NCBI GenBank assembly: GCA_017468055.1
Contig: JAFUJU010000022.1
Span: 1-47,959 of the forward strand
Origin: Elusimicrobiaceae bacterium
Lineage (GTDB): Bacteria > Elusimicrobiota > Elusimicrobia > Elusimicrobiales > Elusimicrobiaceae
Direction: 5' to 3'
DNA length: 47,959 nt
Part shown: positions 1 through 47,959 of the stretch, piece after piece
Layout of the letters: every line of letters starts with the position of its first letter
Numbering within the stretch: position 1 is the first letter of the stretch
Made by a program: the position numbers and the translations under genes
The notes under the pieces: generated by a model
What the model saw: the letters and a program-made list of their open reading frames with translations, nothing else
Database searches by the model: none
What the model was told of the DNA's origin: nothing

Positions 1-88
1 GTACGACAACTAATAGTTCAATCAGCGTGAAACCTGCAGAACGAGGACCACGCTTGGCCGGGTAGCCAAACTGTTTTTTCAAGTTCAT
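1..88 (-). CDS. Type IV pilin-like protein, N-terminus only (partial)
   Basis: Only the first 29 codons are in the window; the rest runs off the left edge. The reading starts at ATG 86-88 (minus) after a GGAGAATAAACT ribosome site. The first 18 residues form a long basic leader (MNLKKQFGYPAKRGPRSA), followed by G-FTLIELLVVV. This is the class III signal cut by prepilin peptidase between G and F, with Glu at mature position 5. The other four pilins here have only a 3-residue leader (MKKG or MKRG), so this one belongs to a different leader class, perhaps a main pilin or pseudopilin. It is preceded by the shared pilin promoter cassette at 199-253. Pilin identity is secure; its role is not determinable from the fragment. 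Confidence 0.85.
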   Translation of the reverse strand, partial: MNLKKQFGYPAKRGPRSAGFTLIELLVVV

Positions 89-198
89 AGTTTATTCTCC
101 TTGCGATCCTCATTTATATTCTACCTTAAATGAGCGTAAAAAGCCATTAAACAGCCTAAAACAACAAAAATGACTTTTTACTTAGGAAACGCAGGAAA

Positions 199-253
199 AT
201 TGTAGCAAAAAAAAAAAACAAGTCAAGAGGTGGCGCACTTTCCCGACGGAAAA
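199..253 (-). promoter_or_regulatory. Pilin promoter cassette, copy 1
   Basis: Read on the minus strand: conserved block TTTTCCGTCGGGAAAG then TGCGCCACCTC, -35 TTGACT (221-226), a 16-bp spacer containing T12 (207-218), and -10 TACAAT (199-204) preceded by TGC (extended -10). It lies about 100 nt upstream of the pilin start at 88. Four further copies occur in the window, each upstream of a pilin gene. Confidence 0.85.
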
Positions 254-515
254 CGGCCAATAAATAAAAAGAGGATTTTTTCTTATTCGTCGTTGCACAG
301 TGTTTCTATGCGCGATATAAAAGCCGTAAACATAAAGAATGACAACATTATCCCTCACTACAACCCTGCGGGATAACGGTGAGAGATCTTGCGTAATGAT
401 GAAGTGGAGTGGTGTAGCATTAGCTACATAAGCACAAAGAGATGCCAAAAGGGCTTACATTTGGAAAATTGTTGAGCAGAAAAGTAAAGTTAGCATCTAA
501 ACAAGCCGTTTATAC
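227..515. other. Intergenic region without a recognisable gene
   Basis: Apart from the upstream block of the pilin cassette (to about 253), I see no gene here. An inverted repeat TTATCCC (348-354) / GGGATAA (370-376) could form a hairpin with a 15-nt loop, but it has no U-tract. No convincing terminator follows the gene ending at 516. The longest open frame has no family resemblance and overlaps the promoter, so it was not called. Confidence 0.5.
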
Positions 516-1685
516 TTACAAATAAAGTTCCACTTGGTCTATCTGCTTTCCTTGGTCATTGTACACATAGACCGTCATCTTACGGTCCACTATTTTCACT
601 TCCGCAAAATGATGCCCCGCCACAAACCGCGCCGTAGAATGATGGCTTCCCATGCGCTTAGTCGGGCTTGCTCCACCGCCACCAAGGGTCATATATGTTA
701 CCCCGCGTTGGTTCGCCTCATCTGCTAACATGGGGAAAGTGCGCTCATAATTGGCCTCCGCCCCCTGTAGAACCAAATCTACCCCGTATTTTTCAAACAA
801 AGGCACCAAGCGAGACGCCGCTTCATTGGCTGGCCCTTTGGCCCCTGTGGAATACATGGGCGCATTGACCACCACTATTTTCCACTTTTCCGCCGCGCTG
901 GCCAACGTACTTTGCAACCATTTGTATTGAGTAGATTTTTCGTCAATATTCGGTGCCCACACAGCACCGTAGGCAGCATTGGCATCTAAGAAAATAAAGC
1001 GAGCATTGGCCGTATCAAAAAAGTAATATTTGGGGGTTGCATTGGACCAACTCATATCATGAAAGCGGGAATAATTGGTCCGCACAAAAGATTTACTTTC
1101 CCGTTCGGTCCGATCAGGGCCATATTCATTGGCACCCAAAGCAATAAACAAAGGGGTTTTGTCCAAGACCTCTTTATACGGGGTAAAAAATTCCGCATCG
1201 GCATCTTCATTGAGTCCGCTAGCGGTCAAATCGCCTGTATGAATAACAAAGTCTGCCTCTTTCTGCGCCATTTGGCTGGCCAGTAAAGCCTTGGGGCCGA
1301 TATTTTCACCGGCGGTATTACCAAAGGCTAAAAATTTTACTACCTTTCTTTCAGGGCTGAACAAGGTGCGAAAAGAACCCTCTATCGGTGCTTGCAGGCC
1401 GTCCTTGGCCGCATTGTATACGTACAAGCGATAACAAAAATCCTGATTAGGCACCAACCCATACAAAACGGCCTTATGTTGCGTACCTTCGGGGCTTATT
1501 TTCATAATTTGGTTACAGCGCGGGGCCGGCCCATACTCCAGCCAGGCCGGAGTGGACTCGTCCGTCTGCCAACGCAAAATCATCGTCGTTTGGGTAGGAT
1601 CCTCAATATAAGGGCCACGCACCACCTGCGCTGCATAAGATACTGCAGTCAACATCGTCAGTAAAACAGTAAATAAAATCTTCAT
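516..1685 (-). CDS. Secreted purple-acid-phosphatase-like protein with degenerate active site
   Basis: 389 aa. Signal peptide about 1-19 (cut after SYA). Residues ~21-108 are the fibronectin-like N-domain of purple acid phosphatases (VVRGPYIEDP, MILRWQTDES, WLEYG). Residues ~115-375 are a metallophosphoesterase fold. The usual metal-ligand motifs are altered: GD becomes FGN at 121-123, GNHE becomes GANE at 184-187, the HAP histidine is Asn274 (NAPMYS), and GHxHxYER becomes GAEANYER at 308-315. Only the GDL aspartate (D152) remains. The scaffold is intact, with no frameshift, so this is probably a binding or structural pseudo-enzyme rather than an active phosphatase. That is inference. The gene is single, probably leaderless (TAGAAT 7 nt before ATG), and divergent from the gene at 1768. 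Confidence 0.85.
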   Translation of the reverse strand: MKILFTVLLTMLTAVSYAAQVVRGPYIEDPTQTTMILRWQTDESTPAWLEYGPAPRCNQIMKISPEGTQHKAVLYGLVPNQDFCYRLYVYNAAKDGLQAPIEGSFRTLFSPERKVVKFLAFGNTAGENIGPKALLASQMAQKEADFVIHTGDLTASGLNEDADAEFFTPYKEVLDKTPLFIALGANEYGPDRTERESKSFVRTNYSRFHDMSWSNATPKYYFFDTANARFIFLDANAAYGAVWAPNIDEKSTQYKWLQSTLASAAEKWKIVVVNAPMYSTGAKGPANEAASRLVPLFEKYGVDLVLQGAEANYERTFPMLADEANQRGVTYMTLGGGGASPTKRMGSHHSTARFVAGHHFAEVKIVDRKMTVYVYNDQGKQIDQVELYL

Positions 1686-1692
1686 AAGATAT

Positions 1693-1698
1693 ATTCTA
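1693..1698 (-). promoter_or_regulatory. Extended -10 of the phosphatase-like gene (leaderless start)
   Basis: On the minus strand, TTTTGC TAGAAT is followed by 7 nt and then the ATG at 1685. Transcription would begin at or within a base or two of the start codon. No Shine-Dalgarno sequence fits between. No good -35 is seen. Confidence 0.55.
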
Positions 1699-1730
1699 GC
1701 AAAATATATCTTATATTCTTCTAAAAAACC

Positions 1731-1760
1731 CTGTCAGAAAGCCTCTATTTTTGCTAAATT
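1731..1760 (+). promoter_or_regulatory. Promoter of the 1768-4951 operon (leaderless start)
   Basis: CTGTCA (1731-1736), 18-bp spacer, TGC TAAATT (-10 at 1755-1760), then 7 nt to ATG 1768. The spacing places the transcript start at the initiation codon. It is divergent from the promoter at 1693-1698. Confidence 0.5.
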
Positions 1761-1767
1761 ATGAAGT

Positions 1768-2649
1768 ATGAGAAAAACAATTCTTCTTTTTGCTTTATTT
1801 TTAGGTGCGCTGGGCGCACAGGCCTATACCGTAGATACGAAACTTTCGTACATCTACTCTTCCGAACATAACCAAGCCTTGGTAGGGGCGGCTGTACCTT
1901 TGGGTGTCAATACCGTCATCGGCCTGCAAGGAAAATATGTAGAAGACAAAAAAGAAAGCTTTTTAAAAGACAATACCTATTCCGTCTATTTGCCGTTACA
2001 ATTGGATTTAGATTTGGTAAATCTTCATTTAACGCCCTTTTATTACTTTAAAAATGAGCTTTTCACTCCCGGATTTGACGACATCTACGCTTACGGGTTA
2101 AACACACAACTGGTAATGAATTTGCAACAAAACGAAATTGATGAAACCTATACCCAGGCTTTTGTCGGCATTTCTTATGCACGGCAGAAAGGTGTGTTGG
2201 AAGAAAATTTCGTTTCCGATGACACACTCTTCACCCAGCTGGCCTATACTTTGGGAATCCGCCAAAACTTTTTTAATGCGTTTGCTTTTCAAGTGGCGGG
2301 CACCGCTTTCCATTATCCGGACGGCATCAGCGAAGTGAACTCTTTCCTCGGTGTGTTAAACCAAAATGATTTAGCCTATGTACAATCTTATGATGTGAAC
2401 CGGGAATTGGGCAAATATACCTTATCTGCCCGCATTACCCGTGTATGGGCAGAGGAACACTCCACCCTTTATTTTGGCTATCATTTTGCAGAGTTTTATA
2501 CCGCCGACCCCCAACATTCATTCTTATTGGGCAACAGTTTCCGCGTGGGAAAATACGCCACCGTGGATACCGCGTATAACCACCTGCGCAATACCGACGA
2601 TAAAGATAAACGGGATCTTTTCTTTATCAATTTAAATATTGCTTTCTAA
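1768..2649 (+). CDS. Outer-membrane beta-barrel protein, unknown function
   Basis: 293 aa. N-terminal signal peptide (MRKTILLFALFLGALGAQA, cut about 19/20). The mature protein is built of alternating aromatic/hydrophobic strands typical of a transmembrane beta-barrel (YTVDTKLSYIYSS, TVIGLQGKYVE, LHLTPFYYFKNELF, STLYFGYHFAEFYT) and ends in FINLNIAF, the C-terminal Phe signature recognised by BamA. I recognise no family. It is the first gene of an operon with a histidine kinase 9 bp downstream, an uncommon partnership. No Shine-Dalgarno is seen and the start is probably leaderless. Confidence 0.75.
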   Translation: MRKTILLFALFLGALGAQAYTVDTKLSYIYSSEHNQALVGAAVPLGVNTVIGLQGKYVEDKKESFLKDNTYSVYLPLQLDLDLVNLHLTPFYYFKNELFTPGFDDIYAYGLNTQLVMNLQQNEIDETYTQAFVGISYARQKGVLEENFVSDDTLFTQLAYTLGIRQNFFNAFAFQVAGTAFHYPDGISEVNSFLGVLNQNDLAYVQSYDVNRELGKYTLSARITRVWAEEHSTLYFGYHFAEFYTADPQHSFLLGNSFRVGKYATVDTAYNHLRNTDDKDKRDLFFINLNIAF

Positions 2650-2658
2650 GGGGGAAAT

Positions 2659-3426
2659 ATGGAAGAAAAAGAAAAAACTTCGTCTAACGAAAATAACACC
2701 CAAGACGCCGCTAAAATGCTTTCGTTGGTTTCTCACAAACTCAGAACGCCGCTTTCTATTATTAACGGATATTCTGAGGCTATTTTGTCTCAATCTGCCA
2801 AAGAAAAATTTTCTCCTTTTACCACCAAAGCTTTGGAAGAAATTAACAAGCAAGGCACTAAGCTGTGCGGTCTGGTGGATAAACTGATGTTTTTCAATAA
2901 AGTGGAAAATTTACAGCCGAAAGATTTGGCTAAGAAACACATTAATTTGAAAAACTTATTGAAGTTATGTGCCAATGATGCTATCTCCCACGAAGAGGAC
3001 TCCTCTACTGTCCCTTCCACTTCCGCCGTAGCCAAACGGGGCACGTTTATTGAAATAGATTGTCCGGCTAATTTGGAAATCAAAAGTGATGAAGAATTGA
3101 TGGCTTTTCTGTTGGAGGAGCTGATGGCCAATGCCATTAAGTTTAACAACAAAGCAGAAAAAGTGATTAAAGTGCAATGCGCCCACCACGGAGACAGTAT
3201 TTCTATTTCCGTGCGTGACTATGGGGCAGGCGTACGGCCGCAAGACGTCAATAAGATTTTTGAGCGTTTCTACCAAGTAGATGACTACTTTACCGGACAA
3301 ATTGACGGGTGGGGATTAGGCCTGCCTATGGTAAAGAAAATCTTAGACTTGCATGGCGGCAGTATCAGCGTTATCTCAGACAGAGGGCTGGGGACTATTT
3401 TCACCGTGAGCTTACCCGTAGCATGA
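2659..3426 (+). CDS. Soluble sensor histidine kinase
   Basis: 255 aa. HisKA dimerisation helix at ~15-75 with the phospho-accepting His in SHKLRTPLSIINGYSE. HATPase_c domain at ~125-253: N box (MANAIKFN), G1 (DYGAG), F box (FERFYQ) and G2 (GWGLGLPM). All catalytic boxes look intact. There is no transmembrane segment, PAS or periplasmic domain, so it is a cytoplasmic kinase core that must receive its signal from a partner. No response regulator is in the window. Preceded by GGGGAAAT. It overlaps the next gene by ATGA, so the pair is translationally coupled. The 167-aa downstream protein is a candidate partner (inference). Confidence 0.9.
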   Translation: MEEKEKTSSNENNTQDAAKMLSLVSHKLRTPLSIINGYSEAILSQSAKEKFSPFTTKALEEINKQGTKLCGLVDKLMFFNKVENLQPKDLAKKHINLKNLLKLCANDAISHEEDSSTVPSTSAVAKRGTFIEIDCPANLEIKSDEELMAFLLEELMANAIKFNNKAEKVIKVQCAHHGDSISISVRDYGAGVRPQDVNKIFERFYQVDDYFTGQIDGWGLGLPMVKKILDLHGGSISVISDRGLGTIFTVSLPVA

Positions 3427-3926
3427 ACCAAGTAGATTTACTGGAAGATATTTCCCAAAAAACGGATTTCCTGCGCAATACCGTCCTAAAAGAGGCGGCC
3501 GCTTTGCGGGATTTTACCCGTCGGTTGGAATTAATCTTAAGCCAAGACCACAAAAACATTCAAGTGCGCGATACGGATTTTGCGGCAGATTTCTCCGCCT
3601 TTTGCACGGCACTGCGCAAACTATTGGACCAACAATTAGATTTTTGGCAAGAAAACAGACTTTTGCTCAGACGGTGTGACTTGGCAGGGGATTATTCGCT
3701 TTCTTTGGCGGCCAAAACTTTCTCTTTGCGGGCCAAAACTCTTTCCCGCGCGGCCGATGATTTCACAACCGCTTATGACGGGTTTAATCGGTTTTATAAA
3801 AACTACACTCTGGAAAAATTACCTGTTTGGCTTTTAACTTCTTGCTGTGATGATTTGAACAACTTAACCGGAAAAATTTTGTTTTTGTCCAGAGAAACTG
3901 CCAAAAAAACAGGGGAGAACAAATAA
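3423..3926 (+). CDS. Helical protein of unknown function, coupled to the kinase
   Basis: 167 aa from the ATG of the ATGA overlap with the kinase stop. A longer in-frame start would lie deep inside the kinase gene. No signal peptide or membrane segment. The sequence is nearly all amphipathic helix (LLEDISQKTDFLRNTVLKEA, LRKLLDQQLDFWQENRLLLR). I recognise no domain. Overlap with the kinase gene upstream, and a 1-bp overlap with the permease gene downstream, imply co-translation. It could be a kinase-interacting four-helix bundle, but no HPt phospho-histidine motif is evident. Confidence 0.75.
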   Translation: MNQVDLLEDISQKTDFLRNTVLKEAAALRDFTRRLELILSQDHKNIQVRDTDFAADFSAFCTALRKLLDQQLDFWQENRLLLRRCDLAGDYSLSLAAKTFSLRAKTLSRAADDFTTAYDGFNRFYKNYTLEKLPVWLLTSCCDDLNNLTGKILFLSRETAKKTGENK

Positions 3927-4951
3927 TGGAAAAAGCTGAAAAAACAAACCGTTATTATCAACGAATGAATTTAATTTGTTTGACGATCATCGCCGCAGGG
4001 GTTATTACGGCTGGGCTTATTTACACGCGTGCTCTGATGATCCCGCTCGTCATTGCTATTTTTGCTTATACGGTACTGGGGCAGGCGGCGGCCGTTTTGC
4101 ACCGGAAATTTAATTTTCCGGTTTGGCTGGCCATTACCATTTCCATTCTGTTCTTTGTCTTGTGTTTTTCGGGAGTTATCTATTTTACAGTGAACTCCGT
4201 AGGAAGCTTTATTAAAGAAGCCGAAATGTACCGAGAAAACTTATTGGGTTCAGTGTCAGACTTGTTGAACAAATTAGCTGAGCGTGGCATAGAGCTGGAC
4301 CGCCATTCCATTATGAACTACTTAAAAGATTTGCCGCTTTTTGCGTGGTTTAAAAACTTTGGACGCCAGCTTTTCTCGCTCTTATCTAATGCCACGTTGA
4401 TTATTTTGTTTATTATTTTCTTATTATTGGGAGAAAAGAAAGTCCTGACGGCCCCGTCCAACAAAACCCTACAGGAAATGTTAGCCAATATTTCCAAATA
4501 TTTATCTGTTAAAGTCAGTACCTCTTTAGTTACGGCTTTGATCGTGTGGCTGATTTTAGTTTTCTTCCAAGTCAAAATGGCCTTCTTGTTCGGACTGTTA
4601 ACATTTTTGTTAAACTTTATTCCCAGTGTAGGGTCTATTATTGCTGTATTATTGCCCGCTCCGGTGCTTTTTTTGCAATACGGGGCAGGGGCTAACTTTT
4701 TTGTGGTATTGGGACTAATGACAGCCACCCAATTCACTATCGGAAATCTAATAGAACCCCGCATGATGGGTGACGGTATGGATTTACACCCCGTGGTGGT
4801 TATTGCTTCCTTAATCTTTTGGAGTTTGGTGTGGGGCGTGCCGGGAGCTTTCTTATCTGTACCTATCACCGCTTCCATTAAAATTGTACTTAGTAAAATG
4901 AAACATACGCGTCCCGCTGCAGAACTTTTGGCCGGCAGACTTCCGCAATAA
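3926..4951 (+). CDS. AI-2E family transporter (PerM/YdiK-like permease)
   Basis: 341 aa, normal length for the family. Membrane segments at about 14-60 (a pair), 65-90, 150-170 and a C-terminal group of about four (200-320). The amphipathic stretch between the second and third groups is typical of AI-2E_transport proteins. Family-like motifs include FLLNFIPSVGSIIAVLLP and the C-terminal GNLIEPRMMGDGMDLHPVVV. Members are inner-membrane permeases of varied or unproven substrates, including Na+/H+ exchange, so the AI-2 name should not be taken literally. Last gene of the operon, followed by the terminator at 4958. Confidence 0.88.
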   Translation: MEKAEKTNRYYQRMNLICLTIIAAGVITAGLIYTRALMIPLVIAIFAYTVLGQAAAVLHRKFNFPVWLAITISILFFVLCFSGVIYFTVNSVGSFIKEAEMYRENLLGSVSDLLNKLAERGIELDRHSIMNYLKDLPLFAWFKNFGRQLFSLLSNATLIILFIIFLLLGEKKVLTAPSNKTLQEMLANISKYLSVKVSTSLVTALIVWLILVFFQVKMAFLFGLLTFLLNFIPSVGSIIAVLLPAPVLFLQYGAGANFFVVLGLMTATQFTIGNLIEPRMMGDGMDLHPVVVIASLIFWSLVWGVPGAFLSVPITASIKIVLSKMKHTRPAAELLAGRLPQ

Positions 4952-4957
4952 AATTTA

Positions 4958-4982
4958 CCCCGCTCTAAAAGCGGGGTTTTTT
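4958..4982. terminator. Bidirectional terminator
   Basis: CCCCGC (4958-4963), 7-nt loop, GCGGGG (4971-4976) and T6. It lies between the end of the AI-2E gene (+) and the 3' end of the pilin gene (-), so it can serve both. Confidence 0.85.
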
Positions 4983-5007
4983 AATCCTTACTATTTGTAT
5001 TTATATT

Positions 5008-5517
5008 TTACATCCAATAACTCTTTTCATCTTTTTGTTCCTTCCCCAAAGACTTGCAAAGGCCCAAACTGCGTTCATCTGCCATAGAAGCATAGCAAAA
5101 AGTACGGCCGGCATCACTCGCGTCAGATATATGGTCAAAAAATGTTTCTATATTAATGCTAAGCGAAGAAGAGGATATTTGGGTATAAATACGTCCATCT
5201 ACTCCTGGGCGCGATCCATTTTGACAACTAATAACAATAGAATAACTCCCTTTTTGCAAACGATACGAAGATTCTCCTGTATCCAAAATAAATCCGGATG
5301 GCAAATCCGCACCTATTTCTTCACACGTTTCTCCATAATAACCATTAGCCATATAAAAAACTTCTTGTTGAGTCTTTAAGTTTTTTAAAATAGGAAGCAA
5401 CTCAGTTACTCGTGCTTTATCTACTGCCTTCGTATACTGTGGCAAAGACACCGCAGACAAAATACCAATAATTAACACCACTACTAAGAGTTCTATTAAT
5501 GTAAAACCTCTTTTCAT
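5008..5517 (-). CDS. Type IV pilin-like protein
   Basis: 169 aa. Starts MKRG-FTLIELLVVVLIIGI: a short leader, prepilin peptidase site G4/F5, Glu at mature +5 and the hydrophobic alpha-1 helix, then SAVSLPQYTKAVDKAR. The remaining ~120 residues are a unique globular head with Cys in GETCEE, ISCQNG, TFCYAS and GLCKSL that may form disulfides. Ribosome site AAAGGAG. The gene is a single unit with the promoter cassette at 5557-5610 and a terminator at 4958-4982. No pilus assembly genes (pilB, pilC, pilQ, pilD) are nearby, so the machinery must be encoded elsewhere. Confidence 0.93.
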   Translation of the reverse strand: MKRGFTLIELLVVVLIIGILSAVSLPQYTKAVDKARVTELLPILKNLKTQQEVFYMANGYYGETCEEIGADLPSGFILDTGESSYRLQKGSYSIVISCQNGSRPGVDGRIYTQISSSSLSINIETFFDHISDASDAGRTFCYASMADERSLGLCKSLGKEQKDEKSYWM

Positions 5518-5556
5518 ATCCTTTCTCCTTTTTTGTTAAATTTTTCCTTCCGAAAA

Positions 5557-5610
5557 ATTGTAACAAAAAAAAAAAACGTGTCAAGCCCTGGCGCACTTTT
5601 TATCAGAAAA
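5557..5610 (-). promoter_or_regulatory. Pilin promoter cassette, copy 2
   Basis: Minus strand: upstream block with AAAGTGCGCCAGGGC, -35 TTGACA (5579-5584), 16-bp spacer with T12 (5565-5576), -10 TACAAT (5557-5562). The -10 is about 40 nt before the pilin ATG, the shortest leader of the five. Confidence 0.88.
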
Positions 5611-5614
5611 CAAC

Positions 5615-5641
5615 AAAAAACCCTCGCTTAACAAGCGAGGG
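5615..5641 (-). terminator. Terminator of the envelope operon
   Basis: Stem CCCTCGCTT (5621-5629) / AAGCGAGGG (5633-5641); on the minus strand it is followed by T6. It lies 3' of the gene 5662-6195 and just upstream of pilin promoter copy 2. Confidence 0.85.
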
Positions 5642-5661
5642 TTTTTATCTTGTTAGAATCT

Positions 5662-6195
5662 TTATTGTACTGATACGGTTTCTGCCGTCGGCTCCGGCAC
5701 AGTGGCAGGCGCGGAAGAAAGCGGCATTTTACGGCGAACTTTATTGAACAAATCTGAGGCCGTGGCACGGGCAATAAAGCTTTCCCACTCAGCCGGAGAC
5801 ATTTCAAAATCGTCCATCACAACAAATGCAATTTCGCGGGAAGAATCTTTGCCCATCGGTTGGGTGCGTGCATATTCCCGTTCCAACTCCACATAACGGC
5901 TGGCAATGGCATAGTCAATATCTTCCTGAGAATAAACTATTTGATTTTCTTCTTCCGTTAACGTGTTGGTATCTATAATTCCTTCCACTTCAGGAGAACC
6001 ATTCTCGGCCGTATTCGAATCTGACGGAACAATTACCTGATTTTCTTCAGAGAACGAAGCGGAATCTTTCGCTACGCTGGGGCCGCCTGTTTCACGGCCG
6101 GCGAGCAAGTTGGAGCAAGCGGACGGATGCACAATAAAATATACGCTCAGTACAATGAGCAAAAGAACAGCTGCTTTTAATAAAATTTTAATCAC
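5662..6195 (-). CDS. Membrane-anchored protein of unknown function
   Basis: 177 aa. One N-terminal membrane anchor (about 4-24: LLKAAVLLLIVLSVYFIV), then an acidic low-complexity linker (about 35-90, rich in E, S, N) and a small helical domain (about 90-160: EDIDYAIASRYVELEREYAR, MSPAEWESFIARATASDLF). It ends in a Pro/Thr-rich tail. No family recognised. Last gene of the six-gene envelope operon, 52 bp after its neighbour. Placement with LpoB-like lipoproteins and a periplasmic FKBP suggests a periplasmic-facing role. Confidence 0.65.
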   Translation of the reverse strand: MIKILLKAAVLLLIVLSVYFIVHPSACSNLLAGRETGGPSVAKDSASFSEENQVIVPSDSNTAENGSPEVEGIIDTNTLTEEENQIVYSQEDIDYAIASRYVELEREYARTQPMGKDSSREIAFVVMDDFEMSPAEWESFIARATASDLFNKVRRKMPLSSAPATVPEPTAETVSVQ

Positions 6196-6247
6196 AAAAT
6201 TCCTCCATTTCTCCTATAGCATAGCAAATTTTACCTAACCGGAGTAG

Positions 6248-6790
6248 TTAATTATTGGGTCCACTCTGCAAAACGGCCACACTTTGCACAAATTGCGGGT
6301 TGGTGAAAATTTCCTGCAATGTTTTCGCAAACTCCGGATCTTGGGCATGTTTAGCAAGTACGGTTTGTAATTGCGGATATTGCTGCATTAATTGCGGCAA
6401 CTCTGCTCCGCTCAAGCGGTCCAAAGTAATATCTTCTCCGCATGATTCACGCAAATCTTTATAAAAGGCCTGTATCTTAGGATTTTGCCGATAATCGTTT
6501 AATACCGAAACGATGGTTTCCTGCGCCTGCTGCTTAGCTTGCTCAGCGGGTAAGGGGGCATCTTCCAAAAAGACTTCTTGTTCTTTTTCCTGCGGAAGCC
6601 TGCGGAAAACCGGCTCCTGCGGATCAGCGGGGCGATAGTCAATCGGTACATTATTAAATGTATAGCCCGCCGGCTCTTCCTGCGCCATTTGTGCCACATG
6701 GTTTTCATACATGCGGTATAAACGCAGGCCCGCAATAAAAGCCAAGCCTACAATGATAACCGTCAGGAAAAAGCGGCTCATTTTGCTCAT
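6248..6790 (-). CDS. Membrane-anchored protein of unknown function
   Basis: 180 aa. N-terminal anchor at about 7-26 (FFLTVIIVGLAFIAGLRLY) followed by a Pro/Glu/Gln-rich linker and a helical C-terminal half (~95-175: VLNDYRQNPKIQAFYKDLRE, LPQLMQQYPQLQTVLAKHAQ, FTNPQFVQSVAVL). The layout resembles the next gene at 5662 (anchor, disordered linker, small helical domain), so the two may be partners. It begins only 3 bp after the FKBP gene stop, so it is co-transcribed and probably coupled. No family recognised. Confidence 0.65.
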   Translation of the reverse strand: MSKMSRFFLTVIIVGLAFIAGLRLYRMYENHVAQMAQEEPAGYTFNNVPIDYRPADPQEPVFRRLPQEKEQEVFLEDAPLPAEQAKQQAQETIVSVLNDYRQNPKIQAFYKDLRESCGEDITLDRLSGAELPQLMQQYPQLQTVLAKHAQDPEFAKTLQEIFTNPQFVQSVAVLQSGPNN

Positions 6791-6793
6791 AGT

Positions 6794-7522
6794 CTAATCA
6801 TCAATGCTTATCAATTCTACTGTAAAAATCAAGGTAGATCCGGCCGGAATCACCCCTACCGGACGGTTGCCGTATGCCGTTTCTGCCGGACAAACAACCG
6901 TTGCCTTGGAGGCAGGACGCATTTGTTGCAAGGCTTTAGTCCAGCAAGGCACCACACTCGTCAACTTGGTGGTAAAAGGCTCATTGCGGTCATAAGAACT
7001 GTCAAATTTGGTTCCGTCAATCAGTTTCCCTTCATAATTTACCGTCACGCGGCTGTCCGCCTTAGCGGTGCGCCCCTTGCCTTTTTTAGACAGTTTAATC
7101 ATGGCACCGTTATCCAAAACTTTTACCCCTTTTTCTTTGGAAAAATTTTCCAAATATTCTTTTTGTTCTTGCAAATGTCTTTGGCTGATCGTTTCGGCAT
7201 CTTTTTGATATTTTTCAATAATTTGCGGCTTGTAAGAATCTAATTCTGTTTGAGACTCTTTGTTTAATAAGCTGTCTCTCATGCCTTGGGAAAGCGCTTT
7301 ATAATCGTCTTCATTGTCCAAAATAAGCTGCTTTTTCAGATTATCACCCAATAAAAATCCCAAAGAATACAACATTTTATTGCGTTCAGCAATGTCTTCC
7401 TCCGGCTCGGCAGCGGTAGCGGCAACTGCCGCGGCGGCTTGCTCTTCAAGGGAGCTCTGCTCCTGTGCAAAAGCAGGCATACACAAAGAAAATGCTAAAC
7501 ATACAAATAATAATTTTTTCAT
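6794..7522 (-). CDS. Periplasmic FKBP-type peptidyl-prolyl cis-trans isomerase
   Basis: 242 aa. Signal peptide MKKLLFVCLAFSLCMPAFA. An N-terminal dimerisation region (about 40-135: MLYSLGFLLGDNLKKQ, helical, as in Mip/FkpA) is followed by an FKBP_C domain (about 150-240) with SRVTVNYEGKLIDGTKFDSS, TAYGNRPVGVIPAGSTLIFT and VELISID, covering the family's rotamase core. Role: folding of proline-containing periplasmic or outer-membrane proteins. Fourth gene of the operon that begins at the LpoB-like gene, 12 bp after the LPP20-like gene, which supports an envelope function. Confidence 0.92.
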   Translation of the reverse strand: MKKLLFVCLAFSLCMPAFAQEQSSLEEQAAAAVAATAAEPEEDIAERNKMLYSLGFLLGDNLKKQLILDNEDDYKALSQGMRDSLLNKESQTELDSYKPQIIEKYQKDAETISQRHLQEQKEYLENFSKEKGVKVLDNGAMIKLSKKGKGRTAKADSRVTVNYEGKLIDGTKFDSSYDRNEPFTTKLTSVVPCWTKALQQMRPASKATVVCPAETAYGNRPVGVIPAGSTLIFTVELISIDD

Positions 7523-7534
7523 AAAATTCTCCTT

Positions 7535-8473
7535 TTATTTTGTTTTCAAATAGTTTGTTAAACGTTTTACAATTTCCGTAGAGGCTCTACTGCCCAAACT
7601 TTCCATACTCTTTCTGACGGAATCTTCCTTGCGGCCCGTACCGGCACGGTCATGAAGTGTGAAACTGGCAAAAGTTGTGCCGGCCTGCAAGTCACGCAAA
7701 TACACAGAAGCACTGGTGGCAGCCCATTCCAACCCTTTCAACCGTTCCGATCCGTACCCGTCCACCCGAGCATCTGTTTCCACGGACAACAAAGCCGTCG
7801 GATCATTGGGACTAACTGCACTCAGTCCCATTTGGTTGACAGCATCTATCAGGCGGGCTAATAAAACATCGTTTTCTTCCCCGCGCACGATTACTGCCAC
7901 TTTAACAGAGGACAAACGGTCATGATAGAGCTTTTTATAATTTTCAAAACGTTCACTTTCATAACCGGCATGATCCTGACTGATAAAAATGTACAAATCT
8001 TGCACAATATTACGCTTTAAAATCAGCGGTTCCATGGAAAACGCAGCCCGCAAGCCGACGAATTTATCTTCTGTTGCCTGTAATTTAGAGGCCAGCGCTC
8101 CCATTTGTGCATCCAATGCATTGGCCGGTACTTGTAAAATCAGTTCAGCTGTTTGACGCTTCAAAACCGCTAAAGCAAAATAATTTTTGGGGTCTTTTTG
8201 GCTTTTGTCACGCCAAACTTTATCTACTTGGGCATTAGCCATAATATCGTTCAGCTGTTCTACGAAGTTCACTTCCGGCACGTTTTGAACGAAACTTTTC
8301 CGCATATTTTCCAATGCATTGGCGGAGGCAGCTTCTTTGGTGTTTCCTTCTCCGGCCACCACGTAGTAGGCATACTGGTCATACTTGCTCATTTGGTAGC
8401 TTATGGTGTTCTTATTCACTCCGGCACACGCCACCAACCCCAGTGCACAAAACAAAACTATCCAATTTTTCAT
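7535..8473 (-). CDS. LPP20-family lipoprotein
   Basis: 312 aa. Lipoprotein signal MKNWIVLFCALGLVACAG with lipid Cys16. An LPP20-like region follows (about 30-130: YYVVAGEGNTKEAASANALE, FALAVLKRQTAELIL), then a second domain (about 150-300) with SSVKVAVIVRGEENDVLLA and RSLES-type helices. It sits in the order lpoB-like, COG3014-like, LPP20-like, an arrangement I remember from other Gram-negative genomes, where the three proteins are thought to act together at the cell envelope. The exact function is not established. Confidence 0.75.
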   Translation of the reverse strand: MKNWIVLFCALGLVACAGVNKNTISYQMSKYDQYAYYVVAGEGNTKEAASANALENMRKSFVQNVPEVNFVEQLNDIMANAQVDKVWRDKSQKDPKNYFALAVLKRQTAELILQVPANALDAQMGALASKLQATEDKFVGLRAAFSMEPLILKRNIVQDLYIFISQDHAGYESERFENYKKLYHDRLSSVKVAVIVRGEENDVLLARLIDAVNQMGLSAVSPNDPTALLSVETDARVDGYGSERLKGLEWAATSASVYLRDLQAGTTFASFTLHDRAGTGRKEDSVRKSMESLGSRASTEIVKRLTNYLKTK

Positions 8474-8482
8474 TTTTTCCCC

Positions 8483-9793
8483 TCACTTAGCCGTACGATA
8501 ATGCAAATAAATACGGCTATTTGGTTTCACATCTACATCTTCAAATCGGTACTCTCCTACTATATTACCAAATCCGTCCTTAAAACGCAGAAGAATATCC
8601 TGCCTGCCCGGAGCCACATAAAAACGGCTCATACGCAATTGGGCCGGTAAGGTAAACCATTGGCGGGTATCTGCTTTTTCCGTAATAGCCCCTAAAAAAC
8701 TAACAAACATTTCCGCTAACTGCCCCAAGCTTTCATCAGAGGAGGCGCTTGTCATTGCGTGGCGTGCTTGTACAGCGGCGGTGCGTTTGGCTGCGGCTCT
8801 GATAGCCATGCGCAACAAAGTAGCACTTTGTTTATTTTTTAATTCTTGCTTTGCCTGTTTGGAAATATCCGCCATTAAAAGAGTGGGGTAAATTTTTCCG
8901 TCTTGGGTTAATACTTCTGAATTTTTGATGGAATACGGCTGGTCTTCCAGTACCGGATAAGACACCGTCACGCTGCTTCCCAATAGTCCGGCCCGAATAG
9001 CATTTTGAGCTTCAGGGCTTAAGCTATCAGCCGTATTTTCAGAAGAAGTACTGGACCAAAGCAACACTTCCCCCCAACCAAGCTGAAAACTTTCGCTCTT
9101 CTTTAACGGTAACAAACCGTTGGCATGCACCAGGACCACTTCGCCCCAGTTGGGCACATAATTTCCAAAAACAGATCCCTGCGCAAGCCCTCCGCCTGCA
9201 TTTTCTACCCCATAGGCCTGTAAAGCACGTGTGCGCGAAATGCGGGCATCATCTCTTTTGCCGGCAGATTCAAAAATCAAACTGGAAAAATATTGTAAAA
9301 AAGGATTTTCTTGAAAATCTTTTCTTCCGCGCTGACCGTCCAAATAATAAACAGCTTTATTGGCCTCTACCAAGGCTCCGTTTATATCCCCTCTTTGCAA
9401 AAAATTCATTGCACGGTAATAGTAGGTAAACCCTCTTTCAAAGAAAGCAGGATAATAAGGAACGGTTAAATCATTTACCAAATACTGGCCCAGATGACGG
9501 CTGACACTCTGGGTAAAAAGCTCATCTATTTTGTCTTGGGCAAGGGCGAAGCGCTCATCACTGGAAAGATATTGTGCATTATCATGCAACAAAGTGCCAC
9601 TGTCCAAATAATACAAAAGTGCATCTTTTTGTGTGTATTCTTTATCCTTGGCTTTTTCTATTTTCTCTATAGCAGCCGGATACTGCGCCGAGACTAATAA
9701 TTTATTGATTTCTTTTTTATGGCGCAAAGAAGGCGCGCCGCACGCTGAGCAGCATAACAAAACTGTCAGAAGTGTAAGATAGCGCGCCTTCAT
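8483..9793 (-). CDS. COG3014-like lipoprotein with TPR-type helices
   Basis: 436 aa. Lipobox CSAC with Cys18. The N-terminal half contains TPR-like helical pairs (LVSAQYPAAIEKIEKAKDKE, ERGFTYYYRAMNFLQRGDIN, GALVEANKAVYYL). The C-terminal half is mixed beta (VTVSYPVLEDQPY, SRFYVAPGRQDILLRFKDG, SRIYLHYRTAK) with the VLVHANGLLPLK region typical of COG3014 proteins. It lies 5 bp after the LpoB-like gene and 9 bp before the LPP20-like gene. The role is probably outer-membrane or peptidoglycan related, inferred from its partners. Confidence 0.75.
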   Translation of the reverse strand: MKARYLTLLTVLLCCSACGAPSLRHKKEINKLLVSAQYPAAIEKIEKAKDKEYTQKDALLYYLDSGTLLHDNAQYLSSDERFALAQDKIDELFTQSVSRHLGQYLVNDLTVPYYPAFFERGFTYYYRAMNFLQRGDINGALVEANKAVYYLDGQRGRKDFQENPFLQYFSSLIFESAGKRDDARISRTRALQAYGVENAGGGLAQGSVFGNYVPNWGEVVLVHANGLLPLKKSESFQLGWGEVLLWSSTSSENTADSLSPEAQNAIRAGLLGSSVTVSYPVLEDQPYSIKNSEVLTQDGKIYPTLLMADISKQAKQELKNKQSATLLRMAIRAAAKRTAAVQARHAMTSASSDESLGQLAEMFVSFLGAITEKADTRQWFTLPAQLRMSRFYVAPGRQDILLRFKDGFGNIVGEYRFEDVDVKPNSRIYLHYRTAK

Positions 9794-9798
9794 AAAAT

Positions 9799-10389
9799 TT
9801 ACCAGCTGGTCTTGCTGCGGGTGACGTATTTTTTAATTTGTTTTTGGCCGTTCCAAACAATTTTATTGCTTTCAATATCTATCAGTTTCATATTTACCTG
9901 ATAGAAAACTACAGCCTTTTTGCTTTGGGAATCTACAATAGAATTAATAATACCGGAAAGCATATAATCAGCCCCTACTTCGCGCCCGAAAGCTTTGCGG
10001 GTTTCTTCGCTGGCAAATTCATCTTGTTCCAAGCGTTCCTCACGCAGTTCCCCCCGTTCATTGCGGCTGGCCACAAACTCCACTTTGCCGGAGTTAATCA
10101 ACGCACGTTGCATTTCTTCCACAAACGTGGCCGTATTGATATGTTCCATGCTGTCATTGGTTACGCTTCCTACAATAACCACCGGTTCTTTGCCCAAGCG
10201 GGCTGCCGCCTTGGCATACCAACCGGAATTTAAACAATCCTGAATCATTTCCGAAGCCACCATTTGGGAATCTGTGTCATTCCAACGGCCGCTGACATCT
10301 TTGATTTCACGGCTGTCCATACGTTCCACTTTTGTGGCGCAAGCAAAAATAAAAGGCAAAACCAACAAACCTGCTATGATTTTCTTCAT
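9799..10389 (-). CDS. LpoB-like penicillin-binding protein activator lipoprotein
   Basis: 196 aa from ATG 10389, chosen because GGGAGGGAAAA lies just upstream and the peptide MKKIIAGLLVLPFIFACA is a clean lipoprotein signal (Cys17); a start nine codons earlier would bury it. The body matches the LpoB/COG3417 pattern: SREIKDVSGRWNDTDSQMVA near the start, VVIVGSVTNDSMEHINTATF, REVGADYMLSGIINSIVDS, and an ending in NKIVWNGQKQIKKY. In Enterobacteria LpoB stimulates the peptidoglycan synthase PBP1b; here the cognate PBP is not in the window. First gene of a six-gene envelope operon. Confidence 0.85.
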   Translation of the reverse strand: MKKIIAGLLVLPFIFACATKVERMDSREIKDVSGRWNDTDSQMVASEMIQDCLNSGWYAKAAARLGKEPVVIVGSVTNDSMEHINTATFVEEMQRALINSGKVEFVASRNERGELREERLEQDEFASEETRKAFGREVGADYMLSGIINSIVDSQSKKAVVFYQVNMKLIDIESNKIVWNGQKQIKKYVTRSKTSW

Positions 10390-10438
10390 TTTTCCCTCCC
10401 TTATTTTCCTCAGCACAAGATACCAAGGCTTCGCTTAT

Positions 10439-10467
10439 ATTGTAACAAAAAAGCCCCCTGATAAACA
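10439..10467 (-). promoter_or_regulatory. Promoter of the envelope operon, embedded in a terminator
   Basis: On the minus strand TGTTTA (10462-10467, in the hairpin loop and 3' arm of the hydrogenase terminator), 17-bp spacer, extended -10 TGT TACAAT (10439-10444). It is about 50 nt before the LpoB-like ATG. The -10 is convincing; the -35 is weak. Confidence 0.55.
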
Positions 10468-10473
10468 GGGGGC
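10447..10473 (-). terminator. Terminator of the hydrogenase operon
   Basis: Stem GCCCCCTG (10453-10460) / CAGGGGGC (10466-10473), loop of 5 nt, followed on the minus strand by T6. It is 21 bp after the hydA stop. Confidence 0.85.
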
Positions 10474-10493
10474 CCAAGTAACAAGAAAAAGGA

Positions 10494-12230
10494 TTAATCT
10501 TGGTACTTTTTAGATTTGTAGTGCGTATGCAAGAGTTCATGCGCCACGGGGCCGCCAATCTTATCCAAGATACGTCCGTACAAGGCCTGTACGCCACTGT
10601 TATCTTGAGACTTGTAAGCCAGCTCCGTATCTTCCTGATACAAGCCTTCGGCACGCGTTTTACGCAAGGACCAACCTTCAAACTGAGGTTGACCGGCCCC
10701 CGCCACACAACCGCCTTGGCAGGACATGACTTCAATAAAGTCATAATGTTTTTTGCCTTCTTTAATTTCATCTAACAGTTTGCGGGCATTTTTCAAACCA
10801 CTGACCACAGCCACCTTGATTTCAGCATCTCCGATCGTAATGGTTTTTTCTTTAAACACATCAAAACCGCGCAAACTGGTAAATTTTACACTGCGGGCAT
10901 TTTCCGGATCCAGCTCTGCCAATGCATAGCGCAAGGCCGCCTCCATCACGCCGCCGGAAGCACCGAAAATAACACCGGCACCCGTCTTGGTACCGAAAGG
11001 CATATCAAACCATTCGTTTTCCAAGTTGGCAAAATCAATACCGGCTTCTTTAATCATACGGGCCAAACCGACTGTGGTGACCACATAGTCCGTATCCGGA
11101 TTTCCGTTAACGTAAAATTCGCCGCGTTTAGCTTCGCTCTTTTTAGCAGAGCAGGGCATAACTGCCACAACTACCAAATCTTCACGTTTGCCGCCGCGTT
11201 GCTCAAAGTCTGCTTTCAACACCGGCCCCATCATCTGCATCGGAGAACGGGCAGTGGACAAGTTCGGAATAAATTCCGGAGCAAATTTTTCCACATAATT
11301 GACCCAAGCAGGGCAGCAGCTGGTTAATTGCGGTAAGTTGGTACCTTTTTTGAAGCGGTTCAAAAATTCCGTCGCTTCTTCCAAGATCGTCAAGTCCGCC
11401 GCAAAAGCGGTATCGTACACATAATCAAAGCCCAACATGCGTAAGGCAGCGGCAATTTTACCGTCCACCGGTTCGCCCGGTTTCAAGCCAAATATTTCGC
11501 CCAAACCTACACGCACCGCAGGAGCAATATGCACCGCCACTTTTTTAGCAGGGTTATTGATCGCTTTAAAAACTTCTTCAATTTCTGAAGAGTTCGGCAT
11601 CAAAGCACCGGTCGGACAGACGCGGGCACACTGGCCACAAGCCACACATTCATGGCTTTCGCCCAGTTCTTTGTTAAACGCCGTAGCAATTTTGGATTTA
11701 AATCCGCGGAATGCAAAATCAATAGCACCAATGCCTTGTACTTCATTACAAATACGCACACAGTTTCCGCACAAAATACACTTACTGTGGTCACGTACCA
11801 AAGCGGCAGAAGTGGCATCTTTGTGACTGTCTAACTTTTTGGATTTAAAGCGGATTTCCGTTACATCCATGTCTTTGGCCAATTTCTGCAATTTACAGTT
11901 ATTGGATTTGGAACAAAGAGTACAATCGTGGTTGCCGGAAGAGAGCAAAAGCTCCAAATTAATGCGGCGTAATTTGCGGATTTCGTCGCTGTTCACGCGC
12001 ACTTTCATACCATCTTTGGGAGCTACCGTACAAGAAGCCAAGATACCCATTCCTTCAATTTCTACCAAGCACAACCGGCAGGCACCATATACGGCCAACT
12101 CGGGGTGATAGCAAAAAGTAACAATATTGAATCCTGCTTTACGCACCAGTTCCAATAAGTTTTTTTCGCCTTGGATAGCTACTCTTTTTCCTTCAATGGT
12201 TACAAATCCTTGTTCTTTTTTCTCTTGCAT
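10494..12230 (-). CDS. hydA: [FeFe] hydrogenase catalytic subunit (HydA, trimeric NAD-linked type)
   Basis: 578 aa. Reduces protons to H2 with electrons from ferredoxin and NADH. Order of sites: plant-type [2Fe-2S] with C40, C51, C54, C67; His-ligated [4Fe-4S] H101, C103, C106, C112; two ferredoxin clusters C151/154/157/161 and C195/198/201/205. The H-cluster domain has TSCCPAW (C305 proton-transfer, C306 ligand), MPCSAKKSE (C360) and ExMSCQGGC (C504, C508) followed by VAGAGQP, where many hydrogenases have GGGGQP. All ligands are present, so it should be active. It lacks the C-terminal [2Fe-2S] extension of the Thermotoga enzyme. It follows the hydB stop by 1 bp. The maturases HydEFG are not in the window. 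Confidence 0.95.
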   Translation of the reverse strand: MQEKKEQGFVTIEGKRVAIQGEKNLLELVRKAGFNIVTFCYHPELAVYGACRLCLVEIEGMGILASCTVAPKDGMKVRVNSDEIRKLRRINLELLLSSGNHDCTLCSKSNNCKLQKLAKDMDVTEIRFKSKKLDSHKDATSAALVRDHSKCILCGNCVRICNEVQGIGAIDFAFRGFKSKIATAFNKELGESHECVACGQCARVCPTGALMPNSSEIEEVFKAINNPAKKVAVHIAPAVRVGLGEIFGLKPGEPVDGKIAAALRMLGFDYVYDTAFAADLTILEEATEFLNRFKKGTNLPQLTSCCPAWVNYVEKFAPEFIPNLSTARSPMQMMGPVLKADFEQRGGKREDLVVVAVMPCSAKKSEAKRGEFYVNGNPDTDYVVTTVGLARMIKEAGIDFANLENEWFDMPFGTKTGAGVIFGASGGVMEAALRYALAELDPENARSVKFTSLRGFDVFKEKTITIGDAEIKVAVVSGLKNARKLLDEIKEGKKHYDFIEVMSCQGGCVAGAGQPQFEGWSLRKTRAEGLYQEDTELAYKSQDNSGVQALYGRILDKIGGPVAHELLHTHYKSKKYQD

Positions 12231-12231
12231 A

Positions 12232-14115
12232 TTACGCTCCTGTCACCACGGCGCCGAATTTACAGGTACTCTTACAACCGCCGCATTTGATACATTTTTT
12301 AGCATCAATCACATGCGGTTTGCCTACCGCACCGGAAATAGCTTGCACCGGGCAAGCGCGTTTGCACATACCGCAACCTTTACATTTTTCCGCCACAATC
12401 TCAAAGCGGGCCAAGGCTTTACAAACACCGGCAGGGCAGCGTTTTTCTACTACGTGGGCCAAGTATTCTTCTCTAAAATGTTTCAAGGTAGAAAGCACCG
12501 GATTGGGGGCCGTTTTACCCAAAGCACACAAAGAAGCTTTCTGCACGGCTTTGGCCAAATCTTCCAAATTTTCCAACGTTTTCATGGTCGCACGGCCTTC
12601 TACAATGTCATTAAGCATGGTCAACATTTGTTCCGTACCTTCACGGCAGGGCACACATTTACCGCAGGATTCACGTTGCGTAAATTCCAAGAAGAAGCGG
12701 GCCACATTTACCATACAGGTTTTGTTATTCATGACTACCAAACCGCCGGAACCAACCATAGCACCGGCAGAACGTAAGGAGTCAAAATCTAACGGCAAGT
12801 CTAAATGTTCTTTGGTCAAACAACCACCGGAAGGGCCACCGATCTGGGCGGCTTTAAACGCCCCATGATTGACGGTACCATCATCATTAGTGGTGCCGCC
12901 GGCCACATCATCAATCACCTGACGCAAGGTGGTACCCATCGGCACTTCCACTAGGCCGGTATTGGCGATATGTCCCGTAACGGCAAAAGTTTTAGTACCC
13001 GGGCTGGTCAGCGTGCCGATCTTCTTAAATTCTTTGGCCCCCATTTCCATAATTTTAGCTACGGTAGCCAAAGTTTCTACGTTGTTGATGACCGTCGGTT
13101 TTTCAAACAAACCTTTTTGACTGGGGAACGGCGGTTTAACATTAGGCATACCGCGTTTTCCTTCCACAGAAGCGATCAACGCCGTTTCTTCACCGCAGAC
13201 GAAAGCACCGGCCCCTTCCATTACATTGATTTTAAAATTAAGACCGGAACCGAAAATATTTTCGCCCAACAGGCCCAGCTCTTCCGCCTGAGCAATAGCG
13301 GTGCGCATACGTTGTACGGCCAACGGATATTCCATACGAACGTAAATATACCCTTCATCAGCGCCGATAGCACGCGCAGCAATCATCATACCTTCAATTA
13401 CGGCATTGGGGTTTCCTTCCATGACACTGCGGTCCATAAAAGCCCCCGGGTCTCCCTCGTCAGCATTACAAATGACGTATTTTTTCGGACCGGGTTCAAT
13501 GCGGGTCAAATCCCACTTTTTACCGGTAGGGAAACCGCCGCCACCGCGGCCACGCAAGCCGGACTCTATCATCTCTTTGCAGACTTCTTCGTCTGTCATT
13601 TGCGTGTAGGCTCTCTTAGCTTGGGCATAACCGCCATGGGCAATATATTCATTAATATCTTCCGGATTAATCCGTCCGCAATCGTGCAACAAGATGCGTT
13701 CTTGTTTGGAATAAAAAGGAATTTCGGCAGTGGTTTTGCAATGTTTCTTGGAGTTCGGGTCCGTATAAAGCAAGCGGTCCACCACTTCCCCTTTTACAAT
13801 GGTTTTTTCCACAATTTCTGCCACATCTTCAGGCTTTACGTGCGTATAAAAAATGTCATTCACACTCACCAAAGGGCCGGCCGCACAGAAACCGCGGCAA
13901 CCGCTCATGCTGATATAATTTTCATGACAGCCTTTGGTAATGTTCAAGCAATAGCCAATTTTGCGGGCTTCCAATTCTTTTTGAAAGGCATCATACACTT
14001 TCATAGAACCGCCGGCAATACAACCCGTACCACCGCAGATGGTTACGCGGCCCGTTACTTTTTGATAAGCATCATTATATTCTTTGGAAATTTGTTCAAT
14101 AGTTTTCTTAGGCAT
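12232..14115 (-). CDS. hydB: NADH-binding hydrogenase subunit (HydB, NuoF-like)
   Basis: 627 aa from ATG 14115, preceded by GGAGGCCAAAA; this start overlaps the hydC stop by 8 bp, and an upstream start would extend further into hydC without a ribosome site. Domains: N-terminal thioredoxin-like [2Fe-2S] (CGGTGC, then GCHENYISMSGCRGFC); FMN/NADH-binding NuoF core (GRGGGGFPTGKKW, NADEGDPGAFMDR); NuoF [4Fe-4S] ESCGKCVPCREGTEQM; C-terminal 2x[4Fe-4S] ferredoxin (CKGCGMCKRACP and CIKCGGCKSTCKFG). This is the standard HydB layout of electron-bifurcating or NAD-dependent hydrogenases. It exchanges electrons between NADH and HydA. Confidence 0.95.
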   Translation of the reverse strand: MPKKTIEQISKEYNDAYQKVTGRVTICGGTGCIAGGSMKVYDAFQKELEARKIGYCLNITKGCHENYISMSGCRGFCAAGPLVSVNDIFYTHVKPEDVAEIVEKTIVKGEVVDRLLYTDPNSKKHCKTTAEIPFYSKQERILLHDCGRINPEDINEYIAHGGYAQAKRAYTQMTDEEVCKEMIESGLRGRGGGGFPTGKKWDLTRIEPGPKKYVICNADEGDPGAFMDRSVMEGNPNAVIEGMMIAARAIGADEGYIYVRMEYPLAVQRMRTAIAQAEELGLLGENIFGSGLNFKINVMEGAGAFVCGEETALIASVEGKRGMPNVKPPFPSQKGLFEKPTVINNVETLATVAKIMEMGAKEFKKIGTLTSPGTKTFAVTGHIANTGLVEVPMGTTLRQVIDDVAGGTTNDDGTVNHGAFKAAQIGGPSGGCLTKEHLDLPLDFDSLRSAGAMVGSGGLVVMNNKTCMVNVARFFLEFTQRESCGKCVPCREGTEQMLTMLNDIVEGRATMKTLENLEDLAKAVQKASLCALGKTAPNPVLSTLKHFREEYLAHVVEKRCPAGVCKALARFEIVAEKCKGCGMCKRACPVQAISGAVGKPHVIDAKKCIKCGGCKSTCKFGAVVTGA

Positions 14116-14590
14116 TTTTGGCCTCCGCAGCGGCAATTTCGTCAATTAATTGGCAGGCTTGGGCCGGCGTGATCTGCCCATGTACGGTTTCGTCAATCAC
14201 CATAACCGGTGCCAAACCGCACGCGCCCAAACAAGATACGCATTCCAAGGTAAACAAACCGTCTTCTGTGGTATCTTGGCCATCTTTAAGTTTCAATTTA
14301 TCTTTCACGGTATTGATTACAAAAGAAGAGCCTTTTACGTGGCACGCCGTACCATTACACACTTTAATGATATGTTTGCCTTTGGGCGTAATGGCAAAAT
14401 GGGCAAAAAAGGTGGCCACACCAAACACTTTGGCGGGGGAAATTTCTAATTTATTAGCGATATGACGCATTACATCTTCGGGTAAGTAACGGTACAATTC
14501 CTGCACCTTTTGTAATATCGGAATAAGCTTGGCGGGATCGTTGCCATGCTCTTTGAGTATTTTATCCACGGGGGCGAATCTTTCTGTCAT
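14108..14590 (-). CDS. hydC: Hydrogenase [2Fe-2S] subunit (HydC, NuoE-like)
   Basis: 160 aa, typical NuoE size. A helical N-terminus (ILKEHGNDPAKLIPILQKVQ, LYRYLPEDVMRHIANKLEIS) and a thioredoxin-fold [2Fe-2S] site with CNGTAC (about 95-100) and CLGACGLAP (about 131-139). Small electron-transfer partner of HydB. First gene of hydC-hydB-hydA. The start follows TAGGAGAACCC. The 5' leader is about 100 nt from the consensus promoter at 14699-14727 and contains a small hairpin. Confidence 0.95.
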   Translation of the reverse strand: MTERFAPVDKILKEHGNDPAKLIPILQKVQELYRYLPEDVMRHIANKLEISPAKVFGVATFFAHFAITPKGKHIIKVCNGTACHVKGSSFVINTVKDKLKLKDGQDTTEDGLFTLECVSCLGACGLAPVMVIDETVHGQITPAQACQLIDEIAAAEAKNA

Positions 14591-14630
14591 GGGTTCTCCT
14601 ATTTTTTAGAACAACTGCAAAAAGACAACT

Positions 14631-14647
14631 CGTACCGGTTAGGTACG
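14631..14647. other. Inverted repeat in the hydrogenase 5' leader
   Basis: CGTACC, 5-nt loop, GGTACG: a perfect 6-bp hairpin 41 nt upstream of the hydC ATG and downstream of the promoter. It has no U-tract and is not a Rex-type site (TTGTTAA...TTAACAA), so its role is unknown. It could be an operator or an mRNA stabiliser. Confidence 0.45.
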
Positions 14648-14698
14648 GATAAGACATTTCTATTTTAAAGTGAAACAAATAGGACTGCTTACTCCTTC

Positions 14699-14727
14699 AT
14701 TATAGTAAGCCCAAAACAAACTGTCAA
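14699..14727 (-). promoter_or_regulatory. Consensus sigma-70 promoter of hydCBA
   Basis: Minus strand: TTGACA (14722-14727), 17-bp spacer, TATAAT (14699-14704), a perfect match to the housekeeping consensus in both hexamers and spacing. It lies about 108 nt upstream of hydC. It suggests high, largely constitutive expression. Confidence 0.9.
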
Positions 14728-14756
14728 CGCAAGTTTTAAGATTTTTTAGAGAAGAA

Positions 14757-15806
14757 TTACAGCTTGATCCACAGCATAATAAAGTAGCCGCTCATCAAGA
14801 CTAAACCGGTAGGCACCGCCACACGCGCCCATTCACGGCTTTTAATGTTCAGCTTTTCGGCAGCAACGATATTGGGCAGATTCCCCTGCACCAACATACT
14901 GCCAAAAGCCGCCAGTCCGATGACCATGTACATCAAGTTCTCGGTAGTAATAGTAGGGGTTACTTCAATAGCGGCCAAAGTGGCATTGTCTATGATGACA
15001 GAGACTGCATTTGCCCAGAACAAAATCTTTCCGTTTAAATGAGCAATGGTGCTTTGGGCAAAGGGTCGCAAACCTGTGCTGATTAAATGCAAAGCCGCTA
15101 CGAACAAATAAATATGCCACGTACGGCGAAGAATGGATTTATGGTCTTCCTTATCTTCACGAATATGCATTTGCACCTGCGTATTGGCATTGCGCACCGT
15201 GTATCCGGTAGCTAATGCCATCAAAGCAATCCCCGGCACAATCCACCAGAAAAAGAGTCTAAGCACGTAAAAGAAATCCGCCTGATGCGGCCCCGCCGCC
15301 AGTTCATTATAAATTACCAGCCCCAACGGCTCTGCCAACGGAAGCAAAATAGCCCCCAGCCCAATGGCATAACAGGCATAAACGGTAACTTTGACGGTTT
15401 GTTCCCTTTCCAAATTTACTACTTGCAGCACTTCGGCCAGCACCAGGGCCGCCACCGTTACACTGCAAATACTGGACATCATACCCAGTAAAAAAACCAA
15501 TACCGCAAAGCTGTAGCGCGGCTCCAGATAGCGGAACAAAATAAACAATACGCGGAAAATATATCGGGAATAATGATTAAAAATAATGCTAACCACCAAA
15601 ACAATAAATGCCACATTTACCGGCGCATTTAGCGTTTGGTAAATAAAATCTTTGCTCCAACCGCCGGTAATCGTCACAGCCACCGCCCCTACCATTAATA
15701 GGAACAGCTCCAAATGGTTTTCTACCCATTTGGATACCAAAGGCCACACCAACAGGTTTAGCACTACCACGGCTAACAAAATTTTGGTTAGTAAAGTTAC
15801 TTCCAT
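14757..15806 (-). CDS. DUF1646-like membrane protein, putative cation transporter
   Basis: 349 aa with about ten membrane helices (LLAVVVLNLLVWPLV, LFLLMVGAVAVTITGGW, VAFIVLVVSIIF, SFAVLVFLLGMMSSICSVTV, GLGAILLPLAEPLGLVIY and others). The length, the helix-breaking SSICSVTVAALVLAEVL region in the first half, and ATLAAIEVTPT with GNLPNIVAAEKLNI in the second half fit the DUF1646 / ion-transporter superfamily, related to arsenite and Na+/H+ antiporters (recognition from memory, moderate). The substrate is unknown. Monocistronic, upstream of the hydrogenase operon on the same strand with no clear terminator between. Probably leaderless (TAAAAT 6 nt before ATG). Confidence 0.7.
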   Translation of the reverse strand: MEVTLLTKILLAVVVLNLLVWPLVSKWVENHLELFLLMVGAVAVTITGGWSKDFIYQTLNAPVNVAFIVLVVSIIFNHYSRYIFRVLFILFRYLEPRYSFAVLVFLLGMMSSICSVTVAALVLAEVLQVVNLEREQTVKVTVYACYAIGLGAILLPLAEPLGLVIYNELAAGPHQADFFYVLRLFFWWIVPGIALMALATGYTVRNANTQVQMHIREDKEDHKSILRRTWHIYLFVAALHLISTGLRPFAQSTIAHLNGKILFWANAVSVIIDNATLAAIEVTPTITTENLMYMVIGLAAFGSMLVQGNLPNIVAAEKLNIKSREWARVAVPTGLVLMSGYFIMLWIKL

Positions 15807-15864
15807 GTTTATATTTTACTAAATTCCTTCTGCAATACGATGTGGAAAATTCTGTCTATTTTGC

Positions 15865-15870
15865 TAGAAT
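15865..15870 (+). promoter_or_regulatory. Extended -10 for the Lys/Ala-rich protein gene
   Basis: TTTTGC TAGAAT at 15865-15870, with a weak -35 TGGAAA (15843-15848) 16 bp upstream. A normal leader follows, with AAGGAG 6 nt before ATG 15911. Confidence 0.55.
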
Positions 15871-15910
15871 ATAGAAGAAGTGAAAACTTATCCAATTCAA
15901 GGAGTCTTAC

Positions 15911-16534
15911 ATGAAGAAAGTATTTGTAACCTTGTCTGTGTTGGCAGTTGCCTCTGTGGCTTTTGCCGCTGAAAACTGTACCTGCCAAGCCGGTGATTCC
16001 GCTTGCTACATCAGCTGTGTACAAACCAAAGTAACCGCCGCCCGCAAAGCCACTGCAGAAAAAATTGAAGCTGCTAAAGCGAAAGCCAAAGCCGCCAAAA
16101 ATCAAAAAAATACCGTTTCCGAAGAAGATATCAAAACCTCTTTAGAAAACAAAAAAGCTGAATTAAAAGCTCAAGCCGAAGCTAAAAAAGCCCAAGCTAA
16201 AGCTCAAGCCGAAGCCAAAAAAGCCAAAGCCAAAGAAGATGCCGAAAATTACAAAGCCTCTTTGAAAGCCAAAAAAGCTGAAACGGAAAGCAAAATTGCC
16301 GCCGCTAAAGCCAATGCCGACAAAAAAATTGATGCAGCCAAGGCCAAAGTAGAAGAAGCCAAAGCTCAGCTCAAAGCTGCCAACAGCGACGATGAAAAAG
16401 CCGCCGCTAAAGCCAAAGTGGAAGCTGCTAAAGAAGCTTTGAAAACCAAAAAAGCCCAAGCTAAAGAAAATGCAAAAAATGCTGAAAAAGCCGCTAAAAA
16501 TGAATTAGCCGCTTGGAAAGCTTTAGCCAAATAA
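15911..16534 (+). CDS. Exported Lys/Ala/Glu-rich protein with CxCx6Cx3C motif
   Basis: 207 aa. Signal peptide MKKVFVTLSVLAVASVAFA. The mature N-terminus carries ENCTCQAGDSACYISCVQTK, i.e. C-x-C-x6-C-x3-C with a Gly-Asp pair in the x6 stretch. Residues ~45-205 are a long, highly charged helix of K, A and E in heptad-like order (AKAKAKAAKNQK, EAKKAQAKAQAEAKKAKAKE), probably a coiled coil or a rod. No known family. The paralogue at 16627 has the same Cys spacing. Histone-like composition is misleading because the protein is exported. The cysteines could form disulfides, bind metal or anchor the rod (inference). It has its own promoter and terminator. Confidence 0.85.
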   Translation: MKKVFVTLSVLAVASVAFAAENCTCQAGDSACYISCVQTKVTAARKATAEKIEAAKAKAKAAKNQKNTVSEEDIKTSLENKKAELKAQAEAKKAQAKAQAEAKKAKAKEDAENYKASLKAKKAETESKIAAAKANADKKIDAAKAKVEEAKAQLKAANSDDEKAAAKAKVEAAKEALKTKKAQAKENAKNAEKAAKNELAAWKALAK

Positions 16535-16559
16535 ATTTTGGTTTTATCTAATACAAAAA

Positions 16560-16584
16560 CCGCACTTTTAAGTGCGGTTTTTTT
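16560..16584 (+). terminator. Terminator after the first Lys/Ala-rich gene
   Basis: CCGCACTT (16560-16567) / AAGTGCGG (16570-16577), followed by T7. Confidence 0.88.
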
Positions 16585-16626
16585 GTTTTAAAATAAAGGG
16601 GCAGTAAACAGATTAAGGGGGTATGT

Positions 16627-17109
16627 ATGAAAAAAGTAATTCTTACAGTAGCAGTTTTTTTAACTGCATACGGCCTTGCTTCCGCAATGGAAACATGCCA
16701 TTGCACACAGGGTGATTTAAAATGCGTCAGCACCTGTACCAAGGCAAAAGTAAAAAACACCAAACAGCAGGTGGCGGCTGAAAAACAAGCAGACAAAGCA
16801 TTCCTAAAAGCCGATAAGGCCGTCACGAAAGAAGCAACCAAAGACTTAAAAGGTTATTATAAAGCCGACAAACAAGTCGTTCGCGAAGAAATGAAAGAAG
16901 CCAAAATCAATGCCAAAGAAAAAATCAAACAGGACAAAGCTCAAGGCAAAGCTCAAAAAAAGGCTATCAAATCCGAACGCAAACAAGCCAAACAGACAGC
17001 CAAAAAACATAAGAAAGAATTAAAAAGAGAAGCCAAAGCCGCCAAAAAGGCAGCTAAAAATGAAGCCTCTGTTGAAATAGTAGATTGGGAAGCAGTGGTA
17101 GAAGAATAA
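16627..17109 (+). CDS. Exported Lys-rich paralogue with CxCx6Cx3C motif
   Basis: 160 aa. Signal peptide MKKVILTVAVFLTAYGLASA, then METCHCTQGDLKCVSTCTKA: the same C-x-C-x6-C-x3-C pattern with GD at the same place as in the gene at 15911, followed by a K(V) pair. The rest (about 45-150) is a strongly basic helix (KADKQVVREEMKEAKINAKE, KSERKQAKQTAKKHKKELKR), ending in an acidic tail EIVDWEAVVEE. It is more basic and less alanine-rich than its neighbour, so the two have diverged while keeping the cysteines. Ribosome site AAGGGGGT. Terminator at 17123. Function unknown; surface or periplasmic location inferred from the signal peptide. Confidence 0.85.
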   Translation: MKKVILTVAVFLTAYGLASAMETCHCTQGDLKCVSTCTKAKVKNTKQQVAAEKQADKAFLKADKAVTKEATKDLKGYYKADKQVVREEMKEAKINAKEKIKQDKAQGKAQKKAIKSERKQAKQTAKKHKKELKREAKAAKKAAKNEASVEIVDWEAVVEE

Positions 17110-17117
17110 AATATACT

Positions 17118-17146
17118 AAAAAGCCCGCCTTTTTCGGCGGGCTTTT
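17118..17146. terminator. Bidirectional terminator
   Basis: GCCCGCC (17123-17129) / GGCGGGC (17136-17142) with A5 before and T4 after. It separates the 16627 gene (+) from the pilin gene 17151-17657 (-) and can serve both. Confidence 0.85.
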
Positions 17147-17150
17147 GAAA

Positions 17151-17657
17151 TTAAAATTTCAACCAGCAAGTATTACTTGCTCCTTGTTTTGTATAACCAC
17201 GTTTTTTACAGGCTTCTTCGGCACCTTCACAGTATATAATTCCGGTACCGGAGTATGTATAGGGAGTACCTGCCGGATCAGTCCACAAGCTCCAATCACT
17301 ATCAAAGCCACCCTCATTTCCATAAGCAGGGTAAGCGGCAGCCTCACAGCCATCCAAAGAGTAGTACCAATTTTTTGTTTTACTGCACCATCGTTCCGGA
17401 CAATCTCCACCTTGTTGTACCGTTCCCGGGGGCTGAACTGCAAAAGAATCAAAACCAGTGTCGGTATAATGGCAGTTACCGCCATCTTCCAACATAAGCA
17501 ATTCAAGCTGTTCTCTCATTGTTTTTAGCACACTTTCCGCTTCTGCAATGCGACTTTTCTCCACTGCTTTGGTATATTGCGGCAAAGCCACCGCTGACAA
17601 TATACCGATGATTAACACCACAACTAATAGTTCTATCAACGTAAAACCTTTTTTCAT
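17151..17657 (-). CDS. Type IV pilin-like protein
   Basis: 168 aa. MKKG-FTLIELLVVVLIIGI leader and alpha-1 helix, Glu at mature +5, then SAVALPQYTKAVEKSRIAEA. Head domain of ~120 residues, rich in Cys, Gly and Tyr (GGNCHYTDTG, GGDCPERWCS, LDGCEAAAYPAYGNEGGFDS, IIYCEGAEEACKKRGYTK), with a terminal NTCWLKF. The sequence after about residue 45 differs completely from the other pilins here. Ribosome site AGGAGGAGAAAG. Single gene between cassette copy 3 and the terminator at 17118-17146. The large glycine- and disulfide-rich head suggests a surface-displayed pilin. Confidence 0.93.
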   Translation of the reverse strand: MKKGFTLIELLVVVLIIGILSAVALPQYTKAVEKSRIAEAESVLKTMREQLELLMLEDGGNCHYTDTGFDSFAVQPPGTVQQGGDCPERWCSKTKNWYYSLDGCEAAAYPAYGNEGGFDSDWSLWTDPAGTPYTYSGTGIIYCEGAEEACKKRGYTKQGASNTCWLKF

Positions 17658-17729
17658 CTTTCTCCTCCTGTAGGATCAATACAACGCAAGAAACAGCGTT
17701 ATAAAAACCCTACTGATACCAGCCGCAAA

Positions 17730-17783
17730 ATTGTAGCAAAAAAAAAAAACATGTCAAGAGGTGGCGCAAATTAACGTCGAAAA
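17730..17783 (-). promoter_or_regulatory. Pilin promoter cassette, copy 3
   Basis: Minus strand: upstream block ending in TTTGCGCCACCTC, -35 TTGACA (17752-17757), 16-bp spacer with T12 (17738-17749), extended -10 TGC TACAAT (17730-17735). It is about 73 nt upstream of the pilin start. Confidence 0.88.
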
Positions 17784-17791
17784 CGACCAAC

Positions 17792-17826
17792 AAAAAAACA
17801 GCGTGAAACAAAAAGTTTCACGCTGT
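17792..17826 (-). terminator. Terminator of the MntP-like gene
   Basis: A 12-bp stem ACAGCGTGAAAC (17798-17809) / GTTTCACGCTGT (17815-17826) with T7 on the minus strand. It is 3' of the gene ending at 17845 and just upstream of pilin cassette copy 3. Confidence 0.88.
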
Positions 17827-17844
17827 TAAAAATCAGAAATAAAA

Positions 17845-18402
17845 CTACAAAATAATCAGGCGAATGGCCATAATGGCAAGCACCAATCCGGCCACAAATT
17901 CTATTCTTTTGCTGACAATCGTTTTAGAGGTTTTACTACCCAAGTGAAACCCCAACACCGTCATCAGGAACGTGATTACTAAAAGGAATAAAACCTGCGG
18001 GAACCAGCCCTTTCCAAACAATTCCAACGGATAACCCACGAAGAAAAATTGAGCCCCCGTTAATGCCGCCACCCGAATTAGTTTTTTAGTATCTTCCGCT
18101 TCCTCTTCTTTAAAACTGGGAGATTTCTCCAACATTTCCAACATATATTTAATACCCAACAGCAGCAAGAAAGCAAAGCCAATCCAATTGGCCACGTTCA
18201 CAAAATATCCGCGGAAGAACAAAATGCTGAATATATATCCTACCGTAAAAAACAATGCATTGAAACCGGCAAAACAAAAAGCCGCTTTAATGGAAAAAAC
18301 GCTTTTTGTTTTTAATTCCATTTTCATGGCAGACATATTGGCCGTTACCATATTATCCGTACACAAACAGATAAAAATAATAATCAGAGCTATTAATCCC
18401 AT
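17845..18402 (-). CDS. Divergent MntP-like membrane protein
   Basis: 185 aa with six membrane segments in two pseudo-repeats, as in manganese exporter MntP. The first repeat keeps the acidic motif (FICLCTDNMVTANMSAMKME, compare SLSMDNFAVTIASG in the neighbour). In the second repeat the equivalent SLDALLVG aspartate region reads ALTGAQFFFVGYPLEL, so the second Asp, important in E. coli MntP, is missing. It is therefore either a variant with another substrate or a partner of the adjacent canonical MntP. Ribosome site AAAGGAG. It lies 33 bp after mntP on the same strand, with its own possible -10 (TGC TAATAT). Confidence 0.75.
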   Translation of the reverse strand: MGLIALIIIFICLCTDNMVTANMSAMKMELKTKSVFSIKAAFCFAGFNALFFTVGYIFSILFFRGYFVNVANWIGFAFLLLLGIKYMLEMLEKSPSFKEEEAEDTKKLIRVAALTGAQFFFVGYPLELFGKGWFPQVLFLLVITFLMTVLGFHLGSKTSKTIVSKRIEFVAGLVLAIMAIRLIIL

Positions 18403-18435
18403 ATTTTCTCCTTTACTGCTAGTCTTGTTTTTATA

Positions 18436-19002
18436 TTAGCAAATTCCTAGCCCGCTGAGTAGTACCCGTACACCTACCCCGGCCAATGCCACCCCACCCA
18501 ACACCTCTACGGCCGTACCGAAACGGGCGCCCAAAAAGTTCCCCAAATAAAACCCCGCATAACTGGTCACAAAGACACAAACAGCCATAGATAACAACGT
18601 GAGTGCAAACGGAGCCGCCGTTAAAGATAAGGCAATTCCCACCAGCAGGGCGTCTAAACTGGTAGCCAGAGCTAAGGCTAAAATACTCTTAAAAGAAATA
18701 ATACGGCATAAATTCGGGTTTTCTTTTTTTTCAAATGCTTCTTTTACCATTTTCAACCCGATAAAAACCAATACTACAAAAGCCGCCCAATGGTCAAAAC
18801 GATCTATCACGCGCCCCAACTCTTTCCCGCCAAACCAACCTGCACTGAACATCAGCACATGAGCCATGACAAAACACATGCTGACAGAAAAGATATGTTT
18901 AAAGCGTAAATCACGCCCCGCACTGCAACCGGACGCAATAGTTACGGCAAAATTATCCATAGACAAACTTAATGCTACTATAAAACTGGATAGAACGTTC
19001 AT
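18436..19002 (-). CDS. mntP: Manganese efflux pump MntP
   Basis: 188 aa, six membrane helices in two repeats: FIVALSLSMDNFAVTIASGC (repeat 1 Asp) and ALALATSLDALLVGIALSLT (repeat 2 Asp), both typical of MntP (DUF204). The central linker is KEAFEKKENPN. It exports Mn(II) across the inner membrane. The start codon is 6 nt from a CATAAT -10, so it is probably leaderless. There is no room for a yybP-ykoY manganese riboswitch, because the divergent serine dehydratase starts 39 bp away. A divergent MntP-like paralogue follows directly. Confidence 0.9.
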   Translation of the reverse strand: MNVLSSFIVALSLSMDNFAVTIASGCSAGRDLRFKHIFSVSMCFVMAHVLMFSAGWFGGKELGRVIDRFDHWAAFVVLVFIGLKMVKEAFEKKENPNLCRIISFKSILALALATSLDALLVGIALSLTAAPFALTLLSMAVCVFVTSYAGFYLGNFLGARFGTAVEVLGGVALAGVGVRVLLSGLGIC

Positions 19003-19008
19003 ATAAAA

Positions 19009-19037
19009 ATTATGATACCATTTTTAATAAGGAACAA
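19009..19037 (-). promoter_or_regulatory. Promoter of mntP within the 39-bp divergent spacer
   Basis: Minus strand: TTGTTC (19032-19037), 17-bp spacer, CATAAT (19009-19014), 6 nt, ATG 19002. Its -35 overlaps the AAGGAACAA ribosome site of the divergent serine dehydratase gene, and a possible plus-strand -10 (TATGAT, 19011-19016) overlaps its -10. The two transcripts must therefore compete for the same DNA. Confidence 0.5.
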
Positions 19038-19041
19038 TTTT

Positions 19042-20262
19042 ATGGAAACACTCAAAGACCTTTACAAAATAGGCTGCGGACCTTCCAGCAGTCATACCAT
19101 GGGCCCCCGCAAGGCGGCCGATGCTTTCAACCGCCGCTATCCCGCGGCCTCTTCTTTTCGTGCCACGTTATATGGTTCTTTATCCGCTACCGGCAAGGGA
19201 CACTTGACCGATTTTACCATTCGTGAAGCTTTCTACCCCAAACCAATTGATATTATTTTTGATAATCAAACCCTCATGCCCAAGCACCCAAACGCTTTGA
19301 AATTGGAGGCCTTGGACCAAGCCGGCCACGTTATTGGCACACACACAGTATATAGCATAGGGGGCGGAGCCATACGCGATGAAGAAAATTTCGGCAAACA
19401 ATTAAATAATGTATATCCGCATAAATCCATGAGTGAAATTCTACAGTACACCTCGGAGCAGAGAATGCTTTTGTGGGAATATGTGGAAGAATGTGAAGGA
19501 GCGGAAATTTGGGATTATTTGACCGAAGTTTGGTTGACGATGAAAGAAACTATGAAACGCGGTCTGACCAAACGAGGGGTACTGCCCGGCTCTTTAAATC
19601 TGGAACGCAAAGCGCAACGCTATTTGTACAAAGCGGAAAACTCTCCGCAATATTTACGCCGCATGAACAACCTCTTTGCCTATGCCTTGGCCTGTGCCGA
19701 AGAAAATGCTTCCGGCGGCATTGTGGTAACCGCCCCTACATGCGGATCCTGCGGGGTACTTCCTGCCGTATGCCGGCTAGTGCAGGAAATTTGTGAATTT
19801 GAGGACAACACCATCATCCGTGCCTTAGCCACCGCCAGTTTGTTTGGCAATATGGCCAAGGCGAATGCTTCCATCTCCGGCGCAGAAGTAGGGTGCCAAG
19901 GTGAAATAGGCGTAGCCTGTGCCATGGCGGCAGCCGCCACCTGCCAATTGGAAGGCGGAGATAACAAACGCATAGAATATGCTGCCGAAATGGGATTGGA
20001 ACACCACTTGGGCCTGACCTGTGATCCGGTGGACGGATTGGTGCAGATTCCTTGTATTGAAAGAAATGCCTTAGCGGCTTCCCGCGCATTGGATTGTGCC
20101 ACTTATGCTTTAATGTCAGACGGGCACAACCGCGTTTCTTATGATGATGTCCTAGCCACCATGATGCAAACCGGCAAAGATATGCACGCCGCTTACCGTG
20201 AAACGGCCCAAGGCGGTTTGGCACATTTCTTCAAACATAAATTTTTAAAGAAAGGGGAATAA
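19042..20262 (+). CDS. sdaA: L-serine dehydratase (Fe-S, single chain)
   Basis: 406 aa from ATG 19042, preceded by AAGGAACAATTTT; a start ten codons earlier would lie in the mntP promoter. L-serine to pyruvate plus ammonia. Beta-type N-terminal domain (about 8-130) with GCGPSSSHTMGPRKAA and YSIGGGAI, then the alpha catalytic domain with ENASGGIVVTAPTCGSCGVL, GCQGEIGVACAMAAAATCQL and GLTCDPVDGLVQIPCIERN, which include the [4Fe-4S] cysteines. It is shorter than E. coli SdaA (454) but carries all core motifs. Anaerobic amino-acid fermentation fits the hydrogenase nearby. It ends 2 bp before the nitroreductase gene. Confidence 0.93.
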   Translation: METLKDLYKIGCGPSSSHTMGPRKAADAFNRRYPAASSFRATLYGSLSATGKGHLTDFTIREAFYPKPIDIIFDNQTLMPKHPNALKLEALDQAGHVIGTHTVYSIGGGAIRDEENFGKQLNNVYPHKSMSEILQYTSEQRMLLWEYVEECEGAEIWDYLTEVWLTMKETMKRGLTKRGVLPGSLNLERKAQRYLYKAENSPQYLRRMNNLFAYALACAEENASGGIVVTAPTCGSCGVLPAVCRLVQEICEFEDNTIIRALATASLFGNMAKANASISGAEVGCQGEIGVACAMAAAATCQLEGGDNKRIEYAAEMGLEHHLGLTCDPVDGLVQIPCIERNALAASRALDCATYALMSDGHNRVSYDDVLATMMQTGKDMHAAYRETAQGGLAHFFKHKFLKKGE

Positions 20263-20264
20263 TC

Positions 20265-20774
20265 ATGTACACTTTGCAAGCCATTGAAAAAAGACGTTCT
20301 ATCCGTCAATTTCAAGACAAAACAATCTCTGCGCAAGATATAAATACATTACTCAAAGCAGCCATGCTGGCTCCCACGGCGCGCAACTGCCAAGAGTGGG
20401 AATTTGTGGTAATAAAAGACCGAATTGTTTTGAATGCTCTCAAAGAAGCACACCCTCACGCCCAGATGCTTTCTACGGCTGATTGCGCTATTGCAGTTTG
20501 CGCGGACACAAAACGGGAATGGGAAAGCGGATACTGGATGGGTGATTGCGCAGCCGCGACACAAAACATTTTGCTGGCTGCCACAGATATGGGGATTGGA
20601 TCGGTATGGCTGGGTGTTTACCCCAATGAAGAGCGCATGAAAAAAATTGCAGAAGTTCTCTGCCTGCCTGAAAACATAAAGCCTTTTAACATCATTGCAC
20701 TGGGTTACCCTGCTGAAGAAAAGGGTGACGTTGACCGCTTTGATCCCAAAAAAGTGCACTATGAAAGATGGTAA
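20265..20774 (+). CDS. Nitroreductase-family FMN oxidoreductase
   Basis: 169 aa. The N-terminal FMN-binding motif RRSIRQFQDK, then LAPTARNCQEWEFVVIKD, the central GDCAAATQNILLAATDMGIG and SVWLGVYPNEERMKKIAEVL, and the C-terminal LGYPAEEKGD. These give the order expected for small nitroreductase-like flavoproteins that act as dimers. The physiological substrate cannot be told from sequence. It starts 2 bp after sdaA stop, so it is co-transcribed; a redox role tied to amino-acid fermentation is possible. Followed by a strong terminator. Confidence 0.9.
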   Translation: MYTLQAIEKRRSIRQFQDKTISAQDINTLLKAAMLAPTARNCQEWEFVVIKDRIVLNALKEAHPHAQMLSTADCAIAVCADTKREWESGYWMGDCAAATQNILLAATDMGIGSVWLGVYPNEERMKKIAEVLCLPENIKPFNIIALGYPAEEKGDVDRFDPKKVHYERW

Positions 20775-20801
20775 AAAAACCCCGCTTTAAGCGGGGTTTT
20801 T
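20773..20801. terminator. Bidirectional terminator
   Basis: CCCCGC (20780-20785), loop TTTAA, GCGGGG (20791-20796), T5, with a run of A on the other side. It lies between the nitroreductase gene (+) and the metzincin-like gene (-). Confidence 0.85.
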
Positions 20802-20815
20802 ATTGAGCCTAGTTC

Positions 20816-22339
20816 TTAATTAAATTGCTGTTGGAAAGATTTTTTGATTTGGCGGATTTGTTTTTCACGTAAGCTCTCTGCAAAATGAAAGGCTATTTCT
20901 TTACTCCAGTTTTGCGTTTGTTTAATGCTTTGGGAAGGATCACTCATCCAGCCGCCTTCCGGAAAGACTAAATTTAAGCCCGTACTTTTTTTCATATTCA
21001 AAAAGCTTTCTTCCAACATCTTTTGCAAGGACTCACACTGAGCAGGGTTTTGATGGCATAAATCCTGTTCGGCAGGCTCATCATACTCGCTCATAAAAAC
21101 AGAATATTGCCAAGGGGCATTGTCTTTATACACAAACATCTGACTGGGGCCGCTGCATCTTTTACCCATACATTGTTTTTCCCCTAAAGGCATGCCGGAG
21201 AAAGGATACTCATACACCCAAGTATATCCGTTTTTTAACCTAGCAGATAAATAGGCCACTTCTCCTTTTTTATCTAAAATATAAAAAAGGTACGGATCTA
21301 AATCTTTTACATGTACAAATACATCCAGTCCGCTTGTTCCCAAAAGTAACGGACGGTGATATACCTTTTCAGCAGAAAGGTCTATATGCGATAAATAAGA
21401 GTTTTGAGATAAAAATTCCGGCGTAATTTGTTTATACTCCGTTTGTTCCGGCAAAAAAGCCTCTATACATTTTCGCTCTCCGATAATTTTGTATATTTTC
21501 TCAGGATTTTTTAAACTTACTTCCAGTTGGGGTTTTATCGGTTGGCCCAAGCAGTTGGCATATACTACTAAAGCTCCGCTTTTGCTTTCGTGATATATCT
21601 CTTGGCTCGCCATTCTGCCGTCTTGAAATTTTCGCTCCGCATTACAAAAAGAGATCATTTGAGAAGATGTCTGTTCCTTGCCCATCGCCCTTTGCAAAGC
21701 AATGACAATAGCATCAGCATCGTCACAAGTTAATTCCATACTGCGGTTCATAATAGACTCTTGCAAACCGGAACCTATTTTCTTGTTTTTCAAATAGCGC
21801 AGTGTGTACAAATCATCCATCGTAAAAGCATGACCGATTTCATGAATAATCGTTCTTCTAGGGCCATAGGGCGGAGTGATTTTTTCCGGATATACAATCC
21901 AAATCGTTTTTGACTGCAATCTATAACAGCCACCTGCTCCGCCGGAACATTTTTTAGCTACTTGATCTACATCTGTGTAATGAATTTTAATATCTGCCCG
22001 AGAAGGATCTTCTGTGTATTGATAATGACCGGTCACAGCGCCATATTCAATAACCGGCAAATAGGGCAGCATGGCTTTCTGCTGTTGGACAGTTAAACGT
22101 GAAAGAACATTTTCAAACCAAGCGGAAAAGGCTGTTTGAGTATAATGAATTAAATCGGAAGATACAGCTGCTGTTTTCTCCCCCTCTCCGGTAGAAACAG
22201 AAATATACACCTGCAAAGGACGTTTGGCAATCAATTTGTCAAACAAAGAACTTTCATATTTTTCCAACACGATAAATGGTGCGGCAAAAGCCACACCCGC
22301 GCTAAAAACAAGTAAAAAAGAAAGTATTACTTTTTTCAT
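20816..22339 (-). CDS. Secreted metzincin-like zinc protease, unknown family
   Basis: 507 aa from the ATG at 22339, chosen because MKKVILSFLLVFSAGVAFAA is a clean signal peptide and GGGAGAAGGCGTG lies just upstream. The zinc motif is HEIGHAFTMDD (H166, E167, H170, probable third ligand D176), with a Met-turn-like SIMN at 195-198. The spacing and order fit metzincins, but Gly of HExxHxxG is Thr173 and the third ligand is Asp rather than His, as in snapalysins. A Cys pair lies before the site (KKCSGGAGGCY). The ~300-residue C-terminal part is unrecognised, with paired Cys (EKQCMGKRCSG, DLCHQNPAQCES). Monocistronic. Role: possibly degradation of host or surface proteins (inference). Confidence 0.78.
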   Translation of the reverse strand: MKKVILSFLLVFSAGVAFAAPFIVLEKYESSLFDKLIAKRPLQVYISVSTGEGEKTAAVSSDLIHYTQTAFSAWFENVLSRLTVQQQKAMLPYLPVIEYGAVTGHYQYTEDPSRADIKIHYTDVDQVAKKCSGGAGGCYRLQSKTIWIVYPEKITPPYGPRRTIIHEIGHAFTMDDLYTLRYLKNKKIGSGLQESIMNRSMELTCDDADAIVIALQRAMGKEQTSSQMISFCNAERKFQDGRMASQEIYHESKSGALVVYANCLGQPIKPQLEVSLKNPEKIYKIIGERKCIEAFLPEQTEYKQITPEFLSQNSYLSHIDLSAEKVYHRPLLLGTSGLDVFVHVKDLDPYLFYILDKKGEVAYLSARLKNGYTWVYEYPFSGMPLGEKQCMGKRCSGPSQMFVYKDNAPWQYSVFMSEYDEPAEQDLCHQNPAQCESLQKMLEESFLNMKKSTGLNLVFPEGGWMSDPSQSIKQTQNWSKEIAFHFAESLREKQIRQIKKSFQQQFN

Positions 22340-22419
22340 CACGCCTTCTCCCAAAAATAACAAAAAAGCTTAATAAAAGTATAAAGAGAAAAAGTTTAAA
22401 AAACAAGACTTTGGGTTTC

Positions 22420-24657
22420 TTATTTTTGTATTTCGTCTTGTAAGCGTTTTTCAAATTCAGCCACCGGCAATGGGCGGGAGAATAAATATCCTTGTGCCAT
22501 ATCACAACCGATGCGGTTTAAAAAGTCGGCCTGTTCGCGGGTTTCTACCCCTTCTGCCACAATGCTGCTGCCCAAACCTTTAATCATTTTTACCGCACCC
22601 GAAATTACCTGCCGCATGCGTGGGTTTCCTTCACCGCGGGCTAAAAATTCTTTATCGAGTTTAATGCAATCAAAATACAAGTTTTTAAGCACATTCAGCG
22701 AAGAATAACCTGAGCCAAAATCGTCCATCGCCACAGAGAAACCTTTCTCATGCAAACCGTCTATCACCTGTTTCATGCGTTCTATATTGCCGAAAACTAC
22801 GCTTTCGGTCAGTTCAATCTCTAACAGCGAATGCGGCACGGCATATTGGTCGGCCATATCCGTTAGCGTATCAATAAAAGAAGGGTCTTCTAAATGTAAT
22901 CTGGAAAAATTAACCCCAATAGACACCACCGGTTTTTCTTCCTCCAACCAACGTTTCAAAAGTCGCAGGCTTTCTTCTAAAATAAACAGATCTAATTTCA
23001 GCACAAAGCCGTTGCGCTCAAAAACAGGAATAAAACTGTCCGGAGGAATAAGCCCTTTTTCCGGATGCTCCCAACGCACCAATGCCTCAGCACTGCGGGT
23101 AATGCCCGTTTTGAAATCACATTTAGGTTGCAAATACAGCTGAAATTCGCCATTGAGCATGGCTTGTTCCATGCTGCTTTCAATCCGCTTTTCATTCACA
23201 ATTTCCCGTCGGTAGGCTTCATCGTAAAAAGCACAGGTTTTTCCGGCGTGCTGTTTGGCAGAGGCCCAAGCCAGATTGGCTCTGTCCATCATTAAATAAA
23301 AAGGTACATCTTCATCTATCAAATAGACTCCGCAGGTCAAAGAAAGCGGCAAACATTCCCCTTCCGTACGGCAGAAACGGCCGGCACGGTCTAACAGTGC
23401 GTCCAACCGCCGCCCCAATTCATCCCGATTCGGACAAGCTACCAACAACAAAAACACATCTGCTCCGCTCCGGCAAAACAGCTCTCCTTCTTCCAGGCCG
23501 CCTTGCAAAGCTTCCGCTACTTGCTTTAAAATCTGGTCCCCTTGCTCAAAGCCATAAATATCGTTCACGGCTTTAAAACGGTTTACGTTGACCAAAGCCA
23601 AAGCCACCGGAACCCCTTTGGCCTTGAAATCTTCGGCCGTTTTGGAAAATTTCAAACGAAAAGCATTTAGATTATCCGTTTTCGTTAAGGGATCTACAAA
23701 ACCCATTTGATACAGGGCCTTGCTGCTCTGATATTGCATACGCAAAATAAATATCAACAGAACCACCAAAACAGCAATAATAGACAAACATAAAATCAAA
23801 GACATCAGCAGTAATTCTTGTGCTTTTTCCGCCATGGATTGGGTAGGAAGCACAGACAGACCGTACCACCCGTTATAGGCCAATGGTCTATAAGAAACAA
23901 AACGGTGTAGCCCGTCTACAGAATACCCCGTCAGTCCCTCTTTACCGCTTGCGATATCATTTTTCATTTGGGCATTGGAGAGATTTCTGTCAAAAACCGC
24001 CTTTTGGCTAAATTCAAACATATTACCGAAAGGAACTTCCGGATAAGAAATTACCACTTCGCCGGTTTTGGTAAGAATAAATGAAAGCCCCTCTCCATGC
24101 ATGGAGCTTGCCGCCAAAGCCTGCTCATAAAATTCAACGGATTGGGTGGCAAAAACCAACCCCAGTTTTTCTCCGTTTGAACGCAGAGGAATAGCTAATA
24201 CTAAAATATTTTTTTGGGAAAAAGGATCTTTACGCCGAGAGGATACGTAATGGCTATGCTCATAAGCGGTATCCACTTCGTCCTTAGACAAAAAATTTTT
24301 TCGTGTTAATCCGTTGGAAAATACGGCTTCCCCATTTGGAAACTGCACTCCCGTCATTTCAAAAGAATTACGACGGTTCTGACGGTTCAAATAGGTAATC
24401 AACTGCGGCTTACTTTTTAACACATCAGGCTCTTCTAAAGAAACGGAAAGAGCCGTCAATACTTGCAATTCCGCTCCAAGCAAACGTTCAAAATTTTCCG
24501 CCAGTTCTCGGCTGACAATGACGATAGATTGCCGCGCCTCTACCGCCAAACGTTGCGTTACCTGCTGCCAGTACACCACGGACCCTGCCGTTACTGCAAG
24601 AACGGCGGTAAAAATAATACCAAAGGAACGTTTAAATCCTGTGATCTTATATTTCAC
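22420..24657 (-). CDS. Cache-GGDEF-EAL protein, probable c-di-GMP phosphodiesterase
   Basis: 745 aa if GTG 24657 is used (AGG 7 nt upstream); a TTG eight codons earlier is possible but has no ribosome site. Two membrane helices (about 10-30 and 282-305) flank a periplasmic dCache-like sensor (about 40-275). The GGDEF domain is degenerate: SGADVF replaces GGDEF at 397-402 and NVNRFK replaces the metal-binding DxDxFK, so no cyclase activity is expected. The EAL domain (about 495-740) looks intact: EALVRW at 524-529, NFSRLHLED, DDFGSGYSS at 645-653, KLDKEF, EGVET. Predicted to cleave c-di-GMP in response to an external ligand, and perhaps to influence pilus-based behaviour (inference). Confidence 0.9.
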   Translation of the reverse strand: MKYKITGFKRSFGIIFTAVLAVTAGSVVYWQQVTQRLAVEARQSIVIVSRELAENFERLLGAELQVLTALSVSLEEPDVLKSKPQLITYLNRQNRRNSFEMTGVQFPNGEAVFSNGLTRKNFLSKDEVDTAYEHSHYVSSRRKDPFSQKNILVLAIPLRSNGEKLGLVFATQSVEFYEQALAASSMHGEGLSFILTKTGEVVISYPEVPFGNMFEFSQKAVFDRNLSNAQMKNDIASGKEGLTGYSVDGLHRFVSYRPLAYNGWYGLSVLPTQSMAEKAQELLLMSLILCLSIIAVLVVLLIFILRMQYQSSKALYQMGFVDPLTKTDNLNAFRLKFSKTAEDFKAKGVPVALALVNVNRFKAVNDIYGFEQGDQILKQVAEALQGGLEEGELFCRSGADVFLLLVACPNRDELGRRLDALLDRAGRFCRTEGECLPLSLTCGVYLIDEDVPFYLMMDRANLAWASAKQHAGKTCAFYDEAYRREIVNEKRIESSMEQAMLNGEFQLYLQPKCDFKTGITRSAEALVRWEHPEKGLIPPDSFIPVFERNGFVLKLDLFILEESLRLLKRWLEEEKPVVSIGVNFSRLHLEDPSFIDTLTDMADQYAVPHSLLEIELTESVVFGNIERMKQVIDGLHEKGFSVAMDDFGSGYSSLNVLKNLYFDCIKLDKEFLARGEGNPRMRQVISGAVKMIKGLGSSIVAEGVETREQADFLNRIGCDMAQGYLFSRPLPVAEFEKRLQDEIQK

Positions 24658-24692
24658 GGGGGTACCTGTTTGACTTAACAAATATTTATTTT

Positions 24693-25217
24693 TTATTTTT
24701 CAGCAGGTTTCTCAGTGGCTTGGGCCTGTTCCTCCCGAAAAGCCGCCAACACCTGCTGTGTATATGCAAAAAAAGGATAAAGCGGATTTTCCGTATTTCG
24801 GGCTTCTGCTTCCGGTAAATCCTTGGCATACAATTGCCCCTCCGCCGATACGGCAAACAAAGTAATATGTTGCGGATCGGATTGCGCAGGTAATTCCTCC
24901 ACTTTATCTAAACGAATGGCATTCGCCGCCGCGGCCTGCATCAGGCGCAAAGACTTTTCCCGCACGGGGCCGCTGGCAGCTCCGCCGGTAAATCCGCCTA
25001 AACCGCTGGCACTGTTATTTTCAAAATAAACACTGGCGTTGCCTAAAGAAGAGGCGGCAATCATCAAATTTTTTATACCGCCTTTTGTATCTTTAGCGGC
25101 CATTTCCACACCGGCAATACAAATTTTCAGTTCTCCCAATTGAGGAACTTCTTTTTTATGTTGAAGGTTTTTTACATCTAACCAGAAACCTCTCATTGTT
25201 TCGTAAGCTTTGTTCAT
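24693..25217 (-). CDS. Hypothetical protein, unknown function
   Basis: 174 aa, no signal peptide or membrane helix. An N-terminal helical segment (MNKAYETMRGFWLDVKNLQH), a mixed central part (LGELKICIAGVEMAAKDTKG, ASVYFENNSASGLGGFTGGA), a helix (EKSLRLMQAAAANAIRLDKV), a short beta part (QHITLFAVSAEGQLYAKDLP) and a Gln/Ala/Glu tail. No family recognised. Ribosome site AAAGAGGAAAAT, and a possible TGC TAAACT -10 lies upstream. It precedes the EAL gene by 35 bp and is probably co-transcribed with it, so a link to c-di-GMP signalling is possible but unproven. Confidence 0.65.
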   Translation of the reverse strand: MNKAYETMRGFWLDVKNLQHKKEVPQLGELKICIAGVEMAAKDTKGGIKNLMIAASSLGNASVYFENNSASGLGGFTGGAASGPVREKSLRLMQAAAANAIRLDKVEELPAQSDPQHITLFAVSAEGQLYAKDLPEAEARNTENPLYPFFAYTQQVLAAFREEQAQATEKPAEK

Positions 25218-25309
25218 ATTTTCCTCTTTCTTAAACTCTCTTGTATATAGTTTAGCATGAAACGCGCGCGTACGGGAAGAGCTATCTTTTTTCTTTTTTT
25301 AAGGACCCG

Positions 25310-27994
25310 TTAAAATCGAAACATAAGCTTCAATTCCCCGCCTACGCCCTCTGTTTTTCCCAGCAACCCGAATACAGACACTTTTCCCTTTACAGGCAAA
25401 AATGCCGTTTGGCTTTCATACTCTACGCCTACTCCGGCGCGGGCGCTTAACCCTTTCAGGTCCGTTCCGTTTAATTGATTTCCATCTATACGCATGCGAC
25501 TTTTTGCCAAAAACTCATACGTCCCCGCCACATCTGCGTACGGTTTAAACCCTTTCCCCAAGTCTGCCAATATTGCCTTTATCCCCAAGGTTCCGGTTAA
25601 ACTCTGTGTGTTTTTAAAGCGTATATCCTGCCCCAAATTATCGTTTTCATCGCTTCCGAATAACAGGGTCCAATCCGCCTCACCATACACTTGCCACCCC
25701 TCAAACGGTTGTACAAAACCGGCCAATACCCCCAAGTAATAACCCTTATTTTCCACGTGGGAGGCCAAGGCGGAAGAATCAAAATCGTCCTGTTTATAAC
25801 CTGCCCGAAATATGGTTTTGATATAGCCAGACTCATTGTAAGGGATTAAACCGAAAGCCCCCAAACCGAAGCTGTCTATACTGCCCGTGGCCCGCACAGG
25901 ATCCGTAGAATAATGTCCCCTTGCGTACTGTACAAAAACACCCGCGGCGTTTTGATTCATTTTAAACCACTTACCCGCCTGTAATACTAAATGTTGTAAG
26001 TCAAAATGACTTCCCGTATCGTAGCGGTTTTGGCCATATTGAAAAGTAGTAAACAAATCTTGTTCACTATCTGCCTTTAAAGCTTCTTCAAAAACACCGC
26101 CCAACTGTTCTGCGCCCAAAGACACCAAACGCAAACCGGCTAGCTGAGCCTGTTGGTACGGCTTGGCCAAGTTACGGTCAAAACTCCCTTGCGCGGTCCA
26201 ATAAGTGCGCGTACCGTCCTCTCCTTCTGTTAAAGAATAACGGTACACACCCAAGGTATCTTTACCCAAAGAAAGGTGGGAGTTTGCTGTTAAAGCATAG
26301 GCCACCAAATGCGTTTGCGCAGACGGACGGCCGTAAGGAATGAATGTAGCTTGCGTATCCCGCCGAAAGCCCACATAACTCTCCAGCCCTTGCACAACAA
26401 CATTTGAAAAACTATTCACTTCTTTTATCTCTCCGCGGTAATTGTCCAACAATAATTTATTGCCTGTATTAGACGGGCCCGTTCCTCCGTACAAATTTCC
26501 GCTCACCTGCGTATTTCCCGACAATACTACAGTGTTGTAAGTGGTTTCTGCGGAAGCATCGGTACTAAAACCACCATACACATCTCCGTCAATATCGGCA
26601 CTGCTTAAATGCACCGTATTGCCGGAAGCATTTTGCCCGTTACTGTAACCGCCGTACAAATTACCGGTCAGCTGCGTATTGTTCAACACCACTTTATTGC
26701 CGGTGGCAGTTGCTTGGGCCATGCCGCCATATACATTTGCATTCAACGTGCTGTTTGAAACAGATAAAATATTACTTTGGGCCACATTTCCGCTCCCGCC
26801 CGAAAAACTGCTGCCGGAAAGAGTACTGTCTGAAATTATAAGGCTATTTCCGGAGGATGTTCCGCTAGCAGCCGCTCCACCGCTAAGAATATTTCCCCCT
26901 TGCGTAACACCGGATAAAGACAAGCTATTATTATATGCATTACCGCTTGCACTATAACCGCCATAGGCTGCTGCACCGGCAGAAGCACTTTGTATGCTGA
27001 CAGCATTAGCCCACGCATCTGATGATTCCCCATACCCACCGTATAATTGGGTAGTATTTGCCAGTGTGGCACCGGAGCTGACCGATATTTTATTTTGTCC
27101 GGCTCCGCCGCTCCCGCCATTATACCCACCATAAACATTGCCCGACACAGTGGCACCATCGCCCAAATGCACTTCATTATAAGAGCTGTTCTCTGCGCCA
27201 CCGCTGTATCCGCCGTATATATCTCCCTCTATATTACTCTCTTGTGCAGACACCAAATTATAGGCACTTTCTCCCGTCAAACTGGCGCCTCCATACACCT
27301 GCGCTTGCACGCTCCCTGTGCCTGATAAAGAAACTTGGTTATGCAGCGCATTTCCACCTTGGGTATATCCCCCGTAAAGAGCATTGTTTCCGCTTAAAGA
27401 AACACTCGCATTTCCCGCTACATTCAAAGTATTGTAAGACACTTCCCCCATATTCACACTATAGCCTGCCGCCGCGGTAGTATTGAGGGCGGAACTATTG
27501 CTTACATAAATAGAATTGTTAGAAGCCTGCGCATTAAACGTTTCTCCGCCAATCACTTTATTTTGTGTAGCAGAATCATAATTGACGGTGCTCCCTTCCA
27601 GCCAAACTGTATTTCCGTTGGCATTTCCGGCCGCTAATCCGGCCGTTATATTGCTTTGCAACGTTACATTATTTATACGCACCAAGTTATTATTGGCTTG
27701 TTGGTTTTGGGACACGCCTGCCGTTGCGGAGGGGGATTGGATATTTCCACCCAACAAATGCAGTTCATTCCCCACAGCATTACCTGTTTGGCTTTGTCCC
27801 GTCAGTAAATTTCCATCAAAAATTCCCCCGCCAATCACCATTTTATTGGCGGTACTGTCCGTTTGAAATCCGGTTTCTCCATCTAATACCAGATTTCCCG
27901 AAAATCCCTGATTATAAGTGGCATAGAGCCCGCTGGCCCCCCATGCGGCACAAGAAAAAAATAACATCACCATACAACTAATTCTTTTTTGCAT
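25310..27994 (-). CDS. Autotransporter (type V secretion) with glycine-rich passenger repeats
   Basis: 894 aa. Signal peptide MQKRISCMVMLFFSCAAWGA. Passenger of about 25-600 built from some fifteen imperfect repeats of ~25-35 residues around the theme N.V.L.....G.VYGGY (for example GNVYGGYNGGSGGAGQNKIS, GNLYGGYSNGQNASGNTVHL), expected to fold as a beta-helix. C-terminal ~640-894 is an autotransporter barrel (VFVQYARGHYSTDP, IFRAGYKQDDF, YGEADWTLLFGS, GVGVEYESQTAFLP) ending in ELKLMFRF with terminal Phe. No protease, RGD or cleavage motif was recognised, so the passenger is probably an adhesin. Ribosome site AAAGGAGGGGG. Monocistronic. Confidence 0.88.
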   Translation of the reverse strand: MQKRISCMVMLFFSCAAWGASGLYATYNQGFSGNLVLDGETGFQTDSTANKMVIGGGIFDGNLLTGQSQTGNAVGNELHLLGGNIQSPSATAGVSQNQQANNNLVRINNVTLQSNITAGLAAGNANGNTVWLEGSTVNYDSATQNKVIGGETFNAQASNNSIYVSNSSALNTTAAAGYSVNMGEVSYNTLNVAGNASVSLSGNNALYGGYTQGGNALHNQVSLSGTGSVQAQVYGGASLTGESAYNLVSAQESNIEGDIYGGYSGGAENSSYNEVHLGDGATVSGNVYGGYNGGSGGAGQNKISVSSGATLANTTQLYGGYGESSDAWANAVSIQSASAGAAAYGGYSASGNAYNNSLSLSGVTQGGNILSGGAAASGTSSGNSLIISDSTLSGSSFSGGSGNVAQSNILSVSNSTLNANVYGGMAQATATGNKVVLNNTQLTGNLYGGYSNGQNASGNTVHLSSADIDGDVYGGFSTDASAETTYNTVVLSGNTQVSGNLYGGTGPSNTGNKLLLDNYRGEIKEVNSFSNVVVQGLESYVGFRRDTQATFIPYGRPSAQTHLVAYALTANSHLSLGKDTLGVYRYSLTEGEDGTRTYWTAQGSFDRNLAKPYQQAQLAGLRLVSLGAEQLGGVFEEALKADSEQDLFTTFQYGQNRYDTGSHFDLQHLVLQAGKWFKMNQNAAGVFVQYARGHYSTDPVRATGSIDSFGLGAFGLIPYNESGYIKTIFRAGYKQDDFDSSALASHVENKGYYLGVLAGFVQPFEGWQVYGEADWTLLFGSDENDNLGQDIRFKNTQSLTGTLGIKAILADLGKGFKPYADVAGTYEFLAKSRMRIDGNQLNGTDLKGLSARAGVGVEYESQTAFLPVKGKVSVFGLLGKTEGVGGELKLMFRF

Positions 27995-28143
27995 ATCCCC
28001 CTCCTTTACAGCTACCCCTTACGCTCATTATAGTCGCGTTGGCTCTTTTTGCAGAGGGCAAATTTATACTATATTTAGGTAGATGACGAATTTCTTTTAA
28101 TTTGATAAAGTAAAAGAACAAATTGTTTACAAAGGGGACCTCT

Positions 28144-29352
28144 ATGGCTGAAAAAGGACGAGTAATTATTTTAATGATGGATTCTTTTGGTATCGGTGGC
28201 GCAAAAGATGCCGCACGCTTTGGTGATCAGGGGGCAGATACGCTAGGGCATATTGCTGAACAACGCGGTCATTTAAACATTCCTAACTTAACTTATTTGG
28301 GCCTGTTACGTGCGGCACAAGCCTCCAGCGGAAAAGAGGTTCAAACGGGGGAACAATCTATTCCGTCTATTTTAATTCCCGCCAAATACGGTTATATGAA
28401 GGAAGTGAGCAAAGGTAAGGATACCTCTTCGGGCCATTGGGAAATGGCCGGCGTACCCGTAACTTTTGATTGGGGTTATTTCAAACCGGATTATCCTTCT
28501 TTCCCCAAGGAGCTGATTGAAAAAATTTGCCAAGAAGCGGGACTGGAGGGTATTTTGGGAAATAAGGCCGCCTCCGGCACGGTAATTATTGAAGAATTCG
28601 GCGAAGAACATATTCAAACCGGAAAACCCATTTGTTACACATCTGCCGACAGCGTTTTTCAAATTGCTGCCCATGAAAAACACTTTGGTTTGGACCGTCT
28701 GTATAAGCTGTGTGAAATTGCTTTTAAACATTTAAAACCTTACAATATCGCCCGCGTGATTGCGCGGCCTTTTGAGGGAGAGAAAAAAGGCGAATTTAAA
28801 CGCACCAAAAACCGGCACGATTATTCCGTCACGCCGCCAGCCCAAACATTGCTGGACGTGATGAAAGAAAATGGCGGGCAGGTGATTTCCGTCGGCAAAA
28901 TAGCCGATATCTTTGCCCAACAAGGCATTACCAAAGCCGTCAAAGCTTCCGGATTGGAAGAACTGTGGAACGTAACCTTAGAAGAAGTAAAAAACGCACC
29001 CGATAACAGTATTGTTTTTACCAACTTTGTGGATTTTGATATGACGTGGGGCCACCGCCGTGATGTGGAAGGCTACGCGCAAGGTTTGGAATATTTTGAT
29101 TCACGCCTCGCTGATTTGGCACCGTTGCTTAAAGAAAAAGACATCGTCTTTATCACGGCCGATCACGGCTGCGATCCGACCTACAAAGGCACCGACCATA
29201 CGCGCGAAAATGTACCCGTGATTATGTTCGGTCCCCGCGTCCAACCGGCCTTTATCGGGGAGCGGGAAAGTTATGCTGATTTGGGCCAAACCGCCGCCGA
29301 ACATTTGGGCTTACCGCCACTACAAACAGGCAAGAGTTTTTTGCATGACTAA
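28144..29352 (+). CDS. deoB: Phosphopentomutase
   Basis: 402 aa from ATG 28144 with AAAGGGGACCTCT just upstream; the TTG further upstream is less likely. Interconverts (deoxy)ribose 1-phosphate and 5-phosphate in nucleoside catabolism. Alkaline-phosphatase-fold metal motifs: [14 protein letters not shown] at the N-terminus, [18 protein letters not shown], and the C-terminal [20 protein letters not shown]. The length matches DeoB (about 390-410). Monocistronic, divergent from the autotransporter, ending at the bidirectional terminator shared with the pilin. Confidence 0.96.
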
Positions 29353-29353
29353 C

Positions 29354-29380
29354 AAAAACCCCCGCCTTTAAGCGGGGGTT
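29354..29380. terminator. Bidirectional terminator
   Basis: CCCCCGC (29359-29365) / GCGGGGG (29372-29378), with A5 on one side and a short T-rich stretch on the other. It sits between deoB (+) and the pilin gene (-). Confidence 0.82.
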
Positions 29381-29382
29381 TA

Positions 29383-29853
29383 TTAACGTTCATCTTGCAA
29401 TTGAAATTTTTGCGATTCCAACCCTTTGCATATTTTATAACCTAAATCCGTGTAGGCACGACACTGTTTATAGTCAATTTGATGAGACGAAGCAAAACTA
29501 GTATAAAGAGTATATTCACTTACTTCTTCATTGCAATTTTTTGTCCTTACAATACGCATATCATAAGGGTCGTCATGTATGTAAAGAAAATTTTTGGTAC
29601 AGTATTCTTCTCCTTCTTCGTTCCATTCTCCACCAGAGAGTTCCATGATATCTCTACCTAAACCAGATAGAGTTCCGCCTCCCTCCAAAGAATTCATTTG
29701 TACCATTTTTTCCATATAATTTTGATTCGTCAAAGCTTCGGAAGAACGTGCTTTCTCAACAGCAGTTATATATTGCGGCAAAGCCACAGAAGACAATATA
29801 CCAATGATTAATACCACTACCAACAGTTCAATGAGCGTAAAACCTTTTTTCAT
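29383..29853 (-). CDS. Type IV pilin-like protein
   Basis: 156 aa from ATG 29853 (AAAAGGAGAAAAAG upstream); a longer in-frame start 12 codons earlier is rejected because it would spoil the MKKG leader. Cleavage site G4/F5 in MKKGFTLIELLVVVLIIGIL, then SSVALPQYITAVEKARSSEA. The head is acidic (GGEWNEEGEEYCTKNFLYIH, NCNEEVSEYTLYTSFASSHQ) with Cys in EYCTK, KNCNE, KQCRAY and KICKGL. It differs from the other pilins after the shared helix. Cassette copy 4 is 74 nt upstream. Its leader region resembles that of the pilin at 37819, so these two loci may be the most recent duplicates. Confidence 0.93.
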   Translation of the reverse strand: MKKGFTLIELLVVVLIIGILSSVALPQYITAVEKARSSEALTNQNYMEKMVQMNSLEGGGTLSGLGRDIMELSGGEWNEEGEEYCTKNFLYIHDDPYDMRIVRTKNCNEEVSEYTLYTSFASSHQIDYKQCRAYTDLGYKICKGLESQKFQLQDER

Positions 29854-29926
29854 CTTTTTCTCCTTTTGTACGTATTTACGGGCAATCAAACGGCCTTTAA
29901 AACTTGGACCTGCTCACAACCCCGAA

Positions 29927-29981
29927 ATTGTAGCAAAAAAAAAAAACGTGTCAAGAGGGGACGCACTTTCCCGTCAGAAAA
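29927..29981 (-). promoter_or_regulatory. Pilin promoter cassette, copy 4
   Basis: Minus strand: TTTTCTGACGGGAAAGTGCG then TCCCCTC, -35 TTGACA (29949-29954), 16-bp spacer with T12 (29935-29946), extended -10 TGC TACAAT (29927-29932). Confidence 0.88.
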
Positions 29982-30131
29982 GATGTTACTTTTTCTCATC
30001 ACAGAAAAAGTAACCAAAAAAGCTAGCCAATCAAATAAACTAAATGTGGAAAATAGTTTCTCCAACATCAGACAAGCAAATGAAAAAATCGTTAAAAATT
30101 TAAATTTGGAAAATGCTTGAGCCCATAAGTA
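29982..30131. other. Short AT-rich intergenic stretch
   Basis: About 150 bp between pilin cassette copy 4 and the hairpin after the copper ATPase gene. I see no gene, tRNA or repeat. The open frames crossing it are low-complexity and lack ribosome sites. Confidence 0.45.
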
Positions 30132-30164
30132 ACACCGCATAAAACTTTACGTTTCATGCGGTGT
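30132..30164 (-). terminator. Probable terminator of the copper ATPase gene
   Basis: ACACCGCAT (30132-30140) / ATGCGGTGT (30156-30164), extended by AAAC/GTTT pairing. The following minus-strand tract (TACTTA) is a poor U-run, so termination is probable rather than certain. Confidence 0.65.
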
Positions 30165-30196
30165 ACAAAAGTCGGGCAACTGAAAAAACCGTTACA

Positions 30197-32383
30197 TCAA
30201 GCAAACGGGTCAAACTTTCTCAACCTCAACGCATTCCCCACCACAAAACTGGAGCTTACACTCATCGCCAAAGCCGCAAACATCGGGTTTAAGCTCCACC
30301 CAAACAGCGGATAAAATACTCCCGCCGCCAGCGGAATACCCAACGCATTATAAAAGAAAGCCCAAAACAAATTTTGTTTTATATTCTTCATGACCGCCGC
30401 AGACAGGCGTAACGCCGCCGGCAAAGCAAGCAGGTCGTTTTTCATCAACACTAAGTCCGCCGTTTCCAACGCTACGTCCGTTCCTCCGCCTACAGCCACC
30501 CCCACGTGAGCCGCGGCCAAGGCAGGCGCATCATTGATGCCGTCCCCCACCATGATGACATTGCGCCCTTGCTTTTGCAAAGCTTGTATTTGCTGTTGCT
30601 TTTCTTGTGGCAAAACCTCTGCCAACACTTCTTGTATGGACAATTTTTCCGCTATGGATTGGGCCGTTTTTTGATTATCTCCCGTCAGCAACACTATTTT
30701 TTTGTTCATTTTTTGCAGTTCTTGTACGGTTTGTAATGCTTCAGGGCGTAGGGCATCTGCCATGGCGGCCAAGGCACAGAACCGGCCGTTCTGCGCAACA
30801 TATAAAACCGTCTTTCCTTGCTGACTAAAAAGAGAAGCTTTTTGCAAAAATTCTTCAGAAATAGAAATATGATTTTTTTCCATTAACTTCAGGTTACCGG
30901 CCAAAAGCACGGCCCCTTCTACGGTTCCTTGCACGCCACCCGCTTCTATTTTAAAATTTTCTACTGCAAGCGGTGTCACTTGCCGTACTTGCACCAAAGC
31001 CTGTGAGAGAGGATGAGAAGAAAGCATCTCCACGGAAATGATATGCCGCCACAAATCTGTTTCACTTACGTTATTCTCTAACAAAACATCTGTTACTTCC
31101 GGCTTTCCCTGCGTCAAAGTGCCCGTCTTGTCAAAAACAACGGTATCTGCTTTTTGGGCATTTTCCAATACAGCAGCGGATTTAAACAAAATCCCTTTAC
31201 GTGCCCCTACGCCGACCCCCACCATAATAGCCGTAGGTGTAGCCAAGCCCAAAGCACACGGACACGAAATCACCAACACTGCTACCGCGGCTCTTAATGC
31301 CAAATCAAAAGGTTGCCCACATAAAAGCCATGCCGTCATCGTACAGGCGGAAAGAGTCAATACAACCGGCACAAAAAGGCCACTCACTTTATCGGCCAAA
31401 CGGCCAATCGGAGCCTTGGAAGAAGCAGCATCTTCCACCAAGCGAATCATTTGGCTTAGCAAGGTGTTTTGACCCGTTTTTGTAACAGTAAACTCAAAAT
31501 ATCCTGCCGTGTTGATCGTACCGGCATGCACCACATCTTGCACCGTTTTATCCACCGGCATGCTCTCCCCCGTCAGCATACTTTCATCCAAAGAGCCTTG
31601 CCCCTCCTCAATTATTCCGTCTGCGGCCACAGCCATGCCAGCTTTGACAATTAATCTGTCCCCCACTTTAATTTCTTCCGCCAGGATTTCCTGCTCTTGC
31701 TCTCCCACCAGTTTCAAAGCACGTTTGGGGGCCAAATTGAGCAATAACCCGATAGCATTGGAAGTTTTCCGTTTGGCACGGGTTTCCAGATAGCGTCCCA
31801 AAGTCATAAATGTCAAAATCATGCCTGCCGCTTCAAAATACAAATGAAAATCAATGTGCCCAAGCCCCCACATGCTGTAAATAACAGCCGCCCCGCTACC
31901 TATGGATATTAAACTGCTCATATCGGGAGAAAGGGCACAAAGATTTTTAATTCCGCTTTGATAAGTAGCACGATTAATCCACAAAATGGGTAATATGAAA
32001 AACAATTGTCCCCATGCTAGAAAATGGGAAGAATGAAAAACGTCCGGAAACGGAAAACCCAACATACTCCCCATAGATAAACAGATTAAAGGAATTAAAA
32101 AAAGCAAAGATAAGCAAAAGCGACACCAAAGTCTTTTTTCTTCATTTTCCGCTACGTCTGCTTTGGGTTTTTCTATGAAAGGCGAGGCGTTAAAGCCTAG
32201 TTTTTTCACAGCGGCACAAATCTGTTCTTCTGTTAAAACAGACTCCTCAAAATCCACCGTCATCGTATTTTTAAGCAAATTCACTTCCGCTCGGTTGACC
32301 CCGCGCAAACCGCTTACCGTCCTTTCCACCCGTGCCGAACAAGCGGCACAATGCATGCCCGAAACTATAAATTTTTTCTTCAT
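30197..32383 (-). CDS. copA: Copper-translocating P-type ATPase
   Basis: 728 aa. Exports Cu(I) from the cytoplasm using ATP. One N-terminal heavy-metal domain (about 1-70) with GMHCAACSARVERTV. Eight membrane helices of the P1B type, with CPC in VISCPCALGLATPTA marking the transport site. Actuator motif LTGESMPVDK, phosphorylation site DKTGTLTQG, and the hinge VGDGINDAPALAAAHVGVAV. The C-terminal membrane pair has YNALGIPLAAG and MSVSSSFVVGNALRLR, in agreement with CopA (Cu+) specificity. No copper chaperone or CsoR/CueR gene is next to it. Ribosome site AGAGGGAAAA. Confidence 0.94.
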   Translation of the reverse strand: MKKKFIVSGMHCAACSARVERTVSGLRGVNRAEVNLLKNTMTVDFEESVLTEEQICAAVKKLGFNASPFIEKPKADVAENEEKRLWCRFCLSLLFLIPLICLSMGSMLGFPFPDVFHSSHFLAWGQLFFILPILWINRATYQSGIKNLCALSPDMSSLISIGSGAAVIYSMWGLGHIDFHLYFEAAGMILTFMTLGRYLETRAKRKTSNAIGLLLNLAPKRALKLVGEQEQEILAEEIKVGDRLIVKAGMAVAADGIIEEGQGSLDESMLTGESMPVDKTVQDVVHAGTINTAGYFEFTVTKTGQNTLLSQMIRLVEDAASSKAPIGRLADKVSGLFVPVVLTLSACTMTAWLLCGQPFDLALRAAVAVLVISCPCALGLATPTAIMVGVGVGARKGILFKSAAVLENAQKADTVVFDKTGTLTQGKPEVTDVLLENNVSETDLWRHIISVEMLSSHPLSQALVQVRQVTPLAVENFKIEAGGVQGTVEGAVLLAGNLKLMEKNHISISEEFLQKASLFSQQGKTVLYVAQNGRFCALAAMADALRPEALQTVQELQKMNKKIVLLTGDNQKTAQSIAEKLSIQEVLAEVLPQEKQQQIQALQKQGRNVIMVGDGINDAPALAAAHVGVAVGGGTDVALETADLVLMKNDLLALPAALRLSAAVMKNIKQNLFWAFFYNALGIPLAAGVFYPLFGWSLNPMFAALAMSVSSSFVVGNALRLRKFDPFA

Positions 32384-32475
32384 TTTTCCCTCTCTTAACC
32401 TTATTATACAAAAAGGATTTTTCTCAAAGGTTTAAAGGAAAAGGTTATTTAGTAGAATATAAAAAAGGGGGCATT

Positions 32476-33195
32476 ATGCTAGAAAAAACATTTGAAGTAA
32501 GATATGATGAACTGGACAGTCACGGGCACATTAGCCCCGTCAGCTTTTTACGCTATTTCCAAGAAGGGGCCGCACTAGATGCGCAAAGTTTCCAATTCGG
32601 ATGGGAAAATATCCAACAAAACCGGCTGGGCTGGGTACTGACTCACATGCAAATTGAATTTTTGCAAAGCAAAACCGAACGGCAACCGGTCAAAATTCGT
32701 ACCTGGCATGCTTTTTCAGAAAAAATCTTAAGCCGCAGAGAATTTGAATTTTTAACCTTAGATAATACTCCCATCGCCCGCGGAGCCAGCTGGTGGCTGT
32801 TAATGGACGTCGATAAACGCCGCATTACCAAAAATCCACCCGAGCTTTTGGCCTTAAACCCCGCGGAGCCCTCTTTTCTGGTGCAAGAAGAAAATTTTAA
32901 GCGGACCGCACCCGAAAATGCACCCCTTTTACCCGAAGTATATATTACTACCCGTAAAGAAGATTTAGACTTAAACGGCCATGTCAACAACACACACTAT
33001 GCCGCTTGGGCCTTGGAAAGCGCACCGGAAGAAAAAACACTGAAAAAACTGGTTATCAACTTCAAAAATGAGTGTCTGGCAGGGGAAACCTTAACTGTCA
33101 AAACGACTTTGGAAAATGAAGATATTTTGCACCATAGCATTATCAAACAATCCAACGAAAAAGAATCCGCACGCATTCTGAGCTATTGGGCTTAA
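32476..33195 (+). CDS. Acyl-ACP thioesterase
   Basis: 239 aa. Double hot-dog protein of the bacterial acyl-ACP thioesterase (FatA/FatB-like) family: N-terminal VRYDELDSHGHISPVSFLRY with FQEGAALDAQSFQFGWENIQ, then GLGWVLTHMQIEF-like LGWVLTHMQIEF and ARGASWWLLMDVDKRRITKN. The second hot-dog domain carries DLNGHVNNTHYAAWAL, the plant-type catalytic Asn/His region. It would release free fatty acids from ACP. Good ribosome site AAAAAAGGGGGCATT. A -10 (TAGAAT, about 32453-32458) lies upstream. Single gene, followed by a terminator. Confidence 0.9.
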   Translation: MLEKTFEVRYDELDSHGHISPVSFLRYFQEGAALDAQSFQFGWENIQQNRLGWVLTHMQIEFLQSKTERQPVKIRTWHAFSEKILSRREFEFLTLDNTPIARGASWWLLMDVDKRRITKNPPELLALNPAEPSFLVQEENFKRTAPENAPLLPEVYITTRKEDLDLNGHVNNTHYAAWALESAPEEKTLKKLVINFKNECLAGETLTVKTTLENEDILHHSIIKQSNEKESARILSYWA

Positions 33196-33201
33196 TAAAT
33201 C

Positions 33202-33226
33202 CCCCCGCTTTTGAGCGGGGGTTTTT
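33202..33226 (+). terminator. Terminator after the thioesterase gene
   Basis: CCCCCGCT (33202-33209) / AGCGGGGG (33214-33221), then T5. The T-run forms part of the next gene's -35 (TTGAAA, 33225-33230). Confidence 0.86.
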
Positions 33227-33254
33227 GAAACAACTCTCTCTGTTTTGCTACACT
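33225..33254 (+). promoter_or_regulatory. Promoter of the CNNM/HlyC gene (leaderless start)
   Basis: TTGAAA (33225-33230), 18-bp spacer, extended -10 TGC TACACT (33249-33254), then 6 nt to ATG 33261. No Shine-Dalgarno is present. Confidence 0.7.
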
Positions 33255-33260
33255 AAGCAT

Positions 33261-34556
33261 ATGAGTATTATTGTCATTTTAATTATGTTGGGCTTTAATG
33301 CCCTTTTGGCCGCCTATGAAATGGCCCTTGCTTCTGCCTCCCGCACCAAGCTGTCTATCCTAGCACAGGAAAAAAAACGCGGTGCCGAAAGTGCGTTATA
33401 CATGAAAGATCATATGGAAGGAAGTTTGGCCACTATACAAATAGGTATTACTTTGGTAGGGGCTATTGCCGCGGCGGTAGGCGGTGCCGGAGCTGATGAA
33501 TGGTTTGCTCCGTGGCTCCAAAAAACATTTCATTTACCGTTAAAAATTTCTAATGCTTTAGCTGTTATTTTAGTGGTTTTGCCACTTAGTTTTTTTACCA
33601 TTGTTTTTGGCGAATTAACTCCCAAAACATTTGCCCTAAAAAATAAGGAATGGGTCGTACTTACCTTCTCCCCTTCCATGCGCCAATTGTACCGTTTACT
33701 TTATCCGATCGTTCGGGTAATGGAAGCAATTGTCGGCTTATTAACCAAAAAAACCGTTCGCAAAAACACCGATCCCAAAGCCGCCCAAAAAGCCGCCATG
33801 GCTGATTTACGTGCAGCAGTTTCTATTGCATCTTCTTCCCGTTTATTCGGAAAAGCGGAAGAGAAAATCGTACTTTCCAGCGCTATGTTTTGCACGCGCA
33901 GAATCAAAGAAATACAAGTGCCTTTGGAACAAGTATATATGCTCTACGCAGGCGACAGCATCGCTGACACGTTCGTCAAAGCCCATTTGGATATGCACAC
34001 CCGCTTTCCGGTTTGCGAACAAAAAGACGATCCGCAAAGCATTATCGGTTACCTAAATTTTAAAGATATTTTCAACGCTACTAAAACCGCGGCCCAAGGC
34101 ACCGTTCCTACTACACGCTCCATTCTGCGTCCGATGCTCCGCTTAGATGAAGACACTATTATTTCTTCCGCGTTAGAACAAATGATGAAAGCCAAACAAC
34201 ATATTTGTTTGGTAACCGATGATGACCGCATTACCGGTATTTTGACATTAGAAGATATTTTTGAAGAAATGGTAGGCGAAATTGAAGACGAGTATGACTT
34301 CTTCTTAGCTTACATTCGCCCGTTTGGCGACGGTTTGATAGCTAGTGCTACGGCAAAAATGAGCGATGTTTTTAAACAATTAAACTTGCCCATTCCTGCC
34401 GAAATACCCCCCACCGAAACGGTGGAACAGTGGGCCGAACGTCAGGCAGGACACAGCTTAACTACCAGCGAAGTAATCTCTGCTGATCACATACAAATGG
34501 CCGCGCGAAAATTCAGACGACACAAACTGATGGAAGTTTTGGTTACGATAAAATAA
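33261..34556 (+). CDS. CNNM/HlyC-CorC family membrane protein with CBS domains
   Basis: 431 aa from ATG 33261 (a start 25 codons earlier would lie in the previous gene and the terminator). N-terminal CNNM (DUF21) membrane domain, about 1-165, with FNALLAAYEMALASASRTKL and IQIGITLVGAIAAAVGG, FFTIVFGELTPKTFALKN. Two CBS domains at about 190-330 (RFPVCEQKDDPQSIIGYLNF, KQHICLVTDDDRITGILTLE), ending EDIFEEMVGEIEDEYD. C-terminal CorC_HlyC domain at about 345-431. Members are linked to Mg2+/Co2+ or other cation export; the hemolysin label is historical. Probably leaderless. Confidence 0.92.
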   Translation: MSIIVILIMLGFNALLAAYEMALASASRTKLSILAQEKKRGAESALYMKDHMEGSLATIQIGITLVGAIAAAVGGAGADEWFAPWLQKTFHLPLKISNALAVILVVLPLSFFTIVFGELTPKTFALKNKEWVVLTFSPSMRQLYRLLYPIVRVMEAIVGLLTKKTVRKNTDPKAAQKAAMADLRAAVSIASSSRLFGKAEEKIVLSSAMFCTRRIKEIQVPLEQVYMLYAGDSIADTFVKAHLDMHTRFPVCEQKDDPQSIIGYLNFKDIFNATKTAAQGTVPTTRSILRPMLRLDEDTIISSALEQMMKAKQHICLVTDDDRITGILTLEDIFEEMVGEIEDEYDFFLAYIRPFGDGLIASATAKMSDVFKQLNLPIPAEIPPTETVEQWAERQAGHSLTTSEVISADHIQMAARKFRRHKLMEVLVTIK

Positions 34557-34585
34557 AAACACCCCGCTTAAGCGGGGTGTTTTTT
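34555..34585. terminator. Bidirectional terminator
   Basis: CACCCCGC / GCGGGGTG with TTAA loop (34560-34579) and T6. It is shared by the CNNM gene (+) and the HAD gene (-), which end on either side. Confidence 0.86.
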
Positions 34586-34597
34586 ATGGGAATAGAT

Positions 34598-35197
34598 TTA
34601 CAAGATATCTCTTTTTTGCAGTTCTTCGCGCAGTTGTTCGGCATTTTTGAACACAATTCCATCCATCCCTACCGTATGCGCGGCAGCCACATTGGCTGCG
34701 TTATCATCTATAAATACACATTTCTCTGCACGCAAAGAGAATCGCTCCAAAAACCGCTCATAAATACGTGGGTCCGGCTTGATTAGTTTTTCCTCCCCGG
34801 ATACCACCCTTCCGTGCATTTGGGCCAAAATATCAAACCGTGCCTCTGCTTTGGGAAATGTCTCTGCAGACCAGTTGCTCAAGCCGTACAATTTGTATCC
34901 TTTACTTTTTAATTCTTGGATAATTTGACGGCTACCTTCTATCTCCAATCCCAACATTTCTTCCCAACGGGAAAAATAAGCTTCTATCTGCTGGCTATAG
35001 GCCGGATATTGCTCTTTGAGTAAGGCGATCCCTTCTGCAAAACTGCGCCCTGCATCTTGGCGCGCATTCCATGCATTGGTGCAGACATTGGCCAAGAACC
35101 ACTCCATTTCTTCATGAGAAGCGAAAATTTTACGATATAAATGACGCGGATTCCAATCCACCAACACTCCGCCAAAATCAAAAACAATCGTCTTCAC
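34598..35197 (-). CDS. HAD-superfamily hydrolase (subfamily IA)
   Basis: 199 aa from GTG 35197, with GGGGGAAAAA directly upstream. Motif I DFGGVLVDWNP (nucleophile and acid/base pair replaced: DxG rather than DxD, as in YihX-type alpha-D-glucose-1-phosphatases and other FDFGGVL proteins). Motif II GLSNWS, motif III Lys in KPDPRIYERFLERF, motif IV VFIDDNAANVAAA. The cap is helical (residues ~15-95). Predicted sugar phosphatase; the substrate is not determined. Monocistronic with a TACAAT -10 about 30 nt upstream of the start. Confidence 0.88.
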   Translation of the reverse strand: MKTIVFDFGGVLVDWNPRHLYRKIFASHEEMEWFLANVCTNAWNARQDAGRSFAEGIALLKEQYPAYSQQIEAYFSRWEEMLGLEIEGSRQIIQELKSKGYKLYGLSNWSAETFPKAEARFDILAQMHGRVVSGEEKLIKPDPRIYERFLERFSLRAEKCVFIDDNAANVAAAHTVGMDGIVFKNAEQLREELQKRDIL

Positions 35198-35263
35198 TTT
35201 TTCCCCCAGTCGTTTCTTTTATTGTAGCTTTAATGCAAGAAAAAGAAAAGATTTTTTTATATT

Positions 35264-35298
35264 AAAAAACAGCGCAAAACCAATTGGTCTTGCGCTGT
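35264..35298 (-). terminator. Terminator of the purB-purA operon
   Basis: ACAGCGCAA (35269-35277) / TTGCGCTGT (35290-35298) with an inner ACCAATTGGT palindrome in the loop, and T6 on the minus strand. It lies just 3' of purA. Confidence 0.82.
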
Positions 35299-35318
35299 TA
35301 GAAATCAGAAAAATACTT

Positions 35319-36335
35319 TTATAAAACCAAAGTATCTTCCATATCCGGTCCGGTGGATACTAAGGCCAACTCCGGATGCGGATATACTTCGGCAGACAAA
35401 GCTTTCATGCTTTCCAAGAAAGCCTTCGCTTCGTCCGTAAAATCTTCATAACTTTTAATATGTTCATTACCTTCAAACATATCAATATGCGTAATGGCAA
35501 TTTTGGTAGCATTGTTGATCATGATGGCACGGGAAGCGGAGCGTTTTTCAAAAGCACCCACACGGCGCAACCGCTTACTGACCGAGCCCACCTCATGGCC
35601 TTTGGTATGATACACTTCCAGTTCTTCTTCGGAAGTCATTTCTTTTTCCAGCGGTCCCGGGCCGACGCGGGTAATGTAAGGCTTAAACACTACATACACA
35701 TCACGCACACTCTTAGGGCCCAAGCCGGCTTCGCCTAAGAAAGTGGAAGCCGTGGTATCGCGCGAGGTAACAAACGGATATTCTCCATGCAACAAAGAAA
35801 GTTTCATACCTTGCGTTCCTTCCAAAAGCACATTAGCTCCTTTATCCAGTGCCCCGTTTAAAAGTTCCGGTACGTCTTGAATGAAATCTTTCAAAAGCGG
35901 ATCATCTTTGGCAAATTTCACATCTCTGCGTTCAATACGGTGTTTTACCGCCTGCCCAAGACCAGTACCCACACTGCCGATATGTTCCATAAAGTGGCTG
36001 GCAGCTTTTTCGGCAGCGGTTTCTTCTTCGGAGATAAGCACTGCATACGGGTCAATGATTAAACGGTCTCGCGTACCGGTCAGTTCCACTTCTTTTAAGA
36101 GCCATTCTGTTTTTGTATATGCACCCGCCCCCAAAACCAACTTGGTATGCGGATTTAAAAAACCTGACGGTATGTTTTTCAACGTATAAGACTTTCCGTC
36201 CGCCACTACCGTATGGCCGGCATTGGGGCCACCCACACGCACACAATAGTCATAATCTCCTTTGTAAGACAAATAGGCCGAAATTTTACCTTTTCCTTCA
36301 TCACCGGCTTGTCCGCCGCAAACGATATCAATCAT
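35319..36335 (-). CDS. purA: Adenylosuccinate synthetase, short form
   Basis: 338 aa. IMP + aspartate + GTP to adenylosuccinate. N-terminal GGQAGDEGKGK P-loop, then RVGGPNAGHTV, IPSGFLNPHTKLVLGAGAY, VGTGLGQAVKHRI and LLEGTQGMKLSLLHGEYPFVTSRDTTAS. C-terminal VYVVFKPYITRVGPGP, ATKIAITHIDMFEGNE and VSTGPDMEDT. It is about 90 residues shorter than the usual bacterial enzyme (about 430) and similar in size to archaeal forms such as those of Pyrococcus. No catalytic block appears lost, so it is a compact enzyme, not a truncation. It starts in an ATGA overlap with purB. Confidence 0.93.
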   Translation of the reverse strand: MIDIVCGGQAGDEGKGKISAYLSYKGDYDYCVRVGGPNAGHTVVADGKSYTLKNIPSGFLNPHTKLVLGAGAYTKTEWLLKEVELTGTRDRLIIDPYAVLISEEETAAEKAASHFMEHIGSVGTGLGQAVKHRIERRDVKFAKDDPLLKDFIQDVPELLNGALDKGANVLLEGTQGMKLSLLHGEYPFVTSRDTTASTFLGEAGLGPKSVRDVYVVFKPYITRVGPGPLEKEMTSEEELEVYHTKGHEVGSVSKRLRRVGAFEKRSASRAIMINNATKIAITHIDMFEGNEHIKSYEDFTDEAKAFLESMKALSAEVYPHPELALVSTGPDMEDTLVL

Positions 36336-37723
36336 TGTTTCCCTCCTGCCTGCTTCGGCGCAAGCCCTATGTAAGAGCCCACGTCCAAAGATAGCAACTT
36401 TTGTTTGGTTTTTGGATCCAAGTCTAAACTTTCTGCAAACTTTTTCAAATCTTCCGCCGTTACCGTGCGCCCACGCGTAAACGTTTTCAGTTTTTCATAG
36501 GCGTGGCTGACACCTGAGGCACGAAGAATCGTCTGAAATCCTTCTGCCAATACTTCGGCATGATGATTCAGTTCCGTCCGTGCTGCTACGGCATCAAAAT
36601 CGGTCTTTTTCAATCCTTTCAATAAAGAACGGTACGCCAACAAACAATACCCAAATCCTGCAGCTACATTGCGCAAGACAGTAGAGTCCGACAAGTCTCT
36701 TTGCAGGCGGGAAACGGGCAACTTTTGGCTAAAGAAAGAAAGCAAAGCATTAGACAGTCCTAAATTCCCTTCCGCATTTTCAAAATCTATCGGATTTACT
36801 TTTTGTGGCATGGTGGACGAGCCCACCTCTCCGGCTACCGCTTTTTGTTTCACCAGACCCGATGAAATGTAGCGCCACATATCTTGGCTGAAATCCAACA
36901 AAATTGTATTAATACGGCGCAAATTATCAAACAATTCTGCATAGCTGTCACGATTGTCTATTTGAGTGGAAACAGGACTTAAGAAAAGTTTAATTTTTCG
37001 GTTTTTATTTAATTGAGCAATCAAACGTTTGGCGGTGGCGGGCCAATTTACCTTTGGAAAAACAGCCAAATGCGCGTTGTAACTGCCCACAGCTCCGCCT
37101 GCTTTGCAAGAAATCTGTTGTTTTTTCAACTGTTCTATTTGGCGGGCCAAACGACTTTCAAACACTTTCAGCTCTTTGCCAAACGTAGTCGGTACGGCAG
37201 GTTGACCATGTGTACGGGCCAACATGGCACAACGGGCATATTTGCGCGCGCGCAAAGCCAATTCCTTACGCAAAGTTTCAAGCGCGGGCAAAAGCACTTC
37301 GCCCGTTGCGGCAGACAAAATTTGCCCGTAGGCTAAGCTGTTAACATCTTCACTGGTCAGAGCGAAATGGATCCAATTAACATGCTCTCCAAATCCAGCC
37401 TCTGTCAGTTTGTCCGCTATAAAATATTCCACGGCTTTTACATCATGATTGGTGGCAGGGCGGCCGTTATAACCTTGGCGTTCTATTTTCTGTAAGATTT
37501 CTAAATCGGTAGAAGAAAGAGAAGATATTTTTTCTAAAAATAATTTTTCTTTGGCAATCATCGGTTTAAAGCCATTGAGCTTTAAGCTATCCAAGAGCAA
37601 CAACCAGACACTTTCCGCGCGTACACGGGCCGCTGCAAAAGCAGCCTCCCCACAAACAGAGCGCAAATCTGCCAACTTGTTTTTATACCGTCCGTCCAAA
37701 GGACTCAAAAAATCTTCTCTCAT
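36332..37723 (-). CDS. purB: Adenylosuccinate lyase
   Basis: 463 aa, normal length. Splits adenylosuccinate to AMP and fumarate, and SAICAR in IMP synthesis. Fumarase/aspartase fold: NGRPATNHDVKAVEYFIADK, FALTSEDVNSLAYGQIL, LARTHGQPAVPTTFGKELKV (catalytic His), and the signature loop GSSTMPQKVNPIDFENAEGN, where the usual MPHK is MPQK. First gene of purB-purA, translationally coupled by ATGA. The start is probably leaderless (TGC TAAAAT 8 nt before ATG, no Shine-Dalgarno). Confidence 0.95.
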   Translation of the reverse strand: MREDFLSPLDGRYKNKLADLRSVCGEAAFAAARVRAESVWLLLLDSLKLNGFKPMIAKEKLFLEKISSLSSTDLEILQKIERQGYNGRPATNHDVKAVEYFIADKLTEAGFGEHVNWIHFALTSEDVNSLAYGQILSAATGEVLLPALETLRKELALRARKYARCAMLARTHGQPAVPTTFGKELKVFESRLARQIEQLKKQQISCKAGGAVGSYNAHLAVFPKVNWPATAKRLIAQLNKNRKIKLFLSPVSTQIDNRDSYAELFDNLRRINTILLDFSQDMWRYISSGLVKQKAVAGEVGSSTMPQKVNPIDFENAEGNLGLSNALLSFFSQKLPVSRLQRDLSDSTVLRNVAAGFGYCLLAYRSLLKGLKKTDFDAVAARTELNHHAEVLAEGFQTILRASGVSHAYEKLKTFTRGRTVTAEDLKKFAESLDLDPKTKQKLLSLDVGSYIGLAPKQAGGKQ

Positions 37724-37779
37724 ACGTCTTTATTTTAGCAAATTACATCTCTCTTTATATGGATAAAAAAACATTAAAA

Positions 37780-37800
37780 TACCCCGCACGAAGCGGGGTA
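37780..37800 (-). terminator. Terminator of the pilin gene 37819-38277
   Basis: TACCCCGC (37780-37787) / GCGGGGTA (37793-37800), 5-nt loop. The minus-strand tract after it is T-rich (ATTTTAATGTTTTTTT) but interrupted. Confidence 0.72.
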
Positions 37801-37818
37801 AAATATAGCAAGAACAAA

Positions 37819-38277
37819 TTACATATTTTCGCAAAAGCCGCCATCTACCAAATTTGCACATGGAGAGACATATTTACATTTATCAGACATGGTACATTGG
37901 GTATATCTCTTTCCACGGGAAGATTTATTATGATGTATATTATAAATCAATCTGACCCCAGACAAAGAATTTAATCCATCCATTTGCAAAAAAGCAGATC
38001 CCGTATCACTAACTACTCCACCCGCTCCAGCAGTAAAGGTCCAGTTTTTCCCACCACAAGAAATATCTAATTCTAAATCCTCCAAATTATCTGAAAAATA
38101 ACCATTTTCCAAATAATATATCTCTTGTCTATCCAAAAAAGCTTTGCCCATGGTCCAAGCTTCTATGGCTTTAGACTTATCCACAGCTCTAGTATATTGA
38201 GGAAGAGCAACGGAAGCCAAAATACCGATAATTAACACCACTACCAATAGTTCTATCAATGTAAAACCTTTTTTCAT
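37819..38277 (-). CDS. Type IV pilin-like protein
   Basis: 152 aa. MKKG-FTLIELLVVVLIIGIL leader and helix, then ASVALPQYTRAVDKSKAIEA, with Glu at mature +5. Head of ~105 residues with LEDLELDISCGGKNWTFTAG and a Cys-rich C-terminus (YTQCTMSDKCKYVSPCANLV, GGFCENM) likely to form disulfides. Ribosome site AGGAGAGAAAA. Single unit between cassette copy 5 (74 nt upstream) and the hairpin at 37780. The smallest complete pilin in the window. Confidence 0.93.
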   Translation of the reverse strand: MKKGFTLIELLVVVLIIGILASVALPQYTRAVDKSKAIEAWTMGKAFLDRQEIYYLENGYFSDNLEDLELDISCGGKNWTFTAGAGGVVSDTGSAFLQMDGLNSLSGVRLIYNIHHNKSSRGKRYTQCTMSDKCKYVSPCANLVDGGFCENM

Positions 38278-38350
38278 TTTTCTCTCCTTTCAAACGGCTT
38301 TAAAACCCGACAAACGACTTTTAAAACTCGGATCTGACTGCAACGCTGAA

Positions 38351-38405
38351 ATTGTAGCAAAAAAAAAAAACGTGTCAAGATGTGGCGCACTTTTCTGACG
38401 GAAAA
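38351..38405 (-). promoter_or_regulatory. Pilin promoter cassette, copy 5
   Basis: Minus strand: TTTTCCGTCAGAAAAGTGCG then CCACATC, -35 TTGACA (38373-38378), 16-bp spacer with T12 (38359-38370), extended -10 TGC TACAAT (38351-38356). Downstream the 5' leader resembles that of copy 4 (CAAACGGC, TTTAAAACT). Confidence 0.88.
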
Positions 38406-38415
38406 GCCAAAAAAC

Positions 38416-38449
38416 AACACCGCAGAAAACTTGATGTTTTCTGCGGTGT
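38416..38449 (-). terminator. Terminator of the RND efflux operon
   Basis: A 14-bp stem, ACACCGCAGAAAAC (38417-38430) / GTTTTCTGCGGTGT (38436-38449), followed on the minus strand by a T-rich run. It lies 3' of the outer-membrane channel gene. Confidence 0.86.
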
Positions 38450-38474
38450 ACAAAAACCAAACAGCTAAAAATCT

Positions 38475-39944
38475 TTATTCTTCCGTTTCCGTTACGTCTT
38501 GACTCTCTTTGTTTTCAACAGCGGCTTGTTCGGCCTTTACCTGTTCTTCAAACGGTCCGAATCCGCACCGTTCATCCCAGCCGCCACCTAAAGCTTTGGC
38601 TACATTGATCAAAGCCAAGAGTTCGCTTTGACGCGCAGAAGCCAAAGACATTTCCGCCTGCAACAGGTTGCGCTCCACGTCCAAAAGTTCCATCGTACCG
38701 ATGAGTCCGGCATCTTCTTGTTTTTTAGTCAGTTCATAACTGCGACGCAAAGCCTCGGTTTGTTTCTGACGGATTTCAAACATTTCTCTATTGATACGGT
38801 TAGAATTTAAAGCATCTAAAGTTTCTTTGAAAGCCGTCTGTACCGTTTTTTCATAAGCGGCCAACATTTCCTCGTACTGGGCTTTGGCTGCCTTGCTTTG
38901 AGATACCAAAGCACCGCCAGCAAAAATAGGCTGGGTAACTTGGCCGGCAAAAGCCCACAAGCCGGACGGATCTCTGAACAAATTGTTCAGTTGGTTACTG
39001 GCAAAGCCGGCCGCCGCCGTTAAAGAAATATCCGGAAAATAGGCCGCACGTGCCGCACCGATACGTGCATTGGCCGCAATTAACCGCCCTTCCGCGCTAC
39101 GCACGTCCGGACGTTTGGCTAGCAGATTAGACGGCAAACTGGCAGGCACATTGGGCAAAACCGTAATATCTCTGAGGTGATGACCGCGTTGCATTTCCCC
39201 TTCCACTATTTCCCGCGGGGAACGTCCCACCAACACCGCTAAGGCCGTCTCTGCCTGAGCCACCTGCAGTTCTAAGTCTTTGGCCGTTGCCTCTACGGAG
39301 TACATATCCGCTTCCACACGGCGCAAATCTACTTCCGTAATATAACCGGCATTATAGCGGCTGGTGTAAATACGCACACTTTCTTTGCGGGTGGTTAAGG
39401 TGCGCTTGGCAATTTCCAATTGAGCGTCCAACGTACGCAATGTAAAATAGTTGGAAGCTACTTGCGCTGTTAAAGAAAGCAGCACCGTATCTTTTGCTGT
39501 CATGGTGGACAAAAGATCGGCACGGGCGGCCTCACTCAAGCGGCGGTATTTACCCCATAAATCTAATTCAAAGGCCGCCACTACCGTACCGGTACTGAGC
39601 GTTTGCCCAGAGGTATAATCATTGCCGGAACGGCCGCTTCCTCCTTGCAAACCGATGGTCGGCAATTGGTTTGCTACTGCCACACCTACAGCCGCACGGG
39701 CGGCATCTACACGGGCTACCGCTTGGCGAAGGTCTTTATTGTAAAGCAAGGCTTCTTTTTCCAATGCATTTAAGGTAGGGTCTTCAAACATCGTCCACCA
39801 TTGATGATTTTCAAACACGCTAAAATCATCTTGTGCTTGTTGGCTGGGCAAATTCAAATCCGGCCGTTTGTAATTCGGCCCCATCATACAACCGGACAAT
39901 AAAAACAATCCGAATCCAGCTACAAATAGCTGTTTAAATTTCAT
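38475..39944 (-). CDS. RND efflux outer-membrane channel lipoprotein (OprM/NodT family)
   Basis: 489 aa. Lipoprotein signal with Cys19 in LFLLSGCMMGPNYKRPDLNL, the family's start motif. Two tandem repeats of TolC-like helices and strands: NALEKEALLYNKDLRQAVAR, then LPTIGLQGG and FELDLWGKYR; second half LAKRPDVRSAEGRLIAANAR and the closing LINVAKALGGGW. The acidic/Gln tail after residue ~465 (VKAEQAAVENKESQDVTETE) is extra. It forms the trimeric exit duct of the pump. The start overlaps the RND permease stop by 11 bp. Confidence 0.94.
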   Translation of the reverse strand: MKFKQLFVAGFGLFLLSGCMMGPNYKRPDLNLPSQQAQDDFSVFENHQWWTMFEDPTLNALEKEALLYNKDLRQAVARVDAARAAVGVAVANQLPTIGLQGGSGRSGNDYTSGQTLSTGTVVAAFELDLWGKYRRLSEAARADLLSTMTAKDTVLLSLTAQVASNYFTLRTLDAQLEIAKRTLTTRKESVRIYTSRYNAGYITEVDLRRVEADMYSVEATAKDLELQVAQAETALAVLVGRSPREIVEGEMQRGHHLRDITVLPNVPASLPSNLLAKRPDVRSAEGRLIAANARIGAARAAYFPDISLTAAAGFASNQLNNLFRDPSGLWAFAGQVTQPIFAGGALVSQSKAAKAQYEEMLAAYEKTVQTAFKETLDALNSNRINREMFEIRQKQTEALRRSYELTKKQEDAGLIGTMELLDVERNLLQAEMSLASARQSELLALINVAKALGGGWDERCGFGPFEEQVKAEQAAVENKESQDVTETEE

Positions 39945-42900
39945 ATTTTACCTCCTCTTTTTCCCCCTGAGGCTGTTGTTTCTTTTCTTTCCAACCACCG
40001 GTAATCAGATAAAAGAACATGGGAATAAACATCGGCGCAATAATCGTAGCAGCCAACATACCAAACACTACCGCCGTTCCGATAGAATGACGGCTGGCGG
40101 CACCGGCACCGGAGCTGATAGCCAACGGCACACAACCCAAGATGAAGGCCAGCGAAGTCATGACAATCGGACGGAAGCGCAGTTTAATGGCCTGCATAGC
40201 AGCCTCAAAGGCCGTGGCTCCCTGTTCTTTAATCATTACGGCAAATTCTACAATCAAAATGGCGTTTTTGGCGGCCAAACCAACCAAAGCTACCAAGGCA
40301 ATTTGGAAATAAATATCATTGTCCAAACCGCGCATATATGTGCCTAACAAAGCACCAAAAATACCAAACGGTACCGCCATTAATACAGCAAACGGCAGCC
40401 CCCATTTTTCGTACTGGGCCGCCAAAATTAAGAACACCACCAACATACCCAAAAGCAAAGCCGTGGTAGAAGAACTACCGCTAATGGTTTCCTGATAGGT
40501 AGTACCCGTCCAAGCTAAAGTATATTCTTCCCCTAATACTTCTCTGGCGGTTTCTTGCAAAGCGGCAATAGCCTGACCGGTGCTGTATCCGTCAGCCGGC
40601 GTAGCCATCACTTTTGCCGCCGGAAAAGAGTTAAAACGTTCCACTGTATCCGGTCCCAAAATAGGCGTCAGGGTAACAAAAGCCGCCAAAGGCACCATAT
40701 CGCCACTATTGGAGCGGACATAAATTTCACCCAGTTGTTCCGGACGGGCGCGGTAATCTCCCTCCGCTTGCATCATCACCTTAAAGCTACGGCTGAATTT
40801 GGTAAAGTCATTTACATATGCTGTACCGAATGTTCCCTGAATTGTAGTATAAAGCTCTGCCAAAGAAACATTCATAGACATGGCTTTAATTTCATCTACT
40901 TTTAAATCATACTGCGGCGTAGCGGCCGAGAAGGTGGTGCTCACGCTGGAAAACTCAGGTCTTTTTTGTGCCGCGGCAATAAATTCTGTCACTTTAGCGG
41001 ACAAGGTTTGGCTGTCTGCACCGGCACGGTTTTGGATATAGCCTTCCAAACCGCCGGTGGTACTCATACCCATAATCGGCGGAGGGTTAAAAGGCATTAC
41101 CATTGCTCCCGGAATGGCCGCCGCGGCCGCTTTGCCGATAGCTGCCAACGTACCAAAAGAAGAAAGTTCCTGTGTTTTACGTTCTTTCCAAGGTTTCAAA
41201 GAAATAAACGAAGCAACGGAGCTGGTTTTTTGTGTACTGCTGAGCATATCAAAACCTGCAAAGGTCAGTTCGTCAGATACGGCCGGTTGCTCTTTGATAA
41301 TTTTTTGCACTTGTTTGGCAATATTTTCCGCTTGCGGCAGAGAAGAAGCAGGGTCTAACATCGTGGCCATCATCAGCATACCTTGGTCCTCATCAGGGAG
41401 TAAACTGCCCGGCACAATTTTAAACAATCCTAACGTCGCACCCCAGAAAAGAAGTACACATAAAAGAGCCACCGGAATGCGCCGCAAAAAGAAACCCGCC
41501 CAACTGGTATATTTCTCTGTTACCTTATCAAACCACTGGTCAAAGCGGAAGAAAAACCCACTGGTTTTGTGTTTCATGTCTTTTAAGAGCAAAGCACATA
41601 AAGCAGGCGTTAAAGTTAAAGCTACCAAACCAGAAATAACCACAGAAACAGCAATCGTAATAGCAAATTGCTGATACATAACCCCCGTAAATCCGCCCAT
41701 GAAAGCCACCGGTACAAACACAGAACACAACACGAGCACAATGGCTACCACCGGTCCGGTTACTTCGTCCATAGCCTTAATAGTAGCTTCCTTTACAGGC
41801 AAATGCTCATCATGCATAATGCGCTCTACGTTTTCAATAACCACGATTGCATCGTCCACTACAATACCAATGGCAAGTACCAAACCGAACAAGGTCAATG
41901 TATTAATGGAAAACCCCAACAAGAGCATTCCCGCAAATGCCCCTACAATGGATACCGGCACTGCCAAGCATGGAATCAAGGTAGCCCGCCAATCGTGCAA
42001 GAATAAATACACCACCAAGAATACCAACACCATAGCCTCTATTAAGGTATGGATTACTTCTTCTACGGAAGCGTTTACAAACAAGGTGGTATCATAAGCC
42101 ACTTTGTATTCAATACCGCCGGGGAAATTGGCAGCCAGCTCGTCCATACGTTTTTTTACAGCTTCAGCCGTAGCTACCGCGTTTGCGCCCGGAGAAAGGT
42201 AAATACCGATAGGCACAGCCGGTTGTTCGTTAAAATAACCCGTAAATTCATAGGTTTGGCTACCCAATTCCACACGGGCCACGTCTTTTAAACGCAAAGA
42301 AGTACCGTCCGGATTGGCACGTAAAATAATTTCTTCAAATTCTTCCGGTGTTTTCAAACGGCCCGGAGCCACCATTGTGTACATACGGTCCACCATGGTT
42401 TTCAAAGGAGGCTGACCGATCTTTCCGGCCGCACGTTGTGTATTCTGCGATTGTACCGCACTCATTACATCACTTACGGATAGGCCCAACTGACTCATCA
42501 TATCCGGTTTTAACCAAATACGAATGGCATAATCATTCGCCGTCATGACCTGCGCGTCCCCCACCCCTTCAATACGTTTCAAATCATCTACTACGTTAAT
42601 TAAGGCATAGTTACCGATATAGGTGGTATCATACACACCGGACGGAGAGTACATGGTGATTAACTGCAAAATAGCAGAAGACTTCTTTTCCACCGTAACG
42701 CCGTAACGGCGCACATCTTCCGGTAAAGTGGACGTAGCGGCCTGTACGCGGTTGTTCACGTTAATCATGGCTTGGTCCGGATCTGTACCCACATTGAAAT
42801 AAACCAAAAGGCTCATATCCCCGTTGGAAGAAGAAGTGGAATTCATATACAACATATCTTCCACACCGTTGATTTGTTGCTCCAAAGGTGCGGCTACTGT

Positions 42901-43080
42901 ATCGGCAATAACTTCGGGACTGGCGCCCGGATATTGGGCAGATACTTGAATGGACGGGGGTGTCAAATCCGGATACTGCTCAATCGGGAGCATGGTAATA
43001 GACACAATACCAGCCAGCAAAATCAACAAAGAAATAACGGTAGAGAAAATCGGGCGGTTAATAAAAAATTTAGAGAACAT
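39934..43080 (-). CDS. RND multidrug efflux permease (HAE1 family)
   Basis: 1048 aa, full length. Proton-driven inner-membrane pump of the AcrB/MexB type. Twelve helices in two repeats with large periplasmic loops. Start FFINRPIFSTVISLLILLAG; porter domain MLPIEQYPDLTPPSIQVSAQ, YPGASPEVIADTVAAPLEQQ and EDMLYMNSTSS. Helix 4 has the proton-relay Asp pair in LAIGIVVDDAIVVIENVERI. C-terminal repeat includes IALVALVGLAAKNAILIVEF and RPIVMTSLAFILGCVPLAIS. It ends with a charged Lys/Glu/Gln tail. Middle gene of the operon, 17 bp after the adaptor gene. Confidence 0.96.
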   Translation of the reverse strand: MFSKFFINRPIFSTVISLLILLAGIVSITMLPIEQYPDLTPPSIQVSAQYPGASPEVIADTVAAPLEQQINGVEDMLYMNSTSSSNGDMSLLVYFNVGTDPDQAMINVNNRVQAATSTLPEDVRRYGVTVEKKSSAILQLITMYSPSGVYDTTYIGNYALINVVDDLKRIEGVGDAQVMTANDYAIRIWLKPDMMSQLGLSVSDVMSAVQSQNTQRAAGKIGQPPLKTMVDRMYTMVAPGRLKTPEEFEEIILRANPDGTSLRLKDVARVELGSQTYEFTGYFNEQPAVPIGIYLSPGANAVATAEAVKKRMDELAANFPGGIEYKVAYDTTLFVNASVEEVIHTLIEAMVLVFLVVYLFLHDWRATLIPCLAVPVSIVGAFAGMLLLGFSINTLTLFGLVLAIGIVVDDAIVVIENVERIMHDEHLPVKEATIKAMDEVTGPVVAIVLVLCSVFVPVAFMGGFTGVMYQQFAITIAVSVVISGLVALTLTPALCALLLKDMKHKTSGFFFRFDQWFDKVTEKYTSWAGFFLRRIPVALLCVLLFWGATLGLFKIVPGSLLPDEDQGMLMMATMLDPASSLPQAENIAKQVQKIIKEQPAVSDELTFAGFDMLSSTQKTSSVASFISLKPWKERKTQELSSFGTLAAIGKAAAAAIPGAMVMPFNPPPIMGMSTTGGLEGYIQNRAGADSQTLSAKVTEFIAAAQKRPEFSSVSTTFSAATPQYDLKVDEIKAMSMNVSLAELYTTIQGTFGTAYVNDFTKFSRSFKVMMQAEGDYRARPEQLGEIYVRSNSGDMVPLAAFVTLTPILGPDTVERFNSFPAAKVMATPADGYSTGQAIAALQETAREVLGEEYTLAWTGTTYQETISGSSSTTALLLGMLVVFLILAAQYEKWGLPFAVLMAVPFGIFGALLGTYMRGLDNDIYFQIALVALVGLAAKNAILIVEFAVMIKEQGATAFEAAMQAIKLRFRPIVMTSLAFILGCVPLAISSGAGAASRHSIGTAVVFGMLAATIIAPMFIPMFFYLITGGWKEKKQQPQGEKEEVKYEI

Positions 43081-43097
43081 AATTTCCTCCCGATAGC

Positions 43098-44384
43098 TTA
43101 TTCCGCCGTAGCAACTGCGGCAGGGGCAGGCTCTACGCTTTGTTCATCCCCTTCCACTCCTTTGCCCAAAGCTTTGTCAAAGGCTTCTACGTCCAAAGCA
43201 GTGGAGGTGCTGGGAGCCACCGGCTGAGCCGAGATCGGCAAAGAAAATTCAGACAGTTGCGGCACCACTTCCAAACCGGGACGCATTTTGATAAGTCCGG
43301 CAGAAACCACCGTTTCTCCCCCTTTCAAACCTTCCGTTACGATAAACAAATCATCTTGCATTTGTGCCGTAATCGGTTGGGCTTTCAGGGTATTGTTTTC
43401 TTCTACTACATAAACTAAGTTGCCGGTAGGTGTGCTAAGAACCGCAGAGGAGGGAATCAAAACAGCATCTTTATAGGTTGCTCCGATCAAACGGACTCTG
43501 ACAAACTGACCGGGCATTAACATGCGCTGATTTTTAGGGTTGGGAAATTCGGCTTTGATTGCCAAAGAAGCGGTTTTTACGTTTTCAGTACTGTCAAAGA
43601 AAATAATTTTACCTTTTTCAGGATAAATTCTACCGTCAGACGTAATGGCTTCCACATACAGAGGGGTATCTCCTTTTTCGTCCAAGGTGATCGTCCCGTC
43701 CAAATAGCCGCTGGCTAATTTATAAAATTGGGAACTGGGCATGGAGAAATTGGCCCATAAGGGGTGGATTTGTACCATCGTTGTCAAAAGACCGTTTCCG
43801 GCAGGAGAAACCAAACTACCCACAGATTGGGCTTCTTTTCCGGTAATACCGGAAATAGGGGCTAGTACTTTAGTATATTCTAAATTAATTTTGGCTTCAT
43901 TCACACCCGCTTTGGCCACCTTTACCGCCGCTTGGGCAGCCTCGTAGGCAGAAAGAGAGTCGTCATAATCTTTGCGGCTGATGGCATTATCGGCACGCAA
44001 TTTTTTCATGCGCTCAAAATCACGTTTGGTGCGGTTTTCTTCGCTCTGGGCCTGAGCCAAGGAGCCTTCCGCTCTTTGCAAAGCTACTTCATATTCTTTC
44101 GGATCAATTTGAAAAAGCTGGGTCCCTTGCTTTACATAAGCCCCTTCATCAAACAAACGGGCCTGCAAAATGCCGCCCACTTGCGCACGGACTTGGATCT
44201 CCAAAGAACCAGCCACCTGGGCCGGATATTCAATATTCCAAGGTAAATCTGTTTTCAATACCTTAATAGCCGTTACAGGAACGGCAACAGAGGCGTTAGC
44301 CGCCTCTTTTTTCTTACAGGCACTCACACTCATCAAGGCAATGCCTACGGCCACCAAGGCCGACAGATGCAAATACTTTTTCAT
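43098..44384 (-). CDS. RND efflux periplasmic adaptor (membrane fusion protein)
   Basis: 428 aa. Lipoprotein signal with Cys23 (LMSVSACKKKEAANA). Lipoyl half-motif VRAQVGGILQARLFDEGAYV, then KQGTQLFQIDPKEYEVAL; alpha-hairpin about 90-165 (AQSEENRTKRDFERMKKLRA), the second lipoyl half APISGITGKEAQSVGSLVSP, beta-barrel and membrane-proximal domains (MLMPGQFVRVRLIG, ALMIPSSAV-like VLIPSSAVLSTPTG). The C-terminal extension after ~385 is Pro/Ala/Glu-rich and unusual. First gene of the adaptor-pump-channel operon. Ribosome site AAGGGGAAATGT. Confidence 0.95.
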   Translation of the reverse strand: MKKYLHLSALVAVGIALMSVSACKKKEAANASVAVPVTAIKVLKTDLPWNIEYPAQVAGSLEIQVRAQVGGILQARLFDEGAYVKQGTQLFQIDPKEYEVALQRAEGSLAQAQSEENRTKRDFERMKKLRADNAISRKDYDDSLSAYEAAQAAVKVAKAGVNEAKINLEYTKVLAPISGITGKEAQSVGSLVSPAGNGLLTTMVQIHPLWANFSMPSSQFYKLASGYLDGTITLDEKGDTPLYVEAITSDGRIYPEKGKIIFFDSTENVKTASLAIKAEFPNPKNQRMLMPGQFVRVRLIGATYKDAVLIPSSAVLSTPTGNLVYVVEENNTLKAQPITAQMQDDLFIVTEGLKGGETVVSAGLIKMRPGLEVVPQLSEFSLPISAQPVAPSTSTALDVEAFDKALGKGVEGDEQSVEPAPAAVATAE

Positions 44385-44423
44385 ACATTTCCCCTTAGAA
44401 TCCCCCGTAAAAGCAGGATTTTA

Positions 44424-44441
44424 TTTACCTACCGGTAAGTA
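44424..44441. promoter_or_regulatory. TetR-type palindromic operator in the efflux promoter
   Basis: TTTACCTACCGGTAAGTA: a palindrome centred on CC/GG, with 8 of 10 outward positions paired. It lies immediately downstream of the -10, where a bound repressor would block transcription. This shape is common for TetR/AcrR-family operators. No TetR gene is in the window. Confidence 0.6.
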
Positions 44442-44442
44442 T

Positions 44443-44472
44443 ATTCTACCATACCTTATTTCTTTTCTGCAA
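44443..44472 (-). promoter_or_regulatory. Promoter of the RND efflux operon
   Basis: Minus strand: TTGCAG (44467-44472), 18-bp spacer, TAGAAT (44443-44448). About 60 nt upstream of the adaptor ATG, and it abuts the operator at 44424-44441. Confidence 0.65.
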
Positions 44473-44562
44473 CTCTTTAAAGTTGCCCATATTAGAATTG
44501 TATAAAATTTAAATATTAGCACAACATACGTCCAGTGTTTTTTTGCATTATAAAAAAATTGC

Positions 44563-44568
44563 TACAAT
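44563..44568 (+). promoter_or_regulatory. Extended -10 of the acetyltransferase gene (leaderless start)
   Basis: TTGC TACAAT, then 6 nt to ATG 44575. There is no Shine-Dalgarno and no clear -35. Confidence 0.55.
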
Positions 44569-44574
44569 AGCTCC

Positions 44575-45141
44575 ATGAGCGAAAAAGAAAACATGTTAGC
44601 AGGTCTTTTTTACAGTTCCGCCGATCCGGAGCTGACCCAAGCGCGCCAAGCCGCCCGCCGTTTGCTGTGGCAGTACAACGCCACCGATCCGGCTGATGAA
44701 GAAAAGAGGGAAGAACTTTGCCAAAAACTTTTTGGTAAATTCGGAAAAAATGTAATCATAGAGCCTCCTTTCTACTGTGATTACGGCAGCCAAATTTATT
44801 TTGCAGACCGTGTTTTTATTAATTTTAATTGCACTATTTTAGACTGTGCCAAAGTGGAAATAGGCGAGGGCACCATGCTAGGCCCGAATGTGCAAATTTA
44901 CACAGCCACCCACCCGTTGGAGCCCAAAGCCCGCCGAGAAGGCAAAGAATTTGCCGCCGCTATTAAAATAGGCAAGAATGTATGGATTGGCGGCGGAGCG
45001 ATTATCTTGCCCGGAGTGAACATCGGGGACGGAGCCGTCATCGGGGCAGGCAGCGTGGTAACCAAAGACGTACCAGCCTATGCCGTTGTAATGGGAAACC
45101 CTGCCCGCAAAAAAAGACAATTTTACGATTTCCAGCAATAA
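44575..45141 (+). CDS. Sugar O-acetyltransferase (maltose/galactoside type)
   Basis: 188 aa. N-terminal helical Mac domain (about 1-55: [20 protein letters not shown], then [13 protein letters not shown]), then a left-handed beta-helix of hexapeptide repeats (about 70-180: [80 protein letters not shown]). Catalytic His in TATHPL. It transfers acetyl from acetyl-CoA to a sugar; the natural substrate is uncertain. Ends [11 protein letters not shown] as usual. Probably leaderless. A promoter separates it from the next gene. Confidence 0.92.
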
Positions 45142-45158
45142 GTAACCCTTTTTAACCG

Positions 45159-45187
45159 TTGCTGAAGAGAAATTCCCTCTTTATACT
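45159..45187 (+). promoter_or_regulatory. Promoter of the lactate dehydrogenase-cysteine synthase pair
   Basis: TTGCTG (45159-45164), 17-bp spacer, TATACT (45182-45187), 22 nt before ATG 45210 with a clear AAAAGGGGGG ribosome site. Confidence 0.7.
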
Positions 45188-45209
45188 ATCCGTACAAAAG
45201 GGGGGATTT

Positions 45210-46235
45210 ATGAAAACAGTATTTTTTGATGTGGACGGTATTACCCGTCACTATTTAGAGCAACATCAAATTTGCAATTCAGATGTGGTCCTTTTGGAAG
45301 AGAGCATGGAAAATATTTCTTCCCAACAGCACCAACTGATAAAACAGGCCGAAATTATTTCCGTATTTGTACACACGGCCTTGCGTATGAATAAAGAAAG
45401 TTTGGATCGATACCCAAACTTAAAACTGATTGCCACCCGTTCCACCGGCTTTGATCATATTGATTTATCTTATTGCAAAAGCCGTGGAATAGAGGTAGTA
45501 AATGTGCCCAAATACGGCGAAGCTACAGTGGCAGAGTTTGCTTTTGGCACTTTACTCTCACTGGCAAGGCACATCATTCAGGCGCGAACGGATATGAAAA
45601 ATAATTTCGTGCGCATGAATGAATATATCGGCTTTGATTTGTACGGTCATACTTTAGGTATTATCGGTACCGGAGCAATCGGACGGCATGTGGCTAAATT
45701 GGCAAAAGGCTTTGGCATGGAGATTCTGGCGTATGACTTATACCCCAGTGATGAAATCCGCCGGATTTTTAATTTGCAATACGTCTCTTTAGATGAGCTG
45801 TACGCCAAGGCAGATGTAATCACTTTGCACGCTCCCGCCACGAAAGAAAATTACCATCTGCTTGACGACCGGGCCTTTCAAAAAATGAAAGACGGTGTCA
45901 TTATTATTAATACCGCCCGTGGCAGCCTGATTGATCCGGAAGCCTTATATAGAGCTTTGGCAAGCAAAAAAGTGGGCGGTGCCGCATTGGACGTATTGGA
46001 AAATGAAGATTTTATCATTCATGATGATATTATCTTAAAATCACAGCAAATCCCAAAAGATTTTGCCATGAACACCATTGTTAATGCACGGCTTATGCAA
46101 CTAAAAAATGTACTTATTACGCCGCATATTGCTTTTAATTCGGTAGATGCGGTACACCGTATTTTGGATACCACTTTGCAAAATATCAATGCTTTTTGCA
46201 AAGGAAAAGTACAAAATTCCGTTTTGACAAAATAG
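45210..46235 (+). CDS. D-lactate dehydrogenase / D-2-hydroxyacid dehydrogenase
   Basis: 341 aa from ATG 45210 (AAAAGGGGGGATTT upstream); the longer start 17 codons earlier would fall on the promoter. N-terminal substrate-domain part about 1-100 with IATRSTGFDHIDLSYCKSRG. NAD-binding Rossmann part about 105-290 with LGIIGTGAIGRHVAKLAKGF. Catalytic Arg in NTARGSLID, Glu in LENEDF, His in LITPHIAFNSV, the usual triad. The sequence between LDVLENED and NARL matches LdhA/VanH-like enzymes. It would reduce pyruvate to D-lactate and regenerate NAD+ in fermentation. It lies 8 bp before the cysteine synthase gene. Confidence 0.9.
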   Translation: MKTVFFDVDGITRHYLEQHQICNSDVVLLEESMENISSQQHQLIKQAEIISVFVHTALRMNKESLDRYPNLKLIATRSTGFDHIDLSYCKSRGIEVVNVPKYGEATVAEFAFGTLLSLARHIIQARTDMKNNFVRMNEYIGFDLYGHTLGIIGTGAIGRHVAKLAKGFGMEILAYDLYPSDEIRRIFNLQYVSLDELYAKADVITLHAPATKENYHLLDDRAFQKMKDGVIIINTARGSLIDPEALYRALASKKVGGAALDVLENEDFIIHDDIILKSQQIPKDFAMNTIVNARLMQLKNVLITPHIAFNSVDAVHRILDTTLQNINAFCKGKVQNSVLTK

Positions 46236-46243
46236 GAGAAAAT

Positions 46244-47155
46244 ATGAACTTTGCCGCTGATATGACAGAATTGATCGGAAATACGCCGCTTGTGCGCATT
46301 AACAAGTTAAATACCGCACAGGCAAGGCTATATGCTAAGTTGGAAATGTTTAATCCGTTCAGTGTCAAAGACCGTCCAGCACTCTCTATGATCATGGAGG
46401 CAGAAAAAAAGGGTCTTTTGTCGGCCGGCGGCACTATTATAGAGCCTACCAGCGGCAATACAGGCATTGGGCTTGCTTTTATTGCGGCGGTGCGTGGATA
46501 TAAAATCATTTTAACGATGCCCGAAAATATGAGCCAAGAGCGCGTGCGCATGCTGGGGGCTTTGGGAGCTGAAATTATTTTAACACCGGCCAATCAAGGC
46601 ATGCGCGGAGCCATTGCCAAAGCCCAGGAATTATTGCAGCAGATGCCCAACTCCTATATGCCAAACCAGTTTGCCAATCCTGCCAATCCTGCCGCCCATA
46701 CCGCCACCGCTCAAGAAATTTACCGTGATCTAGACGGAAAAATAGATTGTTTTGTAGCCGGAGTAGGAACGGCAGGCACCATTTCGGGTGTGGGAAGGTT
46801 TTTAAAAGAGAAAAACCCGCAAGTAAAAATAATCGCCGCGGAGCCAGCTTCTTCAGCAGTTTTAAGCGGCCAACCCGCAGGCCCCCATAAAATACAAGGA
46901 ATCGGGGCCGGTTTTGTACCTCAAAATTTAGACCGCCGTGTGCTGGATCACATTATACCTGTCACTGACGATGACGCCGCCGAAACGGCCCGCTTGGCCG
47001 CTAAAAAAGAAGGGCTTTTGATCGGCATTAGTGGCGGTGCGGCGCTATGGGCCGCACTTGAACAAGCAAAAAAACCTGAATATAAAGACAAGAATATCGT
47101 GGTTTTATTACCCGATAGCGGTGAAAGATATTTAAGTACATGGTTATTTGAATAG
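46244..47155 (+). CDS. cysK: Cysteine synthase (O-acetylserine sulfhydrylase)
   Basis: 303 aa from ATG 46244 (TAGGAGAAAAT upstream), rejecting an earlier start inside the previous gene. PLP enzyme forming cysteine from O-acetylserine and sulfide. MTELIGNTPLVRINKL start motif, the PLP lysine in MFNPFSVKDRPALSMIMEAE, substrate loop EPTSGNTGIGLAFI, phosphate-binding GVGTAGTISGVGRFLK, and the C-terminal GISGGAALWAALEQA. Length and motifs agree with CysK. Co-transcribed with the lactate dehydrogenase gene. Confidence 0.93.
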   Translation: MNFAADMTELIGNTPLVRINKLNTAQARLYAKLEMFNPFSVKDRPALSMIMEAEKKGLLSAGGTIIEPTSGNTGIGLAFIAAVRGYKIILTMPENMSQERVRMLGALGAEIILTPANQGMRGAIAKAQELLQQMPNSYMPNQFANPANPAAHTATAQEIYRDLDGKIDCFVAGVGTAGTISGVGRFLKEKNPQVKIIAAEPASSAVLSGQPAGPHKIQGIGAGFVPQNLDRRVLDHIIPVTDDDAAETARLAAKKEGLLIGISGGAALWAALEQAKKPEYKDKNIVVLLPDSGERYLSTWLFE

Positions 47156-47183
47156 TTTCTTTTTTATTTTTTCCCGAAAATGT

Positions 47184-47189
47184 TACACT
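47184..47189 (+). promoter_or_regulatory. -10 of the terminal gene (leaderless start)
   Basis: TGT TACACT (47184-47189), then 6 nt to ATG 47196. No ribosome site is present. Confidence 0.55.
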
Positions 47190-47195
47190 TCTTTT

Positions 47196-47959
47196 ATGAG
47201 AAAAATTTTTTGCATTTTTTTTGTTTTGTTGATGATGTGTTCTGCCAAGGCAGCAGACGAAATTGTAATAGAAATGCAGGGAGACAGCTTTACTTCTCTT
47301 CCTGCGTCTTCGCTTTGGCAGCAAGATGCCAAATCCCTCTGCCAAGAATGGCGCGGTAAAACCCGCGACCAGGTGCTTTACTCACTACCTATTGTCTCCA
47401 GCAAGGACCGCATTGTGCGCGGACCAAACACAAAGTATGCATTAGTGGAATATTATGAGCAAGATAATTTCCGCAAGTTCCTCTTTAAAGCCGAAGACCC
47501 GCAAACCTTTATCACCGCCGCCGCCAACGCAGCAGACGTACTGGCCATCAACAAAAAATACGGCATTAACATAGGGCTCAAGCAAACTGTTTTTGAAGAT
47601 TTTTATAAGGATATTTTGTCCGCAGAAACAGACCCGATATTACCCCCGCAAAACGCCCTTTACCGGCTTTCTTATACGGATATAAACACGCCAAAAGCTA
47701 CGCCAAGATGGTTTCTATTTGAAAAACAACAACTGACTTTTACCTTTGAAACAGAAACCGAGAAAGAAAATTATCTTTCTTCTCTACGCAAAAAGGCAGA
47801 AGTAGCCAAACCCAAACCCCAACCTAAGCCGCAACCTAAAAAAAGAAAAACTTACAAAGCCCTGCTCTCCGGAGGAACAGTGAAGGATCAAATGTATATG
47901 CCTCGGGTAACTAAAAGAAAGTTTCTGCCTGTACAGCCTACAAATAAAAAAGAAAACTA
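47196..47959 (+). CDS. Secreted protein of unknown function (3'-partial)
   Basis: At least 254 codons, open at the right edge of the window. Signal peptide MRKIFCIFFVLLMMCSAKAA. The mature part starts DEIVIEMQGDSFTSLPASSL and continues with mixed alpha/beta sequence (LADVLAINKKYGINI-like VLAINKKYGINIGLKQ, RWFLFEKQQLTFTFETETEK). A Lys/Pro-rich segment (PKPQPKPQPKKRK) follows at about 215-230, perhaps a flexible wall-spanning linker, then KALLSGGTVKDQM. No family recognised. Monocistronic so far. Its start lacks a Shine-Dalgarno and fits a leaderless mRNA. Confidence 0.75.
   Translation, partial: MRKIFCIFFVLLMMCSAKAADEIVIEMQGDSFTSLPASSLWQQDAKSLCQEWRGKTRDQVLYSLPIVSSKDRIVRGPNTKYALVEYYEQDNFRKFLFKAEDPQTFITAAANAADVLAINKKYGINIGLKQTVFEDFYKDILSAETDPILPPQNALYRLSYTDINTPKATPRWFLFEKQQLTFTFETETEKENYLSSLRKKAEVAKPKPQPKPQPKKRKTYKALLSGGTVKDQMYMPRVTKRKFLPVQPTNKKEN

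What the first reader, a model, noticed from the sequence alone, without database searches (positions are those of the whole stretch)
516..1685. Purple-acid-phosphatase fold with nearly all metal ligands replaced
The N-domain and the surrounding scaffold are conserved, yet five of the expected metal-ligand positions are substituted: D to N at FGN 123, N to A at 185, H to N at 274, and both histidines of GHxHxYER to A (309, 311). Only D152 of GDL and the YER tail remain. No frameshift or stop is present and the signal peptide is intact, so the protein is likely made and exported. Loss at the metal sites while flanking motifs persist points to selection for a non-catalytic role, such as binding phosphorylated or glycosylated ligands.
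Basis: partly seen in the sequence, partly recalled or inferred. Interest (0 to 1): 0.66.

Follow-up and report, generated by a model that had tools for sequence, protein, structure and literature searches.

The report
Family-wide metal-less phosphatase-fold protein
A protein that gut bacteria of the family Elusimicrobiaceae export looks exactly like a purple acid phosphatase but has lost the residues that hold its metals, and the whole family keeps it under strong selection, so it has probably become a structural or binding protein and is no longer an enzyme.

Summary
The 389-aa ORF (516-1685, minus strand) has a signal peptide, a fibronectin-like N-domain and a metallophosphoesterase domain. 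AlphaFold gives pLDDT 93, and Foldseek's best matches are plant purple acid phosphatases (PAPs). Five of the six metal-ligand positions kept by its intact relatives are substituted, and so is the substrate histidine (N186). The seventh PAP ligand, the chromophore tyrosine, is absent even from intact relatives.

This is not recent decay. The gene is in 87/90 Elusimicrobiaceae genomes and in 51/51 of those at least 90% complete. Every complete copy keeps only 0-3 of seven active-site residues, and dN/dS is about 0.03-0.11. Orthologues in the sister family of the same order mostly keep all seven (23/24 in the intact set), so catalysis was ancestral. Some sister-family lineages have also lost them. 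The tree needs at least two independent losses, probably four or more.

The ligand positions drift in the degenerate copies, while 62 other ancestral residues stay fixed and new ones have become fixed. I therefore favour an exported non-catalytic scaffold or adaptor over a phospho-ligand binder using the old pocket. The best candidate partner is the outer-membrane barrel encoded divergently next door (1768-2649). That pairing is an inference.

The parts
516..1685 (-). Degenerate purple-acid-phosphatase-like exported protein, 389 aa (P0001)
   Evidence: ORF; Pfam Metallophos E 8e-10; AF2 pLDDT 93.1, pTM 0.90; Foldseek to plant PAPs E 1e-27 to 1e-25
1629..1685 (-). Signal peptide, aa 1-19 (MKILFTVLLTMLTAVSYAA), by inspection
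   Evidence: Hydrophobic N-terminus with small residues before the predicted cleavage, conserved in character in orthologues; no signal-peptide program was run
1362..1628 (-). Fibronectin-III-like N-domain, aa 20-108
   Evidence: PF16656 E 2.6e-5, below the curated cut-off; monobody/FN3 matches; all-beta in the model
519..1343 (-). Metallophosphoesterase-fold domain, aa 115-389
   Evidence: PF00149, fold search
1317..1319 (-). N123 in place of metal ligand Asp135 (kidney-bean numbering)
1230..1232 (-). D152, the retained bridging Asp164; Asn in 58/81 family members
1128..1133 (-). A185-N186 in place of Asn201-His202
864..866 (-). N274 in place of His286
753..761 (-). A309-E310-A311 in place of His323-x-His325
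1768..2649 (+). Order-wide outer-membrane beta-barrel protein of unknown family, divergent neighbour (82 bp gap); candidate partner
   Evidence: AF2 pLDDT 90.7, all-beta barrel topology; Foldseek to OmpG/FadL barrels; present in 51/51 complete family genomes
2659..3426 (+). Histidine kinase (HisKA + HATPase_c), in the block with the barrel gene
   Evidence: synteny
3309..3926 (+). Conserved protein of unknown family; the true start is probably later (orthologues are about 170 aa)
3926..4951 (+). AI-2E family transporter, end of the syntenic block
   Evidence: PF01594 E 2e-45; synteny

Best explanation
It is an exported pseudoenzyme derived from a two-domain bacterial PAP-like phosphoesterase. 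The order's ancestor had an intact two-metal site; in the sister family the gene is coupled to adenine deaminase. In Elusimicrobiaceae the metal ligands were lost before the family diversified, but the folded protein was kept and stays under strong purifying selection. It most likely works as a non-catalytic scaffold or adaptor in the cell envelope, through surfaces of the N-domain and of the phosphoesterase domain and not through the old pocket. Its most likely partner is the outer-membrane barrel encoded divergently next to it. Shown: fold, loss of ligands, age of the loss, selection, synteny. Inferred: absence of activity, location, scaffold role, partner (the barrel specifically about 0.25).
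For: Gene in 87/90 family genomes and 51/51 of those at least 90% complete, in all six genera, always an open frame. All 80 family rows scorable at all seven positions keep 0-3 of the seven residues, 42 keep none. 23 of 24 in the intact sister-family set are exactly DDNHHHH, and class-level outgroups are intact too, so loss is derived. Pairwise dN/dS 0.03-0.11 within the family. 62 of 138 positions conserved in intact relatives stay at least 90% fixed (R23-Y26, W48, C57, C84, W256, Y313-R315 and others), while no ligand does. About 45 positions are at least 90% fixed in the family but not fixed to the same residue in intact relatives, many of them in the N-domain and the 211-217 loop, for example E50, H70, N80, Q98, W213, T217, E298. 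Model pLDDT 93.1 with full PAP fold, TM 0.72-0.78 to plant PAPs. The barrel gene is divergently adjacent in all but 8 of about 74 family genomes examined, is equally universal, and shows the highest partial correlation of evolutionary distance with the PAP among the four neighbours (0.47).
Against: No biochemistry. VPS29 still binds metal weakly although inactive (PMC3101248), so some metal binding with alternative residues cannot be excluded. The barrel link is indirect: adjacency is lost in some lineages (genera g3, g4 and parts of g5), the barrel is not adjacent in the sister family, and a partial correlation of 0.47 on non-independent pairs is weak. Envelope location rests on an N-terminus read by eye.
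Confidence: 0.62

Rival explanations
1. It is a ligand-binding pseudoenzyme: the emptied active site became a neutral, asparagine-rich pocket that binds an uncharged polar ligand such as a sugar or nucleoside, or an anion through other residues.
For: Four of the seven sites are mostly Asn in the family (123: 49/81, 152: 58/81, 186: 57/81, 274: 58/80) against 5% Asn overall; sites 152 and 274 take almost only D/N and H/N. The surrounding motifs YER, YG and YSxG are kept.
Against: Positions 185, 309 and 311 vary widely between species (P/A/E..., G/A/H..., A/G/P...), unlike a conserved pocket. D-to-N and H-to-N are single-base changes, and D-to-N also occurs at non-ligand sites (80, 159, 303), so mutation bias may explain the Asn. 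Genus g5 has a different pattern (NDEEHHG, NNEDHHG).
Confidence: 0.18
2. It is still a metallohydrolase, using migrated or fewer ligands (a single metal site or other residues).
For: H149, D224, D234, N236 and H209 stay nearly fixed; pseudoenzymes with migrated catalytic residues are known (PMC10211241 abstract).
Against: The well-conserved D and H positions in the family (145, 149, 209, 224, 234, 359, 383) are equally conserved in intact relatives, so they look like scaffold residues and not replacements. Few new His, Asp, Glu or Cys positions reached 90% fixation (E50, H70, E112, E187, E298, D367), and most are outside the active-site motifs.
Confidence: 0.1
3. It is a decaying remnant in shrinking host-associated genomes, with relaxed selection on the way to loss.
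For: Family genomes are small (about 0.9-2.3 Mb) and adenine deaminase, its operon partner in the sister family, is absent from 8 of 9 family genomes tested. Ligand columns drift.
Against: dN/dS 0.03-0.11; no internal stop in any copy and presence in 51/51 near-complete genomes; in G015 (no match) and G026 (fragment) the barrel gene lies at a contig end or is itself truncated, which points to assembly breaks.
Confidence: 0.05

Closest known systems
Plant purple acid phosphatases (kidney bean PAP 4dhl/2qfp, lupin PPD1 3zk4)
   Same: Two-domain architecture and fold (Foldseek E 1e-26 to 1e-27, TM 0.72-0.78); flanking motifs YER, PxYS and GxxxYG
   Different: Five metal ligands substituted plus the Tyr ligand absent; His202 lost; about 17% identity; bacterial and exported
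Plasmodium GAP50 (3tgh)
   Same: PAP-fold protein that serves as a membrane-complex anchor (PMC8949495); detected by the family profile (E 5e-8) and by fold (E 3e-15)
   Different: Apicomplexan, membrane-anchored in the glideosome; no bacterial N-domain; an acid phosphatase activity has been reported for it
VPS29 of retromer
   Same: Metallophosphoesterase fold turned into a metal-independent rigid scaffold (PMC3101248)
   Different: Cytosolic, eukaryotic, single domain, different branch of the superfamily (TM to query 0.31-0.33)
Intact Elusimicrobiales orthologues (sister family f2)
   Same: Orthologous, about 38-43% identical, same length and architecture
   Different: Keep D-D-N-H-H-H-H; most are translationally coupled to adenine deaminase instead of divergent from the barrel gene

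Membership tests
Purple acid phosphatase (enzyme) | Two-domain PAP fold (FN3-like N-domain + metallophosphoesterase) | tested here: met
   PF16656 sub-threshold and PF00149 above cut-off
Purple acid phosphatase (enzyme) | Seven invariant metal ligands (Asp135, Asp164, Tyr167, Asn201, His286, His323, His325; PMC2267794) | tested here: not met
   Only Asp164 is retained (D152)
Purple acid phosphatase (enzyme) | Tyr ligand giving the purple colour | tested here: not met
   A155 here; also not Tyr in intact relatives
Purple acid phosphatase (enzyme) | Binuclear metal content and acid phosphatase activity | not testable with these tools
   needs purified protein
Metallophosphoesterase superfamily by descent (Pfam PF00149) | Profile match above the curated cut-off | tested here: met
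   39.9 bits against a cut-off of 21.5; 54 of 55 family members match at E <= 0.001
Pseudoenzyme | Conserved catalytic motifs lost while the fold is kept | tested here: met
Pseudoenzyme | Gene maintained by selection | tested here: met
   dN/dS 0.03-0.11; 51/51 near-complete genomes
Pseudoenzyme | Measured absence of activity | not testable with these tools
   no assay

The most novel reading that the evidence does not exclude
Across a bacterial order, a secreted PAP-like enzyme lost catalysis several times independently while the protein was always kept. This would mean the ancestral, still-catalytic protein already had a second, essential non-catalytic job in the envelope, probably with the order-wide outer-membrane barrel, which became its genomic neighbour in the family where the enzyme died.
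Probability: 0.3. Interest if true: 0.65.

Novelty: new variant of a known kind. Interest (0 to 1): 0.5.

Why it matters
Inactive metallophosphoesterase folds are, to my knowledge, best known from eukaryotes (VPS29; GAP50 as a PAP-fold anchor). A bacterial, exported, family-wide case with intact orthologues one family away and repeated losses gives a clean before-and-after comparison for asking what an enzyme scaffold does once catalysis is gone. Automatic annotation would call these proteins phosphoesterases (Pfam PF00149 passes its cut-off), so phosphate-acquisition capacity of gut Elusimicrobiaceae would be over-predicted.

Tried and rejected
Recent decay or pseudogene: rejected by purifying selection and universality. 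Chance mis-alignment of motifs: rejected by the family profile aligned to kidney-bean PAP and by the intact orthologues in the same alignment. A replacement intact copy in the same genome: a search of the own genome with the protein finds only this gene. Five other PF00149 hits exist; none was returned by the protein search, and they were not examined further. A single loss for all degenerate copies: the tree needs 3 changes and L139 is nested in an intact genus, AU p = 0.053. Holding all degenerate rows except L139 together is not rejected (p = 0.26), so the safe claim is at least two losses. Link between ligand loss and loss of adenine deaminase: rejected, since degenerate copies in f2 genera g8, g12, g14 and g15 and the g10 genome G177 still sit next to the deaminase gene. 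Promoter scan of the divergent spacer: no more sites than in shuffles. Literature searches for pseudoenzyme with purple acid phosphatase or with metallophosphoesterase: no paper in the held library. The GAP50 structure paper is not held. Model coordinates are not exposed to scripts, so the newly fixed residues could not be mapped on the surface.

Full report
WHAT IS THERE. The ORF at 516-1685 (minus) encodes 389 aa with an apparent signal peptide. Pfam finds Metallophos (39.9 bits, cut-off 21.5) and, below its cut-off, the PAP N-terminal domain. AlphaFold with a 55-sequence alignment gives pLDDT 93.1 and pTM 0.90. The best solved structures are plant PAPs: lupin PPD1 TM 0.78, kidney bean 0.72-0.74. 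A profile of the family aligned with kidney-bean PAP places N123, D152, A185, N186, N274, A309 and A311 at Asp135, Asp164, Asn201, His202, His286, His323 and His325. PMC2267794 lists these as metal ligands, except His202, a conserved second-sphere histidine that holds substrate. The remaining PAP ligand, Tyr167, falls at A155 and is not Tyr in the intact relatives either.

THE GENOME. The window is contig C11 of a 1.3-Mb assembly of the family Elusimicrobiaceae. The nearest public relatives are gut MAGs titled Elusimicrobiaceae or Elusimicrobium. One family genome (G067, one contig of 1,643,562 bases) is probably E. minutum, judged from my memory of its size.

IS IT RECENT DECAY? No. The gene is in 87 of 90 family genomes, 51 of 51 near-complete ones, in all six genera and with no internal stops, and in 87 of 89 near-complete genomes of the order. 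All 80 scorable family rows keep 0-3 of the seven residues; 42 keep none. In the intact sister-family set, 23 of 24 are exactly D-D-N-H-H-H-H and the other has one change. Class-level outgroups are also intact. Pairwise dN/dS is 0.03-0.11 (synonymous sites are near saturation for the more distant pairs, so those values are rough, but pairs with dS 0.5-0.8 give the same range).

HOW MANY LOSSES? A careful tree without the ligand columns needs three changes of state, and its well-supported branches force three. Degenerate copies occur in Elusimicrobiaceae and, within f2, in genera g12 (EGSSHHR), g8 and g14 (for example NNPQNGS, ANERHGG), and one genome of the otherwise intact genus g10 (L139, GDLSNQR). 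A partial g15 copy (L152) also lacks the ligands it covers. Holding all degenerate rows together gives AU p = 0.053; without L139, p = 0.26. If seven residues cannot be regained together, the tree as drawn implies at least four losses; the conservative statement is two.

WHAT IS SELECTED? Of 138 positions conserved in intact relatives, 62 remain at least 90% fixed in the family, but none of the seven ligand positions does. Ligand columns have entropy 0.86-2.39 bits against a median of 0.33 elsewhere (p = 0.002). About 45 positions are newly or more strongly fixed in the family, many in the N-domain (E50, P53, H70, N80, Q98, E112-R113-K114) and around 211-217. The selected function has therefore probably moved away from the old active site. 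The Asn enrichment at four sites leaves room for a neutral ligand pocket, but single-base mutation explains it as well.

NEIGHBOURHOOD. In Elusimicrobiaceae the gene is divergent from a block: an outer-membrane barrel, a histidine kinase, a small unknown protein and an AI-2E transporter. The barrel is divergently adjacent in all but 8 of about 74 genomes examined (read; the ninth locus without it, L077, is cut by a contig end). The barrel is itself universal in the family (51/51) and present in 87 of 89 near-complete genomes of the order, but not next to the PAP gene in f2 (the six 'f2' adjacent loci counted are L114-L119, which belong to f1). Its model is a confident beta-barrel (pLDDT 90.7) resembling OmpG and FadL barrels. 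Among four neighbours its distances show the highest partial correlation with those of the PAP (0.47). In f2 the gene instead lies directly downstream of adenine deaminase, usually with a 4-base stop/start overlap, whether its ligands are intact or lost. Adenine deaminase is absent from 8 of 9 family genomes tested.

READING. The protein is a long-established, selected pseudoenzyme, apparently exported to the envelope. Work by analogy with VPS29 (metal-independent scaffold, PMC3101248) and GAP50 (PAP-fold membrane anchor, PMC8949495) is likely; membership in the enzyme family 'purple acid phosphatase' fails on its ligand criterion. Shown: fold, loss, age, selection, synteny. Inferred: no activity, envelope location, scaffold role, partner.

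Noticed in passing
f2 loci, e.g. L136:3181-4983 with L136:4980-6152: In the sister family the PAP gene is translationally coupled to adenine deaminase (TIGR01178), usually with a 4-base overlap, also where the PAP is degenerate; suggests an ancestral link to purine salvage or simply shared transcription.
   Followed up: partly
1768-2649 (+): Outer-membrane beta-barrel without a significant Pfam or NCBIfam match, present in 87 of 89 near-complete genomes of the order Elusimicrobiales; apparently an undescribed core outer-membrane protein.
   Followed up: partly
3309-3926 (+): Small conserved protein of no clear family between the histidine kinase and the AI-2E transporter, conserved in synteny across genera.
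   Followed up: no
L139:5028-6197 (-), genome G177: A single degenerate PAP nested among intact ones of the same genus (GDLSNQR): an apparently independent and younger loss, useful for timing selection after loss.
   Followed up: partly
L160 (two matches, minus strand): Two tandem intact PAP paralogues in genome G260, which lacks a strong match to the order-wide orthologue.
   Followed up: no
1-85 (-) and 5008-5517 (-): Type IV pilin-like N-termini (GFTLIEL...) on either side of the locus.
   Followed up: no

Follow-up and report, generated by a model that had tools for sequence, protein, structure and literature searches.

The window analysed here, a stretch of 47,959 nucleotides, is a contig of a 1.32 Mb Elusimicrobiaceae genome that is 87 percent complete (G000). 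Two genes for small exported proteins lie one after the other on its forward strand, and a transporter gene is divergent to the first of them. The features of this locus are as follows.

14757–15806, reverse strand: DUF1646 transporter gene, divergent to the first gene (Pfam PF07854, E 8.7e-82; context).
15843–15870, forward strand: promoter-like site of the first gene, extended -10 TGCTAGAAT (consensus scan, sequence evidence alone).
15899–15904, forward strand: ribosome-binding site AAGGAG of the first gene (sequence).
15911–16534, forward strand: first family member, 207 amino acids (translation, family membership, dN/dS, AlphaFold2).
15977–16018, forward strand: four-cysteine head of the first gene, codons of CTCQAGDSACYISC (pattern match).
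16555–16582, forward strand: terminator-like hairpin between the two genes (12 pairs, loop of 4, T-rich tail).
16627–17109, forward strand: second family member, a divergent paralogue of 160 amino acids (translation, orthologues, dN/dS, AlphaFold2).
16696–16737, forward strand: four-cysteine head of the second gene, codons of CHCTQGDLKCVSTC (pattern match).
17119–17146, reported on the reverse strand: terminator-like hairpin after the second gene (11 pairs, 7 of them G-C).

Translation confirmed the two open reading frames and both signal peptides of the initial annotation. Both proteins begin with MKK, followed by a hydrophobic segment and a cleavage site of the AxA type. The first protein has a signal peptide at residues 1–19, a CxCx6Cx3C head at residues 23–36, a basic Lys/Ala/Glu helix and the C-terminus AAWKALAK. 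The second has a signal peptide at residues 1–20, the head at residues 24–37, a basic helix and the C-terminus VDWEAVVEE; DWEAVVE(E/N) is the form that the C-terminal motif takes in this second protein. The shared cysteine spacing with GD inside it (CTCQAGDSACYISC and CHCTQGDLKCVSTC) and the Lys/Ala/Glu helix that follows had been described correctly, and the exported, helical, rod-like reading is supported. The tails had been put at 110–160 residues, one of them near neutral and the other basic, and here the description has to be corrected. Beyond the last cysteine they measure 171 and 123 residues, and their net charges are +19 and +17. The terminator-like hairpins between the genes and after the second gene make it probable that the two genes are transcribed separately or form a loosely coupled pair. 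The hairpin at 17119–17146 may act for the facing pilin gene, or for that gene and the second rod gene alike.

The expression signals of the first gene recur in its relatives. In 61/61 family upstream regions, a TAnAAT box lies about 43 bases ahead of the start codon (27.6 in shuffles), and 49 of these 61 regions carry the extended -10 form (6.0 in shuffles). AAGGAG was likewise found in 49/61 relatives, against 1.6 in shuffles. The codon use of the first gene is more one-sided than that of the other genes in the window: 96 percent of its Lys codons are AAA, every Glu codon is GAA, and 92 percent of its Ala codons are GCC or GCT. Together, the promoter, the ribosome-binding site and the codon bias suggest high expression of the first gene.

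The claim that no known family has this design holds for Pfam and NCBIfam, neither of which yielded anything above cut-off. The best Pfam E-values for the two proteins were 0.61 and 0.95, and the best NCBIfam values were 0.009–0.025, far under the cut-offs; these hits are to low-complexity helical regions. Neither metallothionein nor any other four-cysteine metal protein was matched in Pfam, NCBIfam or the PDB sequences. Asr gave no Pfam match at E up to 1, OmpH gave none, and LEA_4 gave none even though an 11-residue periodicity is present. The family is a member of none of Asr, the group 3 LEA proteins and the apamin-type peptides. Several other candidates were tried and set aside. The PDB sequences returned a chance CRCNSGDVVC in a trypanosome RNA-editing protein when compared with the head profile (E 0.09). 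Foldseek retrieved generic helical rods (colicins, HlyD, BAR domains) with a best E of 0.43, which we do not take as structural homology. There is no Rfam match within the window to indicate an RNA element at the locus. A phage origin was rejected, as no match occurs in 50,697 phage records and the chromosomal locus is conserved.

A search for further CxCx6Cx3C proteins in the phylum, as had been proposed, found the family in two genera. The degenerate DNA pattern CxC..GD..C...C occurs in about 41 places in 341 Elusimicrobiota genomes, and 40 of these fall in one genus or its sister genus. One match outside the family Elusimicrobiaceae (G145) proved to be unrelated. The same pattern read backwards gives 4 matches in the same genomes. 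Among the three closest genomes, the dN/dS is 0.12–0.15 for the first gene and 0.07–0.15 for the second, tails included, so both genes are under purifying selection. The head pattern is not due to chance, given this selection and the excess of about 41 matches over 4 reversed ones. A head profile of 34 residues matched 55 of the 66 genomes of the genus at E < 1e-10 and 8 of the 18 genomes of the sister genus at E < 1e-3. In one further sister-genus genome (G082) the head has an E of 0.013 and is recognizable by reading, which raises the count to as many as 9/18. Nothing credible was found with this profile in the other 98 genera among the 341 genomes.

All genomes with a whole-protein match gave a strong match to the cysteine-head profile as well. 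Neither whole-protein and head-profile comparison nor the conserved site revealed a homologue without the cysteines, and where the rod gene is missing from that site it has been deleted. Homologues lacking the signal peptide or the cysteines, which would have spoken against the initial reading, were found in none of the relatives. Since our list of 61 members was extracted by the cysteine register, the independent support for the family rests on the whole-protein matches, the head profile and the deletion sites. In one member (G051) the tail is broken, either by a frameshift or by an assembly error. The four named relatives picked up by a single-protein scan are all Elusimicrobiaceae assemblies and come from the hindgut of water buffalo, sheep and yak. 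The second gene was seen only in G000 and, as orthologues, in G032 and G035. We conclude that this is a real, unnamed, lineage-restricted and mostly single-copy family of exported proteins. The earlier picture of two proteins is right as to the pair in the window, and it understates the family to which they belong. Each single element of the family has precedents; the combination is unusual.

The head is the most constant part of these proteins. The four cysteines are invariant in an alignment of 42 rows and are kept in all 61 members read, one sister-genus member having Cx3C in place of the first CxC. The loop between CxC and Cx3C is six residues long in 61/61 members. An Asp stands three residues before the third cysteine in 60 of the 61, and in the AlphaFold2 models of both window proteins the helix starts directly after it; this Asp therefore probably serves as the helix N-cap. 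In these models, CxC lies in a loop and Cx3C on the helix itself. They are confident in the tails and weak in the head, with a pLDDT of 55–77, and carry no information on partners. The first protein is predicted to form helices at residues 30–64, 71–155 and 160–206, and the second a single helix at residues 31–159.

The cysteines had been said to hold while the tails diverge, and across the family the tails do vary in both length and sequence. Counted from the Asp, they span 108–245 residues, a 2.3-fold range that would correspond to 16–37 nm if each were one straight helix. Their net charge is +6 to +31 in all 61 members. They contain almost no Pro or Gly, and large hydrophobic residues make up 7–18 percent. 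Lys/Arg, Glu/Asp and large hydrophobic residues each peak at a period of 3.65, and the positions of these three classes show autocorrelation at lags of 7, 11, 18 and 22. From this periodicity the tail reads as an ordered helix, that is, not as random low-complexity sequence. The i+4 pairing of Glu to Lys of classical single α-helices is not enriched in the tails. In a helix-face analysis, the Lys stripe is 135 degrees away from Glu/Asp and 164 degrees away from Ala. These angles carry reduced weight, since each position holds a single residue, which separates the classes even without design. The C-terminus carries the motif A-W-K-x-L-x-K, with the Trp in 60/60 complete members and the final Lys in 55 of these 60. 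This Trp motif and the Asp at the helix start are conserved elements that the initial annotation did not contain. The rod of one sister-genus member (L096:2914–3750) has seven extra cysteines in a metallothionein-like insert, CGCGKKCNC...CGC.

At nearly every locus read in the genus, the rod gene is divergent to the DUF1646 transporter gene. Downstream are two MntP-like genes and a serine dehydratase gene, with variable pilin-like genes in between. In the window, the MntP-like membrane proteins are encoded in tandem at 17845–18402 and 18436–19002, and they stand side by side across the genus; the protein of the former is more divergent from the MntP model than that of the latter. Solitary pilin-like genes with N-methylation motifs and 4–7 cysteines are found at 5008–5517, 17151–17657, 29383–29889 and 37819–38277, of which the gene at 17151 sits in the gap between rod and MntP genes that differs between species. 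Two other genes of the window encode larger exported proteins. One (20816–22363) has 515 residues, a zinc-protease-like HEIGH motif, ten cysteines and no Pfam match above cut-off, and the other (25310–27994) has 894 residues and no Pfam match.

Four relatives (G053, G054, G061 and G069, at L118, L119, L120 and L121) keep the order DUF1646–MntP–MntP and cleanly lack the rod gene. The rod gene is thus dispensable in these four. Several other genomes lack both the rod gene and the orthologous DUF1646 gene, and one branch within the sister genus has a GGDEF/EAL gene as the divergent neighbor of the rod gene instead. The DUF1646 gene is a conserved neighbor and serves as context, a candidate part of the rod's mechanism at most. 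No function can be derived from the neighbors with confidence.

From the sequence features, the conservation, the selection and the predicted helix, we infer a periplasmic protein that is closed by disulfides and binds to the envelope. The reading that we favor, though only tentatively, is a soluble basic helical rod, clamped by its cysteines, that binds anionic envelope polymers non-covalently. The protein would be exported by Sec and cleaved by signal peptidase I, and the four-cysteine head lies close to the predicted mature N-terminus, only a few residues away. The CxC segment would then fold back on the first turns of the helix and be joined to the Cx3C pair by two disulfides. Such a clamp, like a cystine-stabilized helix, would protect and rigidify the helix start. 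The Lys-rich face of the rod could bind lipopolysaccharide phosphates, phospholipid and peptidoglycan non-covalently, with the Trp tip as a second contact. In this way the rod may fill, space or stabilize the periplasm and the outer membrane. A strict ruler spanning two layers is hard to reconcile with the 2.3-fold variation in length, and the clean loss of the gene in four relatives also speaks against this reading. In broader terms, the family probably contributes to the cell envelope as a building block held non-covalently.

The clamp presupposes that cysteines are oxidized in this envelope. Other exported products of window genes contain many cysteines (10 in the protein encoded at 20816–22363 and 4–7 in the pilins), as would fit an envelope in which disulfides are made. 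Against the clamp, neither DsbB nor VKOR was detected in 21 genus genomes, and no DsbA scored above cut-off there. An exported thioredoxin-like protein with CPYG and weak similarity to DsbA (L108:1417–2364) is present in three genomes of the genus. An unrecognized disulfide oxidant is plausible because of the cysteine-rich exported proteins and this CPYG protein.

The missing known catalyst also leaves room for a different role of the head, as a four-thiolate site for Zn, Cd, Cu or Fe in a periplasmic metal buffer or sensor, with the rod as carrier or oligomerization arm. The four cysteines are invariant within 14 residues, extra cysteines occur in sister-genus members, in one case as the metallothionein-like insert described above, and two manganese-exporter-like genes lie downstream with a heavy-metal P-type ATPase nearby. 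The head, however, has no His and no conserved set of acidic ligands beyond the Asp at the helix start, and it matched no metal-protein family. The metal genes are set apart from the rod gene by the variable pilin genes and are not its neighbors in the sister genus, and cysteines are also abundant in other exported proteins that show no sign of binding metal. We regard a metal site as possible but unlikely. The same cysteines could instead form disulfides between chains and join rods into dimers or trimers, with the bundle as the functional unit. The position of four cysteines close to the free end of a rod would allow this, and helices could pack against each other through Ala and large hydrophobic residues, which recur with an 11-residue periodicity. 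Cysteines that are even in number and closely spaced nevertheless pair more simply within one chain, and with 7–18 percent large hydrophobic residues the tail would make a weak coiled coil; our confidence in a bundle is low.

Similarly improbable is a polycation that is secreted and binds DNA or host mucin outside the cell, in adhesion, in a biofilm matrix or as a DNA-uptake helper with the neighboring pilins. The net charge of +6 to +31 and the pilin-like genes in the downstream gap of several genomes would fit. The pilin neighbors, however, vary between species while the rod gene stays, neither a signal for crossing the outer membrane nor a secretion partner is seen, and no conserved Arg-rich or histone family was matched. 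A covalent tether of the Braun-lipoprotein type would have the C-terminal Lys cross-linked to peptidoglycan and the N-terminus at the outer membrane. It draws on the final Lys that follows the conserved motif in 55 of 60 complete members, on the Ala-rich helix and on the mDAP-type cell wall expected in a diderm. None of the rows has a lipobox, and in all of them the AxA cleavage site lies 3–5 residues before the first cysteine. The second protein ends in Glu. YkuD and VanW, the L,D-transpeptidase enzyme classes named in PMC12274547, are scarce or missing. YkuD is absent from G000, which is 87 percent complete, but near-complete rod-bearing relatives also lack it, and it is absent from 28 of 31 genomes of the genus. 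VanW is absent from 21/21 genomes, and OmpA-type tethers are present in 21/21. Lacking both a lipobox and an L,D-transpeptidase in the genome, anchoring like that of Lpp was rejected as likely, and we consider it very improbable.

The non-covalent rod can be extended to a more far-reaching proposal, a new envelope class specific to Elusimicrobiaceae. Here a clamped helix with a polylysine face would hold the outer membrane by charge alone in a bacterium that lacks Lpp and L,D-transpeptidases, and an unrecognized anaerobic system would oxidize its cysteines. We offer this version as speculation and think it quite improbable in full. The family itself, previously unnamed, is lineage-wide and exported in a phylum with few cultured members. 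Its head, Asp, Trp tip, locus and natural deletions offer handles on the stability of a diderm envelope without Lpp-type anchoring. It also raises the question of whether cysteines are oxidized or hold metal in gut Elusimicrobiaceae in which DsbB, VKOR and a clear DsbA were not detected.

Among known systems, the rod would work like Asr of Escherichia coli or an uncoupled Braun lipoprotein, while belonging to neither. Asr is a small, basic, Lys/Ala-rich protein without an enzymatic domain that contains Pro and His and is not known to have a cysteine head. It acts as a chaperone in the periplasm, helps to maintain the integrity of the outer membrane and can dominate expression (PMC10746267). 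The two are alike in being basic and rich in Lys and Ala and also, as predicted for the rod, in being periplasmic and potentially very abundant. Asr is intrinsically disordered (PMC10746267), whereas the rod is predicted to be an ordered helix, nearly lacks Pro and has four invariant cysteines. With the Braun lipoprotein Lpp the family has in common an exported, Ala-rich helical rod and, in 55 of 60 complete members including the first protein but not the second, a C-terminal Lys. It differs in having no lipidated cysteine and no L,D-transpeptidase in the genome, in being strongly basic, and in its variable length, two to four times that of Lpp.

The cystine-stabilized helices of the apamin/endothelin type have a seven-residue loop between CxC and Cx3C. 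In apamin, two disulfides hold a short helix to an N-terminal loop (PMC7039932). The rod head resembles this type in its predicted layout, with CxC in a loop followed by Cx3C on the helix, and in the two disulfides that could form. It differs in that its loop has six residues and that it is bacterial and caps a helix of more than 100 residues; no common origin is claimed, and the bonds in the rod are putative. Group 3 LEA proteins consist of 11-residue helical repeats (PMC12871917), and such repeats, rich in Lys, Ala and Glu, are found in both families. The rod differs from them in lacking a LEA_4 match, in being exported, and in its cysteine head and C-terminal Trp motif. The periplasmic chaperone Skp/OmpH has basic, periplasmic helical arms, and in these it resembles the predicted rod, which differs from it in having no OmpH match and no β-barrel core, and in carrying a cysteine head.
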